Position numbers and translations under genes: made by a program
Origin: Dioszegia crocea
Taxonomy: Eukaryota > Basidiomycota > Tremellomycetes > Tremellales > Bulleribasidiaceae
Assembly (NCBI GenBank): GCA_001600615.1
Contig: BCKK01000001.1
Span: 597,082-661,081, forward strand
Length of the DNA: 64,000 nt
Direction of reading: 5' to 3'
Shown here: positions 1 to 64,000 of the stretch, in pieces
Layout: each line of letters starts with the position of its first letter
How positions within the stretch are numbered: position 1 is the first letter of the stretch
The notes under the pieces: generated by a model
Databases searched by the model: none
Told to the model about the DNA's origin: nothing
Seen by the model: the letters and a program-made list of their open reading frames with translations, nothing else

Positions 1-302
1 TACAGCTACATGCATCACCCCCTAGACCTCTAGCAGCTAGCCTCGATACTCCCATACATCGCTCAGTCCATTCCGCAGGCGCTACGACCTCTAAAGGCAT
101 TTCCGCTACCCCCTCATTCCCTTCGCCACCCTACTCCTCATTCCTCATCCTACGACAAGTACCATCGAAGACATCCCAGACCGCTCCTGGAGGCCCGCCG
201 TACGAAGCCTACCTTATCCCTCCACATATCCCCATCCCCCTCGCTCACCCGCACTACAACGTCCGCTTTTTACTCCACAGCGGCGCAGGAGTCGTGCCAT
301 AG
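1..302 (+). CDS. 3' end of an unrecognised gene entering from the left (partial)
   Basis: One plus-strand frame stays open from base 3 to a TAG at 300-302, giving 99 residues with no start codon needed inside the window. The peptide is rich in Pro and Ser at first and becomes more ordered near its end (PYEAYLIPPHIPIPLAHP, then YNVRFLLHSGAG). An open frame of this length beginning at the very edge suggests the last exon of a gene whose body lies outside. I do not recognise the family. It could be chance, since the region is C-rich and stop-poor. Confidence 0.4.
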   Translation, partial: QLHASPPRPLAASLDTPIHRSVHSAGATTSKGISATPSFPSPPYSSFLILRQVPSKTSQTAPGGPPYEAYLIPPHIPIPLAHPHYNVRFLLHSGAGVVP

Positions 303-935
303 TTAACGTCTTCAGAGGCTCAAGAGACGGCGGATGTATGAAATGTGGCACCTAGGGGTCACATCCTGCAGCGCAGCTTGCGGAGTTTGGTATTTGCACC
401 AAGGTGAAGCGTGATTTTATCAATGTCGGCAAGGGTGGCAAAAGTCAGCACTTCGTGCTTGAGTCTACCTGTTAGGTCCTAGAAAGGTAAGGTAAGTTTC
501 GATAGGCTACGTCTGCTCATGACGGGCTTAATAGCTCTTCCTCACGTTCGTCACGTTGTCCGCCACCCTAGACGACTCCACAAAACAGCTGGTCGCCGCC
601 GGTGCCGCGCGCGCGCCGCATGGGGCCGCTCCTACTGTCGGAGACGATATGGGATAATGGGTTGGCTTTTGCTTGATATTGACTATGCTATACACAGTAC
701 CTATCATACGCATATGAGGTTGTGTGCCATTCTATGGGTACCAGGACCCAATCGGTATGAAGTCATCAATGGCTTCGCTTGACTTCGCCACGGCGATCTA
801 CCATGCCGGCATGCAGTCAAATTCGTAGTCAAATTCAAAAGACCGCACTATATCTATCGCTCAATTATCGGTGTCTCCAGTATTGTCTCTCCTCTTCTCC
901 AACATTGCCACATAACTAAGCTACACCTCTCCTCC
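303..935. other. Intergenic region before the ACR3 gene
   Basis: No convincing gene seen. Open frames at 519-782 (plus) and 528-713 or 854-1072 (minus) are short, overlap each other and have Arg/Cys-rich composition unlike the real exons nearby. The last ~80 bases would hold the 5' leader of the arsenite transporter. Confidence 0.5.
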
Positions 936-2449
936 ATGCCGGTGGTACAACATACAGAAGATGGACTGCGAGAATCCGATTCGGCTTGTGCTCCCTGTGG
1001 GCCCTCGCTCGCTCTAGATTCGCGTCCAGATGAAAAGGCATCGGATACCGCCAAATGTAAGTTGGACCTCAACAGCTCCTTATACCATGTGCTAATATAA
1101 CAGCTCTCATAAGAGGACTGTCCATTCTCGACAGATTCCTAGCGCTCTTCGTTCTGATAGCGATGATTCTCGGGGTGGTCATCGGTGTGTACGCCCCAGG
1201 CGCTCAAGCGGCATTTAGCGGAGCTCAATTCGCCCATACATCTGTTCGTGAGTGTCATTTGTTCTCACCTTCTGGACTGATCGCTGACGCATGTAGCGCT
1301 GGCAGTCGGCATGATCATCATGATGTGGCCGCCTCTCACCAAAGTGCAATACGAAAAACTACCCCGGATCTTCACCACAAAAGCACTTTGGACACAACTC
1401 ATCATCTCCCTTGTCCTCAATTGGGTCATCGGACCATTCGTCATGCTAGCTTGCGCCTGGGCAGCACTTCCTGATCTTCCAACATACCGGACCGGCGTAA
1501 TCATGGTCGGACTCGCCAGGTGCATTGCCATGGTCATGATCTGGAACACTCTCGCTGGCGGCGACGAGAATTTATGCGCCGTCATCGTCATCATCAACTC
1601 GGTATTGCAGATCGTGCTATACTCTCCTCTCGCCGTCTTCTTCATCCGAGTGATATCAAAAACGGGCGATGTACAGCTGGAGTATGGTATAGTGGCAATT
1701 GCCGTTCTTGTCGTGAGTGACCTTGCCACCTGTCCAAGCCGAAAGCTGATGGTCAGTTCCTCGGCATCCCTCTCCTCCTCGGGCTGACTACCCGTTTCCT
1801 CCTTCTGGCGACCCTTGGCCGATCCTTCCTCGAACGCAAGTTCCTCCCATACTTTGGTCCAGTGGCCCTCCTCGGCCTCCTCTACACCATCATCATCATC
1901 TTCGCACAGCAAGCTCGGCACATCCTCGCCAATATCGGCCCTGTCTTCCGCGTAATTGTGCCCATGTTCTTATACTTCATGGTTATGTTCAGCGGCGCAT
2001 TTGCGGGGATGTGGTGGTATTCATGGAGAACGTACCGAAGAGGGGAGAAGAGCTGGGGAAAAGGGATGGGTTACAGAGAGGCGGCAGTACAGAGTTTCAC
2101 CGCATCTTCCAATAACTTCGTGAGTCCATCTCATCTCGGATCTCGAGCGAACCCCATTATACCACAGGCTGACATCCCGTAGGAGCTATCAATAGCAGTA
2201 TGCGTAGCCGTGTTTGGCGCCAATTCGGACCAAGCGCTCGCCGCGACGATAGGACCACTGGTCGAGGTGCCAGTCCTTGTGGCGTTGACGTGGGTGTCGA
2301 TATACCTTGGAAAGAGATTACCATGGCCTCCAGTCGAGATGGATGCTGGTGGAGAGGTACCTACGCCGAGTATGGGAAGCATACGGAACGCCGGGGGAGA
2401 GGGGGAGGTGGAGCGGAAGAGCGAAATAGGAGATGGGGAGATTAGATAA
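936..2449 (+). CDS. ACR3: Arsenite/antimonite exporter of the ACR3 family
   Basis: Model: exons 936-1056, 1104-1247, 1297-1712, 1757-2119, 2183-2449, giving 436 residues. It is a plasma-membrane secondary carrier that expels arsenite, driven by the proton gradient in this family. Ten hydrophobic segments are expected and the sequence has about that many. Two family signatures are visible: the [12 protein letters not shown] segment with the conserved Cys that binds As(III), and the C-terminal [20 protein letters not shown] block. Residues 1-45 are a polar cytosolic leader; the last ~45 residues form a Gly/Glu-rich polar tail. All four introns are 44-63 nt. No arsenate reductase or regulator lies beside it, so it is not in a resistance cluster here. 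Family call is firm; substrate range is from family knowledge. Confidence 0.93.
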
Positions 2450-2730
2450 CATCGCACCAGTATGAAACTTGTATCGTCCGAAGCTGTATCTTTGGGTAGC
2501 TTGGGGGTGTATCCGGGGGACCTATACTGATCAAGCATGGGAGCCGGCACTCAAATCGCAGTACTTATCATCGCGAATATGGCAGACCAGCCCCTCAAGC
2601 AGTCACGTGACGATCTGACACAGGGGTGACGATCGATGATGACGATCCAAATATTTTGCATCTATCCCTCGCCCATCCATCAGCCACTAGAAGAGGGGGA
2701 CCTACCTACAGCTCACACATAATCTACAGC

Positions 2731-5274
2731 ATGCCGCGCCGAAAGCCGTTCTCTGCTAAGCAGAAGAAGGAGCAGATGAAGGATAAACGGGCTGTGAAGC
2801 GAGGCGAGCTAGACCCTTCAGAAGTCCGCGTACCATCACATCCTACACGAGCAAATCGCCCTGGCAACTCTATCGGCGCAACGACCACTCGTCGAGCAAA
2901 TCCAGATGATCCGACACACATGATCAATATCCGTCTCCAGAGCAAATTTACAGCTCTAACGCCGGCGTACCTGGATCGAACGCGAGATCTGGCCCATACC
3001 GTGCCATTGCCTCGGCCTTTGAGTGTGGAGAATGCGATCTTCCCGGTGGAATGGATGGAGCGGGATAAGGGGAAGCTGATGTGTCCTGCGAGGCCGAAGT
3101 TCAGATATGGGCAGACTAAAAAGGAAGTAGAGAGGAATGAGGAGGGTTTATTCAGTCGCTGGGTTAGCGGGACGAGGGCGTTTGTCGAGGGTTGGGTTGA
3201 GGGAAGTGATGACAAGAAAGGGGAAGACGGAGACGACGGAGAGGAAGATGGCGAGGGAGAGGGAGAGCACAGGGAGGATGAGGATGAAGGGGACGGGGAG
3301 AAGGCTTGGGGACAATTGAGGAGTCCGACGTGGTTTGAGACAAATTTGGAGGTTTGGCGCCAATTGTAAGTTCATCAAGACCTAATCTTGGGTGTCCGCT
3401 TGGGATACTAAATCAGATGACCGCAGGGAAGGGACGAAGCTGGGATGATATGATGGCAGTACACCAGCTGAGGCTACAGATGGCGAGTGACCGAATCATC
3501 CCAAATCCTCCTTCTACTCGCCGACGCTCGATGTCCACCTCTCCACCTTCCACCTTCACTACGAACCTACGTTCAATCCCTCAAACCCCGCAAAGAAGTG
3601 ATTCTAATCCTCACAAAGTCAGATCTGGTTGACCCGGACGCACTAGCTGGCTGGCGAGAATGGGTCAAGGTGTGGTGGGCGAAGGGATACAAGGCTTCTG
3701 AGGGGAAAGGGTGGGCTGACGAGGAGGACAGGGGGGAAGTCCAAGTGGTCGCTGTGCACAGCTATGACACAGATGCGCTTTACGCCGGTGAGTTCTTTTG
3801 TCCAAGCTGGGGTGAGTAAATTGATTATCTCAGAGAAACCTCGGCATAGACCCGATCTACCCGAATCATCCCTCCGCGAACTCATTTCCGCCCTCCGTAC
3901 AGCCCACACACGGCTGATGACCCCGCCCGAGCGCGTCAAGTCAGATCCCGAAAAGACGAAGAACTGGCGTAGTCCCGTTAGGTCTCAGGTCGACTGGGAC
4001 CTTCTGGCTCGAGGCCCAGCTTCAGCCTACCCACCCGTCGGTGCCGATACTTCCGCTTATCCCCATGCGAGGGCAGATCTGGGTTTAGGCGTTGGAGCGG
4101 AGGTAGCGGTTGATGGTGAACGGACCGAGCGGGATCCAGAGCATGAACCGCTTACGATTGGCTTGATTGGCCAGCCGAATGTTGGGAAGTCGTCCTTGCT
4201 CAATGCTGTGCTTGGGGAAAGTAGGGTGAGGGCCAGTCGTCAACCTGGAAAGGTGAGTGCAAGCTCCAGCTCATAGTGCCTTGTATCTGAGCTGACTATT
4301 CCACAGACGAAACACTTCCAAACACTCTTCTGGGGATGGAAGAGAGACGTCAAGGTTGTCGATTGTCCAGGATTGGTGTGTCCTAGTTTGGTGGGGCTCG
4401 AAGTACAGGCTTTATGCGGCAGTAAGTCTTGGAGTCCTCCTCTTCCCTGCCCGACATATTCCCGGACTTCAGTCGTACCATGCCCGAACAAGAGTTATGG
4501 CTGATGCAATAGTCCTGCCAATCTCTCAAATACCCTCAATGCACGCCTGCATCCTCACAGCAGGCCACCTCCTGCCCCTCGAAGACATCTTCAAGATCCC
4601 CGCCCAAGACACAGGCCCATCGGACGCATATGCCGATAAGAGAACGTGGCGGACGCCCAGACCGGAGGAGGAGCAGGCAGCGAGGGAGAAGCGGGAGAGA
4701 TGGACTGCAGGAGGGATCATGGAGGCCAGAGCTTTGGATAGGGGGTATCGTGAGTTGCATTCCGCGCCCTCTTCTGGCAGTACGAATAGCTCATGTCACT
4801 AGTGACGGCAAAGGGAGGACGACCAGATGGGAATCGAGCGGCAAATGGCAGTAAGTATCCCTGAGCAGCTCGGTCACTCCGGCTAAGCTTACAAACACAG
4901 TAATGCGCCAATTGGCAGATGGTAAAATCCGCTGGTGCTTCTTTCCACCTGGATGCGAATCCGATCGGGCAGGCAAGGGGATCTGGCTGGGCGATTTTGC
5001 GCATGATGATAAGGACGACAAGGAGGATGTGGACAGTGGACCTGATACGGATGATGAGGTGAGAGAGAAGGTGGAGAGCGAAGAGGAGGATGATAGTGAG
5101 GATGATGGAGAAGTCAGTGAGGCGGAAACAAAGGCTCGGAATATTGATAAAGGCTTCTTCGCCGCTTTAGAGGATAGCGGCGAGGAGGATGAGAGCGAAG
5201 AGGAGGAAGAAGAGAGCGGGGGCAGTGGCACATCTGAGGGTGGGCGGGATGGCGACGATGGATCTCGAACGTAG
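2731..5274 (+). CDS. GNL1: GNL1-type circularly permuted GTPase (YlqF/YawG family)
   Basis: Exons 2731-3365, 3480-3787, 3834-4252, 4307-4421, 4513-4749, 4803-4850, 4901-5274; 711 residues. The opening MPRRKPFSAKQKKEQ is the basic start typical of GNL1 proteins. The GTPase motifs come in permuted order: G4 (TKSD) first, then the P-loop GQPNVGKSS, then G3 (DCPG), as in the YlqF/YawG group linked to ribosome or nucleolar function. The conserved lead-in WFETNLEVWRQLWRV spans the first intron, which supports that splice although the intron is 114 nt. The C-terminus is a long Asp/Glu-rich tail after the FFPPG motif, as in human GNL1. LSG1 is the nearest alternative, but start and tail fit GNL1 better. 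The biochemical target is not known from sequence. Confidence 0.92.
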
Positions 5275-5379
5275 GTGATGTAGCGGAATCCTTCGGACAT
5301 CGTCATGTTGATACAGATCTGATATACACACACTAATTGCGAGCCTTGACTTCCGAAAGCAAGTCTCGGTAACACTCGC

Positions 5380-7076
5380 TCAACTGATCTTCTGTCCGCC
5401 TCCTAGACCCAATTTCCCCATGAGATCCTCCACCATCCCCTTTCCGACATCATACGATCCAGCCAAGGTCCCACTTCCACCACTTTCCGCACTCTCCCGT
5501 CGGCCAATCATCACACCTTCCCCATGCTCCAACTCCACCCCTTCTTCTTCCGCCTTCTCCACCACTGATCCCGGCTCGCCCAACTCTCTCCCTATCACAC
5601 CCTTGATCTTCGCCTTGAGATCCACCGCCGCCGCATCCTCCGCTTGGTCCAAGAACCACGGCTTGGACATGTAGTTCCGAACGCCATCAGGTAGGATGAC
5701 GACGACATTTGCGGTAGGGTCGGATGCGATGTGTTTACCGGCTGGGGAGTTGAGGTACCGTAAGCAGCCGGAGAGAGCTGAGCCGGATGAGCCGCCTACG
5801 AAGAGACCTTCTGTCCGTCTGAAGCGTCAGCATCAAGGGTGATGGTAAAGAGCTGAGGGGCAAGGCATTACTCACATCAATCGCTTGGTAGCAGCGAATG
5901 CCTCCTTGTCCTCCGTCTTTATCCACGCATCGATCAAAGGCGGTTTAGGATCCAACACCTCTGGGAAGAAGTCCTGATGATCAGCAAGAACCATGAGTTA
6001 ACGGACCAAGGACATAACGCACATATCCAATCCCCTCAACCTCGTAATTTCCCGGTTCCCCTCCACCCAGAATAGATCCCACAGGATCTATCGCAATGAT
6101 GGTCGCCCGATGATCACTGCCCGCCTCGCCATCCCGGATACCTCGGGCAATACCGGTGATGGTCCCACCTGTCCCGGCACCTGCGGCTAAGAGGGCGATG
6201 TGCTTTGAAGGAAGAGTTGAGGTGCTTATCGCATGCTGTAAAGTCAGCTGTCTGTTCGTGTACATCATAAACGCGATGCAGATAGCAGACCGACGAACTT
6301 ACCATGATCTCAGGGTATGTCGAGTAGTAGTGAGCCAAAGGATTCTGCGGGTTTGCATATTGATCCAGGATGATGCCGTGTGGTATGGACTTCTCGAGGG
6401 CGCGGGCGACGCCGATGTGAGACTCGGGGCTGTCCCATGCGGCTTCGGTCCTATTTCATCAGCTATCACCACGTACAAGAAGTCAGAAGGTTTAGCTGGA
6501 GACTCACGGCGTTCGCACAATCACCGCTCCGAGAGCTTTCAGCATCACTTCCTTCTCCAAGCTCATCTTGGCGGGTAGAGTAATGATGCATCTGTGACGT
6601 GAGCTTAGATCCTATATACAAAGGTTGCGAGCCAACTCACTGATATCCCTTGATGGCGCAAGCCAGAGCTAGACCGATTCCGGTATTGCCACTGGTAGGT
6701 TCAATTACGACGCTTTGACCCGGTATGAGGACGCCTCGCCCTTCCGCATCCAGGACCATACGCTACTGAGGTCAGGTAAGAGCGTCCATAGCCATATAAG
6801 AGCGGCCGTCGTAGCACACGAAGCTGACCTTTGCTATGCGATCCTTCACTGACCCGCCCGCAGACATGAACTCGCATTTGCCCACTATAGCCATCAGCGG
6901 ACACCCGTCTTGTTGCCTCCTGGTCAGCAGTCTCAGTGAGACTCACACAAGTTACATTGTAGGCCTTCCCCTTTAGCGATCTTGGCTAGCTTGATCAAAG
7001 GAGTGTTGCCGACCGCATCAAGGGCTGAATCGAGTACGCCATTCCAGTGATGCTGTTCTTGGAGTTTGCCACTCAT
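5380..7076 (-). CDS. CYS4: Cystathionine beta-synthase, catalytic core without a CBS-domain pair
   Basis: Exons on the minus strand: 7076-6947, 6884-6829, 6762-6641, 6591-6508, 6450-6303, 6235-6023, 5973-5876, 5818-5380; 429 residues. Fold type II PLP enzyme joining serine and homocysteine into cystathionine (transsulfuration). Visible: PLP lysine in [10 protein letters not shown] (about Lys57), substrate loop PTSGNTGIG, phosphate loop [10 protein letters not shown], and the CBS-type stretch [16 protein letters not shown]. That last motif separates it from plain O-acetylserine sulfhydrylases. After the catalytic end ([10 protein letters not shown]) only ~85 residues follow, Gly/Glu-rich and without the Bateman (CBS-domain) module found in yeast Cys4 (507 residues) and human CBS. 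The gene is divergent from CDC7 across 414 bp. Confidence 0.9.
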
Positions 7077-7490
7077 GATTTGGGAAGTTTGCTGATGTAG
7101 ATTAACGGCGGAAGACGGGTGTTTCTGTCCTCAAGAGGTTCTGATGCGTCTGGTGTAGACTGTCAAGGGGTGTCCTAGGGTATAAGAGTAAATGATCAAC
7201 ATGAGTGTATTGGTGAATGGCATCAATTGTCGTCAATTGTGGTGGTGTGAGACGCGGGGCGAGATCCGAAACGCGGGGGGGTAACGGCATGACCAGGATC
7301 CGAAACGCTCACGTAAGAGGGGTTACAACACTTCAGGGCTGGATGTTCCGACGGAAAGGGTGAAGGGGTTGTTGTTAGGCACGGTTGACGGGGATTTGCG
7401 AAGGAAAGCAGTCACGCTTCAGCCATCTTGTCACTACACTGAATCATCTTGTCATCTTAGGAGATACCCCCACCCCTTCTCCCCTCCGCC
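7077..7490. promoter_or_regulatory. Divergent promoter between CYS4 and CDC7
   Basis: This 414-bp gap serves both flanking starts. It holds a 12-bp direct repeat GATCCGAAACGC at 7263-7274 and 7297-7308, ACGCG cores at 7252-7256 and 7271-7275, and a doubled TCAATTGT near 7223-7240. ACGCG is the core of MBF (MCB) sites that drive G1/S genes in yeasts, which would suit CDC7; use of these sites here is inference. Confidence 0.45.
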
Positions 7491-10400
7491 ATGTCCTCCA
7501 CCCTCTCCGACGCGCCATCCGAAAATTCCAGCTGGCAATTACTTCAAAAATTCACGCCCTACAACGCTCTCCCTAACAACGGTGAGAGTTCGCGTCAGGG
7601 TAAAAGACGACAACCCTCAGGCGCCGTCAAGCGCTTACCGGAGCGCTCACCACCTCATCGGAAAGTCAAAAGAAGAAGGGAAGACACGCCTCGGCTTCAG
7701 GATGAAGCCGCACGGTCAACAAGTAATGAGGTTGTTGATCAGAAAGCGAGTGCGATACCATCCTTGGGCGCGACAACCGAAACGGCCGATGGCGATGAGG
7801 GGTCCGCGTCGGCCGGGATGGGGCAAACACTAAGAGAGGAGGGAAATGGGGAGGGACAGAGCGAAGATGGAGAAGCTCATCAGAGCAATCTCTTTTCGGA
7901 ACAGACCCAGCCCCTGAACGAAGGGGATGAAGATGATGAAGATGAGGAGGGCGGTGTGGAAGCTGAGGACGAAGAGGACTTCTTGCCGGAGGATCTGGGG
8001 GCTGTGGATCAAGAGGAGGCAGATGGCGACGAGGGGGACGCGATCGATGCGCGACGCGTCAATTCTCGATCGATAATCGGTGAGACCGATCTCGATGCGC
8101 CAATATCACTCGGGGAAGGGGATATGTTCCATCCCGTTGAAGAAGGCGACGAAGAAGAGGAGGAGGAAGAGCAGGTGGAGGAAGAGGGAGAAGAGGAGGA
8201 GGAGGAAAATTCTCTAGCCAGCATACAAGCTGCGCGCGCGTCCGACTACATCCCTCGTGCATTCGCGAAAACCGAACGCCCATCCACACACTCCCCCATC
8301 ACCGAGAATGATCCCTTCCGCGTTCCACGCATCCCGAACCACAACGACCATATGTCTCAAGTCCTCGAACAGGGAAGCTCGCAACACAGCGATATCTACT
8401 TTGATGAGGCCGACTCCAGCACCTATCATTCAGGTGACTCGAGCCAATTCGAGATGGATCACAGGTCGATTCTGGACCGGACGGCGGTGAAGAAGGACAT
8501 TAAGGAGTTCTTGGCGTCGTTGCCGGATGGCGTGCAGAATCTTTACGGCGTTGTGGACCGACTGGGAGAGGGTGAGTTGTCTGCTGCGATGCTGAAGGCT
8601 ACAAGCTGACTCCCTAGGTACATTCTCCTCAGTCTACATGGCCAACGATCTCGAACACGAATACTACGACAACCGGTATTGGGCAGAAGAGGATCATGCC
8701 GAACTATACAGGGACGACATACCGGCGAGGAAAGTGGCGTTGAAGAAGATTTTGGCTACGAGTAGTCCTGCTAGGATATCGAACGAGCTCGCCATTCTGG
8801 AGAGTCTACGGTGAGCTTACCAACTGGAAGATTGGAGAAGGTGAACACAGCTGATTAAGTAGTGGCTGTCGCAATGTCTCTCAGCTCGTCACGGCTTTCC
8901 GCCATCTCGATCACGTTGTGATTGTTCTGCCCTACCACCAGAGTGATGATTTCCGCGTAAGCCGATATCACTTCCGCTCAAACATTCGCTGACGGGGCAG
9001 AATTTCTTCAGACTCATGGACGGCATACACATACAGATGTACATGAAATGTCTCTTCCAGGCCCTCAAGGACATACATCAGCGGGGTATCGTCCACCGAG
9101 ATGTGAAACCGGCAAACTTCCTGTTCGATTACGAATCGGGTACTGGTGTCTTGTGCGATTTCGGTCTGGCCGAGGTAACTCTTTCTTCTCGGTCTTCTCG
9201 GTCGAGACGATGAGAATGAAGCTGACGAAATAAGCGATATGCCCCGCCTCGAAAATCTTGCTGTCAGCATGCTCCCGCAACGACTTCCACATTGCACGGC
9301 ACCAGACAGAAATTCAGCGATACCAAGGTGGTCGAACAGGCGGTATATCTCGCTCGGACAAAAGCGAAACTGGGAGAAGGCAAGGTGGGGTTCTTGCACG
9401 AGGATAAACGACCGTCAATCAAGACCAATCGAGCGGGGACGAGGGGGTTCCGAGCGCCTGAGGTATTGCTCAAATGTCCCGATCAGACTGTCGGTATGTC
9501 ACTTGATTCAAGACTCGGCGGAGAACAGCGCTAATTCCAGGCATTGATATTTGGTCGGCGGGCATGATGCTTCTTTCCATGTTGTGCCATAAATTCCCCA
9601 TCTTCAATTCGAATGACGACGTCGAGGCGTTGATGGAGATTGCGGCGGTATTTGGAAGGGTCCCAGTGGAGAAGTGTGCCGCACTGCACAGTGAGCTGGA
9701 GCGCCCTGTCGAACCGATGAAGAAATAGCTGACTCGTGTAGACCGCACCATAGTCTGCAATCTCCCCACCTTGGAGAACAGCCCGGGCAGCATCAAAAAC
9801 TTAATCCTCAAAGTCAACCCTCACATCTATACTCCACCCATCACCCACCCCACAGCTGAACAAGCCAAAGAGCACATTATCGCGATGGACCAAGCTATGG
9901 ACCTATGCGGCCGACTGTTGAAGCTTGACGTCACCAAGCGGCCTACAGCAGCGGATGTGCTGCGCCATCCATTCTTCACGGCGATAGCGGACGAGGAGGA
10001 TTTGGTACCTGTCGAGGTATTGGAGGGTACTCAAGGGCTATGCGGACACCTCCATGGGGTCGATGAGATGGGACGACGTAAGTTGATTACTCGTCGCCTT
10101 GGTGTTAGCAAAAGGAGAGAGCTGACAAGTCAGACCGAGCTGTTTTCGGACGCAAAATCCGGGAAATGCATTTCGGGATGGGTATCCCAGCTACTGTTGA
10201 TGAATGTAAGTCTGATCTCACGACCGCATAGGTCCTCCGCTGACGATTTTCCAGTATGTCCCGAACACCAGCACTATCAACAGCGCACCGGTCTTGATCC
10301 GCTCGATACCGCGAATAAACACCCTAGGTCATCGTATGAGCTCGTCGTTGAGACAGCCCGCGCCTCCTCTCCAACATACACAGCCACTTCGGGCTCTGCA

Positions 10401-10730
10401 AACCCCACCCCTGAGAAGAATGACAATATCTTCACTCGGGATCCACCACCACCACCTATGGCCTTGCCCCGCCTATCCCAAATCCCGCCTGCGCCGCAAT
10501 TCCAGACGAAGCGAGAAGTTCTCGGTCAACTGAATATGAATAGGATCAAGGCGGTGGGTAATGCGTCGACGGCGGCGGCACATCGGTCTTTATCGGCTGT
10601 GGCGTCTGCGTCGGGCGTGCCGGTGAAGCAGGTCTTGGGGATGGGGTTGGGGAGGTTTACGGGGAAGGATATAGGGAGGGATCAGGAGGATGAGGCGATG
10701 CGAGAGGCGGCTAGGAGAAGGTTGATATGA
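7491..10730 (+). CDS. CDC7: Cdc7/Hsk1 kinase (DDK catalytic subunit)
   Basis: Exons 7491-8571, 8618-8810, 8863-8956, 9001-9174, 9235-9493, 9541-9690, 9742-10077, 10134-10205, 10255-10730; 944 residues. With its partner Dbf4 this nuclear kinase phosphorylates Mcm2-7 to fire replication origins. Seen: glycine loop RLGEGTFSSVY at the first splice, VALKK lysine, catalytic [16 protein letters not shown], a Cdc7-style insert, [11 protein letters not shown] and the DIWSAG helix, ending in [14 protein letters not shown]. The first ~330 residues are a low-complexity, strongly acidic extension with long Glu runs, making it much longer than the ~507-residue yeast proteins. The C-terminal ~200 residues are also unusual. 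The two introns at 10078 and 10206 together restore the frame of the last exon. Confidence 0.93.
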
Positions 10731-11096
10731 TTGATTTTTGGAGATGAATGGCGGATGGGGCGGATATAGAGGGCGTGATAGTGTTTGGGAAGGGTTAGTC
10801 TAAGCTAGGGGAGAGGCGGTCATTGGCATGGGCTAGCATATATGGGCTGGGTCTTGAGCTTTCTTCTCTATTATCATTTCTGTAATGATACCACATTTGT
10901 GTAGTCTAGTATACGTAGCGTCCACAGCATGGCATTGGATTCATTGACTCGATCAATTGGCATCCCTTGGCTCTGCCGGGGCGAGGAAAGAAATCAGGCG
11001 CCATTGACAAGGTCAAATTTAGAAATCTCAATCCCCTTCGCTTGAGCTTTCCATTTGGCCATTGCTCCACTCTTAGTTCATTACTTCGCTTGGCCA
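10731..11096. other. Intergenic between CDC7 and the orphan membrane protein
   Basis: No gene seen. It must contain the CDC7 3' end and the leader of the next plus-strand gene. The open frame on the minus strand (10906-11097) is short and has no supporting features. Confidence 0.5.
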
Positions 11097-13044
11097 ATGA
11101 CGCCTAGTCATATAACTGCGGAGGCTGGCTCTTCCTCATCTGCGTATGGGACCACAGCATCTTCTTCCCGACAAGCCCATCCCTTCAAACGGTCCCAATA
11201 CTGGACACTTGCGACAGAGGCCTCGTCACTCTTATCGTCATTACAAATTCCTAAATACCCCACTGAAATCTACACCGCGCCCGAGACTACGGCACAGCTG
11301 GCGATCTACCTGTATGCCCTACATACCCTGCACACCTCACCGCGGTCAGGAGTAGCAAATACGGGGACGGCACTAGGGGAGGGGGCGGCAATCCGAACTC
11401 GAGTAGTTGATGAGATTGAGAGTGCTCGATTGTCTGAGCACCTTACTCGGAATTCGAGGGATATACTGGCTGATCTGAAGTATCCTCCTGAGGAAGATGA
11501 AGAAGGTGTCGGCGCTGAGGTAGACGATAGCGGCGAAGAGGTCATTGAAATGCTCTGGCGACCTTGGCCAGTTGATGAAAGCAAGTGTGCATGCGGTTAG
11601 TTCTGCCATCTGTACTATCCGACTCAAGCTGATCAACCTTGTACAGCAATGGACCTTCTCATCCCTCCATATTCCAACCCGAACTCTACATTTCTTCTTG
11701 CCCACCCCATCATTTCAGCCGCTCTGGACTTGGCATGGCAATTCGGACTTCCCCCTCGACCTCTGACCCCATCTCGCCGCCTATCGACAATGCAGACTGT
11801 CCACGTCCGACTGAGGTCCATGATCACCCCTCGACGTGTCCATTTCTACCACCTCGTGTCTTTCTTTGTGCTCTATGGGCTATGCCTAGCTCTGAGTCTG
11901 AAGCCTGGACGGTTGATTACGCCCTACCAGCCAGATCCGACGACCAGCGGACCTCTAGGAGACAGCGTGGGGGCTGCTCTCGTGGAGAGGGTCAGGCCGG
12001 GAGTGTTGGAGATTCTAGCTTTGACATGGATAGGGTCGGATCTAGGGATGGTATGTCTAATTCTGCGCTATCTGGAGATAATAGTTCTGTACTGATCTAC
12101 AGACCTTGATCCACCACCGCAATTTCACCAGACTCGCATTCCTCGCCCCACTCTACCTCGTCATCCCCGCCTTTTTACTCAAACCCGAATCAGCTTTCGC
12201 CCTTCTCACCACTTCCCTCCCCTCACTCACCACCCTTCTAATTCTCCCTCATTATCCCTCTATCGCCCTCTTATCCGCTACCTCCAACACCCCAACCTCC
12301 CCTCTATCGCCTCTCTACCTCTCTTGCACTCTGTCGTCGGCCCTATATCGACTCGCTCGACCATTTTTTCTCCTCTCACCGCTCATCCTGGTCCTCTTCG
12401 CGGTATTCAGCTACGCATTGAACGGGGACCTATCCCGAGGCTTCGTCAGCATTTCCTCCCACATCACTCGGGCTGGCACAATGGTATTACCTGTCGAAGA
12501 AGGAGTCGCGCCATATCAGACCCGATTAGCTCTGTTAGTCTCCATCGTCCTTCTTCTCGTATACGCCATCATACTCGGCGGTATTACAATAAGCGCCAGA
12601 CTGGGACATTCAGATTCCGGCCCTGAATCATCCATCAGCAGAGCTGGGCGGATGAAGTTCGCGCAGGCGGTCATCTCTGGTCTGGGAAAGTCGAGGCTGG
12701 CCACAAGCATCGGCGATCGCGGGCGCAATGGGAATGGAGCGGAGGCGGATGAGGAATCACGCTTAATTCCTGAGCATGCCGCCGACACTCATGGCGCAGG
12801 AATGGCGCCTTACCGTACTTTGGGTCCTCCAATCTGTCCTGCGCCGCTTGATCAGCTCTTTTTCCCTTTGGATCTGGCGCATGCTGCTGCTCGTATGGCA
12901 GGACAGATGGGTTGGGTTGAGACAGAAATTTGGCAGAGGCGGGTAGAGGACGCGGCGGAATGGATGGCGGTGGTGATGGTGGGCCCGTTATGCGCGATGT
13001 TGATACCTCTTGAGTGGGCGCTTGGCTTCTTGTACCGGGACTGA
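11097..13044 (+). CDS. Unrecognised multi-pass membrane protein
   Basis: Exons 11097-11595, 11647-12050, 12103-13044; 614 residues. I do not recognise the family. The ATG at 11097 is the first in frame. Residues 1-180 are soluble, Ser/Thr-rich then acidic. Hydrophobic stretches that could cross a membrane follow, for example around HLVSFFVLYGLCLALSL, FLAPLYLVIPAFLL, FFLLSPLILVLFAVFSYAL, LLVSIVLLLVYAIILGGITI and, near the end, WMAVVMVGPLCAMLIPLEW, so six or more membrane passes are likely. A polar loop with many Gly/Arg/Asn residues separates the last two. The coding-like frame is kept over both introns, so the gene is real. Function cannot be inferred from neighbours. Confidence 0.8.
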
Positions 13045-13328
13045 TTGAGGAGAATGCAGGGCAGCGTGTAGCGACAGCATACAACGCTCTCGGTGTCGAA
13101 CATGCTAGACGGACCGTGCCTTCCTTTCTTCAAGGATCCCTTGTCGAGCTGTAAAGGCTCCCCGATTTCACAGGGGGCAGGCACTGACCTCGCTGTTGAA
13201 TTCCCGACCAGCGCTTTCGCCACGCTCCATCACTCCACTCGACAAAAGCAGGGATACAAGCACCCTTGACACTTCCTGATCAGCGCTTCATCGCCACTAC
13301 AACAACGCCAGCTTGGAGATCTGCGGTC

Positions 13329-13751
13329 ATGACTCTTCCCTCATACTCCACGCGATCGCCACCTCTCATTGTCTTCGCCACCACCTCACCCTTCGCCACC
13401 CTCGAAATGCTCGACGGCGCCCAGGTATCCAATACCGTTTCCTCCCAAAGTTCATCCGCCTACAAGGCATTCCACGCCGCACTTCTGAAGCAGTTCGTGC
13501 TCGAGACCCGCAAGAAACCTTACCCCTTTTCGTCTTCTCCAGCTCTCGAAACCTGGCTGACTTTCGAGGTCCCCGAAATCCTTGTGGAGCATATGCCGAC
13601 GCATGTGTTGGAAGTTCGCATGTTCGACACCCTGGATCAGGTGAGAGCGGCGCGAGAGGTAGCGTCTAGGGGGACAGAGAGCAGTGCCGATCTGGCCAGT
13701 ACAGCCGGTACAGCCGACAAGGCCTTCGCGGATGAACTTCGCCAATTTTGA
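13329..13751 (+). CDS. Small intronless orphan protein
   Basis: A single open frame of 140 residues from the ATG at 13329; the frame is open further upstream to 13266 but with no ATG. The peptide starts MTLPSYSTRSPPLIVF and includes a compact central part (LKQFVLETRKKPYPF, then LETWLTFEVPEILVEHMPTH), followed by an Ala/Ser-rich end. It lacks introns, unlike almost all other genes here. I do not recognise it. Convergent with the serine hydrolase gene, with 226 bp between their stops. Confidence 0.55.
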   Translation: MTLPSYSTRSPPLIVFATTSPFATLEMLDGAQVSNTVSSQSSSAYKAFHAALLKQFVLETRKKPYPFSSSPALETWLTFEVPEILVEHMPTHVLEVRMFDTLDQVRAAREVASRGTESSADLASTAGTADKAFADELRQF

Positions 13752-13977
13752 CGAGGCATATCAGAGGTCTAGGCAACGGAAGAGATGGTCTAGAATGGAG
13801 ATCGCATGCATGTGAAGGATAGACAGAGACTCAATGAATTCATGGCGCTGTCATTTACATTTCTTATCGGGAGTTCCGTACATTCGACTCGATGGGTCAG
13901 TCCCCCCATAGGCTTATCTGCTTCCCATCGATCAGACATGGTAGAAAATATACTAGCCATGCCGAGTAATCCGTACA

Positions 13978-15871
13978 TCATTTGACTTTCGCAAACCACA
14001 CCTCGGCCTTCTTTTCCACGTCCTCCTCCACACACTGGCTGACGTCTAATCCACTCACCGCACCGCCCTGACCCCAGAAATCCTCAAACATTCCTATCCC
14101 ACCTTCCGCCGCAACGCACTTCCCCGTACCCCACACGTATCCCGCATGCCTTCTTCCTCCTTCTTTGCCCAGGAGTTGAATGTCCTCCGCCTTGAACCAC
14201 GCTCGCGTGAATATCGGTCCGTCAAATGGCGCCAGTAATAGCGCTCCCGCCCAGTCGGGCTCAAGGTTACCAAGGTAGATCTGCGCCGAGGGTTGAAGAG
14301 GTATAGAATTTCCGGGGTACTCCTTGAGCAGGTCGAGGTAGACGAATCCAAGGGGATGATCCTCGATCCGGAGGACGGTAAGAGGGCCATAAGCGGGATC
14401 ATGGTACGTCCCCGATATATCCGGACTGGGTCGAGGAGATGCTGGTGGCTGTCCGATCGGTTCTTCTTCCCTTATCCCTTTGAGGATGTACACCTCTTCC
14501 CAATCCACGCGCTCCAGGCCCAGCAAATCATCAACCAGTATCATACTGATCACCGCCACCATTGATGGACCGAAAGTCTCGTCGTTGCAGAATACCGCAA
14601 TGCCGATATCATCATCGGGTAGGCGAAAGACGTTAGTGTAGTGCCCCGGTAGACCGCCGCCGTGCCCTACCATACGATGACCTCGGTAGAACCAGATATA
14701 CTGGCCTACGCCGTAAAAGTTCATGCTGAGCGAAGGATGAGGAGGAGTGACGGAGCCCCAAGCCTGTCGTGGACGATTGAGCTCGGCGAGTGTGGCTTCG
14801 GATAAAAGTTTGGGCTCGAGAGATTCTTTGAGCCAGCGAAGCTAAGCGGTTGATCAGTCGATGTACCGTCAGTTAAAATATCGATGCTCACAATATCGTT
14901 GCCTGTACTCCATATCCCACCTGCAGCTGCCATAAAAAGCCCATCCCCCTTATTCCAGAAGGTAGCCTGCCCAATCTCGCCCACGCAATCTCTATTCCAT
15001 TCCCCCCTATTCACAGCCTCCTTGGCCTTCTGACCATCTCGACCGTAATGCAGAAACCCCTCGACCCGCTTCCCAGACTTGAGCGCAGCATCGCGGTCAA
15101 ATGTGCTATCTGTCATGCCTAAGGGGTCGAGAATGTTCTCCTTGGCAAAGACGTAGTAGGGTTTGCCTGTGAGTTTGGCAATCACTTCGCCGACAGTCGT
15201 GAAGTTGTCGTTGGAGTATATAGCGGCTTTGCGGAGCGGGGCGGCAGGTTTGAGATATCGCATACGGTAGACGCACTTGGCAGCTGTTTCGTCCTCGGCT
15301 CTGCGCTGTCAGTGCCATCCCAAGAGTGAAGGCTCAAAGCTCACCCAAACGAGGCAACGTTGGTAGGTATACCAAGTCGCATTGCTGCCGTATGAGCCCC
15401 GGAAGCGATGACCAAGCATGGAGACAGAAGACTCACATAGTGCATCCTCAATATCCGCATTCTCTTCGGTGTTCTTGTCCATTACTTGCCAGTCGGGTAA
15501 GACAGACTTGATTTTCGTCGACCAAGCCAACTTCTCTCCGTTGTGTAGCGTCGTCCCGCGATCTATCAGCAGGCCGATGCTGGCTGCCGCGAATACTTTT
15601 GAAGATGATGCTATGGCATGATTGGACTGAAAGTATCAGCATACGGCATGAAGGACCTATAACTCACATCTGCCTCCCATGACGAGCCGGCCGCATCGCG
15701 AATACCCATAGTCGTTACGCCCTCTTCCCACTTCCCGGCCCGTTTCCGGACTACCGAAATGGATATGCCGGGTATTCCATACTTGTCGAGTAAGCTTTTA
15801 ATGTCTTGGTGGAGCCGTGAGGGCAGCTTATAAGAGCTGGCGTGCCCTTCTTCCGCGGACGAGCTTGACAT
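13978..15871 (-). CDS. Beta-lactamase-fold serine hydrolase (class C / S12 type)
   Basis: Minus-strand exons 15871-15668, 15626-15437, 15384-15345, 15300-14892, 14841-13978; 568 residues. The fold is that of penicillin-binding-protein/class C beta-lactamase relatives, which in fungi hydrolyse esters or amides of uncertain nature. Visible catalytic set: SxxK in ASSSKVF just after the first intron, the YxN motif in IYSNDNF, and the HxG element in VGHGGGLPG. An N-terminal signal peptide is not obvious, suggesting a cytosolic enzyme. The C-terminal ~200 residues resemble the extra beta domain often seen in fungal members. Substrate unknown. Confidence 0.88.
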
Positions 15872-16377
15872 GGCGAGCAGATTCGAGGGTCAATGGGTGT
15901 AGATTGTCTCTCCTCTTGGTTGTACAGTCAGCGTTGCAAACGTGGGAGAAGATGATAGGATGGCTAGGGTTGCATCAATCCCCAAGGTTCATGCTGGGCG
16001 GTTCATAGCGTGAAGGCGGGACTTGCACATGATCCCATGCATCAGGGGGCATGTGCTGCTTTGCCGAAGTTGTGCCGAAGCAATGCTCGTCAGCTGTCTG
16101 TCTCCTATATCCTAGACCGGTCAGTGGCGGCACTTCTCAAGCACTGGTGTTCCTTGTGTGTATCTCAGCCTCTGGCCAGGTCCACAGGGTGATATGATGA
16201 AGTGAGATAGAAAGGTGGCTATCGATGAAATATTGATCATTCCGACAAGATGCTCCAGATCGTCATTCTGCCTCTTCGGGCAGTTCCGATACAAGTCCAC
16301 ACGAAGACTAGTTGCAGACCTTCAAACACTCTAACTCTGCTGCGCAAGATCATCATGGCTTCTCTCCTAAAGCCTCC
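15872..16377. other. Intergenic between two minus-strand genes
   Basis: Holds the 5' region of the serine hydrolase and the 3' region of the RQC1-like gene. Short plus-strand open frames at 15817-16447 have no conserved features. Nothing else seen. Confidence 0.5.
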
Positions 16378-19019
16378 TCATCCAGTACCAGGGAAAGCTC
16401 CCGGCATGCCGACCTCCTCTTCCCCATCTTCGTGTCCAGCTGGCTGACCTCCAGCGCCAACCACCTGATCCGCCAATTGCAACATCATCTGCAGTTCCTC
16501 CTCCCTATCCGCATTACCGCCTTGCCCTGCTTGACCCAACATCGCCCTGAGTCCATTGGCCAACTCCTCCCGCCATCCACCGGGATTAGCAGTCATGGCC
16601 GCATTCACCCTCGCCATGAACTCCTCAATCATACCGCGCTCGTCTCCGCCCATCCCTCCAGCCTGACGTCCGCCTGATCTTCGAGAAGACCGAGGGACTT
16701 GAGAAAAGTAGGCATTGTTATACGCTGACGATGCGGTAAGTGGGGGAAGAGGGTCGAACGCTGAGATACTCCGCTTCGTTATGGATTCGGGGAGGAATCC
16801 TACAAAGCTTGTGGATTCGGAGCAAACGACATGTCGGCATATGAAGAGCGGGACATTCTCTTGCTCGTCGAAAGGATCTCGTGGTGTGTGGATCAGGCGG
16901 AGGACGTCTTGTCGTGAGTCGATAGCGTCCGAGCGATCGAGATCGGGGAGCGAGGAAGCGACGATGGTGGAGAACCACGAGATGAGGGGTGCTTCCTTCC
17001 ACAAAGCCTCGGAACGAGATGCGTAGATGTGAGAGAGCAGATGTATGGGACATGATGGGTCGCGACTGCAGGGTCAGTGAACTTCTGGAGGAGATATGAG
17101 CACACTTACGAGTAACCCGCCTGGATCTGCAGTAAGGGATTGGTACGTGTCGATCCGGGTATAGTAGCCCCAATCTTGTCCGCAAGAGGAATCACAGCTT
17201 GTGGGAACGCCAAGATAGCCTCTCTTAGAGCTTGATCACTCGCTGTCCGATCCTAAACGTCTCAGCTCAGTCTCACTATTGCATTTGCACCCAGACTCAC
17301 TTTGTTCTTCTGCGAATCCTCCCTCGCACGACAAGCCAACGCATATGCGAATGCCATCCCCGGATATCCCTGGAAGACAGCAGCGGGCATCTGAGCCGAC
17401 TGATCCTCGAACATGCTGAGTATCCAATCATGATTTCCAGATTTGATAGCTAGGAAGTCGAGCCAGAAAGCCGCTCCATGAGGATCATTCTGGATTTATC
17501 AGCCGAAGTTCAATGACAACGAAGCGCGCTACTGACCATGGGATCTAGACTGAACAAAAGTTTGGCAAAGTTGAAAGCCGTGACCCAACATCCTCTTCGG
17601 CCGAGGTATGCTATTATCCGATGAATAGCTAAGAACATCGGTCGATTCTCGACGCAATTGAAGTCCAGACGACACGCGCCAGAGGATACGTTAAAGGAGG
17701 GAACGAGGCAGCGGTCGAGGGCATACAGCGCTCTTTCAGCGTAATCTGATGCGGCTCCGATATCTGCCTGTCAGATCGCTGATACCTGTAACCCAACCCA
17801 GACATACCTGATTGTAGACGATACACTTCAGACATTTGAAGCAGGGTGTCTACATGCCAGGGGTACACTTGCAGAAGCGCCATAAGCTGATTTGGGTCTA
17901 CTCCGTCAGCTTCTGCTCATTCTCCAAATAGATCGCGACAGCTTACCGTGCGATTGAGTAGCTCCCAGAAACTGCCTCGTCGTTTCTCGCCATACACCAG
18001 CATGTTCAAAGCTGAACCATTTCTCGGCTGGATCTCTCCACTCTGCGACCCGTGATGCATACACGTCCTCAACTTCTTGATCGGAGAGTTCGCGCATGCC
18101 CAACCCGGCGAGCGAGGAGGCTGGAGGATAGGTAGGCTTGGGTTTAGAGATGGTGTATCGGAGTTTGGAAGATGCAGTTGGACGATGTGATTTGCTTGAG
18201 CCAGCAGTTGAGGAGATCTGTCCATCAGCATACCATTCCAGTTGCCAGATGGTAAGAGAAGGAGTACATACGACTTTTGAGCCAAAGAAACGCCGCAGCT
18301 CTGCATCGGCATCCAAGTTCTTCGGGTCGACCGCCAGAAGCTGTCTGAAGCCCAATGTTGACGACGAGGGTGAAGCAGCTGCGGCCGCATTTGCAGCAGC
18401 GACTGTTGTTGGTGCTGAGGTACCAGACGACTGGCCAGCCTTCATGTCCAGCTCAGCCAGCGCTCGGTCCACCTCATCCATCCCATCATCAACAGGTCCT
18501 GATGCCTTTCCCTTCTTCGATTTAGATTTGTTTGGAGTTGGAGCAGATGTCGACGGATTCGTCCCCTCTGCCTCTTCATCGGAGGCTTGGGCTGCTGCGG
18601 CCGGCTTCTTCTTCTTCTTTGGCTTCTTCTTCTTGCTCTGGGAAGATCAGCACCTTGCAAGTGGGCAAAGTGTATGTACAAACCTTCTTCACGGTCGCAA
18701 CCGCAGGGACATCTTCCTCCTCCTCTTCCTCATCAGACTCATCTTCGCCTGCGCCAAGCTATCTGCCCGTCAGCACAACTAAGAGTTAGATGGCCCTCTA
18801 AGTACTCACCGCAGCAAAAGCATTCACAGGCTCTGCCGCAGATTCGGTCGACGGCACCTCAGCAGAAGGAGCCAGCTCAACATCGGCCTCCTCCGCTTCG
18901 CTGTCCTCCTTGTCTTCTTCTTGCTGCTTTTGGCTCTGAGCAGAAAGCTTTTCAACAGCTCTGAGCTGCTCCAGCTCCTCCTGTTCTCTTTGTTGTCGCT
19001 TATTGAGCCTTTTGGACAT
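16378..19019 (-). CDS. RQC1: RQC1/TCF25 family protein (ribosome quality control)
   Basis: Minus-strand exons 19019-18810, 18758-18684, 18637-18272, 18217-17947, 17897-17808, 17763-17537, 17489-17301, 17252-17110, 17065-16378; 752 residues. Rqc1 works with Ltn1 and Rqc2 on stalled 60S subunits and helps mark nascent chains for Cdc48. The start MSKRLNKRQQREQEEL and the Lys-rich patch near residues 95-115 match the family's basic, disordered N-terminus. The core carries typical segments: WFSFEHAGVWRETTRQF, YPWHVDTLLQMSEVYR, DRCLVPSFNVSSGACRLDF, and RPMFLAIHRIIAYLGRRGCW. The C-terminal ~100 residues are Gly-rich and less conserved. All nine exons join in frame. Confidence 0.93.
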
Positions 19020-20127
19020 TTTGACTAACTATAGATGATGGATCGTGGCCTAAGAATCGAAATATTGTTCGCGATGACGATGATCGCTTCAGCGCTTCCG
19101 ACGGAAACTGAGGGTTTCAATTCCGACCCTGGGCGTGTCTGCTGGCCAGCGCACATCCTACTCGGCTGACTCTATTTAAAATGCCTACAATGCAGCGTCT
19201 TTTGAGCATGACCTGGTCACAACGAGTATCAGATTAGAATTTCCACTGCTCTTTGTTCAAAGTGGAACGTCCGCAGGCTCGATCATCTCCGATACCAACT
19301 CCAAACGCCCACCCCGCACGCTTCCTGCTAGAAACCACTTAGCACGGGGCTTGCCGGTTCCGTGTCGCCCAGGAGCATCATTTGTGAAGGCGACCTTGGT
19401 GTCCATGAGATCTTCGCGCGCCTGCATCAGCCTTCCGACCCCAAGTTCCCGTTCCACCTGAAGCGGACAAGTGCCCGACAAGGTTGCGTTCCGGAGCTAA
19501 GAAGAGGATGTCTGTGGGTCAGCTCGAGAAAGCATAGCTTGTCCAGACTCGCAGAAGGTGAGCGTCGCAGCCTTGCCATTCGCTCGGCCTCGATCTCCAT
19601 TGACTGGTGTTCGGCTTGACCGCTGTCCCACTGGCGATGACCTTTGTCAGCTTTGCCGCCTGGTATATTGGCTACTACTGGTTATCGGCTCGTCAGTGCC
19701 CGTAGGCATAGTCAGCAGGTTATCAGCTTTCGCTAATCTCTGAGTCTCTCCCGACACAGGAGCGGCGAGGAACAGCGGCAAGGGAAGACCATCTCTACCT
19801 TGCCCTCCGTCAGTCTTGAGCCTCCTGGCAAGATTTTTGATGCCATGAAGAACCTGTGCGCTAGAGAGCCTGTACGTGCTGACATTGTAGGTGTAACAAA
19901 GGTATCGATATGCCCGCAATGGTATGATCATTGGACAGCGATGCATGCATGGTGGAGGCGTGTACGTAAAGAGCAAAATGGGCAAAGTGCCACATGCATG
20001 AATTTCTATAACTCCGCACCGAAATTTCGCCGCATGCTGCCTGCAGCCAAATTTTGATTCCGGCCACAGCCAGCGTAGCCGGCAAAATCATCAAATTGAG
20101 TGCACTGTAACCATCAACACATTCATC
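19020..20127. other. Gap between RQC1 and uS17, with a gene-like minus segment
   Basis: Apart from the minus-strand segment described separately (19257-19885), no gene is evident. The 3' part contains the leader of the ribosomal protein gene. The two flanking genes diverge, so both promoters lie here. Confidence 0.45.
19257..19885 (-). CDS. Unresolved, probably spliced, minus-strand gene
   Basis: The last stretch (19481-19257) reads well: MDTKVAFTNDAPGRHG, KPRAKWFLAGSVRGG, then LELVSEMIEPADVPL and a stop. Upstream there is an ATG at 19885 (MSARTGSLAHRFFMASK), a second in-frame ATG at 19846, and several GCTGAC branch-like sites followed by CAG/TAG acceptors around 19700, 19630 and 19480. I could not find one set of introns that joins all pieces in frame, so exon limits are not given. 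It may be a real gene with an unusual splice or a decayed one. Family not recognised. Confidence 0.35.
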
Positions 20128-21240
20128 ATGGCGGAGCAGACCCAAAACTCGTTCCAGAGGCAACACCTCTTCCAGAACGCCAAGTCAAAGGGTGCGTTAG
20201 ATGTCCAATCGAAAGAATGGGGGAGGAGGAGGACAGGGGAGATAGTTAGGGGGAGATGAAGAGACCTTAAGCTGACCTAGTGCCTTTCTTGTATATCCCT
20301 CTACTATCATCAAATCCCATACCTTTATCTCTACGCCCTCTCCCTCATCAATATGCACTCGCTACCTCATATGCTGGAATTGCTTGGATGAACAGGCGGG
20401 AAGAAGGTCACCACCAAGACAAAGCGATGGTACAAGGATGTCGGACTTGGTTTCCGTACACCTGCTGGTAAGTTAATTTGCGCTGTTCAAGGGCGTATTG
20501 GCGCGAGGCTCGGCGGATGTGAATAGAAGGGACGGCAGGAAGCGACTGTTGGGGAGGGGAGGGAAATGCTGCCAAAATCGAGAATGCGGGGGATGGGTCC
20601 GGTGGACACGCCGTATCGCCGTGGAAGGCACCATCGCTGTCATTGTGTGAATATGCGGCGAGGCTCTCTATGGGGGATGGCTGTGAGGCTGAGGGAGATT
20701 TGGAATATCAGAGCACGGGAACTCTGGCTAACATTTTGCAGAGGCTATCAACGGTACTTACATCGACAAGAAGTGCCCCTTCACTGGCGATGTCTCCATC
20801 CGTGGACGTATCTTGACCGGTGTCGTTCACTCCACCAAAATGACCAACACCATCATCATCCGACGAGACTACCTCCACTTGTGAGTTTGAATTTTCAAGA
20901 GGATCATTTGGATTATGAATTTTGAAGGGATGATAATTCGGCGGTGAGGCGCATAGAGGGAGTGCAGACGTTGGGAATGTCGATCGGGATAGGTGGCATA
21001 TCGGGATCATCAGACAATTGATTATCGTGTGAATTTCGCTAATCCTCCAGCATCCCCAAATACCGCCGATACGAGAAACGCCACAAGAACCTCGCTGCCC
21101 ACTGCTCCCCCGCTTTCCGTGTCGAGAACGGTGACCAGGTCACTGTTGGCCAGTGCCGACCTTTGTCCAAGACTGTCCGATTCAACGTCCTCCGAGTGGC
21201 CAAGAACAAGGCGGCGGCCAAGGCTTTCCAGAAGTTCTAA
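20128..21240 (+). CDS. RPS11: 40S ribosomal protein uS17 (RPS11)
   Basis: Exons 20128-20191, 20396-20467, 20742-20880, 21051-21240; 154 residues, the usual length. Small-subunit protein contacting 18S rRNA. Hallmark runs are present: [61 protein letters not shown] and [17 protein letters not shown]. Its three introns (204, 274 and 170 nt) are far longer than the ~50-nt introns of other genes in the window, a pattern common in ribosomal protein genes; they could host small RNAs or regulate splicing, but I found no clear C/D-box pair by eye. Confidence 0.97.
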
Positions 21241-22020
21241 ATTAGGGCTGAAGGGGGGTTTTGGGTATGGATGCATGGGATTGATGACTGTCTGCGGGAT
21301 GTCAGTGGGGACGTTCACGTTGACTGGGTCATACGTGTCGAGCCTGCTTCCGAGCATACTGACGCGATCTTACCAGCTAACATGAAATTGGGCCGATCGT
21401 CCGAGGTCCAGGCTGTGTTGTGAGATGGGCTCACTTCGATTGTGTAAAACGGCGCCCTTGACCTTCGGTCAATATCAGCTTTATCGCCCTTATGGAGAGG
21501 ACATCGCGACGATGGGGCAACTAGGGGATCAAGCCGATCTTGGAGTGCCTCGTCGAGGCGGTGTGTGATCATTTCTAAGCCGTATGATCTACCTGGGCCG
21601 GCGCCCAATCATAGACTTGCTACGTTCTCAACAGTGCTCGGTTCCTGGGTCTTGTGAGGCCTTTTCAAAGATTTCCGGCTGAAGCGTTACGTATGACAAT
21701 CGTCAATCCCGGCCCGGTCGGAGCCGAGAATATCATAAGGTTCCAAGCTAGCTCAGGCTCGTGCTCTCGGCTTGCCCTTGTCCTCTCTTCCGCCTTTCTA
21801 CTCCGGAGTGGTGGCGTCGGATGGCTGGGCGTTGGGCGCTGAGCCTGCAAGCTGCAGCGGGGCCCTTCATGCTGTCTCCACCAAGTTCAATGCGACAGTT
21901 TGCAAGCTGTCTGTATATCCCTCCAATTGTACGACAACATCAGCAACGATCTTGATCCCTCCACTCAATCCACCCGGATACTAGTCGGTCGTCCTGCACG
22001 CCCCGGTAACCCATACCGCA
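21241..22020. other. Gap between uS17 and the tandem family
   Basis: The only suggestive frame is 21772-21984 plus, whose peptide has secreted-like character (FNATVCKLSVYPSNCTTTS) and ends 36 bases before the first copy of the tandem family. It does not align with that family's exons, and I could not join it to them. It might be a fragment of a lost gene or chance. Confidence 0.35.
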
Positions 22021-22911
22021 ATGCAATTCTCCAACAACACCGCTCCTGCGGGAATGACGGTGTGTAACTCGAACGCCCCGATGCCGCAGGTGAGTCTACA
22101 GCCCTACTGTCTACTGTCCCTGCCAATTTGCATCAGCTCGTGGGATCTGCTGACTCCCATGTTTAGCTTACAGTGATGAAAGGCTTCTCTATCAATATCA
22201 CTATGCCAGGTACTCCACCATACCGCCTGACCGCATCGTAAGTCCACATCCCCCATTGGGACCTATATCTATGAGCAGCTGCTGATAGCCCAGTCCTCAA
22301 CGAGGAAACACTACCATTGTGAGTTGCCGCCGAAAGGATTCTGCTCCGTCTGTTACACCATTCAATGCTGTATCTAACTTAATCTACAGTGCCCGAGCCA
22401 CTCTCAAAACCTGACAAGCAAAGTCTTCACTTGGGTAGTCAATACCAGCGACAACTCGACTGAGCTGAGCAACATGTCGGGAGATCTGTCTCAGCGGCCT
22501 GGTAGAAGTTTGGATCCGGTATTCCAGGTGGGAGATGCAGTGTGAGTATCTCCATTCTTGCTCGGGCCTGTCTCTGAGTGGCCGGCTCTGCTCTGATATC
22601 TCGTTTTGCGAATTGTGTCTTGACTGACATCAAATAGCCAATGGATCGCCCACGAATGGACCCCTCAAGCCAACGGGCAATTCAGATATTACATATCTTC
22701 CAACTATACAGTGACTTCGGAGGAGAAGAGTCTTGCCGATCAGGCGAAAGCGCGGGCTGGAGGTTTCAAGGTCGCAGAGTGAGTCTCAGCCATCTCCACG
22801 TTTGCTGCTGCTATGGGATATCACGAGTACTGATTTCTACTCAGATCGGGTATGGTTGGCTGGCTTATTGGAGCATTGCTTCTGTCCGGCGTTGCAGCGA
22901 TGGGAATGTAG
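22021..22911 (+). CDS. Tandem orphan family, copy 1: glycoprotein-like with C-terminal membrane segment
   Basis: Exons 22021-22089, 22167-22237, 22294-22318, 22390-22541, 22638-22778, 22845-22911; 174 residues. Not recognised. The start MQFSNNTAPAGMTVC is followed by GTPPYRLTAS, a PQRGN turn, a conserved Cys, FTWVVN, PVFQVGDAVQWIAHEW, a GQFRYY strand and finally a hydrophobic tail (GMVGWLIGALLLSGVAAMG). About eight N-x-S/T sequons and two conserved Cys suggest an ER-lumen or cell-surface domain; the tail may be a GPI signal or a single membrane anchor. The PPYxLT ... FTW ... GD pattern recalls small beta-sandwich (Kre9/KNH-like) domains of basidiomycetes; that link is inference. No N-terminal signal peptide is visible from this ATG. 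Confidence 0.75.
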
Positions 22912-23549
22912 GGAATAGAAGGGGGTGTTGGTCCCTCGTCGATTCGGGCGGCAGGTCAACTTGGATCAACGAAAGAAATCAGACAGTGGGGTTGTATATA
23001 TTGCTATGAACATACTTGGACTCGGATTGAGCTGCTAAAGACGCTATGCATACCTCACAGCTACTTCGTTATGCACAGACCTGCAGCTACCGGCCTCATC
23101 CACAGCTGCCACCGCTCCGCAGACGCAGTACCAACAACATCATCCCCGGTCAAATCCGAATCTGGACCTCGGCCTCGGCGCCGTCTCTCTGTGCCGGAAC
23201 CGATATTCGCTCCACACTGTCGCACTAGCGACTAGCACTTGCTGGGCGTCGTCGGGCGGGGCAACGCACTGGTCCTGTACGGTTGACCCATCACAGCCCC
23301 TGCCGATCGAGCGCTTATCTCTGCTGAGGCGCTGAGGCAGCTTATCGCCCCCGCCGCTCCTCGATAGTCCTCGATGTCACCGCCCCTCATGTTGTGAAGT
23401 ACGCTACCGGAGCCCGGCCGGCCGGAGCCCATGTGAGGCTTGTGAGCAGCGGGAGCTGCTCTTATCTCGATATTGGGCAGATATAAAGTCATACACCTCG
23501 ATCTTCGACATATTCCGCCCAAAGCCAAACAAATTGGTATCATCACACT
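22912..23549. other. Spacer between copies 1 and 2
   Basis: No gene seen. ATATAAAG at 23481-23488 lies 69 bases before the ATG of copy 2 and is a reasonable TATA box. The open frames at 23046-23228 and 23232-23546 (minus) show no features. Confidence 0.45.
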
Positions 23550-24413
23550 ATGTCTTTATCCAACGGTACTGCCCCAGTCGGTCAGACGGTCTGTGGGAGA
23601 TCAGATCCAGGAACTACCGGGGTAAGTTGACAACTTCCATAGCCACAGCCGCTTTTCAAGCCTCGGAACTCCACGTATGTCAGCTCGCTGATCGGCTTGA
23701 ACAGATCCGAGCGTCCCCCAGAACTCCCGTCACTTTTACATTTGGCGGAAACCCGCCTTATCGTCTGACTGCTACGTGAGTCTAGTGTCATCGTGTCAAA
23801 GGAGGGCAAGAAGTGCTTTGATGGCGGGGCGACTTGCAGGCATTTCAACTGAGGTGTACATATCAGCGCTGATACCTACAGTCCTCAGCGAGGTAATGGC
23901 TTTGTCGTACGTCTTTTCCCCGGGTTCCTGGCTTTGAGGGTCAATGAGCTGATCATTTAGTGCGCAAGTCATCAGCAGAACCTCACGACCAACACCTTCG
24001 TATGGAATCCTGAGGTCACTACGAACGTCACGGCGATAGTGACGCAATCTGGTGATCTGTCGACATATCCAGGTCATGGGCTGAACCCGGTATTCCAGGA
24101 TGGAGAGGAAGTGTGAGTGAAACATCCCCCTCTGTCGCCCTTGGCGCTGACATGGCGCACTGACCACGATCAGGCAGTGGATAGCTCACGAATGGGCACT
24201 TCAGCCAAATGGGCAATACCGTTACTTCAAATCTCAATTCTACGTAGTCACCTCCGACAATCGACAATCCGGGGTCCTGAGAATAAACAAGTGAGTCTTG
24301 CAGGGTTTGAGACCGGTGGTTTACATTTCGCTCGCTGATGGAGTAGTGTGGGGTCTGGAGGCTGGTTAATCGGCGCGTTGCTGTTGTCTGGAGTGCTCGT
24401 TATGGGCTGGTAG
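23550..24413 (+). CDS. Tandem orphan family, copy 2
   Basis: Exons 23550-23621, 23705-23775, 23882-23906, 23961-24112, 24174-24290, 24347-24413; 167 residues. Exons 2, 3, 4 and 6 have exactly the lengths of copy 1 (71, 25, 152 and 67 nt) with the same phases. Shared elements: NGTAPVGQTVC, GGNPPYRLTAT, PQRGN, a Cys opening exon 4, PVFQDGEEVQWIAHEW, NGQYRYFKS and a tail GGWLIGALLLSGVLVMGW. Three sequons are seen, fewer than in the other copies. The 83-nt first intron begins GTAAGT and ends at AACAG before ATCCG. A TATA-like ATATAAAG lies 69 bases upstream. Function unknown. Confidence 0.78.
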
Positions 24414-25254
24414 TGTTGACGTCGTGACTCGTCGCGGCGAGATTGGGCGACAGGCTGGGTTGATCAGACGGTAGTGGACAAGATGAGCTGCTCGGATCTC
24501 ATCAGGTGTCTCTGGAGGAACTTAGTACGTTTCGGTAAGAAAGAGGGGCAGTGTAAATATGCCGTCTCGGCCTAGTTGTATCTTGTAGCAGTGTATCAGC
24601 ATTGCCAGCAATCAGACATTAAGCCTCGCTTCGTTCTGATCGACCCCCTTGACCTCAAAGCATCTTTTGGGCTTAAGGAGTCGCTTCAATATCCGATGTG
24701 AAGGCTCAGCCTAGTTTGAAGGTCGTCTGGTACTCTATAAGGCTCTGTAGCCTCGGAGGAAGAAGGTGAGTGTCTGGTGGCAAAATGCGCCACTTGCACG
24801 CTCGCTTCCGTCGGAACTTCGCCAAGGTGTGGAGACCCCGAAAGGCTGAATCTTCGCCCAAGCCCCTGATTACTTTTCTCACCTCGCAGACTTCGCCTAT
24901 CCGATGATGCTTCGCGCTCGCGCTCATACTGTACCTGGTCCGGACGACACTGAGGTCAAGCTCAGGCCAGCTGGCAGGACCAGAGGTGCGGACACACATT
25001 GCGGAGCCGAGATCCGGGCCGAGTCGGCGTGAGGTTTACGCAGACGCCGAGCCTGGAGCTCCATCACGCTATACAGATCTTGGCATGTACCGCTTACCAC
25101 CTGTTGACGTTGCGGGAGCCCGCCGAGACTGACTGCATATCCACCATGCGCACCTCACATACTCTGCCACTCTGCCACAGATGGGGAGACTCAAGATCAT
25201 ATATGTTCTTCTCGATCCTTCAGTACTTAATCTGGACCGACTCAATATCTCATC
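24414..25254. other. Spacer between copies 2 and 3
   Basis: 841 bp without a convincing gene. The minus-strand open frame 24706-24999 is not supported by motifs or splice structure. Presumed 3' and 5' flanks of the two family members. Confidence 0.45.
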
Positions 25255-26194
25255 ATGAACGGCATCACTGGAGCTCGTAATGGCACTGCCTTGGCTGGTA
25301 TCAACGTCTGTCAACCCAGTAATATATCCTTGACACCACAGGTGAGCTTTGACAGTCACTTGACCTCCCGAGATCCGCAGCAGGAAAGAGCTGACAAAGC
25401 TGTAGCTACGAATTCAGAACCAGTCTGTGGTTAATATCTCCTTCGCATCTGGTAATCCGCCCTTTAGGCTATCAGGAACGTAAGTTTAGTCCTGTCAGGT
25501 GGAAATGTGTGAGATATTTGACTGACGCGTATAGTCCGAGACGACATGGGACGTTCTTGGTGAGTAAGATTACTGTGGACATGAGTCCCGTAATCAGCCT
25601 CAAGAAGCAATGCCTCGCCCTGGATGAAGCTGAAATACAATGTACAGAGCTGACAGTCCGCGCAGTGCCAAGTACACGTCCAAAGCCTCAACACCAGCTG
25701 GTTCTTGTGGAACGTAACCACCACGACGAACGCCACAGCCCTCAATCTCACCTCGGGCGATCTCACCACTAATCCCTATTCGGGCAGTAACTCGCCTGTG
25801 TTTCAAATTGGAGATGTCGTGTAAGTCTTAGTCCTCTGTTATCTCTCTGCCCGGAGTAGGCGAGGTAGATATCCATTGTGGGTGGTGTGCCTGGGAGTGT
25901 TATTGCCGTCCGCGTCCTACACCACGAGCTGACCATTCAGACAATGGACAGCTCACGAGATCGCTGCTCAGCCAGACGGGATGCACAGATACTTCAAATC
26001 TGAGAACTTCACAATCACCACAGCCAACGGAAGCACCGAGTATTACCCTCCTCAGTCAGGCGGTCTACGAGTCGCAGAGTAAGTCGGTGCGGTCTGAGCG
26101 GTAGAGCCTTGCGCTGACTTTCATCAGGGCTGGGATGATGGGTTGGCTTGTGGGCGGACTGTTGCTATCTCTGATTGCTGTTGTGGGTGTATAG
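25255..26194 (+). CDS. Tandem orphan family, copy 3
   Basis: Exons 25255-25341, 25406-25479, 25535-25559, 25666-25820, 25941-26078, 26128-26194; 181 residues. Third exon (25 nt) and last exon (67 nt) match the other copies exactly; exons 2 and 4 differ by one codon each. Common features: NGTALAGINVC near the start, GNPPFRLSGTPRR, a Cys at the exon 4 start, FLWNVT, SPVFQIGDVVQWTAHE, GMHRYFKSENFTITT, and a tail GMMGWLVGGLLLSLIAVVG. About ten sequons make it the most glycosylation-prone copy. Divergence between copies is high, so the duplication is old. Function unknown. Confidence 0.78.
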
Positions 26195-26598
26195 GATCTT
26201 CGGCTGTGGATACCGCGTGGAGAGGTGGTTACGGTCATTGAGCTTGAGAAGAGAGGCCAGCTCGTTGTGCCGAGTGACATGTATCGATAGTCCCTGTGCA
26301 TGAAAACTTCGTATTTCTGCTTCCAGGGACTCCCCTTCAGTGTCAGTCTTGCGGAAGGCCTTGGAGCACTGAGGTCCTATGGCGAGAGGTGTGCTTGTAA
26401 TATGATTCCAGTAGCTTCTCTCCTTTGATAAGGCGCACGCTTTTCGATTTGGGTGACGTTTCGAGCTTCCGAGGTTGAAGCTGCCAGCAAGCACGACCAT
26501 ACCTCATCTTCATCCAACATCTACGCATCTACTAAGCTCTGCGCGCCCAGAGCATAGCTAAAGCAGCACCACCGCCACCCTACAAGAGTCTTACCAAA
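26195..26598. other. Intergenic before GET4
   Basis: 404 bp with no gene seen; 3' flank of copy 3 and promoter of GET4. The region just before the ATG is C/A-rich as at many starts in this window. Confidence 0.5.
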
Positions 26599-27910
26599 AT
26601 GCCGCCCCGCCAAACCCGCGCTCCAAGCACCGACACCCTCCTCCCACCCATCCTCTCCCTCCTCGCCCAACCCTCTCCTAACCCTTACTCAGCACATCAG
26701 AAGGCTTTAACCACTGTCGCACGCATAGCATCTTCCGCACCCTCAGTAGCGGTTGAGATCTGCTTTGCGACTGCGAGAGAGTTGTTGAAGCTTGGTGAAG
26801 GTGGAAGTGGGGTGGAATTGGGAGTGAGAGGATTAGGGATTTTGGAAACTACGGCTGAGGACATTGATCAGAAGACGCGAGGTGAGCTGGCTGATTCACA
26901 TTCATTATCTGAGATACAGGATCCAAGCTGATATCACTAGCGTCCATCACTCAGCTTTTGGCCTTGACGCCCTCTGCTGGGCCTTGGCGCAAGAAGCTTG
27001 CAGATGCCGCTATCAAGTATTCTGCACATGCAGGGGAATGTCCAACGGGTGACCCGGCTCTGCATCACTATATCGGAGAACTATACTACAAGGGTCCGCT
27101 CATAGTTTCGCGACGTAGTCAAGCTTAAGCTGACTTTTCAGACCGTCAATTCGCCCAAGCCGAGACCCACCTTCTCGCCAGCCACAAGCGCGACTCAGCC
27201 ATCACTCTCGCTGAGATGATGTTTGACTGGAGCGAGAAGGGTGGGTTGGACCCAGGTCCATATGCCGTTCGAGGGGTCTTACCGTACGTCCCCCCAGTCC
27301 TTGCTCAGATATAGGCTGATGAGCCAGCTACCTATCCCATCAACCACCCTCAATCCTACCCGCCGCCTCATTCCTTACACACTTCCTATACCTCCTCTCC
27401 AACTCTTCGACACCATTCAGCTCTTCGGGTAAATTCTTATCGACCCACCCGTCCCCGCCTGACGCCCCGTTCCCTTCTATCCTCGTCACTGCTTCGCCGA
27501 CGCTGAACTTCCTCCAGCTTGCGATTCTGACGATTCAGCGGGCGCCGGCAGTTGGGACTTCCGGTGTGCAGGCGCGAGGAATGGATGGTGGGTTGGGTAG
27601 GGAGTGGGAGAATCTGGTCGGGAGGTATAGGCGAACTGTGGGCAATTCTGGTGTTCTGGCACAGGGCGAAGTTTTGGAAGTGAGTCTTGTGCTTTGAGTC
27701 TGTGATCCGGTCGGTGGGAAAGGTGGGCAGGACGAGAGGGCCGACCTTTTAGACCGATAGGAATTGGTCCTTAGGGATACAAGCTGACATCAATAGGTAC
27801 TTGCCCAAATCTCAACGAATGTCTTCCTTATCCCTCCGCCAAGAGGACAACAGCCCGATATGCTGCAGAACCTTATGGGCTCTCTGTTTGGTGGCGGTGG
27901 TGAGCGATAA
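26599..27910 (+). CDS. GET4: Get4, tail-anchored protein targeting factor
   Basis: Exons 26599-26881, 26941-27093, 27142-27283, 27328-27679, 27797-27910; 347 residues. Get4 pairs with Get5 and bridges the Sgt2 chaperone to the Get3 ATPase, feeding tail-anchored proteins to the ER. The protein is an all-helical repeat: SAHQKALTTVARIA at the start, then KKLADAAIKYS, GDPALHHYIGELYYK, FAQAETHLLAS and LNFLQLAILTIQR are typical. The end (PDMLQNLMGSLFGGGGER) matches the family's short Gly-rich C-terminus. The second intron has a weak donor (GTCCGC), but splicing there restores the helix frame. No relation to neighbours, though the tandem tail-containing proteins lie just upstream. Confidence 0.92.
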
Positions 27911-28193
27911 GCCTACAAGACAGCGGGCAAATAGAGGTCTGGAATACGGCGATGCGCATAATGCAGGTCTACCTGATTCTAGGATGTTGCGCTATCTGTC
28001 ACTGCGGTGCCCAGGCCCAGAGCTGAGAGTAAGGTCGGACTCGGGCTATTTACAATTCATGCTTCATCATAGACTGACTCAAAATACAATCTGACAACTC
28101 TTTACTATCTTGTTTACAAACTGAAACTTCTTGACTCTTGACTTATCGCCTTTACCCCGCCTTACTTCTGGTGGTGTGCTAGGTGGGCCCGAC

Positions 28194-29008
28194 CTAGAAG
28201 TTGGAGCCGCTCGGCTTGACCTTCTTGGCTGTCTTCTTGCCCTCTTTGTGGAGCTTGGTGATCTGCTTCTTCCACGAGACTGATGGGTAAGCTATGATCT
28301 CTGAATATCGACAGGGATCTGATGCAGCGACCTAGAGCAGGGCGAGGCAGAAAGGTGAGAAGCCACTTACAGCAAGACTTGCAGTTCGCGTTAGCGTGAG
28401 CCTTGCACATGATGGAGCCGTCCTTGCTGTTGGTGTAGTGGGCGGGAAGCTGAAGGGGGTCTCGGGGCTGGTGGTCAAGGCTGGCGAAGGGTCAGCATGA
28501 GGCTTAAGATAGCGGCATCAGGTCACTCACCCCATCATCGCATCGTTGTCTGAGTATGTCAGCAAGTGTCTCGCGGTACTTAGGAGCCGATGTGAGATAG
28601 AGGGAATGGATAGAAGAGTTAAGATGGATGCGTCTAAATATGGTGCAGTGAGACATAGACTTACCCTCCCTAGCATCAAACTCGCAAGACTTGCAAACCT
28701 CCAGACCGTGTTCACAGAAGAGCGCATCGTTGATCTCAACTACAGCCAATCAGCTTTGCTTCCGCTTCCCTGGGCGGCGTGGACGTACTGGAAGAGGTCG
28801 AGCTGAAGATCGGTCAGCGAAATCCTACATTCCATACAGTCATGCGAACTGTGCCACGATGAGGGCGGACGGGATGAAGAGGGGGTACGAGCGGAGATGG
28901 TTGCGCGCGCACAAGTCCTACCGGGTATCCTACCTAGCCGGCCCGCTTCCAGCCAAAGGGAGAGGCATCAACTCACTCAGTAGGGGAAACACCAAGCTGG
29001 TTGTCCAT
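28194..29008 (-). CDS. Small protein with two C-x2-H-x4-C-x2-C units
   Basis: Minus-strand exons 29008-28977, 28802-28789, 28739-28665, 28549-28531, 28480-28371, 28279-28194; 111 residues. Two likely zinc-binding units are seen, CEHGLEVCKSC (about residues 23-33) and CKAHANANCKSC (about 71-82), followed by a Lys-rich C-terminus (WKKQITKLHKEGKKTAKK). This repeated pattern occurs in short conserved fungal proteins of unknown function. Two exons are tiny (14 and 19 nt), yet every junction keeps frame, which supports the model. A TATATAAAG box on the minus strand at 29116-29124 lies about 110 bases upstream of the ATG. Basic tail suggests nucleic-acid or ribosome contact; that is a guess. Confidence 0.8.
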
Positions 29009-29648
29009 GATGACTGATCTAGTTGTGAAGGTGGCGCAAAGGGTAAGAGCGTGAAGTAATGGCGGTACGAGTGGAATGTCCAATGGAGGGAAGGGTTGAT
29101 AAGGGTCCCTTGTGCTTTATATACCTTCTCCGTAGTGGGGGTACCTTGTCTTGTGACCCTCCCCCTCTCCCCTTGCCCCAGAGAGACAGAGGCGGGCCGG
29201 GCACAGCCTAAAATGGTCAGAGGTCACTTGACCATGTCAAGCTCGCTTCCGCCGGAGTCCCCACAATCCGGGCATCTCCGAGGCGGGGGAGATGCGGGGT
29301 AGATCTTCCTTGCTTGGCATCGCCGAACTCAGGCGACAATTGCCTGAAGTGGAAAGTATAGGCTGTCGCAGCTGCCACATCCAGATTGCATCTAGACTCT
29401 GACTCAAGTACTCAAGAGTCAGACTTGTAATTCATACCCATCTCTCGCGAACGCAGTCCTTGCGAGTGGATCGGTGGCCTCTCAGAGATCAAAGTGACGG
29501 CTGCCAAAGGGGGTGCGTATCACTGAACTCTGCCGGGAGGGCTCGGCGCGTCGCACGACACGCGTTACGCGTCGCCACCAGCCCGCGCAAAACATCCTTT
29601 TGGCGTGTAGCCTCATCATAACACAACTGTACATCCACATCCTACAAA
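29009..29648. promoter_or_regulatory. Divergent promoter region with paired ACGCGT sites
   Basis: Shared upstream region of the Cys-rich minus gene and the AN1-APH plus gene. Near the minus gene is a TATA box (minus strand, 29116-29124). Near the plus gene, two ACGCGT hexamers sit one base apart at 29560-29565 and 29567-29572, about 80 bases before the ATG. ACGCGT is the MCB element bound by MBF in yeasts. No other gene is seen in this gap. Confidence 0.5.
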
Positions 29649-31254
29649 ATGTTGCCCTTCGCCTGCGACTACCCAGACTGCCCTGATGCGTCACATTTCC
29701 TGGGAGGAGGCTGCTCGTTCTGCCGCAAGCATCTCTGCCCAAAGCACGGTCTCGCGAAATCACATAACTGCCAGAAAGAAGGGGTGAGTACTGCGTGCCT
29801 ACTGTAGGCACTATGCAATATATTGATCATACCAGTGGAACGATTACGACTCCTGGACAGCATTCGAGGCCGAGGTAATTTCATAACGGGCACGCAGGGT
29901 GATTTCACTGATGCAGTAGAATGCGCAAATGCAGATCGTCATAGATGCGCTCGGTATTGTCGAGAACGCCATCAAACTCCGCTCTGGACATATCGTCAAG
30001 CCCGTCAGCTTAATATTGAAGGACTTACCTCGCGGCACCTTCAATTTCCACGTCCCGATAGAATTCGACGATGGTGTCCGATGGCTTGCTCGGATTCGCG
30101 GGAAAGGGATCTGCGCCTTACCCCCAGCGCTCGATCTGCCTTACATGCAGGGAGAGATAGACACAATGAGATGGCTTCACAGATACGATGTTGCCCCAGT
30201 TCCTCAAGTGATGTCTCATATTTTCAGTGAGTGACTACTCGCCCTAAAAGGTGTCCATGACATATGGCTGCGCTGATCAACATAGCTCATGGCGATGCGG
30301 AATTCTACTTCATGTCCTTCATCTCCGGCTCTCCTCTCGACACCCACCGCTCCCTCACTCTGCCTACTATCGGCGCGACGATTATGGACTATGCCAAAAT
30401 CAACGTCCGCCGTTCGGAGAACCCCCTTCGCCTAATCGGATCCCTCCATTTCAACAAGACCACCGACACTTTCTTCGTTGGGCCAAACATCAGTCACTTC
30501 GTCCAAAACCGATTCCCTATTCTTTTCCCAGGCCCATGGAAAACTGCAGCCGAGAAATACGAAACCCGATTCGATATTATCCTCGAGGATATACGCGGTG
30601 GGGTGGCTTATGCGGCTTACAGAGAGACCGCTTTCCTAGTGTATACGTGGATGAAGGAGGCTGTCATGGCGTACCCTCCGTACAACGTCGAGGGGGGGGA
30701 TACCTTCGTCGTCCATGAGGACTCGAATGACGGACATATCATGGTAGATGACAACGGTATGATTCAAGGCTTGATTGACTGGGAGCGGTGAGTCGAGCCA
30801 TATTCTGATTGATATCCCGACTATAACATTGCTGAGATTTATAGCGCTTCGGTATCGGTAGCATGCGAGGCATTTTCAACGTACGTTCTTTGCTCTTGTG
30901 CGGCAATTTGACTGACTTTCCAGACCTCAGGCCTTCGAAGACGTTGCCCTGATAGACAAGGGTTCGAACGACCTTTCATCTGCCGAACTCGCACTCATCG
31001 GCGCCTATCACCAATTGGGCCGTCCTGATCTAGCGGCGTATATCACTTCGGGTAAACCCTTCCAGTGGCTATCGTTACTAGTTGGTGGGGGACGAGAAGA
31101 TCTGACCCAGCACAAATACTTGCGCGCATTGGGTCAATCTTTGGGCCTGGAGATGGAGGACAACATGGACGAGTTTTTGAGCTCCATTCGGGGCAGATAT
31201 GAGAAGGAGCTGCTGGACATGAGGACCCTGGCAGACTTACGCCCTCGGCTTTAA
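29649..31254 (+). CDS. AN1 zinc finger fused to an APH-type phosphotransferase domain
   Basis: Exons 29649-29783, 29836-29874, 29920-30226, 30286-30787, 30845-30880, 30924-31254; 449 residues. Residues 6-41 form an AN1 finger: C6-x4-C11-x10-C22-x2-C25-x4-C30-x2-H33-x5-H39-x-C41. AN1 fingers bind ubiquitin-pathway or Cdc48-linked partners. The rest follows the fungal aminoglycoside/choline-kinase-like (APH) fold: N-lobe FHVPIEFDDGVRWLARI, a GEIDTMRWL helix, FMSFISGSPL hinge, and the catalytic block VHEDSNDGHIMVDDNG then GLIDWERA. The H-x-D catalytic Asp and the metal-binding Asp (IDWE) are present, but the usual Asn (HGDxxxxN) is His. Whether it is an active kinase is open. A broken paralog lies at 57693-59299. 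Confidence 0.85.
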
Positions 31255-32400
31255 AATATCAGAGATTTAGTATATACCCTGTTGTGTATTCTGCGTTCTG
31301 ATGATTGAGCGCGGTGGGCGGCCGTTGACCAGGTCTGCGATATTCAAATCCCTGTGCCGGTCTGTCGGACGATAACATACTCTATGAGTCTCAAATCAGT
31401 CCCCAGGAAAGCGGAGCAGGTCTTAGGGAGGAGATCTCTACAAGTACCGTAGGGGCAACACCAAACCAAACCCGCCAACATCGACTGAATGCTTCCAAGA
31501 ACGCGCGGAGGGTTATTAGGGAACAGGATTCGATTCTTCATGCGCTATCATATCACCTAAGATGATGGACTACGTATAAGATGCTGTACGCTCCGATCAG
31601 CAACAGTACAACTCCGTGACAGTCCTCGTCTTGATAAAATTGGCGAAGACACTGTTCGGTCCAGCACCGTGACACACTGCGTGGCTTCGTAGACGCTCGG
31701 CGCTTTCACCAGTAGCTCGGGCGGAGATCATGTGGCATGTGGCATGTATAGTTCGGCGAGCATCCTGCCGGACAGAACCGGTCCGACTGTGTCGAAAGAT
31801 GCTTCTTACACTCTCTTGGCTATTCAAGCTCAAGATCTGTCTCCCCATGCTGTGGCTATCCCTTGTACTGCAAAGGTTCGAGCTCTACCTGCTTTACCAC
31901 TGAAGCAGCGGCTCATGACTTCTTGTGACTTCTGCGCACGTCTGGTAGACGAGTACATGGCATTCCGTGATGTGCCTCGAGAAGATTAATCTAGATTAAT
32001 CAGTCGCCTCGACCGCCTAGCTTCTCCTATGTCTTGGATCGCCATTGATCACATGTAGCTCGCAAGCTGTTCTAGCGGGGTCTATTCTACTCAGAAGGGA
32101 GTCCTTTCCCAGTATGCAGCTTTTTGTTCTGGCTTCACTTATGCAGAAGAAGCTTCTTCTGCTTTGGTCCGGACATCCGAGAGTTGGCGTTGCTTCTTTC
32201 AGGTCAAAAGTCAGCTGACGCTTCGTCAGATAATAGCCATGAATAGACTCACAAGGTGAGGCAGATTTTGGAGTGTGACATATATAAGAAGGCGTGGGTC
32301 CATCAGGAATCATGTTGTCCAGACGCTCCCCTCACTTTGCCACCCAATCCACACAGCGCTCCACCAACCAAACAGCATATCTCCACCAACCCCTATTAGA
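31255..32400. other. Long gap before the Pro/Ala-rich small gene
   Basis: 1.1 kb with no convincing gene. Overlapping open frames on both strands at 31597-31989 are mutually exclusive and lack recognisable motifs. TATATAAG at 32281-32288 is a good TATA box for the gene starting at 32401, with a C/A-rich leader between them. Confidence 0.5.
32281..32288 (+). promoter_or_regulatory. TATA box of the Pro/Ala-rich small gene
   Basis: TATATAAG lies 113 bases upstream of the ATG at 32401, a spacing seen at other TATA-containing genes in this window. Confidence 0.5.
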
Positions 32401-32730
32401 ATGAACGGCTATTTCGCTGCACCCTACACGATGCCCCCTAAGCCCGCTCCCGCCCCCAAACCAGCCCCTGCGCCGGAGCCGGAGCCGCCCAGGTGAGTCA
32501 GTAGACCAGCTCCGGGTTCCCCTTCTCAGCTCCCGCTTCTTCGTAACGCCTAGTGATCACGCTGATCGAAAGGACGCGGTCAAGGGCTTGGTGTCAGCAG
32601 CCGGGATGCACTCAGAAGGCAGAGACTGGATACAGTTTTTGCACCGCCCGTGAGTAACACCCGCTTTGAGCTGTTGCATTACGAGCTGAGCGATCTAGAT
32701 AAGCCCGATTATCGAAAGAAGGTCGAGTAG
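32401..32730 (+). CDS. Small Pro/Ala-rich orphan protein
   Basis: Exons 32401-32492, 32554-32649, 32691-32730; 75 residues. The start is MNGYFAAPYTMPP followed by a PAPAPKPAPAPEPEP run, then a charged part (HADRKDAVKGLVSAAGMHS, EGRDWIQFLHRP) ending in KPDYRKKVE. The last acceptor is GAG in this model, which gives the sensible end DLDKPDYRKKVE; the alternative TAG acceptor at 32699 would stop right after HRP. A TATA box at 32281 and a clean leader support transcription. Not recognised; strong promoter and small size suggest an abundant or inducible protein, but that is inference. Confidence 0.6.
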
Positions 32731-32857
32731 GTTAGGAGCTTAGTGATGGATGCATGTACTATCTCTCGTTTTGGTCCTAAGTTGACCGGATGTGTAGGCC
32801 TAATTTCACAGTCATCACGTTCATGTAATCCTCTGAGACTGTCAGCTGCAGCTTCTA

Positions 32858-34465
32858 TTACAACATTTGAGGACTGTCTTGCTTACCAGCTTGCTTCCGC
32901 ATCGTCCAATATTCCGCCAACATCTCATTCAATTCCCCCTCATTCTTGACTATCCAAGCCCTTTCTTCCCCCTCAAGCTGCTCCAGCTCAGTCTGCAGCT
33001 GATCCCTAACCTTCTCCCACTGCGTCCTCTCCACCTTCTTAACCAGATAGTCCTCCTTTAGCGCCGCCATCTTGACCTCGGTCCTCTCTCTGACTTCCTT
33101 TGACATATCCTCCGACCTCTTCTGCCGATCTGCAGCATTCAACAACTGCCTCTCAAGTTGCTGCAGCTTCGTCGTCAATCCCTGCGTCTCGATATTCTTC
33201 CCCTCGAGCCGAGCGCGAAGAGTAAGCATGCTCCGTCGAGCCTCCTCAACTTTCGCCCGTTGATCTTCTATCCCCTTCTCCAGATCGATCAAACCCCGAA
33301 GATCCATCTCGAGAGTATTGATAATATCGACCCGATTTCCGAGTTCTCGGGTCTTGCGCTGGAAATTGCCAAGGGTAGCTTTCTCCTGAGAAACGTTATG
33401 AGACATTTCGTTGATGTGCTTTTTGATTCGGTCGGGGGATTGGACGAGGCGAGAGCGGGCGGAGGAAATCTGGACTGTGACTTGGTTGAGCTCGTTAACT
33501 TTGCCAGTCTGAGCATCAGCAATTGACCAAGCAGGGTGTAACAGACATACCGCTAGCTCATTATGGGTCGTCCGTTCCTTCTTGGACTCCTCGACATCGT
33601 GGGATAGCCGGATCTGGGAGTTGCGTAGCTCCAGTAATTCCGCTCGTAGTTGCTCATTCCGTGCTTTTGACACCTCCATCTTGGGCGTGTCGGCCGCACT
33701 TCGCACTCTACGATGGTCAGCTTAGGTCCCAATATATGAGCTACAGAACTGACTTGATGTCTTGAATGGCTGCCTCAGTCCTAGCTAGCTGTTTACGCAG
33801 GCGATCCGTTCTGCTGATTAGCGGGATGCACGCCTCGATATAGTATTCGACTCACTTCTCGACCTGTTGTCTGACTTGATCCTGCAATTGCTGCTGGATG
33901 CCAGACCGATCTTCTCTGTCTCATCAGCGACAGCCGATACCAAACACGAGGAAGCTTACCGGAACTTGGCAAAGTTGATCATGCCGCTGACGTTGTGTCT
34001 GAATCTCGTAGGGTCCGGTCGGGTTAAATCCCCCATGTTGAAGTTCCGGCAGCCACAGATATCGGCGAGATTCCGGCTATCTATCAGCTCGAGTCTCCAT
34101 AGTAGGATCTGAGTGACCTACACATGCTTGAAGAACATGGTGAACTCGAGTGCGTCGCTATACATCTCCTGACGCGAGATCAGCCAACTATCCTTCAGTA
34201 GGCAGCTTAGACCAACCTTGTATTCCAACATCCCCATCAACGATTGCTTAGGCGCATCTAGCATCTCCAGCGAGATACCCATGAGCTCCGATACAAGAGC
34301 GTGGTAGACGCGCTGCGCAGATGCCGCTGTTGGCTTTGCGATATCTTCGGGCAGCGAAGGGATGTTCAGGGCAGCCAAACACTCCACAATGTCTACAACG
34401 GGCATGACGGGGAATGAAGCCTCTTGCTGCTGGCTCGACTGAGGCGTGGGGCGGTTGTTAAACAT
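32858..34465 (-). CDS. NUF2: Nuf2, kinetochore Ndc80 complex subunit
   Basis: Minus-strand exons 34465-34122, 34076-33960, 33915-33856, 33810-33754, 33707-33551, 33508-32858; 461 residues, as usual for Nuf2. It pairs with Ndc80 to bind microtubules at kinetochores. The N-terminal calponin-homology-like domain begins with FPVMPVVDIVECLAAL, the most conserved Nuf2 segment, and includes RNLADICGCRNFNMGDLTRP and TRFRHNVSGMINFAKFR. From about residue 170 onward the protein is a long coiled coil. It is divergent from YCG1 with only 209 bp between the two ATGs. Confidence 0.95.
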
Positions 34466-34674
34466 GATGTGTGAGTGTTCTGTTAGATGGATATGGAGAG
34501 ATGGTTGAGCTATAGAGGCGGCTGACTTTTGTTGACAGAATTCGACGCGAGGAATGCTTTACGTAAACAATAACACGTGTCACGACGCGTCCGATCAACA
34601 ACAGCCAGAAGATGCTACCGGCCACTTCACAACTTCCTACTCTGTCAGCTACTCACTCATATACTCACACAGCA
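34466..34674. promoter_or_regulatory. Bidirectional promoter of NUF2 and YCG1
   Basis: Within 209 bp there are a forkhead-type GTAAACAA (34563-34570), a CACGTG E-box (34574-34579), an ACGCGT MCB element (34585-34590) and an ACGCGA variant (34545-34550). Both genes act in mitosis, so shared cell-cycle control is likely. If YCG1 started at the upstream in-frame ATG (34612) the gap would be 146 bp; all the motifs would remain in it. Confidence 0.6.
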
Positions 34675-37600
34675 ATGGTCAACGCTCGAGCAGCGACTGT
34701 ACAGTCTGCGTCGTATTTAACAGACACTTTACCGGTCCAGCTACCGCCAATATTCGAGCAGGCACAACATACAACAGCCAACCACCGAAAGAATATCGTC
34801 GCTTTGCGCAAGCTGCAAGTGGCATGTGCTACAGTGACAGAGGAGACGCCTAAGGGGACCAAGCTGGTTGGAGAAAAGGCGTTCAACACTCTCTTTGTGG
34901 ATATGGTGAATCGTGTATTGGGTGTGAAGAAGGGAGTGGCGGTTGCGGACCGGGTAGTCAAATTTGTCGCAAATTATGTGGCGTACACCACGGAACAAGG
35001 TATGTCTACTGAATAGAGGGTGTAAATGCCTTGAGCTGATAATCAGATATGGCTAGCAGACCGGAGGGCGAAGAAGACGTCGATACTGCTGCATCTCGAT
35101 TCGTAAATCGACTACTGAAGCATCTTTTGTCCGGGATGGAGGCAAAAGACAAGAATGTTCGATTTAGAGTCACGCTACTCACTGTGTCAATGATCAATGG
35201 TCTTGGCGAGATGGAGTAAGTGGACTGATGATCTTGCCAGCTACGATCTGAGCTGATAGCTTAGCGATGATGTCTACATGTCGCTGAAAAGCTGTCTTCT
35301 GGACCGGGCGAGAGATAAGGAAGCCGCAGTCCGAGTTCAGGCCGCCTTGGGTCTCGCCAAACTCCAAAGCGGAGAGGATGAGGAAGAGCTGGAGGATGGG
35401 GAGGAATCATTGGGGGACGTGTTACTCGATTTACTGCGATACGACCCAGCAGCGTGAGTTTCCGTTCTAGCCTCAGTCTCATCCGCCCACTAACCCCACA
35501 GCGAGGTCCGCCGAGCTGCCCTCTACAATCTACCATGTACACCCCGCACCCTTCCCCACATTCTTGCCCGAACGAGAGATATCGACCCCATTCTTCGCCG
35601 AACGGTATATCATGGCTCCCTCTCCGCAGCCGCCCTGCCCGATTCTAGAATACTCACCATTGCCCAACGGGAAGATGCGGTCAAGCATGGACTAGGCGAT
35701 CGAGAAAGTGCCGTGAGGAAAGCTGCGGCTCGGATGTTGGGCGGATGGGTGGATCAGACGGGGGGTGATCTCCTGGAGGTAAGTTCGGTTTCCTTCTCCC
35801 GAGGTCTTGGCTGATTGCAAGTTCCTCTCGAGATTAGATGTTGTAAATAGTCAAGTCGCAGAAGATGCGCTACTGTCGATATTTACTACTCGTCCGGAAA
35901 TCTTCGACCAAGTAGAGTTTGATGGTAAGTCGCTTTTGTCTCTCAATTCTTGCTCGGAGCTGATGTCGGCAGATGAGTACTGGAAGACCTTGACGCCGGA
36001 TAAGGCGTTCATGGCTCGAGTGTTTGTCGATCACTGTGTGGCTATAAATGTAAGGCTGTCTGGAATGATCGTATCCGAACTGGAGTGCTGACGTGGACAG
36101 GACAATGCTCGACTCGAAGAAACCCTGCCAGTCGTCACTGCTCTCGCATTCTTAGTTCAAGACGAATTCAACAAGCTTGTACCTTCAGTCAATACGGAAG
36201 AAACCGACATAGCCGAAAGATCATTCATAGTCGGGGAGCTACTAAGCCTCGCTGTGAATCTAGATTACGCTGATGAGATTGGTCGGCGGAAAATGTTCAC
36301 GCTTGCCCGTAAGTTTTCTGGAGCTGCCCTGCTGTTTGAAAGCTTACACGCCAGGCGAAATGTTGAGCCAGGACAATCTGCCCGAAACGCTCATCCCGCG
36401 GTGCCTAGACGTCCTCGTCAAGATCTGCGATACCGAGCGTGATCTCATCCGGGTCGTCGTAGATGTCATCAGCGGTCTGCGCGAAGGGGAGGGGGAAGAA
36501 GACCTCGAAGTTCCCGGAAGTCAAGCTTCTACCTATAGTGCGACTCCCAGCCGCGCCCGCTCTGGACTACCGAGGTTCGACCAGATCAGTGATCCTGACG
36601 AGCGGATGAAGGCGGCTTTGGTCGATCTGCGATGTCTGATCATCTGTATTGGTATGCTGGAGCGAATCAACTCTGTAAGCTATTGATTCTCTTGTGCGCG
36701 GCAAGTCGGATGTCTGAGCTGACCCGATAGAATCTGGTCGATAATGCCGTTTTGACTGGGTTGATGGCTGAGCTCATCATCCCCGCTGTTGAGAACAAGG
36801 AAGAGCCGGCTCTTCGGGATCAGGGTGTGGTCTGCCTGGGTCTGATAGGTCTGATAGATTTGGTGAGCTAAGCCTTATTTGTACCGAGGACCAAAGCTGA
36901 CAGGCCTAGACCACAGCATCTGGTTCATTACCACTCTTCATCAGCCTGGTCAATAAGGCCGATGATGAGCTCAAATCCAAGATTGTTCGAATCCTGTTTG
37001 ATCTATTCATGGTGCACGATATTCCTCTCCTGGTTACAGGCGTCATGGCGGTGAGTTGACCCATTCATACTTGACTATCGAGGATGAAACTGACGCATAC
37101 AGGTTGATAGCGTCTGGGAGCTCATCCAATTCCTTCTCAGTCAACCTTCGCCGGATGTCCAGGCTGTAGCGGCGGAGGGAACGGCAAAGTTGATTTTGGC
37201 CGGGAAAGTCTCGGACGCCAGCGTACGTTGTGCTCCTCTCCGCTGCTTGATCCAAGAGTATAGCTGACGAGGGTGCAGATGCTCCGATCATTAGTCCTCC
37301 TATACTTCTCGCCCGAATCTGCCGACAATCAAGCTCTAAGACAATGTCTGACATACTTCTTCCCCGTCTACTGCTATTCTTCTTCAGATAACCAGCGCAC
37401 CTTGCTCTCGGTACGTGCTGTCCTTCACGGAAAATCATGATTATGGCTGATATTCGCTCGCAGGTATTCACAGAGTCACTCGAAGTGTTACAGCAGATCC
37501 TAGAGGAAGTTGAGGGAGAGCAAGATATGCCGCCTCTAGCCCAGATTGGGCTGATGATGATTGACTGGCTGGATCCTCTCAAGGCTGTGTAAGTATCAAG

Positions 37601-38460
37601 TGTTGATCGGATCTCCGACGCAGCTGATGATCTTAGCGAACGTGACGGGGCAAAAGTGGATCATGCTATACATCTCGACCTCGCACTGGAGATCTGTAGG
37701 AGTATACTGGAAGAAGAATCGAGTAAGTTTACCCTTGACCATTGCATCCGCAAGTTGTTGATGCGAAACAGAGGATGTGAGGAAAGCGATGGTATCATGG
37801 CTTTCAAAGCTCAACCTGCCGGATTCGGACGATGGGAATGAGTTCACCGTCAAGACGCTTGAGCTTGTACTTGGCGGTATCAAGGATGTGAGTTGCTCTC
37901 ATGTATGCGGCGGAAAGTCTGTATGGCTGACATGTCTCAAGAAACGACCATTATCCGACGCGGTCTCCCGAAATTCAGTCAACAAGTTTGACTCGGCGCT
38001 GCTTAAGAAGTATCCGGATCATTTGGAGGCTTTCGACGCGGAGGCATTTGCAGAGAACGAGAACGAGGATATACAGGCGCTTGTCACGCTGATTGACGGA
38101 GTGTGAGTCAAACATGGGACCTCAAGTGGGATGTTGCTGATGACATATAGGAAAGCAACGGATGACGCGGCATCTGAAGTGGGCACAAGACGCAGAGCGA
38201 GTACAAGTCGAGGCAAGCGGACGACACGATCATCGTCCCGCGAGACAAGTATGGCGCCTACAGAATTATCCGATGTGGAGTCTGGGCTAGGATCGGAAGA
38301 GGATGAGATCCTGCCGAAATCCAGGAGAGTGACGAGGGGGAAACAAATGTCTAAAGTTGTTGAAGAGGATGAAGAGGGGGAGACGGAGACGGTTGATGGG
38401 GCGACGGAGGTGGGGGAAGGAGAAGATGATGTGGAGAGTATGCTAGATACCTCGTTCTAG
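34675..38460 (+). CDS. YCG1: Condensin subunit Ycg1/CAP-G
   Basis: Seventeen exons: 34675-34999, 35047-35215, 35265-35453, 35502-35778, 35822-35924, 35973-36049, 36101-36308, 36355-36674, 36731-36862, 36910-37050, 37103-37222, 37279-37410, 37464-37588, 37637-37722, 37772-37887, 37942-38102, 38151-38460; 996 residues. HEAT-repeat subunit of condensin that binds DNA during chromosome compaction. Typical stretches: PPIFEQAQHTTANHRKNIV, NRLLKHLLSGMEAKDKNVRF, DKEAAVRVQAALGLAKLQ, EVRRAALYNLP, and EPALRDQGVVCLGLIGLID. The C-terminal ~100 residues are Ser/Arg- and Glu-rich and disordered, a usual site of mitotic phosphorylation. An in-frame ATG at 34612 would add 21 residues. Confidence 0.95.
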
Positions 38461-38735
38461 CATTAGGGCATTTAGGGCACTGCTTTATCTGTATGTAACA
38501 TCTCTGTCGATGTCTCTTACATTGCTGGCCTTGCTGGGTAAGGTCGACCTCTGCAAGACGAGTATGAACTGGGTTGAAGAATTACCCCTTAGGGCAATAC
38601 AGGGTCTCGGGCCGAGATACCCGAAGCTCGCCATCGGCTATCTCGCCAAGACCCCCTCTTGAGGCTGGCCAACCACTATTTTCCCATACACCATACACTT
38701 GACCTATCACCTTCAACTATACAAACGTCAACACA

Positions 38736-39961
38736 ATGAGCCAGCCAGTAGCTACATTCTCATTCCCGACCAATGGCTCCACGCAACCCGCCGGAACTCA
38801 CGGGCACAGCCACGATGGCGTCGAACACCACTCTCACGATCATGAACACGGACACGACGAGGTGAATGAGCATGGACATACGCATGAGCATCTTGAGAAT
38901 GCAGGTGAGCTCTTTATTGCTTGAGTCTCACACACTAAGCGGAAGAAGAAGCGGAGTGATTTGGAAGCAGAACGTAGGGCTGATATGATAGGCAAGTATG
39001 CCGAGCGGGATATGCCCGATTTCTCTGGGAGAGATTGGAATGAGCGGGCATTCACTGTTGGTATCGGAGGGTGAGTTGGTAGTTGCACATCGTAGACTTA
39101 TGGGCGATCAGCTGATGCTTTGCAGACCAGTCGGTTCAGGCAAGACTGCTCTACTTCTGGCTCTGTGCCGAGCGCTTCGAGGCAGCCACAACATCGGTAT
39201 GTCCAGATTCTACCGCTAAAATCCATAGCCATCCTAAGCGCGTTTGGACCTTTGTCATCCTACAGTGATCTGAGTACAGGTGTAATTCAGGCTGATCATC
39301 CCAGCTGCGGTCACCAACGACATCTTCACGCGAGAGGACCAAGAGTTCTTGATCCGAAACGAGGCTCTCCCAGCCGAACGGATCCGGGCTATCGAGACGG
39401 GTGGTTGTCCCCACGCTGCGATCCGAGAGGATATCTCAGCCAACATGGGCGCATTGGAAGAATTGCAGGCGGAGTTTGATACTGAATTGCTCTTTGTTGA
39501 GAGCGGAGGGGATAACCTTGCTGGTGAGCTTCGCCAGACGCGACGCTGTCAGAGACGTCTCGCTTGAGCTGACGAATTATAGCCAACTACTCCAGGGAGC
39601 TCGCGGACTACATCATCTATGTTATTGACGTTTCTGGAGGTGATAAGATTCCGAGGAAAGGTGGACCGGGAATCTCACAGTCTGATCTGTTGATTGTAAA
39701 CAAGGTAAGCTGGTTTGACTGGTCCTTCTCCTCAGAACCCGGGTCAATGCTGACAGCCTTCAGATTGACTTGGCACCCTATGTCGGAGCTTCGCTCGAGG
39801 TGATGCGACGCGATGCTGCGCTTATGCGCGATTCGGGACCTACGCTCTTTACGAGTGTGAGGAACGGCGAGGGGGTCAGCGAGATTGTGGAGGCCATATT
39901 GGGCGCGTGGAAAGTTAGCGGAGCGAGTGGTGGGGGAAAGAAAGGCAAGGGAAGGGCTTAA
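38736..39961 (+). CDS. URE7: Urease accessory GTPase UreG (Ure7)
   Basis: Exons 38736-38904, 38992-39070, 39126-39196, 39305-39523, 39583-39704, 39764-39961; 285 residues. UreG uses GTP to load nickel into urease. Residues 20-55 are His-rich with many HxH pairs ([20 protein letters not shown]), as in fungal and plant UreG, where they store or pass nickel. GTPase elements: P-loop [21 protein letters not shown], the metal-binding ETGGCPH motif, [10 protein letters not shown], and the specificity NKIDLAP. Introns lie at the same kinds of phase as other genes. Urease itself is not in the window. Confidence 0.96.
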
Positions 39962-40156
39962 GTTGAAGACGGCAAGAAGAATGAAGGGGCAATAGGAAGG
40001 TTGACACGAGCGACTAGCTATAGATGAATCAAAAGTAGTAAGACCATACCCGACCCCAGCGTTCAGCCCTATTTGACACCTCTGCAATCGCCATTCTCAA
40101 GCTGTTACATGCTGATATGGGGTAAGCTTTAGCTACGGCCCAGCTGCGCCTCGCGC

Positions 40157-40673
40157 CTATTCCTCATCCCCACCCTCCTGGGCCTGCTCCTCCTGAGGCG
40201 CATCCTCGACCTTGCCAGCCTCCTGCGCCGCCTCCGCAGCCTGCTGAAACCCATGCTTCCACTCCCAACCATGGCCCTCGCCATGCACCTCGACATCGGG
40301 AAAGTTTTCGCCGTTCGTGAGGGCCTCACAGGCCGCGTGCCAGCCGGCTTCGAATCCGGGGAAGAAGGATTCGGGGTCGGGGGATCCGCCGTTGCCTGCC
40401 CAGTAGTTCTTGTGGGCCTCTGAAAGGTTAGCTCTAGTCTGGGGTGATCGATACCATTGGTACGTGATGTGGACGGGCATTGGAAGGCATGAGCCAGACA
40501 GTGTGGAGGGTTGGGTGATGGTTCGACCATCAGGAGACTGAGGAGAGATAAGACGCCGTCGGGGACAGGGCATAGATTGGTGATGAAGGTAGTGAAAAGG
40601 TATAGAGTGACTTACCGGTAGCAACGTCCCTGGCCTGTTCCATGACGCCTGCGTCGGGGGTAGTGAAGCCCAT
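40157..40673 (-). CDS. Small orphan with FPGFEAGW core, copy 1
   Basis: Minus-strand exons 40673-40616 and 40419-40157; 106 residues. Not recognised. The start is MGFTTPDAGVMEQAR; the core NYWAGNGGSPDPESFFPGFE leads into AGWHAACEALTNGENFPD and WEWKHGFQQAAEAAQEAG; the tail is acidic. It is clearly paralogous to the next gene: first exons are both 58 nt with the same phase. The intron is 196 nt, long for this genome. An A/T-rich CATATAAAAA on the upstream side (40821-40830) may be a TATA element. Confidence 0.78.
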
Positions 40674-41367
40674 TGTAGGTATGGTTGGGATGTGTGTTTG
40701 GATAATTTGGTGATGGGTGCGGGCGACGAGGGGTGGGAACTAGAGATATGGCTGGTGGTTTGTGTGATGGTGTTTGTTGTGAGACTGAAGACGAGGAGGG
40801 GGAGGCAATCTCGTCGACCTCATATAAAAAAAGAACGCATCGTCATCGCCCTCCGCAGTCGGCTTGGTAAACCTTGGAGAAGACGGAAGGAGGGGTGACG
40901 GGGTTGATTGATTGGTTGAAAGGGGTCAAAGGATGGCCGAGGGAGCTATTATAGTGCCAAGGATGAGGAGGACGGTGCTCAAAGCTTGTTTTCCTCTCTT
41001 CTCTAACATTCAATGCTATTCTCGGCCGTTGAAAACCGTTTGGGATCGCGCGACGTTTGACCATCAGGCTGGATAGCCCTGCGCGCGATATCGATGGCTG
41101 TTGCACACTGGTGAGTCAGGCAAATAGGACAACATAATCATCATTGCCAGCTCGACGTCACTCAAGTACTCACTAGTTGTTGATGGTCCGATATCTGACG
41201 CCTGCCTTCGAATAACCCAAAATCGTCTCAACTTCGGACACTGTAAAGGTCATATCAGTACGCTCCCGCCAACCCATTAAGACCCAACAGCAAACTTCGT
41301 CACTTCGTAATGCATGACGGCTTCATAATGACGTTTCCCTTCCTTTGACCTCCTCTATCTTCACCGC
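40674..41367. other. Spacer between the two paralogous small genes
   Basis: Upstream region of copy 1 and downstream region of copy 2. The open frame at 40843-41106 (minus) has no features. Nothing else seen. Confidence 0.5.
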
Positions 41368-41919
41368 CTAGTTGGAGCCAGCCTTCTGGGCATCAGCAGC
41401 GCCCTGCTTGAACCCGTGCTTCCACTCCCACTCCTCGTCGGATTTGCCCTGGGCCTCAGCGTCGGGGAGACCCTGGCCGTTGGCGAGGGCCTCACAGGCG
41501 GCGTTCCAGCCCGCTTCGAAGCCGGGGAAGTAGGAGTCGGGGTTGGGGGAACCGCCGTTCTGCTCCCAATAGGAGCGGTGGCCCTCTGTTATTGTCAGCA
41601 TAGGCACAGGGGTGTGGCGATTGGAGGTTGAGGGTGAGGAAGGAGTGAGGATGAGGAGGGTCTGGCAAGGCATGTACGGGGGGAAGGGGGAGGTAGAATG
41701 GATGAGGTGGAAGGTAGGTCCGTTCATTGCCATGGCGTGAGCTGCACGGAGAGGGAAGGGAAGGAGGGCGCAGACAGTAAGGGGGAATGAATAGGTATGA
41801 GAGTTGGGAGCGACAGCTGGTCATGTGAAAGGGGTCAGAGCGGGAAGAAGGCCACACTCACGCTCAGCAGCGTTCCTGTACTGCTCAAGAGTAGACTGGT
41901 CAGGCTTGTTGAATCCCAT
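41368..41919 (-). CDS. Small orphan with FPGFEAGW core, copy 2
   Basis: Minus-strand exons 41919-41862 and 41585-41368; 91 residues. The start MGFNKPDQSTLEQYRNAAE matches copy 1; the core SYWEQNGGSPNPDSYFPGFE, then AGWNAACEALANGQGLPD and WEWKHGFKQGAADAQKAG is conserved, but the acidic tail of copy 1 is missing. The 276-nt intron is the longest of any small gene here. A TATATA-containing element lies at about 42021-42030, some 105 bases upstream. Function unknown; the well kept aromatic/Gly core suggests a small folded domain. Confidence 0.8.
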
Positions 41920-42555
41920 TTTGATGTGTTGTGTGTGGGGGGTTAGGTGGATGGGTAGTTGTGTGGTGGTAGGTGTGGTGGTGATATGAGAGGAAGAGAG
42001 AGGAATGATGGGGAAGGCGGTCAATATATACCCGGCAACCGGCTACACGCTCTGACCTCACCGAACCTAGGGTTCTAGTCGCTTCCCTGTCCCTGTGATT
42101 GTGTGTGTGAGGAATGACCTATGACGTCGTGTCAGCGGCCCGGAAGCGAGCGTCGAGCAACCAACCTTGTGAACCCGCGTTTCCCCCCAAAGAGATCTGC
42201 ACGTTCCTTAATTGATTTCAGGGTTCAGGAATGTCACGCAAGTCACGAATATTACGCAATGTAACGCTGTCTGAAACAAGATAGTGTTGCCCCATTGAGC
42301 TAAAGCCGGACAGATCGGAATGTCACGCTGGAGATGCCCGACTCTGGCCACCAGCCATCCGTGGCGATGTTACATTGGATGCGAAGTGATTGCGTTCGCT
42401 ACTACATGTACAGATTCCAAGAGGGAGGTCTCATCCACAGAGTTGACCGGAAGTTCGGGCCGCGACCCTAAAATTTGGGCAGTGTAGTGTCAAGTGTCCT
42501 TCTCTTTCCTCCCTGCCAGCCGGGGCGAGTGGATGGCCTATCCAAATGACCGACG
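41920..42555. other. Gap with a repeated GGAATGTCACGC motif
   Basis: Promoter side of copy 2 and 3' flank of the KH gene. An exact 12-bp repeat GGAATGTCACGC occurs at 42228-42239 and 42317-42328, with a variant AATGTAACGC at 42258-42267 between them. A TATA-like TCAATATATA is at 42021-42030. No gene seen. Confidence 0.45.
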
Positions 42556-45500
42556 CTAAACGTGGATGTTTCCAAGAGCTACATGAATAAGCTCATGACC
42601 TAAAATCTCACTTTCATCAACTCACAGCTCGTTATGTTATCAATTCCGGATTGATATCCCTTGGATCCAGCTACGCCAGAAGTCGAAGGGAAGTACTGCC
42701 CACTGGCCGTATTGGGGCTGTTTCCAAGCATAGTCGCGGGACTAGCAGGCAATGCACCAAACCCTCCAGCATTAGATGAGAGTGTTCGCGAGAAGTTCAG
42801 GGAGGTGATGTCGAGAGATTGGGTTCGAGCTGACCCGCCCCGAGGATGATTGTGGCCGGGGACATGGTGAGGTCCGAGAGGGACACCGGGTCCAATAGTG
42901 GCTTGCCGTACTTTCTCCTGGATGAGGGGATCAGACTCGCGTTTTGATGGCTCGGCGGTTGTGGCTATAGGGGTGAGGTCGGATCTTATTGGTTGGGGGG
43001 ACTGAGTTTGCCAGAAGTCGGCAGTAGAGGTCCGGCGGGGGTCGTGATAGCTGAAAGGACCAGCAAAGCCTCGACCACCGTTTCCGTTCGATGAGACATC
43101 GTCGGAGACACCAGCATGAGCCGGCCCGTCAAAGAGCGCTTTGACATCGGTAGGGATGGGTCTGGAGCGTATGTGATGGGGAGGTACAGATGTTCCGTTA
43201 TGAGTGACAGCTACTCGTTCAGCGAACAGCCTCGACTGAGAATTCGCTCCGGAAACCGTAATTGCTCACCTTGCTTGGCAGCCTTGGCCCTAGCTGACAG
43301 TAGTCTACTGTTGAAATGGTCAAAAGCATCGGCGAAAGAATCGACCCTTTTCTGCGCACCGGCGGGGTATACCTGTATCTGCAAAGTCAGCTCTTTTGCC
43401 TAGTACATACAGGAAACAAGAACTCACATTGTGCTGTTCTAGGAACTCCTCCAGTGCATCCCTCGCAGTAATCAAGCCGTCAATGTTACTCCTCTGACAC
43501 CTGAACTTGAAGACCGCTTCGTCCCCCTGTCCAAATTTGGCCGAAGGGGAAATCGCAATCTGATGCTCCCGCTTAACGCGCTCGGCAAAGTGTATGAAAT
43601 CGGTAGAGGATACAAGAGTGGTGAGTTCAGGATTGGGCGGGACATGTAGGTCGGCCTCAAATGGCACATGGTCCTGCTAGTCAGCAACATTCATGTTCCC
43701 CACAGCAACCTACCAGAAGCATAGCTGCGGCAATGTGGATTTGAGATTCTGGCCCAAAGATGGTGATGATATCACTTGCAGATTCCTTGTATGGGAAGCT
43801 GACTCTGGAATTGGTTTTCCGTTCGATATCGTGGATGAAGATGCTCTTGTCGCCGAGAAGAGTCCGATGATATCGCCGAGGAACAGATATAGCCTCCATA
43901 GTGTAGTCCTTATCCTATGCCATCAGCAAAGTAAGTCACGCGGCACGAGGTATCTTCTAGCTCACCTTGGGAATGACCAACTCCATGATGCTCTGCTTCA
44001 AACTTTCAAGATTGACAGCATTCTTCGCCGGAGTCCTCGCCACCACATTATCCTCATTGTCCGCATATCCACCCAGCGCCGCAAACTCCTCCGCGTTCGA
44101 AAACTTCACATAAACGCCATACAGCTTCATGATCCGTTGGATATTCTTCCCCGCCACGCCGATAATGCGTTTATGGTAGCTCTCGGGGATATGGAATGAG
44201 AGCTCCGCTGGAAGCTCCTCTTGTAGCATCGAGAGACCGTGTAGTGATCCGATATCGGATCCGGCGACGTCCATGAGGAAATTGTAGTCGTTAAAGGTTT
44301 CGAATTTGATTTTTACACCGGCAAGCTTCATGATTTTATTGATTTTGCCATTCTTTTTACCGGATATGAATTCGCGGTGCTCGTTGGCTAGCTCGATCTG
44401 GAATCGGATCTCATGGTGGAAGCCCTGGTCTGTCAGGTGAGGTCCTAAAATGAGCACTTACATTTATGATATCCAGCTCAAGAACCATGAACACTGCCGC
44501 TCGGACTTCTTCCTCCGTCCCGTGCATCTCAAAGCAGTTGCTTTTGAAGACTACTTCAGCCCCAGTAGCATGTGCCACCCGCTTCAGCACCGGCTGCATC
44601 TGCGCGGGGTTGAGCGTCGGTTGTGCCATCATGACGTCAAAGGCGAGTGGCAGGAGCCATACGGAAGCGACGTAAAATTGGCATGCCTGGTCAATCAGCC
44701 GTGGTTCCACCAAGCCCATAGTTCAGACACTCACCAAAGCCATAATACTCCTTATCGTCCGCTCGATATTGACTCGATGATCGCCGAATACCGTAATCAG
44801 ACTGGCTTGCGAGCCGACTGACGGGACCTGTAAATACGTTCCATTGTCCGACATGATCGTTTTAACCTCCTCGAGTCTTTCAGTGAGCAGCCAGTCGAGT
44901 TTCCGAGGCAGGATAGCCGTATCTCTCGATATGACCAATTTACTCTGGTCTGTCAACGAGATGGCTTCGACCGAACGTACCTTCTGCATCGCCACATTGA
45001 GGAGCATATCCCTCGCGCGTTGAACACCGAAGAATTCGCCCGTTATCCAAATCTGGTTCGCTTTCCCTAATGACCCTTGTTCTCCTCCATGAACCGCCAG
45101 GCCAGGATGTGGTCCCTGCCCATATTGCCCAGGGGTGTTCATGCCAACATTCCCTCCCATCCCCATCCCCGCGGATTGCCCGTGCACATTCCCATTTCCA
45201 TTCATCCCCAACTCGATGCCTGTCCCGTTACTCATACCCATCTGCCCACCACCCAATCCGACATGAACGTGACTATGCCCGTAGGTACCAGCATAGGGGT
45301 TCATGACCATATGCGGAGGTTGTGAAGAATGGGTCCCGCCCATATACTGCGGCTGGTGTTGATTGTTGAAGCCGTGATGTTGATGACCATTGTTGAAATG
45401 CTGATTATGCTGATTGTGATGGTTGTTGTAATGCTGAGTCTGCTGATGTTGATTGTAATGACCGCCCATACCCATATGCCGCGGACTCATACCCCGTGGA

Positions 45501-47067
45501 GTCTGATATCCCGTTATACTTGACATGCCCGTATGCTGCATGGCGACCGGCATAGCTTGCGGCTGTTGCTGCTGATAGTGGTGACCATAAGCTGGTGGGC
45601 CGGCATGTTGCATCCCCCTCTGGGCATCATGGTCGTAGTGGTTGTGCGGCTGATGCTGAGGGTGGTATGGATATTGCACCTGATGGTTCGGATGATATAT
45701 CGGTTGCTGTCGCCCGACCTGGGGATATGAATGGTGTCCGCCAATCGAGCTATGACCCTGGCTGGCCGGTCCGCCCATCTGCCATCCATTCCCCATGCCC
45801 ATGCTCATACCGCTACTTGGCGTCTGGCTATATCCCGTCATCTGCGTCATGCCTGTATTTTGACTAGACATGGGCATCAGACTCCCGCCACTGCTGCTAT
45901 TCCCATATCCGGGCTGAAGAGAGCGGTAGCTGATCGAGTGATGCTGGCTCGTCCCAGGTTGAGGACGATCAAAAATACCGACAAGGGGTACGGGGTAGTA
46001 GATGTTCGTAGCTGTTTCCTCTTGGATAGACTGGATGATTGTTCGTCTTCGACCGCCGATAATTGCGTGCAGCTTATAGTCGATATCGCAGGCTTCGACA
46101 TGGAGGCCAGTCTAGACCTCATCAGTTATCGTTCTGTCAAGATTGGGTGGAGACATACCAGCTCATCCAGCAACACCAAGACCAGCACCTTTGCAACCTC
46201 AACACTCTCCAGTCTGCCCGTAATGACAATCTCGCACATTCTCTCCGTCTCCAATCCGTATGTCACAGGCACAGCCGTCTCAGCCTCCTTGCCGTCGGCC
46301 GCAGTACTGGGTTTGGAGGGTGTTGCAGAGGCAGACGAAGGGCCGTCAGTGCTCTGGGTCGCACTCGAAGCACTTCCTCCACTCTGGCGTTTACTGTGCC
46401 CTTTCGCCGACCCCTCAGGCTCACTCCCCTCTGAACCGCCGTCCGCCTTTCCTAGCACCTCACCTCCTCCTGCCCCTCCCAGGGCTCCGGTATTGACGAC
46501 AGTAATCTCAGCCTGCGTTTCAGCGGCAATACCATTCAGCCGTCTTTGCACTTCAGCCTTCAATGGACTGAGCGCCCCCAGGGGAGACTCTAGGATGTCC
46601 GCGCGTGGAACCTTCAAGGCGAATCGATTGTCTCTTGGATACTCCCGCAATACAGCCCCACGGGCAGCCATGACGGACTGATAGCTGCCCGAGAAGTGGA
46701 AATTCCATTCTGCGGGAGATGCAGACGCCGTATCGTCGGAAGACCCCTCGGCGGGAGGAAAAGAGGTGGAAGTCAAGCCAGGCTGTTCCCTTGTTACGGT
46801 CACAAGGCAGCCTTCCCGGGTCGTTATGTCAATGACAAGCTTTTGGACAGCTTCCCAGTCCTTTTCAGCTTGAGCCGCGGTGGTTTTGGAGGGGGAAGAG
46901 TGAGAGGTGGGAGGTGGAGGAGTGATACTTTGTGCGCCAGCGAGAGATGAAGGATCGGCGGGGCCGGTGGAGTCTGGTAAGGGAAGGCTTGTCGATAGGG
47001 GTGAGGATGTATGGGCGATATGGAAGGCAGTATGGGGAAGGGTGAAGGAGGTAGTGTATAGGTCCAT
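42556..47067 (-). CDS. Large multi-KH RNA-binding protein (Bicaudal-C / YLL032C-like)
   Basis: Minus-strand exons 47067-46159, 46111-44735, 44686-44462, 44424-43966, 43914-43714, 43676-43428, 43378-43270, 43210-42626, 42578-42556; 1378 residues. Several KH-like repeats are seen: one around LHAIIGGRRRTIIQSIQEET, one at HREFISGKKNGKINKIMKLA, a canonical one at YHKRIIGVAGKNIQRIMKLY (GxxG = GVAG), and a degenerate one at YHRTLLGDKSIFIHDIERKT. Between the first KH and the rest lies a ~280-residue low-complexity linker rich in Gln, His, Met, Gly and Asn (45880-45060). The last 200 residues are Pro/Ser-rich. Such proteins bind mRNA and often sit in RNP granules. The final 23-nt exon is less certain; reading through its intron would also stop soon. 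Confidence 0.87.
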
Positions 47068-48185
47068 TGTGCCCGATCGTCCGAAGGTACGTGTGGTATA
47101 GTGTCGTTAAGTGGTATGAGGTATGGAGGACTCTGGCGAAGGGTGGTGGACAGGTCCTGTGCAGTCGTTCGTAGCGTGTCTGGAGATGATCAGCACGAGG
47201 AGCGGGCCGTGAATCAGACACAGCATAACAGCGACCCAAGTGCCCCGGTCTGCGAGGAATGATAGATCGCTAGATGAGGACTATGACGCCTGAGGGAGCT
47301 GGAGCTTTCAAATCTTCACCAAATACCTCGACTTCCGGCTGCTTGCTCAGGAGGAAGGGGAATGAAGCACACTGTCAATGGGTTGGAGACTCACAATAGG
47401 TATGCAGATCCAATCCCAGAGTATATACAGACAGTCGTCAAATCGTGCAGCAGGGCAATTGAATTAGGAACCGGCCGGGGAATAAGAGTCGCTGAGGGTA
47501 TGTGTCGTAGTCGCTCAATTTCGCAGGCGCCCAAGATATCTCCAGTCGAGAAAGGGGTATGCGGGAGCTATGTGAGACACGGATCGTACAATCTATCTAT
47601 ATAACGCAGACGCGATGTTGTCTTTGACCCCCTGTGTGAAGTGGGAGATCGGCGTAGTTAGATGAAAGGGACGGGCGAAAGCTTGAGGGGCTTTGATCGT
47701 GTCTCATACCGGTACGCTCCGACGATACTGCCCTGCCTTCCTGTGTGGCTATATAAGATCAGGAACGAGGGTCAGACAGCCATCCGGGCAGCCCGTTCAT
47801 CCAGAGAAGGCTGGGGCTGCTCGTGGGTGGTACTAGCTATGGGCTACGGAACAGGTCCAGGTCCAGGTCAAGTCGGCACCCATTAAGAGGTTCACTGTTG
47901 GGAGCTCTTTGCGAGACTGCCCTTCTCGACTACCATCGAACTTTCCCCCTCCTAGTATGCTCACTCAACCTGCTGGCCCTATGCTCTCTCTGCTCTCGTA
48001 GACGCCTGTGAGGAGTCCAACGCCTAGTCACTACTGCAACTCACCACAGCTTCATCTCATCTGCCAAGCTAGGCAACATCTATTTAAGCGAAGTTTATCC
48101 GAGTCATCTACTCGACCCCAAGCCAAGCGAGAGATCTCTCTTTTCGAATTTTCATTTATCAGACCTGTACGATCTACCTGCCACC
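47068..48185. promoter_or_regulatory. Divergent region between the KH gene and ARG8
   Basis: 1.1 kb without a credible gene. Near ARG8 there is a TATTTAAG at 48081-48088 and, at 48101-48106, GAGTCA (TGACTC on the other strand), the core of Gcn4/Cpc1 sites, about 80 bases before the ATG. This would suit an arginine-pathway gene. The rest shows nothing clear. Confidence 0.5.
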
Positions 48186-49711
48186 ATGACATCCATTCGC
48201 GCCCTCCGCCTTGCCAGTCAGGCAGCAACACCATGTCGCTCGCGTGCCCTTGCCCGAACCTATGCCGTCCAGGCCGATATGAAGGTATGTCGGGCTTTCC
48301 GCCTTGTCCGACAGTAGCTGATAAGGATTTTAGCCCAATACATCATTCCGCACGGTCACACATCCCGATTCCTCTGCTCCTCAATCAACACACGACCTCA
48401 TTGCCTCACACACACAATACCTCCTCAACACATATGCCCGCCCACCTTTACTCTTCACACACGGCAAGGGTTGCACCTTGACCGATTCGTCCGACCGGAC
48501 ATACCTCGATTTCACAGCCGGTATCGCCGTCACTGCCCTGGGCCACTCTGACGACGGAGTCAACAAGGTCATTGCCGAACAGACAGCCAAGCTTTCTCAT
48601 GCTAGTAATCTGTACTGGAACGAGCATGCTGGCGAGCTTGCAAAGCTCCTCGTCGATCTCACGAGGCAGCACGGCGGGTTGGGTCTGACTGAGGGCGCCG
48701 AGGGAGGCGGGAAAGTCTTCTTCTCAAATTCTGGGACGGAGGCCAATGAGGGTGCGTTGAAATTTGCGCGCAAGTATGGTAAAGAGGTCGGAGGGGAGAA
48801 CAAGACGGGGATCGTATGCTTTACGAATGCGTTCCATGGGCGGTCGATGGGTGCGCTATCAGTCACGCCTAATCCCAAATATCAGGCGCCATTCGCTCCT
48901 CTTATCCCTGATGTCAGGGTAGGGGAATTGAACGATATGGATAAGGAGAAGATGTTGGCGCTGGTGGATGAGAATACCTGCGGGGTGATTGTGGAGCCTA
49001 TTCAGGGAGAAGGAGGTGTGACAGCTGCCAAGGTGGAATGGCTCGAGATGCTAGCGAAGAGGTGTAGGGAGGTCGGAGCTGTTCTAATCTACGATGAGAT
49101 ACAGGTAAGCTCTATCTTTGCATAGACAGACTACAAATGCTGATTAGCAGTGCGGTCTCTTCCGATCAGGCACAATGTGGGCCCACTCCTCTTTCCCCGC
49201 CTCTGCCCAACCCGACATAGTCACCATGGCCAAACCCTTAGCGAACGGCTTCCCCATCGGTGCCATCATGGTGCGCGACTCTGTCGCAGCCGTCATTTCC
49301 GTCGGTTCACACGGAACGACTTTCGGTGGTCAACCCTTAGCCACCCGAATAGGCGTTCACGTCCTCGACCGATTATCGAAACCTGAATTCACCGCCAACC
49401 TTAAATCTACCGCAGACCACCTCGATGGTCTTATCTCGCGCCTACCGGCCTTGTTCCCCACTCTCATCCAGGAAGGATTGAGGGGTAGGGGATTGATCAG
49501 GGGTATAGGGTTCAAGGATGAAAAGGCGCCATCGGAACTTGTGAAGCGGGCGAGGGAGAGGGGCGTGCTGCTTCTCTCTGCTGGATCGGATGCGGTACGG
49601 TGTGTCCCGGCGCTAGTTGTCACTAAGGAGGAGTGCGATAAGGCTATAGGAGTGATGGAGAGTTGTCTGGCGATGATGGTGGAGGAAGGGTGGGGCAAGA
49701 CGGTAGCGTAG
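48186..49711 (+). CDS. ARG8: Acetylornithine aminotransferase, mitochondrial
   Basis: Exons 48186-48284, 48334-49104, 49151-49711; 476 residues. PLP enzyme of arginine synthesis converting N-acetylglutamate semialdehyde to N-acetylornithine in the mitochondrial matrix. The start MTSIRALRLASQAATPCRSR is an Arg-rich mitochondrial leader. Class III aminotransferase motifs: FSNSGTEANEGALKFAR, TNAFHGRSMGALSVTPN, EPIQGEGGV, YDEIQCGLFRSG, and the PLP lysine in MAKPLANGFPIGA. The ATG has a strong CCACC context. Ornithine aminotransferase is a relative, but the mitochondrial leader and SVTPNPKYQAPF stretch fit ARG8. Confidence 0.95.
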
Positions 49712-50215
49712 ATCTGGATCAATTTTGGGTGCATCGCACGTAATAATTTCGAACAATTTCGCCATTTAGCGACGACCCGTCACGCGTCACGAGCACGTCA
49801 GGCAGACCAACATACATGTATGTCCAAGAAAGATATCGCCAAGAGTGAGGTGGATCACTGAGGCTATGCTGAGATCATCGGCGATGGTAGATAATTCAAA
49901 ATGATTGCCAGCCTGCTGCACCTTGAGGACTTGTCAAATAAACGCGTCATGTGCCTGCCACACGGACGATCAAGGGGCCTCAATGGAGTGCATGTACAAT
50001 GGAACATGGACCTTGTGCAGGTCTCAAAGCTCGTCACTCGTTGCAGGCTGGCCGTCTCCTTTGACCACTCTGCGGCGTGACGTCGACCCAGAGCCAGCAG
50101 AGAGCTTTGCCCAACAACGATCATCGACTTTCGATACTTCACACGCCCCCATCAGTAAGCCTTCAGTCAAGTCAACTCACAGCATAAACACCATCCTCCG
50201 GCTTCACGTACCATC
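49712..50215. other. Intergenic between ARG8 and the 108-residue orphan
   Basis: 504 bp with no gene seen on either strand. Short open frames at 49864-50142 (minus) and 49905-50219 (plus) overlap and lack motifs. Confidence 0.5.
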
Positions 50216-50542
50216 ATGACTCGACAATCTCTCCCGTCCACCGTCGGCACCGTCGACTTCTTACTCACCCGAGTGCCCGATGACGTCGCAAAGTTCTCCG
50301 TGTCCCTCATCGACTCCGCTACGACCACCCTCTTGCGCTCCTCGCCGGAGTCAGCAGACCAGATGCGCCTCTTCGAGAAGACAATCGGCAAGGGTGAGTG
50401 CTCGACCATCAATTGGTACGCGGATCGTCTCACCGAAGACGTGAAGTCTGAGGTCAACGACGAAGCGCGGCGCATTATGACGCAGAAGTTGAAAGAGTCT
50501 GGGGTGCCGGCTGGAGCGGGCAGATTCACATTCCGCTCCTGA
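50216..50542 (+). CDS. Intronless 108-residue orphan
   Basis: Single exon. The peptide runs MTRQSLPSTVGTVDFLLTRV, then DDVAKFSVSLIDSATTTLLR, FEKTIGKGECSTINWYADRL and ends in a charged part (VKSEVNDEARRIMTQKLKES). It has balanced composition, an acceptable start context (CATCATG) and sits in a gap of its own. Not recognised. One of only two intronless models in an intron-rich window. Confidence 0.55.
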   Translation: MTRQSLPSTVGTVDFLLTRVPDDVAKFSVSLIDSATTTLLRSSPESADQMRLFEKTIGKGECSTINWYADRLTEDVKSEVNDEARRIMTQKLKESGVPAGAGRFTFRS

Positions 50543-50842
50543 ACACTCGAGCGAAATGGCGTTTTACAGGGACGAATTATCAGTATTTCCTTAGGATGTA
50601 TCTGATGAGGTGATGTGTATGCGAGCAGTGATCAGCATGTCTGTACTTGCCCAACAAGAAGCGGAATTGAAATAAAGCAGTCGCAGCAGAATCGAGTGTG
50701 CCGAGTCAGAATTCAGGGCTTTGGTTCTCTGATAAGTACAGATCCCTCTTGAAGCCGTCTTCTTTTAGTCTCCGCCCTCGCGGTCAGGATGATGGGCAGT
50801 CGACCCAACTGTAACGAGGGCTTCCTTCATCTGTTTCCTACC

Positions 50843-52148
50843 TCAAGTCTTATCAGATTTCCCCTCTCCCTTCCCCCCAACTCCCGTCCCCTCGCCGGCC
50901 CCAGCCCCATTCCCCGCCTTTCCCCTCCTATACTCTTCATCCCTCTCCATCGCCTCCTCAATTTTCCTCCGCAGCCCACTCCCTCCCGTCCCATTCTTCA
51001 ACCGGTCAATTTCAGACTGATACTTCCGCTCCTCTGGCCCCTCGTTCCCATTAACAACCACTTTGAACCCCTCAGCCTTCTGCCTCACTTCCTCATCGAG
51101 GACTTTCCGCCTCTCCGCCTCCGCCTGCATATTCTTCTTCATCTCATCTTGCCGCTGTACCTCCTTATCATACTTTTCCTTGACTATCTTCTTATGATGA
51201 TCTTGCATCTTGCCCAAGAATTTCAGGGCATCAAGGTTGTATGCCGCGTCAAAGAACTTTTGGGCTCCTCTCGTCTGGGCACCATTCCCATCGGCGAATG
51301 ATTGATAGTAAAGGTTGAGAATTCGAGTGGAGGGTGTGAAGATTGTTTTGACTGTATCGGGGATGGAAGTTATAGGGTGGAAGACCGAGGACAGTGGTAA
51401 ATGTAATAATGATCTTAGAATCAGCAATGGTCCGGAATATCGCTATCCGATCAAAGACTCACCCCTCTTCTCCCCAGTCTAGGTATTCCATGACCCTCTC
51501 ATCTCTCCCCCGAGGCTTGGCATGCCTTGAGATCGACTCTCCAAAATCCCGATTCCCATCGTCATACTCCATTTCTTCCATGTATCGGCCTACGACCCCG
51601 TCCGGCGTCCCTCGAACATAGACTATCGAGTACGGATCTACCGCCCTCTTCAGCGCCAAAAATGGATTCCACGTAGTTGGCATCAAGCCCGCCAACGGAT
51701 TGAAGCTGACGTTCTCCCGCGATGGACCCGATTTGGCATTGATGATCGACGACGAAGAGAAGGCGTTGAAAGTTTCTCCGTCTGCTGTTACCGCCTCTCT
51801 CTCTTTCCTCACATCTCTTCCCTTCAATCTCGCTAGCTCTTCACCCCTACTCAGCACCTTTGGCCGGCGACGGAGGCACAGCATACGACACAGTGGCGGC
51901 GCGTCTGAGCGCTGAGAACAGAACGTGAGGCATTTCTCGGGGATGACGGGGGGTGCGATAGGGTGTGAAGACGAGTGAGGTTGGGAATGATAGCCGATAG
52001 GAGCGAGCAGTGGGTGTAGGGTTTCGGTTGAGCTTGGAGGTCGGATGGCGGAGGGAGAGTGATAGAGTGGGGATTGCGGTGTAGGGGGGGGGGAGGAGCT
52101 GCTGCTGCTGCTGCTACTGCTGTTTGATGAGGATCGCCGATCGGACAT
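50843..52148 (-). CDS. Orphan with twin CX3C motif and coiled coil
   Basis: Minus-strand exons 52148-51463 and 51413-50843; 418 residues. Residues 1-65 are Ser/Pro-rich with a long Ser run coded by an AGC/AGT repeat. Next comes C73-x3-C77-x9-C87-x3-C91 followed by a basic LRRRP. A central stretch (NPFLALKRAVDPYSIVYVRG, then GVVGRYMEEMEYDDG) looks folded. The second exon is mostly an alpha-helical, highly charged coiled coil (LKFLGKMQDHHKKIVKEKYD onward) with a Gly-rich end. Twin CX3C motifs form disulfide hairpins in mitochondrial intermembrane-space proteins, but spacing and context differ here. Family unknown to me. Confidence 0.72.
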
Positions 52149-52404
52149 TACTATGAGAGTAAGATCGAGGTGTAAGGGCTAGGTGCGTCTGTGGTTGGGT
52201 TATCGTTTGGCTTCACACTGTACACTGTCAAGTGTTCAGTATTCAGTTAGCTGGTGGCCAAATGCTTGTCTATCGATCGACAAGATAGGCGCGCGGTATC
52301 GGACGGAGATTGGCTGATATCCGAGATAGGCTTGGACAAAATTCAGAGCCTTGCTTTCGCTCACCTACTCCTTGACTGCATCCCTACAGACTCTAGCCAT
52401 CAGT

Positions 52405-53786
52405 ATGCCGCCAAAGAAGACTGTCGCCTCCGCTCAGGCAGGATCGTCGTCCGCTGGCGCTCTAAATAATGGCAAAACAGAAACCGAGGGCACAGCAGCT
52501 GCCGCTCTCAACCCCGCCACCGGCTCGACGCCCCCGTCTGAACTACCTATCGAGCGGGTGGATGATTCCATCCTAAACGCCTCTGATCCCGATGCCTACA
52601 CTATGGAAATAGATCCTGAAGAGCACCTCGACCCATCGTCATCATCCACTGTACGCTCTACCGAAGCTCACGATGCTCCTGGACCATCATCAACCTATAT
52701 CCCCCGCTCACCGTCCCCTCCCTTGCCCAATCTCCGTTCTGAGCATTTCCCTCCGGAATGGGACGACGGAGACGACGATGGGATGTCGTCAGATGATGAC
52801 GAGGTACTAGCCACTCTACCCATTTACCTCTCGCCAGCTCTACATCCCCATTTACACCTATTTCAATATCCCCTACACACCCAGTCTCTCGTTGCGCCGT
52901 CATACGCTCGAGATAGGGGTAAGGAGATTGCAGCGCGGGTGAAGGAGAAGGCGGGGAGGATAGAGGTGGAGATACCGGTGGATGCGGGTGTGGATGTGTG
53001 GCGGGATGACCGCGCGAGGGAGTTTGGAATGACTCATGATATGGGCAATGGGGATGTGGTGGGTGGGTATGGGTTTGGAGGGAGGGGTGATGAAGATGCG
53101 GCAGGAAGGAAGAAGAAGAGTAAAGCGAAGGAGGAGAAGAGATGGGGTGATAAGATTAGGCTGAGGAGTGAGGCATTGCCTAGTACCACTGGGTATTACG
53201 CGGGTGTGGTTAAAGATGGTATGTGGATTCAGGCCAAGCCGGGGGTTGAGGCTGATGTGATAGGTGCTCTACATCTTCATCCATTATCGAAAATACAGCA
53301 AATGCGTACTGCCCTCAATTATCTAGACGACTACGATGAGAAGAACCGGTCACGAAAGGGGCGAATGAACGATGATGATGATGAGGAGAAGGAGGACAAG
53401 AAGCCCAAGCCAGCAGCTCAGGGACCGCCTATCAGGGCACTGCGCAAGGTAGGCCCAACTGAATTGCCCAGATCGTACCGTGGACGATAGCTGACTGTAT
53501 CAGGAGGATGACGAAGGGGATGGGTCAGGGTCGATAAAGGACTTTAGGACCAAGATGTGGCGACTTGCGAGAGAAGAAGCGGAGGATAATTGGGTCGAAT
53601 ATCAGTGGAGAAGAGACGGGGTGAGTCTGACCTGGGCCATCTAATGTATCACCAGGAGTCACCGCTGACACTTTGCAGGATGAGCAGGTTACTGAAGCGC
53701 TTGAAAAGCTTTACATTGCCGAGGATAAGAAGGTCCGTTTGACGTGTACGACCAAAGGACTAGATTACCTTGATGCGGCGGTTTGA
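52405..53786 (+). CDS. RPC37: RNA polymerase III subunit Rpc37 (RPC5-like)
   Basis: Exons 52405-53448, 53504-53620, 53679-53786; 422 residues. Rpc37 pairs with Rpc53 in Pol III and acts in initiation and termination. The family core starts at VLATLPIYLSPALHPHLHLF, continues with FQYPL, a GRIEVEIPVD strand, RSEALPSTTGYYAGVV and LHLHPLSKIQQMRTALNYLD. The first ~130 residues are an acidic Ser/Pro-rich tail-like extension. The C-terminal exons encode DFRTKMWRLAREEAEDNWVE, also family-like. Yeast Rpc37 is 282 residues, so this one has a long N-terminal addition; length close to lower-animal POLR3E cores. Confidence 0.88.
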
Positions 53787-54027
53787 GATTAGTACAAGAG
53801 AGTAGAGCATAGATATTATGATAAGAGACGAGACCATCATGCACAAACCGCCCACGATATTGGGGTCACACATTTGAACCTGGAGCTGTAGAGAACGGCA
53901 GCATGGTATAGCATCTAGTGTAGACAAGTGAAATGTCCAGGAAGACCAAAGAGGGCCAGAGCAGAAATTGACGAAGGATACGGTCGTCGTAGCGTAGACT
54001 GGGAAAAAGGGAAAGATAGCGATTTGT

Positions 54028-54788
54028 CTAGACCGCCTCGAGACCCTCGTACTCGCTGCTTTGATCAGCCATGTGCGTCTCATGAGCGAGTCGGACTTTG
54101 AGCTGATGTTACTACTCACGACTCGACTCCAGGCTCCAACAACCCAGCGTGCGCTCCAACGATACATCCCGAGCTTCCAACGAGCCAGAAGAAAGTCGAC
54201 AGCGGTGCAGCCCACCAGAGTATGGGGAGACCTGAATTGTATCAGCTAATGCCCAGTGAGCGGAGTCGATAGCCTAAAGGTGAGAAGTATAGGCACGTAC
54301 CAATGACGAAAAGGCCAATGTAGAGATTCTGAGGTGTGATGGTTCTTCCCATGATCTCGAACGGCTCGTGCACTGTTTTTCTCAGCTGTGGCAATAATCA
54401 CACTTCACGAATGAGCTCACCCAATCTGCCAATAGCGAAGAAGCCACCAATCATGAAGCCCATAGCGAACAGTAAGAGCATGTTGGTCAAGAGCGAGTAG
54501 ACAGCCAGGAGACAGATGACAATCGCGTAGTTGGCAGAAAAGTATCGGCTGGCGGGGTCAGCTATGGCCTCTCGCGCGTCATCGGGCTAGAAACATGGGG
54601 TCAAATCCAGCAGTAAGTCCCACTCACATGTTGTAGCTGGCACGCTTCATGTACTCTCCGGTATCCTTCGGTCTGCTCAAACGCTGATAGTCAAAGAACT
54701 CTCCAGGGTGTCGGAGGGTTCCCACGCGTATAGACGCGAGGTTCTTCGCGTAGTCTTGAACGCGGGTCAAGTGGTTGAGAGCTTCCAT
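54028..54788 (-). CDS. PRA1: PRA1-family protein (prenylated Rab acceptor, Yip3-like)
   Basis: Minus-strand exons 54788-54628, 54548-54421, 54372-54301, 54231-54120, 54055-54028; 166 residues. PRA1 proteins sit in ER/Golgi membranes and help deliver prenylated Rab GTPases. Typical features: the cytosolic lead-in LRHPGEFFDYQRLSRP, then paired hydrophobic segments (YAIVICLLAVYSLLTNMLLL; FAMGFMIGGFFAI) and a second pair (LYIGLFVIGLPILWWAAPLS; FFWLVGSSGCIVGAHAGLL). The acidic end EYEGLEAV comes from a 28-nt last exon. Length fits the family. Confidence 0.88.
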
Positions 54789-55000
54789 CTTGTTCTATTC
54801 TATCGAATGAGGAGAAGTGGGTAAGGATAGATGAGGAATGGGAGGAGATGTATGTATCGTAGACGTGGCTGAGGGTTTTGGGGGCACAAAAACAACACCC
54901 AGAACACCCAGGTGCGTGCCTGAAACCACGTGGACTGAAGGCGTGTTTCAAAATTCGGCTCAAAACCTTTGGCTTGCCAGTCAACCATACGATCTGTCTG

Positions 55001-56845
55001 ATGAGCAGCAGCAGCAGCGGTGCCAGCGATACTATAGCAGCCCTAGCACAGCTTGAAAATCTCTGCAAGTCCATATCCAGCTGGATAGACCATACTCTCC
55101 CCCAAGCACTATATCGCGCCCCGATCATCGACTGGCATCACCCTGATGACTATTCCCAAAAGGGCATTGTGGGACTGAGGAAGTTCCAGAGCACGGCGGA
55201 AGCTGAGAAGGATCATGTAGCTGGCGTATGTCCCTCTGGAGACTAATGCAGAATAACCTGAAAGCTGACGAGGCCAGCTAGTCTCATCGCCTATCAAAGT
55301 CAAAGAATTCAACAGTAACGCTCCGCATCTCGTTGCTGTATGGCATGAATTCCAACGTGCCAACTGGCCGCTGTGCGGCATCACCCAGTCGCTCGATATC
55401 GGGAAGAAGGTTCCTGTAAAGGTGGATGTAGTCGCGGAGGGCGGAGCTGAATGGATAAAAGTCAACACGTACGTCTTTCCCTTCACACTGCCGCTGATGG
55501 ATACAGGATCAAAGAATCTCGCCTTTTAGCCGAATTCAGAGAACAAGATTCATATGTCAATTCAGACTATGATTCAGATACATCTTCACCTGGTGCTGGA
55601 CCTTCTCAGCCACCTGCACCAACACTCTCAAACTCTCTAATCACCCAAGGTGAAACCCTCTTACATGCCGCCGATCTACATCCTCGGCCCGCCGGTCGAT
55701 CTCCACCTCGGATCCGGATGATCCTCACTCGTCTCATCCGTCCGCCTGAGGGATTCGCAGATGATCGTATCGATCAGACCATCATTTACCTCGAGAAATT
55801 AGGAATCATCGCTCAGCTCGGTCCGTCCTTCACACCAATCCTCACTACGACCCGCCAATCCCTTCTCCGACCCACGAAGAATATAGTCCTCGATCTCTCA
55901 GTCCTCGTTGCTCTCTGCTGCGACTCGACACACTACCCCTTACCATCCGATGACACCGAGCTCGAAAGTCGTTTCAGGTCTTTACGGCTCGATGGGCCTA
56001 GCGGCCCGGCACAATTGGGCGAACATAGCAATACGTCGAAAGATCTCCGAGATCAGCTACTTTGGGAAGCGGAGCATCCGTTGATCCAAGAATTGAAGGA
56101 CAGGTTGAGCGAGGTGTCGGAGGACGATGGAAGGGATTTGCGATTTTGGATAACGGAGGAAGTCAGGGACAGGCTGCCGGGCTTGGTGGATATCATTGGC
56201 GGTCCAGCGGAGCAAAAGCGGGGGAAGGCGCTGTTGAGGGATGCATGGGAAGTATCGGGGTTTTGGAAAGGGAGTAGATGGGAGGGGAATGAGGGCGTAT
56301 TGGGGGATATACGAGTCCAGATTCTACGACCGGAGCTCAATGATCTCGGGTCCCCACTTTCGACATTTCAACAATCGTTGACTTCCACTTGTCAATCCCT
56401 CTTGTACAACTTTGAACATCCCCCTCCTCCAGACTCAATCCCTGCAGGGAAGAAAAAGCCTCCACGTCGATCACGCTCTCGTCCGTCCGTCATCTTCCCA
56501 ACCAGCCGCTCGCCGTCGGGCCATACGATCCGAACTATGCTCGCTGCTGCAAGACTGGGGTGGACGGTACTGAGTAACAATCGAGGCGCTGTGGGGAAGG
56601 TCGGCAGGGAGGCGGGCGTGGGTGAGGGACTGTCGTGGGTTTCCACATTGGCGTGCGGGTCGGACTCGGCGGCTGGAGAGACTGGCGGTGCTGAGAATGG
56701 GGTAAGGACTGGGGATAGTAGGGAGGAAGTTGCGGCGATATGGGTCGTCAATCCCTCTAGTCTTTCGGAATGGCGCCGATTGGAGGTGTTGAGGGAGAAT
56801 GAGAAGGTGGAGTCTGCGGTCTGCTCTAGGCAGGATAAGAGCTAA
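55001..56845 (+). CDS. DUF1308 protein (UPF0415 / C7orf25 family)
   Basis: Exons 55001-55225, 55278-55468, 55507-56845; 584 residues. The N-terminal part includes ENLCKSISSWIDH, then VDVVAEGGAEWIKVNTIKES spanning the second intron, a family hallmark. The DUF1308 domain in the C-terminal half holds KNIVLDLSVLVALCCDSTH. Residues ~160-200 are a Ser/Pro-rich linker. No catalytic role is established for the family; the domain has been compared with PIN-like nucleases because of conserved Asp residues, which I cannot confirm here. The first ATG after the stop upstream is 55001. Confidence 0.85.
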
Positions 56846-57692
56846 GCTCTTTTATGCATACTGCTAATCAGTCTTCGGTAAGATATGGCACGGGATAAGG
56901 GGAGCGAAAGGAGCGATATACGTAGCTGAGGTAGCAATGTTCAGATCCATCATTGAGGCTGGGGTCGATACAGTATGTGAAAAGCGGGAGGGGTCCGATG
57001 TCGTGTTTCACTGCCTCTCTGGGTAATTTTGATTGTGACCCCTGACGCGGGGTATCTCTCCCTTTACAGTGTGGCGGGCTGACCAATGCAAATCGATCTT
57101 ACTCGTATAGTATACTTGCCTCGCTTCTTCACCATCGCAAAATGCTCAATGCGCAGCCAGTGCCTTTAGCATCAAAGAGACCTATCTTCCTTCTGTCCTG
57201 AGCTTCTCCGGACGCGATATGAAGCTCTATTCACGCGAGTTCGATTGAAGGACCGAGTCGCTCGAAGTTGATGCCTGAAGTATAATTGAAGAGCAGCCGC
57301 GTCGCGATCAGCTTCTCGCATTGGGCTTATGAAAATACTGGGAGCTCGAATGGCTGTATGGCCATGGGAGGAAAGGCGTATTGGAAGTATCGCGCTCGCG
57401 CTTAGGGATATTGATCAGGAACGAAGCCACTGGTGCGGGAGTCAACTACGGTCGGCTGGCGCGGGGTAAATGCTGGTGCGGGCCCAGGTAGCGCTCGGTG
57501 GACGTCTTTAATGTACTCATGCGCAGTGATCCATGGACTTCCGCTCGGACGTTGTGCTGTTTGGGTGCCAAAGGACCCCCCAAAACGCAATAATTTGTTA
57601 CCAGATCGACCTGTCCCTTCCCCCACTCTACTCTTCGCCTTTCTCACTTTCGATAACCCACGAACAACAGTCTCGATACAGCTACACGCCCG
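56846..57692. other. Intergenic before the broken AN1-APH gene
   Basis: 847 bp with no credible gene. Open frames at 56868-57086 and 57402-57647 (minus) and 57433-57897 (plus, overlapping the next gene in another frame) are not supported. Confidence 0.5.
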
Positions 57693-59299
57693 ATGTCGCA
57701 GCTACGTCCGATGCCACAACTCTTCTCTCTTCCAATCCCTCAGCCGCCGGGTCCCCATTGCTCGCACGCCGATTGTCCAGATCGCTTGGCTCCCATCCCT
57801 GAACCTTGCCACATCTGCAGGAAGCACTTCTGCGCTACGCACAACACTTCTGCGGGCGGTCACGATTGCGGCGATCTCACTGTACATTCTGCCGTGACCT
57901 CCATCGTCCCATAGCTGATGTGTTCAGGAGTCTGCTCGACGGGACCGAATGGCCGCTGTAGCAGAGGCCGACGTGAGTAGGGATGAGGAAGCTGCTGATA
58001 GGTAGTTGGTCAAGCTCCGCAATATCCTAACTCAACCCAACCTTGCGGGCATGGTATGGTTAGTCCGACCTGGACACGAACTTCGACACTTCATCTTCCT
58101 CAATCTCAACGATAAATCCCTCATCGGTCATCGAAATGCACACCTACCCGTCAACTTTACCGACGGTATGAAATGGCTCCTGCGCGTCGGGCTGCTGGGA
58201 ACCTACCCGCTGGGAGCCTTCCCGCCCGGTTGTTCGATAAAGGTCATGTATGGCGAAATCTTCACTCTCCGATGGCTTGAGCAGATTGGTGTACCCGCAC
58301 CCAGAGTCAAATCAGAAATGTTTAGTGAGTTAGGATTTCCAGATACGATGGAGCAAGTCGCTGATGCTGGTAGCCTACGGCGGAGCCCATTTCTTCCTGT
58401 TGACTCGACTCCCCGGGAAACCGTTCCAACGCCCCAGTTCCGCCGATCCGAATTGAGAATTGGTCAATCGCACAGTGGCAGACTATGCCAGAATGCTCGT
58501 ACGCATCTCGAACCATCCCTTCGACAAGCACGGCAGGCTCCTTCGCGGTGACGTTGCCGGAACGTGGAGAGTTATTTCACAAGACGGCTACATACGCCTC
58601 CGCCCCTTCTTCTCAGCCAATCGCCAAGGACCGTTCGATACTGCATCCGAAAAGTGGAGATTTCTGCTCGACCGCACCATCCAAGCCATTCATACTCTAG
58701 TGCCGGACGGCGATCAGCACGAGGAGGCTTCCCTTACTTTCTCATGGATCCGGAAAGCTGTCACAGGATTCACGCCGTTCCGCAAAGTTGAACCTACCTA
58801 CGTCATGCACCCGGAGTCAATTGGCTGCCCCATCATGGTAGACGAGTACGGGGGTATCAATGGGATTTTCGGCTGGGAATGGTAAGTTTAGCTTTGGTTC
58901 TTCTCCGCCTCTTTGCTTGGAGGAAGCGAGGCTGATCACATTAGGGCGCGTACAGTTAGTCGCTTGGAGGCATTCGCAGCTCTTATCTGCTTCACAGACC
59001 TCGAATCGATGCTATACGGCAACAGCAACGAGCTGTCATACGAGGAGTTGGAATTGATCAGAAACTTCGACAAGCTCGGCCGGACGGATCTGTCGGACTG
59101 TGTCCGAGGTGGGAAGGCGTACCAGCGTTTGTGGCTCGTCTTGGAGGTGAAGGGGGCGTGGTCTGGGTGGGGCATGATTCAGGGCTTGGCGGATGCTTTG
59201 GGTGTGCAGATCCCAGGGACGAGGGAGGAATTTCTGGAAGAGCAGAGGACAGACAACACGAGGCTGATTGAGATTTGTGGTGCTCCCAGATATGAGTAG
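57693..59299 (+). pseudogene. Second AN1-APH fusion gene, interrupted by an in-frame TGA
   Basis: Segments 57693-57881, 57928-57972, 58006-58324, 58374-58881 and 58945-59299 follow the same domain order and intron phases (0, 0, 1, 2) as the gene at 29649. The AN1-like finger spans residues 23-59 (C-x4-C-x10-C-x2-C-x4-C-x2-H-x6-H-x-C). Within exon 4 the homologous reading frame TYGGAHFFLLTRLPGKPF is cut by TGA at 58454-58456, then continues in the same frame (ELVNRTVADYARMLVRISNH). No intron can remove the stop. The catalytic block is also eroded: the HxD Asp is Glu (MHPES), the Asn is lost and IDWE has become FGWE. The 33-nt second intron is suspiciously short; a donor at 57958 is an alternative. 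Confidence 0.75.
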
Positions 59300-59601
59300 T
59301 TGAACGTTGTCGTCTCCCTTCGTCTAGATGTACTCGCGTAACCTGCTAGCATTTTTGGTCATAGTCGCCGAGGGAGAACAGGAGCATGGTGGCTTGAATG
59401 CAGTCGCTACAAGAATAGGGGCTTACGGCATTCACTTGCAGGTCGCCAAGGATGCCTACCATGTTGTAGTTGTACTCGCTAGGCCTCTCATACCATCATT
59501 CAGGCCTATTGACCACTCCATACCAGACAGAGCATTCTAGGGATCGGCCACCGGCAAGAATCCCCGCTGGAAAACATAAGGCAGATTCAGGCTCAAGCGC
59601 C
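59300..59601. other. Short gap before the VPS9-domain gene
   Basis: 302 bp; 3' flank of the broken gene and promoter/leader of the next gene. Nothing distinct seen. Confidence 0.5.
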
Positions 59602-62600
59602 ATGGCCGACCCCAAACCTTCCGGCCTATTCTCATCGCTCTCGCTCGGTCGAACTGCCAAATCACCCCGGTCCTCCGAGACACTAGCTCATCCACTCCTT
59701 GGAGCTTCGACATCTTCATTGAACCTCAGCACTGATCCTGATCCCTCCGCCCTCGGTACATCTCCCACCAATCCAACATTGTCTCCAAAGGCATCTTCCA
59801 CATTTTCCCGAATTCAGACCGAGTCCCTACCTTACAAACCTCGACAGCGCCATTCGCATCGGAACTCGTCGGGATCCGCAGCAGGTATAATCAGTCCGAA
59901 CATGATACCTAGCGTTACTGCCCCTACTGCACCTCCGACGACTTCCACTTCTTCGACATTTGCCCTTCCACCGTCAGCTGAAGGAATGCTGGGTGAGCCA
60001 GCAGTTGCCGGTCCCTCTTCGGCTTCTGCTACGAGTCGCCTGCAGGTGCAAAGTTTGAAGGCTAGTGCTCAAAGGCTGGGTCTGGCAAATGGCAGTATGG
60101 GAATGGCTATGGTGGATGCGGTGGTGGATAAGGGACAGGTCGCCAAGAGCGGGAGCAAGCACGGCGAGGGCGGAGATTGGGGTGATATCATGCGGGTCTT
60201 GACTTCTGGAAAGGTGTGTTGGGGCCATGAAGAGCTCTAGTATGCGGAACTGACTGAAGACTAGGCTGTCATGTTGCTGCCAAGCCCGTCTTCTTCGTCA
60301 TCACCTATGACCCCACAGGTGATGCGGGAGCACCTCGCCTTCATCTCACCGCCAATATACCTTAATCCGCTTCTGCCGTCCCAGATGCGCAGCTCGGACT
60401 CATTGGCCGAAAAGGGAAGGGAAGCGATTGGAGAGACGGTGTCTATGGTGGTGACTCTATCTGGGCTGATTGGGACGTTGAAAGGGTAGGTGGAGTGAAA
60501 TTCGATGTCTTTCTCAGCTGACACATCAGTACCACCATCTCATTCCAATCCATCCTCGAGCCCGACTCTCCTCTCTTAACAGCTTTGAGAGATACGACGG
60601 CTCGACCTGGTGTACTGGCGTCCCTCCGGCCTACAATACTGCCCCTTCCATCCGCTTTCCCCTCCTACACTCTCTCCACACAATCCGCCTCGCTCGCATT
60701 CCCACCCCTCGGAAAGCCCATCAGCGGTATCAGCGATGCAACAGAAGCTGCAAAGGAGGTTGCAAAGGCTTCAGCGGCCAAACTCGGTCGCATGAACCCA
60801 TTTGCCTCTTTCTTTGGCTCTTCATCGTCGACTCCCGCTGCATCTGCGACTTCCTCGACCAGGACGGGCGGCACAGCACCTGACGAGAATGGTCAGCTCA
60901 TGGTGTCGCGATTCGACCTATCCCCCAACTCCGGCTCCCCAAATCCTTCGCTACTATCCGCCGACAATGCCGATGCTTCCTCAGTCCTTTCCGAACCCAT
61001 CCCCAAGGATGCAGAAGGCTTTTCGATTCAGGCATATACGATCTCGAAACCCATCCGGTCGTCTGAGGTGCACAAAGCGCTCTCAAAAGCTATTCGATCA
61101 CACATCAAGGAGAGTCTGTCACGCCTGCCTGAAACTGTGCTGGACCGGACAACAGAGCTTGTGCTTGCTAGCATTTGCCCCGCTGCCGGCTCTGGTGACA
61201 ACGCCAGACTGCAGGCGACGGATGATGAGTCCGTACCTGTGATCAAATTTGGCCAGCCTACCGTAGCCAGCGAACAGCTACAGGTGTTCATGGAGTCTAT
61301 CTATGATGATCTGGTGGTTCATTACCGGAACGATTCAAGTTTGTTCGTGGCGGAGGCGGGTTTGAAGCGGAAAGGTAGTGGAGGGAAGCCTTGGGGCAGA
61401 TCCAGTGAGACTGCGGACGAGGATATCTCGAAGGAGACCAAAGACAAGCGGAGACGGGATAGAGAAGAGCGGGCGGAAAAGATGGGAACGGAGGGGACGG
61501 AGAGGGTCGAGGCGCTAATAACTCGTTTGCTATACAATCGGTGAGTAGCCCTTTTTGATTTGGCCATCGCAAGAGCTAACATCACAGCTTATTCTCGCCA
61601 CTCGAGTCTGATGACGCACGGCATGACGAGGCGCTTGCATCGCGTATAGCAGCACTCAACATGCTAGATCTCTCTCTTGACCATCTTGGCTTGATCACTC
61701 AGCCAGACGACGAAGAGGTACCTGGCACCATTGCCGCTGGTCTATCGTCAATTGTCGATCAGATAGGCGATGAGCTACAGAAGCTTATCACTCCAACTTG
61801 TCTGGTTCCTCGGGCGAAAGCGGAGGTGTTGATAAAGGCGCACAAGCTGGTAGTGGGTGAGTAGTCTCACGCTCGGTACGAGCTCTTGCTGATAAGTAGA
61901 TGGTCTATCAGATCTACCGCCGGTACAACTCCGGCCGGAAGGCGAGCAGTATAAGCCATCCCCTGCCATATCCCAATCTGAGTCGCTGGACCATCCGCCA
62001 GTTGCCACTGAGGACGACGATTACGCCGGACGTCGCTCTAGCGATGCCCCACCCCTATCCCCATCGAAGCTGTCTGCTCCGGCCACGCAGCTTTCGGATC
62101 CTCCCTCCGACGGTAATCCCCCCGAGACTATCGATCACTCGAAGGAAGACCTTTCAGAGTCCATGCAGCTGGAAGAGGCCATGGTCGATTCAGTAATGAC
62201 ACTTCACGCCTCCCCATCCTCCCCTAGCCCACCGACACGCATCCAGGAACCAGACGCCACCCCTCGTGCCAAGCCGCCAAAGCAGAGCACGTCGGGCGCA
62301 GACCTCATCCTCCCCATTATTATCTTCGCAGTCGTCAAGGCGAACCCACCCCAACTCGCCAGTCAACTCATGTATCTTCGTCGGTATCGCTCCGCCATTT
62401 GCCTGACCGGTGAGGCGTCATACGCCATGGTCAATCTTACGGCAGTGGTGGAGTTCCTGGAACATGTCGATCTGGCAGAACTTGGTCTCGGGGGCGATTC
62501 GGACAAGGTCATGAGCGTAGCGGATCTCTCGCCCATCGGGCTCGACTATCTGGATGAGAGCAATGTTGATGCTCAAAGCATTGCTTCGGCCAGCTCGAGA

Positions 62601-63694
62601 TTGAGAGGAAGGGTCTTCCAGGTCGGCGAGTTGGCGGGCACTGCGGCGGGATCGGCGAATAAGGTCATAACGGGTGTCATCGACTCGTCATGGTCTGCCG
62701 TTCGGGGCTTAATCAGCACGGCCGGTCCAGCTGCGGAAGAGGCCGATACTAGTCCCGCCTCAACATCTAGGCCGACCCTGCGAGCCCGACAAGCATCCGG
62801 TTTCTCGCTTGCAAATGTCACTGCCAGCGTCGCCAGCATTGCCGCTGCTGCCGCTGCCACAACTGCAGCTGCTCGATCACGAGCCGGCTCACGTGCGGCA
62901 GATCTCCCCCAATCGCAGCAGTGGCAGGGGAATCAGGAGATGGTCGATGTCACTTCCCGTCCTCAGTCCATCAGAGAAGTCGAAGGCGAATATCCCTCGG
63001 ACTCGGAATCGGAATCGTCAGAATCTGAGAAGAGCAAAGATCCATTTGTTGGGTCGGGTCAGCCGCAGCTCCGAGGTCTCTCCGATGCCCGGAGTATACG
63101 GAGCGTGAGCAGTATGATGTCGCGAGAGGGGAGAAAGGAGGATGCTGGTCGTATGGCGGAAAGGGTCAGCTTGAGCGATAGGTTGGCGAATATAGGAGGG
63201 TTTGGGAAGACTGTACCTGGGCCGCAGGAGACAGCACCTGGTCCTAGTCCAGAAAAGGATCGTCCTACCGCCAAAGTGAGTCAACAGCCTGACTTCTATT
63301 GGCGTAACTTGAGCTGATGCATACAGCCCGTCGGATTTCTGGCTAGTCTGACCGGTAGTCGATCCGCATCGTCTACTGGACTCGGCCACGGTCGTCGTGG
63401 ATCTCTCTTGAGCGGCGCACCAGAGTCCGTCGGTCGAGCTCGCGCAAATTCGGGTTCTACACCCAATCCTACGGGCTCGCCTAGTCGGACACCCTCCATA
63501 CTCTCCCGTGAAGAACCGGTCCCTCGGCTGAATGAGAGGTTCTTGACTTGTGAGTTTGATTCACATTCAACCTGGTGCAGAATGCTGATATCGATGTAGG
63601 CGATCTTGGAGATATCCAGCTCTCTGAGCTTGGGGAACTGCTGAGAGAATATCGGAGGCTAGCAGAGTATATTGGGAATACTCAGGGGAAGTAA
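59602..63694 (+). CDS. Large VPS9-domain protein (putative Rab5-type GEF)
   Basis: Exons 59602-60213, 60265-60485, 60530-61540, 61588-61856, 61900-63275, 63327-63549, 63600-63694; 1268 residues. VPS9 domains switch Rab5/Vps21 GTPases on at endosomes. The signature lies about residues 780-850: ADLILPIIIFAVVKANPPQL, then SQLMYLRRYRSAICLTGEAS and YAMVNLTAVVEFLEHVD. Upstream, EKGREAIGETVSMVVTLSG and LLYNRLFSPLESDDARHDEA form the helical part that usually precedes the domain. The N-terminal ~200 residues and the C-terminal ~350 are Ser/Pro/Ala-rich and disordered, with an Ala-rich helix near the AAAAAATTAAARSRAGSRAA run. Much longer than yeast Vps9 (451 residues); closer in style to GAPVD1/Muk1-like proteins, though no RasGAP domain is seen. 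Confidence 0.88.
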
Positions 63695-64000
63695 TTCGCG
63701 TATGGTACGTATAGACTGGTACTCCTAGCATTCGTATGGCGACGCTCATCCTCCAGTCATAATGTCCACGTGTCAATATCCGAAGGTGTTCAATCTGTAT
63801 TGATCACAATTGATCACACGCTTCTACTCTCGAGCCCACTGATCATACTCCGACAACGACAGAAATTCATCCCCGCATGTCACTGCACATTCAGGTGTCG
63901 ACCGCCAATCGGCGGCTACGGTACAGCGCATGGAGACCTCAACACTATACCGCGGAACATTCTAGTGTTCGTATCGAGCGACGTTTGGGCTGCTACGCCG
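63695..64000. other. Right edge, no gene seen
   Basis: 306 bp after the VPS9 gene stop. The minus-strand frame 63567-63776 overlaps the VPS9 exon and has no support. It may hold the start of flanking regulatory sequence only. Confidence 0.5.

Follow-up and report, generated by a model that had tools for sequence, protein, structure and literature searches.

Three adjacent genes on the plus strand form a cluster in the window, i.e., in the whole 64,000-nucleotide stretch of the Dioszegia crocea genome that was analysed. The gene models are based on splicing, branch sites and conservation with a homolog from Dioszegia hungarica (see below), and the upstream TATA-like elements are consensus matches only.

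21914..21918, plus strand: TATA-like element, 107 nt 5' of the g1 start codon
22021..22911, plus strand: gene g1 (174 aa); exons 22021-22089, 22167-22237, 22294-22318, 22390-22541, 22638-22778 and 22845-22911 (69, 71, 25, 152, 141 and 67 nt)
23482..23487, plus strand: TATAAA, 68 nt 5' of the g2 start codon
23550..24413, plus strand: gene g2 (167 aa); exons 23550-23621, 23705-23775, 23882-23906, 23961-24112, 24174-24290 and 24347-24413 (72, 71, 25, 152, 117 and 67 nt)
25200..25205, plus strand: TATATG, 55 nt 5' of the g3 start codon
25255..26194, plus strand: gene g3 (181 aa); exons 25255-25341, 25406-25479, 25535-25559, 25666-25820, 25941-26078 and 26128-26194 (87, 74, 25, 155, 138 and 67 nt)

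Gene structure and divergence of the three copies

The intron phases 0, 2, 0, 2, 2 are common to the three genes, and the spliced frames remain open until stop codons ending at 22911 (g1), 24413 (g2) and 26194 (g3). All 15 introns have GT..AG ends, and each contains the CTRAY branch-site motif, which begins 12-17 nt upstream of the intron's 3' end. The preliminary description of the region 22021-26194, to which the start of g3 at position 25255 is now added, had proposed this six-exon structure with identical phases in three neighbouring genes, and splicing bears it out, including the exons of 25 and 67 nt in all three copies and of 71 and 152 nt in two of them.

The three proteins are 43-51% identical in pairwise comparisons, in keeping with the low identity reported before. 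A search of the whole genome with g2 matched g3 (E 2.8e-9) and exon 4 of g1 (E 5.4e-9), and all matches in four own-genome searches fell within the three-gene cluster. Given these matches, the complete set of intron signals, and a protein plan that is kept in a second species, the likeness within the family is not due to chance. The proposal of tandem paralogues with a frozen gene structure is thus supported by splicing and by the own-genome searches, and we have hardly any doubt that this is a family of tandem duplicates.

Diversifying pressure, which had also been suggested, is not supported by the data. Differences among the gene pairs amount to 37-45%, 34-37% and 61-68% at the first, second and third codon positions, respectively, so that divergence at third positions is 1.6-2.0 times that at second ones; dN is 0.48-0.60, and dS is saturated (1.9-3.3 where obtained, with one pair lacking a value and YN00 returning none for all three). 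Taken together, these values indicate old copies, and g1-g3 look like old tandem duplicates under selection that is purifying when averaged over sites. In the quartet tree, g2 groups with g3, and g1 with the D. hungarica protein, in 96% of 200 bootstrap replicates; the tree is unrooted, and this grouping does not fix the triplication before or after the species split.

A common two-cysteine protein plan

The plan outlined in the preliminary description recurs in all three proteins: N[NG]T near the start, Cys, PP[YF]RL, a further Cys, FQ.G[DE].VQW.AHE, RY[YF], and a hydrophobic C-terminus. The second cysteine is the first codon of exon 4 in each gene.

22390..22541, plus strand: g1 exon 4, with an invariant CxxH at the start, N-x-T and SGDL inside, and VFQ.GD at the end
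23961..24112, plus strand: g2 exon 4, of the same content, except for VFQ.GE at the end
25666..25820, plus strand: g3 exon 4, of the same content, one codon longer

The invariant residues in the family alignment are C15, C56xxH59 and H111-E112. All four family regions (g1-g3 and the D. hungarica homolog) contain exactly two cysteines, both invariant, a count that applies to the first 180 residues of the D. hungarica protein, as its annotated extension holds a further Cys. The two cysteines probably form one disulphide, and the domain, of about 130 residues, is probably strand-rich. Serine and threonine make up 18-20% of the family proteins.

The last exon encodes the C-terminal tail, as judged from splicing, identity by exon, and hydrophobicity.

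22845..22911, plus strand: g1 exon 6, hydrophobic C-terminal tail running to the stop
24347..24413, plus strand: g2 exon 6, hydrophobic C-terminal tail
26128..26194, plus strand: g3 exon 6, hydrophobic C-terminal tail

In g1, g2 and g3, the best 19-residue hydrophobic segment is followed by 0, 2 and 0 residues, respectively, up to the stop; its hydrophobicity is marginal for a membrane helix. Exon 6 is the best-conserved exon between g1 and g2 (15 of 22 residues) and between g1 and g3 (13/22). This pattern fails for g2 and g3, with 11 of 22 identical residues in exon 6 versus 22 of 39 in exon 5.

The earlier label 'glycoprotein-like' finds partial support. Sequons are abundant: there are 26 in the family, versus 9.2 in shuffled sequences, and 0 of 20000 shuffles reach 26. 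The reversed motif [ST]xN, however, is also frequent (20 occurrences), so that much of the excess comes from local richness in N, S and T; g2 alone, with 3 sequons, has no excess (p 0.31). Five aligned columns hold a sequon in at least three of the four sequences, versus two for the reversed motif, and at the threshold of at least two of four there are six of each. A signal peptide, which also bears on this label, was not found: g1-g3 have no hydrophobic N-terminus, and no spliceable exon was found upstream that could supply one.

Range of the family and searches for named relatives

We searched domain, protein and structure databases and found no significant match in Pfam, NCBIfam, PHROG or PDB, consistent with the initial impression that no named family has this layout. 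The best Pfam match was Ig_Pom152 for g1 (E 0.11, 13.2 bits versus the cut-off of 27); PHROG gave two unnamed entries, each with one family member (E 0.064 and 0.15), and NCBIfam gave no match up to E 1. All nine PDB matches of the family profile were to ephrin-B2 (E 0.78-1.1), and g2 alone matched glutathione transferase (E 0.33); both were taken as chance. The AlphaFold model, made with the D. hungarica protein and nine exon fragments from the window, has pLDDT 51 and pTM 0.29, too weak for naming a fold; of the 75 matches at E <= 10 in a Foldseek search of PDB with this model, none reached E <= 0.001. Alignments of the exon fragments A4, A7 and A10, which were visibly misaligned, were set aside.

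The pattern G-x-P-P-[YF]-R-L occurs at 14 sites in the genome, three of them in g1-g3, and is uninformative on its own, because the reversed pattern gives 25 matches. The 11 other loci, translated in six frames, were tried as further paralogues, and none of them reached an E value below 1.4 against the family profile; the same holds for three KNH loci and for two loci from a narrower pattern, one of which is also among the 11.

A search of about 5.8 billion proteins yielded a single relative, the uncharacterised MKK02DRAFT_29303 from D. hungarica, 53% identical to g1, 48% to g2 and 44% to g3, which is, by its sequence, a member of the same family. It shares the length plan, the start position, the two cysteines, CxxH, SGDL, PVFQ.GD.VQ, AHE and the GWL[IV]GALLLS tail, but differs from g1-g3 in lacking N[NG]T at the start (GNNA instead) and in having VQF for VQW and RFY for RY[YF]. 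Its annotation continues for 65 residues beyond the family's end, which is probably an error of the gene model. One copy was returned for D. hungarica, versus three in the D. crocea window. GET4 adjoins the three genes in D. crocea; this synteny was not found in D. hungarica, where MKK02DRAFT_29303 lies on a 2,166,071-base contig and GET4 on a 2,306,351-base contig. The family did not appear among the listed matches of literature searches on MKK02DRAFT, Dioszegia genomes, Dioszegia surface or effector proteins, and orphan families.

On present data, the family is seen only in the genus Dioszegia and would count as a genuine orphan. Tandem families confined to one taxon are common, and g1-g3 appear to be an ordinary lineage-specific example. 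With its fixed six-exon structure, a related copy in a second species, and an extracellular look without a recognisable signal peptide, it makes a clean test case. PMC6597690 describes Dioszegia as a 'hub' taxon among the microbes of plant leaves, and any surface proteins special to the genus could therefore matter for leaf communities.

Location of the domain

The cysteine pair, the sequons and the hydrophobic C-terminus suggest a protein that faces outside. The short C-terminal segment, coded by its own last exon, would hold the domain to a membrane; the domain, possibly glycosylated, would most likely reside in the secretory pathway or at the cell surface, and may serve in the coat or in adhesion as a small anchored protein. 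To this reading as a whole, i.e., old Dioszegia tandem duplicates encoding a small two-cysteine, outward-facing domain with a C-terminal membrane anchor, we give about an even chance. Against its outward orientation stands the failure to find a signal peptide or an upstream exon supplying one.

The same observation favors a tail-anchored protein, that is, one that lacks a signal peptide and has its only transmembrane segment in about the last 30 residues; g1-g3 have such a single C-terminal segment, of marginal hydrophobicity, at 0-2 residues from the stop. Insertion into the ER or another membrane would then be post-translational, by the GET route, leaving the domain, taken here as about 150 residues, to work in the cytosol; the sequons would be irrelevant, and the CxxH and AHE residues may bind metal or act in redox chemistry. 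The invariant C15, C56xxH59 and H111-E112 fit this arrangement. The aligned sequon columns, the lack of any non-conserved cysteine in the family region, and the S+T content each argue against it to a moderate degree, as does the marginal hydrophobicity of the tail, and we consider it possible though rather unlikely. An ordinary GPI-anchored cell-wall family, with the signal peptide on an exon missed owing to an unusual 5' intron, would explain the sequons, the cysteine pair and the tail that extends, with marginal hydrophobicity, to the stop or within 2 residues of it. No signal peptide was found, however, and the frame upstream of N[NG]T is open for just 16, 25 and 16 codons in g1, g2 and g3; no listed AG site as far as that codon (one in g1, two in g2, one in g3) is preceded by CTRAY at 9-45 nt, in contrast to all 15 accepted introns; a comparison of the upstream regions revealed no coding similarity at E <= 1; the TATA-like elements stand close to the start codons; and the start of the D. 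hungarica model is at the corresponding position. Conserved letters in the tail would also be more in keeping with a functional membrane helix than with a GPI signal that is cut off. We regard the GPI alternative as improbable, and slightly more so a genus-restricted group of glycosylated, C-terminally anchored outward proteins that lack any N-terminal signal peptide and whose N-terminal domain, of about 150 residues, crosses the membrane by a tail-directed or unconventional route.

That the family is a far-diverged offshoot of the Kre9/KNH-type Ig-like domains, a comparison raised at the outset, is very improbable. In its favor are the strands in the weak model and PP[YF]RL with the strand order, which we take to be reminiscent of basidiomycete Ig-like domains. 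The fold side of the comparison gave only that model, and sequence profiles lend it no support: none of the four family members matches Kre9_KNH (PF10342) up to E 10, whereas two KNH domains encoded by this genome do, at E 4.1e-16 and 2.3e-13 (59.9 and 51.1 bits, Pfam cut-off 24.6 bits), and hhalign against KNH domains of the genome gave a probability of 0.1% over 3 columns, with shallow alignments (4 and 2 rows).

Among known systems, the family resembles the Kre9/KNH proteins in having a hydrophobic tail at the C-terminus of a small surface-type domain; the two KNH proteins read in this genome differ in having, by eye, a signal peptide and a stretch rich in S/T. With the tail-anchored substrates of the GET route it shares the lack of a signal peptide and the one C-terminal hydrophobic segment, and is unlike them in its paired cysteines and partly conserved sequons.

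Structure and setting of the three genes

The tandem paralogues g1, g2 and g3, spliced by GT..AG landmarks, have open frames of 174, 167 and 181 residues, respectively, and are arranged with their neighbours as follows:

20128-21240 (+): 5' of g1; resembles the small ribosomal subunit protein uS17 (RPS11), in several exons, as judged by eye from the sequence
22021..22911 (+): g1
23550..24413 (+): g2
25255..26194 (+): g3
26599-27910 (+): 3' of g3; GET4 homologue, whose relatives carry PF04190

Each of the three genes has six exons and intron phases 0,2,0,2,2; the 15 introns measure 49-120 nt, and each contains a CTRAY motif, the first base of which lies 12-17 nt before the intron end. The preliminary description, with its three spliced frames, six exons and common phases, is borne out where checked. 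One intron of the GET4 homologue apparently uses the unusual donor GTCCGC. The G+C content of the window is 53.4%, and neither tRNA genes (ARAGORN) nor Rfam families at gathering score were found anywhere in positions 1-64000.

A family restricted to Dioszegia on present data

Together with P0001 (MKK02DRAFT_29303), an uncharacterised protein of Dioszegia hungarica, the products of g1-g3 form a real family, which has no name in the libraries searched and is genus-restricted on the data here. A single-sequence search of approximately 5.8 billion proteins retained one protein from 49 candidates, and a four-row profile one from 7827; both were P0001, which is itself a row of the profile, so that the E-value of the latter match is not independent. 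This outcome, with Pfam scores far from cut-off, agrees with the earlier opinion that no named family is known with this layout. The searches can find only proteins that have short exact words in common with the query; the same method detected GET4 in many other Tremellomycetes, and therefore proteomes of this kind are represented. Because the D. crocea gene models themselves did not come up, and further Dioszegia assemblies may be missing as well, "Dioszegia only" means that no member was seen in the annotated proteomes of other genera. In the D. crocea genome (20.57 Mb in 17 contigs, of which contig 1 has 3,588,805 bases and contig 4 has 1,954,963), six-frame searches that ignored introns and kept the best candidates gave 10 (g1), 9 (g2), 10 (g3) and 8 (P0001) matches up to E 10, all inside the g1-g3 cluster.

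The four sequences share 47 invariant columns, including, in g1 numbering, C15, C56xxH59 and N77xT79, as well as SGDL, PVFQxG, AHE and GxxGWLxGxLLLS; each family region has exactly two cysteines (P0001 cut to 180 residues). Pairwise protein identity is 50.6% (g1-g2), 43.4% (g1-g3) and 49.1% (g2-g3), and the proportion of differing sites is 37-45%, 34-37% and 61-68% at codon positions 1, 2 and 3. With dN of 0.48-0.60, and dS of 1.9-3.3 in the two of three pairs that gave a value and saturated otherwise (YN00 gave no result for any pair), g1-g3 are old duplications under selection that is purifying on average. An unrooted maximum-likelihood quartet places g2 and g3 against g1 and P0001 in 96% of 200 bootstrap replicates. 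Identity to P0001 is 53% for g1, 48% for g2 and 44% for g3; since this is far under the 88% between the adjacent GET4-like protein and its D. hungarica counterpart (none of the remaining 64 matches listed exceeds 69%), either the family evolves rapidly or the copies compared are not orthologues. In D. hungarica, P0001 and GET4 are on different contigs.

Topology of the products

The only strongly hydrophobic segment is at the C-terminus, with a marginal membrane-insertion sum over 19 residues of -0.6 to +1.4; the best segment near the N-terminus scores +10.8 or worse. We consider a small anchored protein facing outward from the cell to be the likeliest whole reading, at about even chances. Sequons, 26 in the four sequences, exceed the shuffle mean of 9.2 (sd 2.7; 26 or more in 0 of 20000 shuffles), unevenly so, with three in g2 (p 0.31) and five in P0001 (p 0.06). 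The reversed motif totals 20; sequons align in six columns in at least two sequences, five in at least three and one in all four, and the reversed motif in six, two and one. The family may thus be N-glycosylated, the evidence from motif counts being moderate, not strong.

The main rival, somewhat unlikely in our view, is a tail-anchored protein facing the cytosol, and it owes this place to the lack of a detected signal peptide. The N-termini of g1-g3 products are polar, and only 16 (g1), 25 (g2) and 16 (g3) open codons precede the N[NG]T codon, with no CTRAY 9-45 nt before the 1, 2 and 1 AG sites listed there. If a GTRNG donor and a 45-400 nt intron are required, there are three (g1), no (g2) and two (g3) candidates for a first exon, and none starts strongly hydrophobic (best Kyte-Doolittle value 1.9, nine residues; at least 2.0 occurs at 18% of 150 random window places). 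Allowing any intron length within the intergenic region and first exons of at most 200 nt, the best values are 2.09 (g1) and 0.83 (g3), g2 having no candidate. None of the six comparisons between upstream regions found coding similarity at E <= 1; TATA-like elements lie 107 (g1), 68 (g2) and 55 (g3) nt 5' of the start codons. The P0001 model starts at the same position, in an automatic annotation whose paper (PMC9713403) does not use the term "RNA-seq" in its main text. That a GET-pathway gene adjoins possibly tail-anchored proteins is probably a coincidence.

Fold and comparison with Kre9/KNH domains

A structure model of low confidence (pLDDT 51, pTM 0.29) has predicted strands at 36-41, 48-52, 65-69, 73-78, 117-121 and 127-131 and helices from residue 140 onward (P0001 numbering), a hint of a strand-rich domain; Foldseek with this model gave no match at E <= 0.001. 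A profile-profile comparison of the family with two Kre9/KNH-type domains (PF10342) of the same genome gave no match. In Pfam these two domains, taken as positive controls, reach 59.9 and 51.1 bits, and the family has no match near a cut-off. Kre9/KNH-type matches on the minus strand of D. crocea contig 4, about 1.3 kb apart, are:

320927-321142 (-): L018
322397-322609 (-): L020

One is above the Pfam cut-off and the other has E 0.055; the two are possibly a tandem pair of the Kre9/KNH type.
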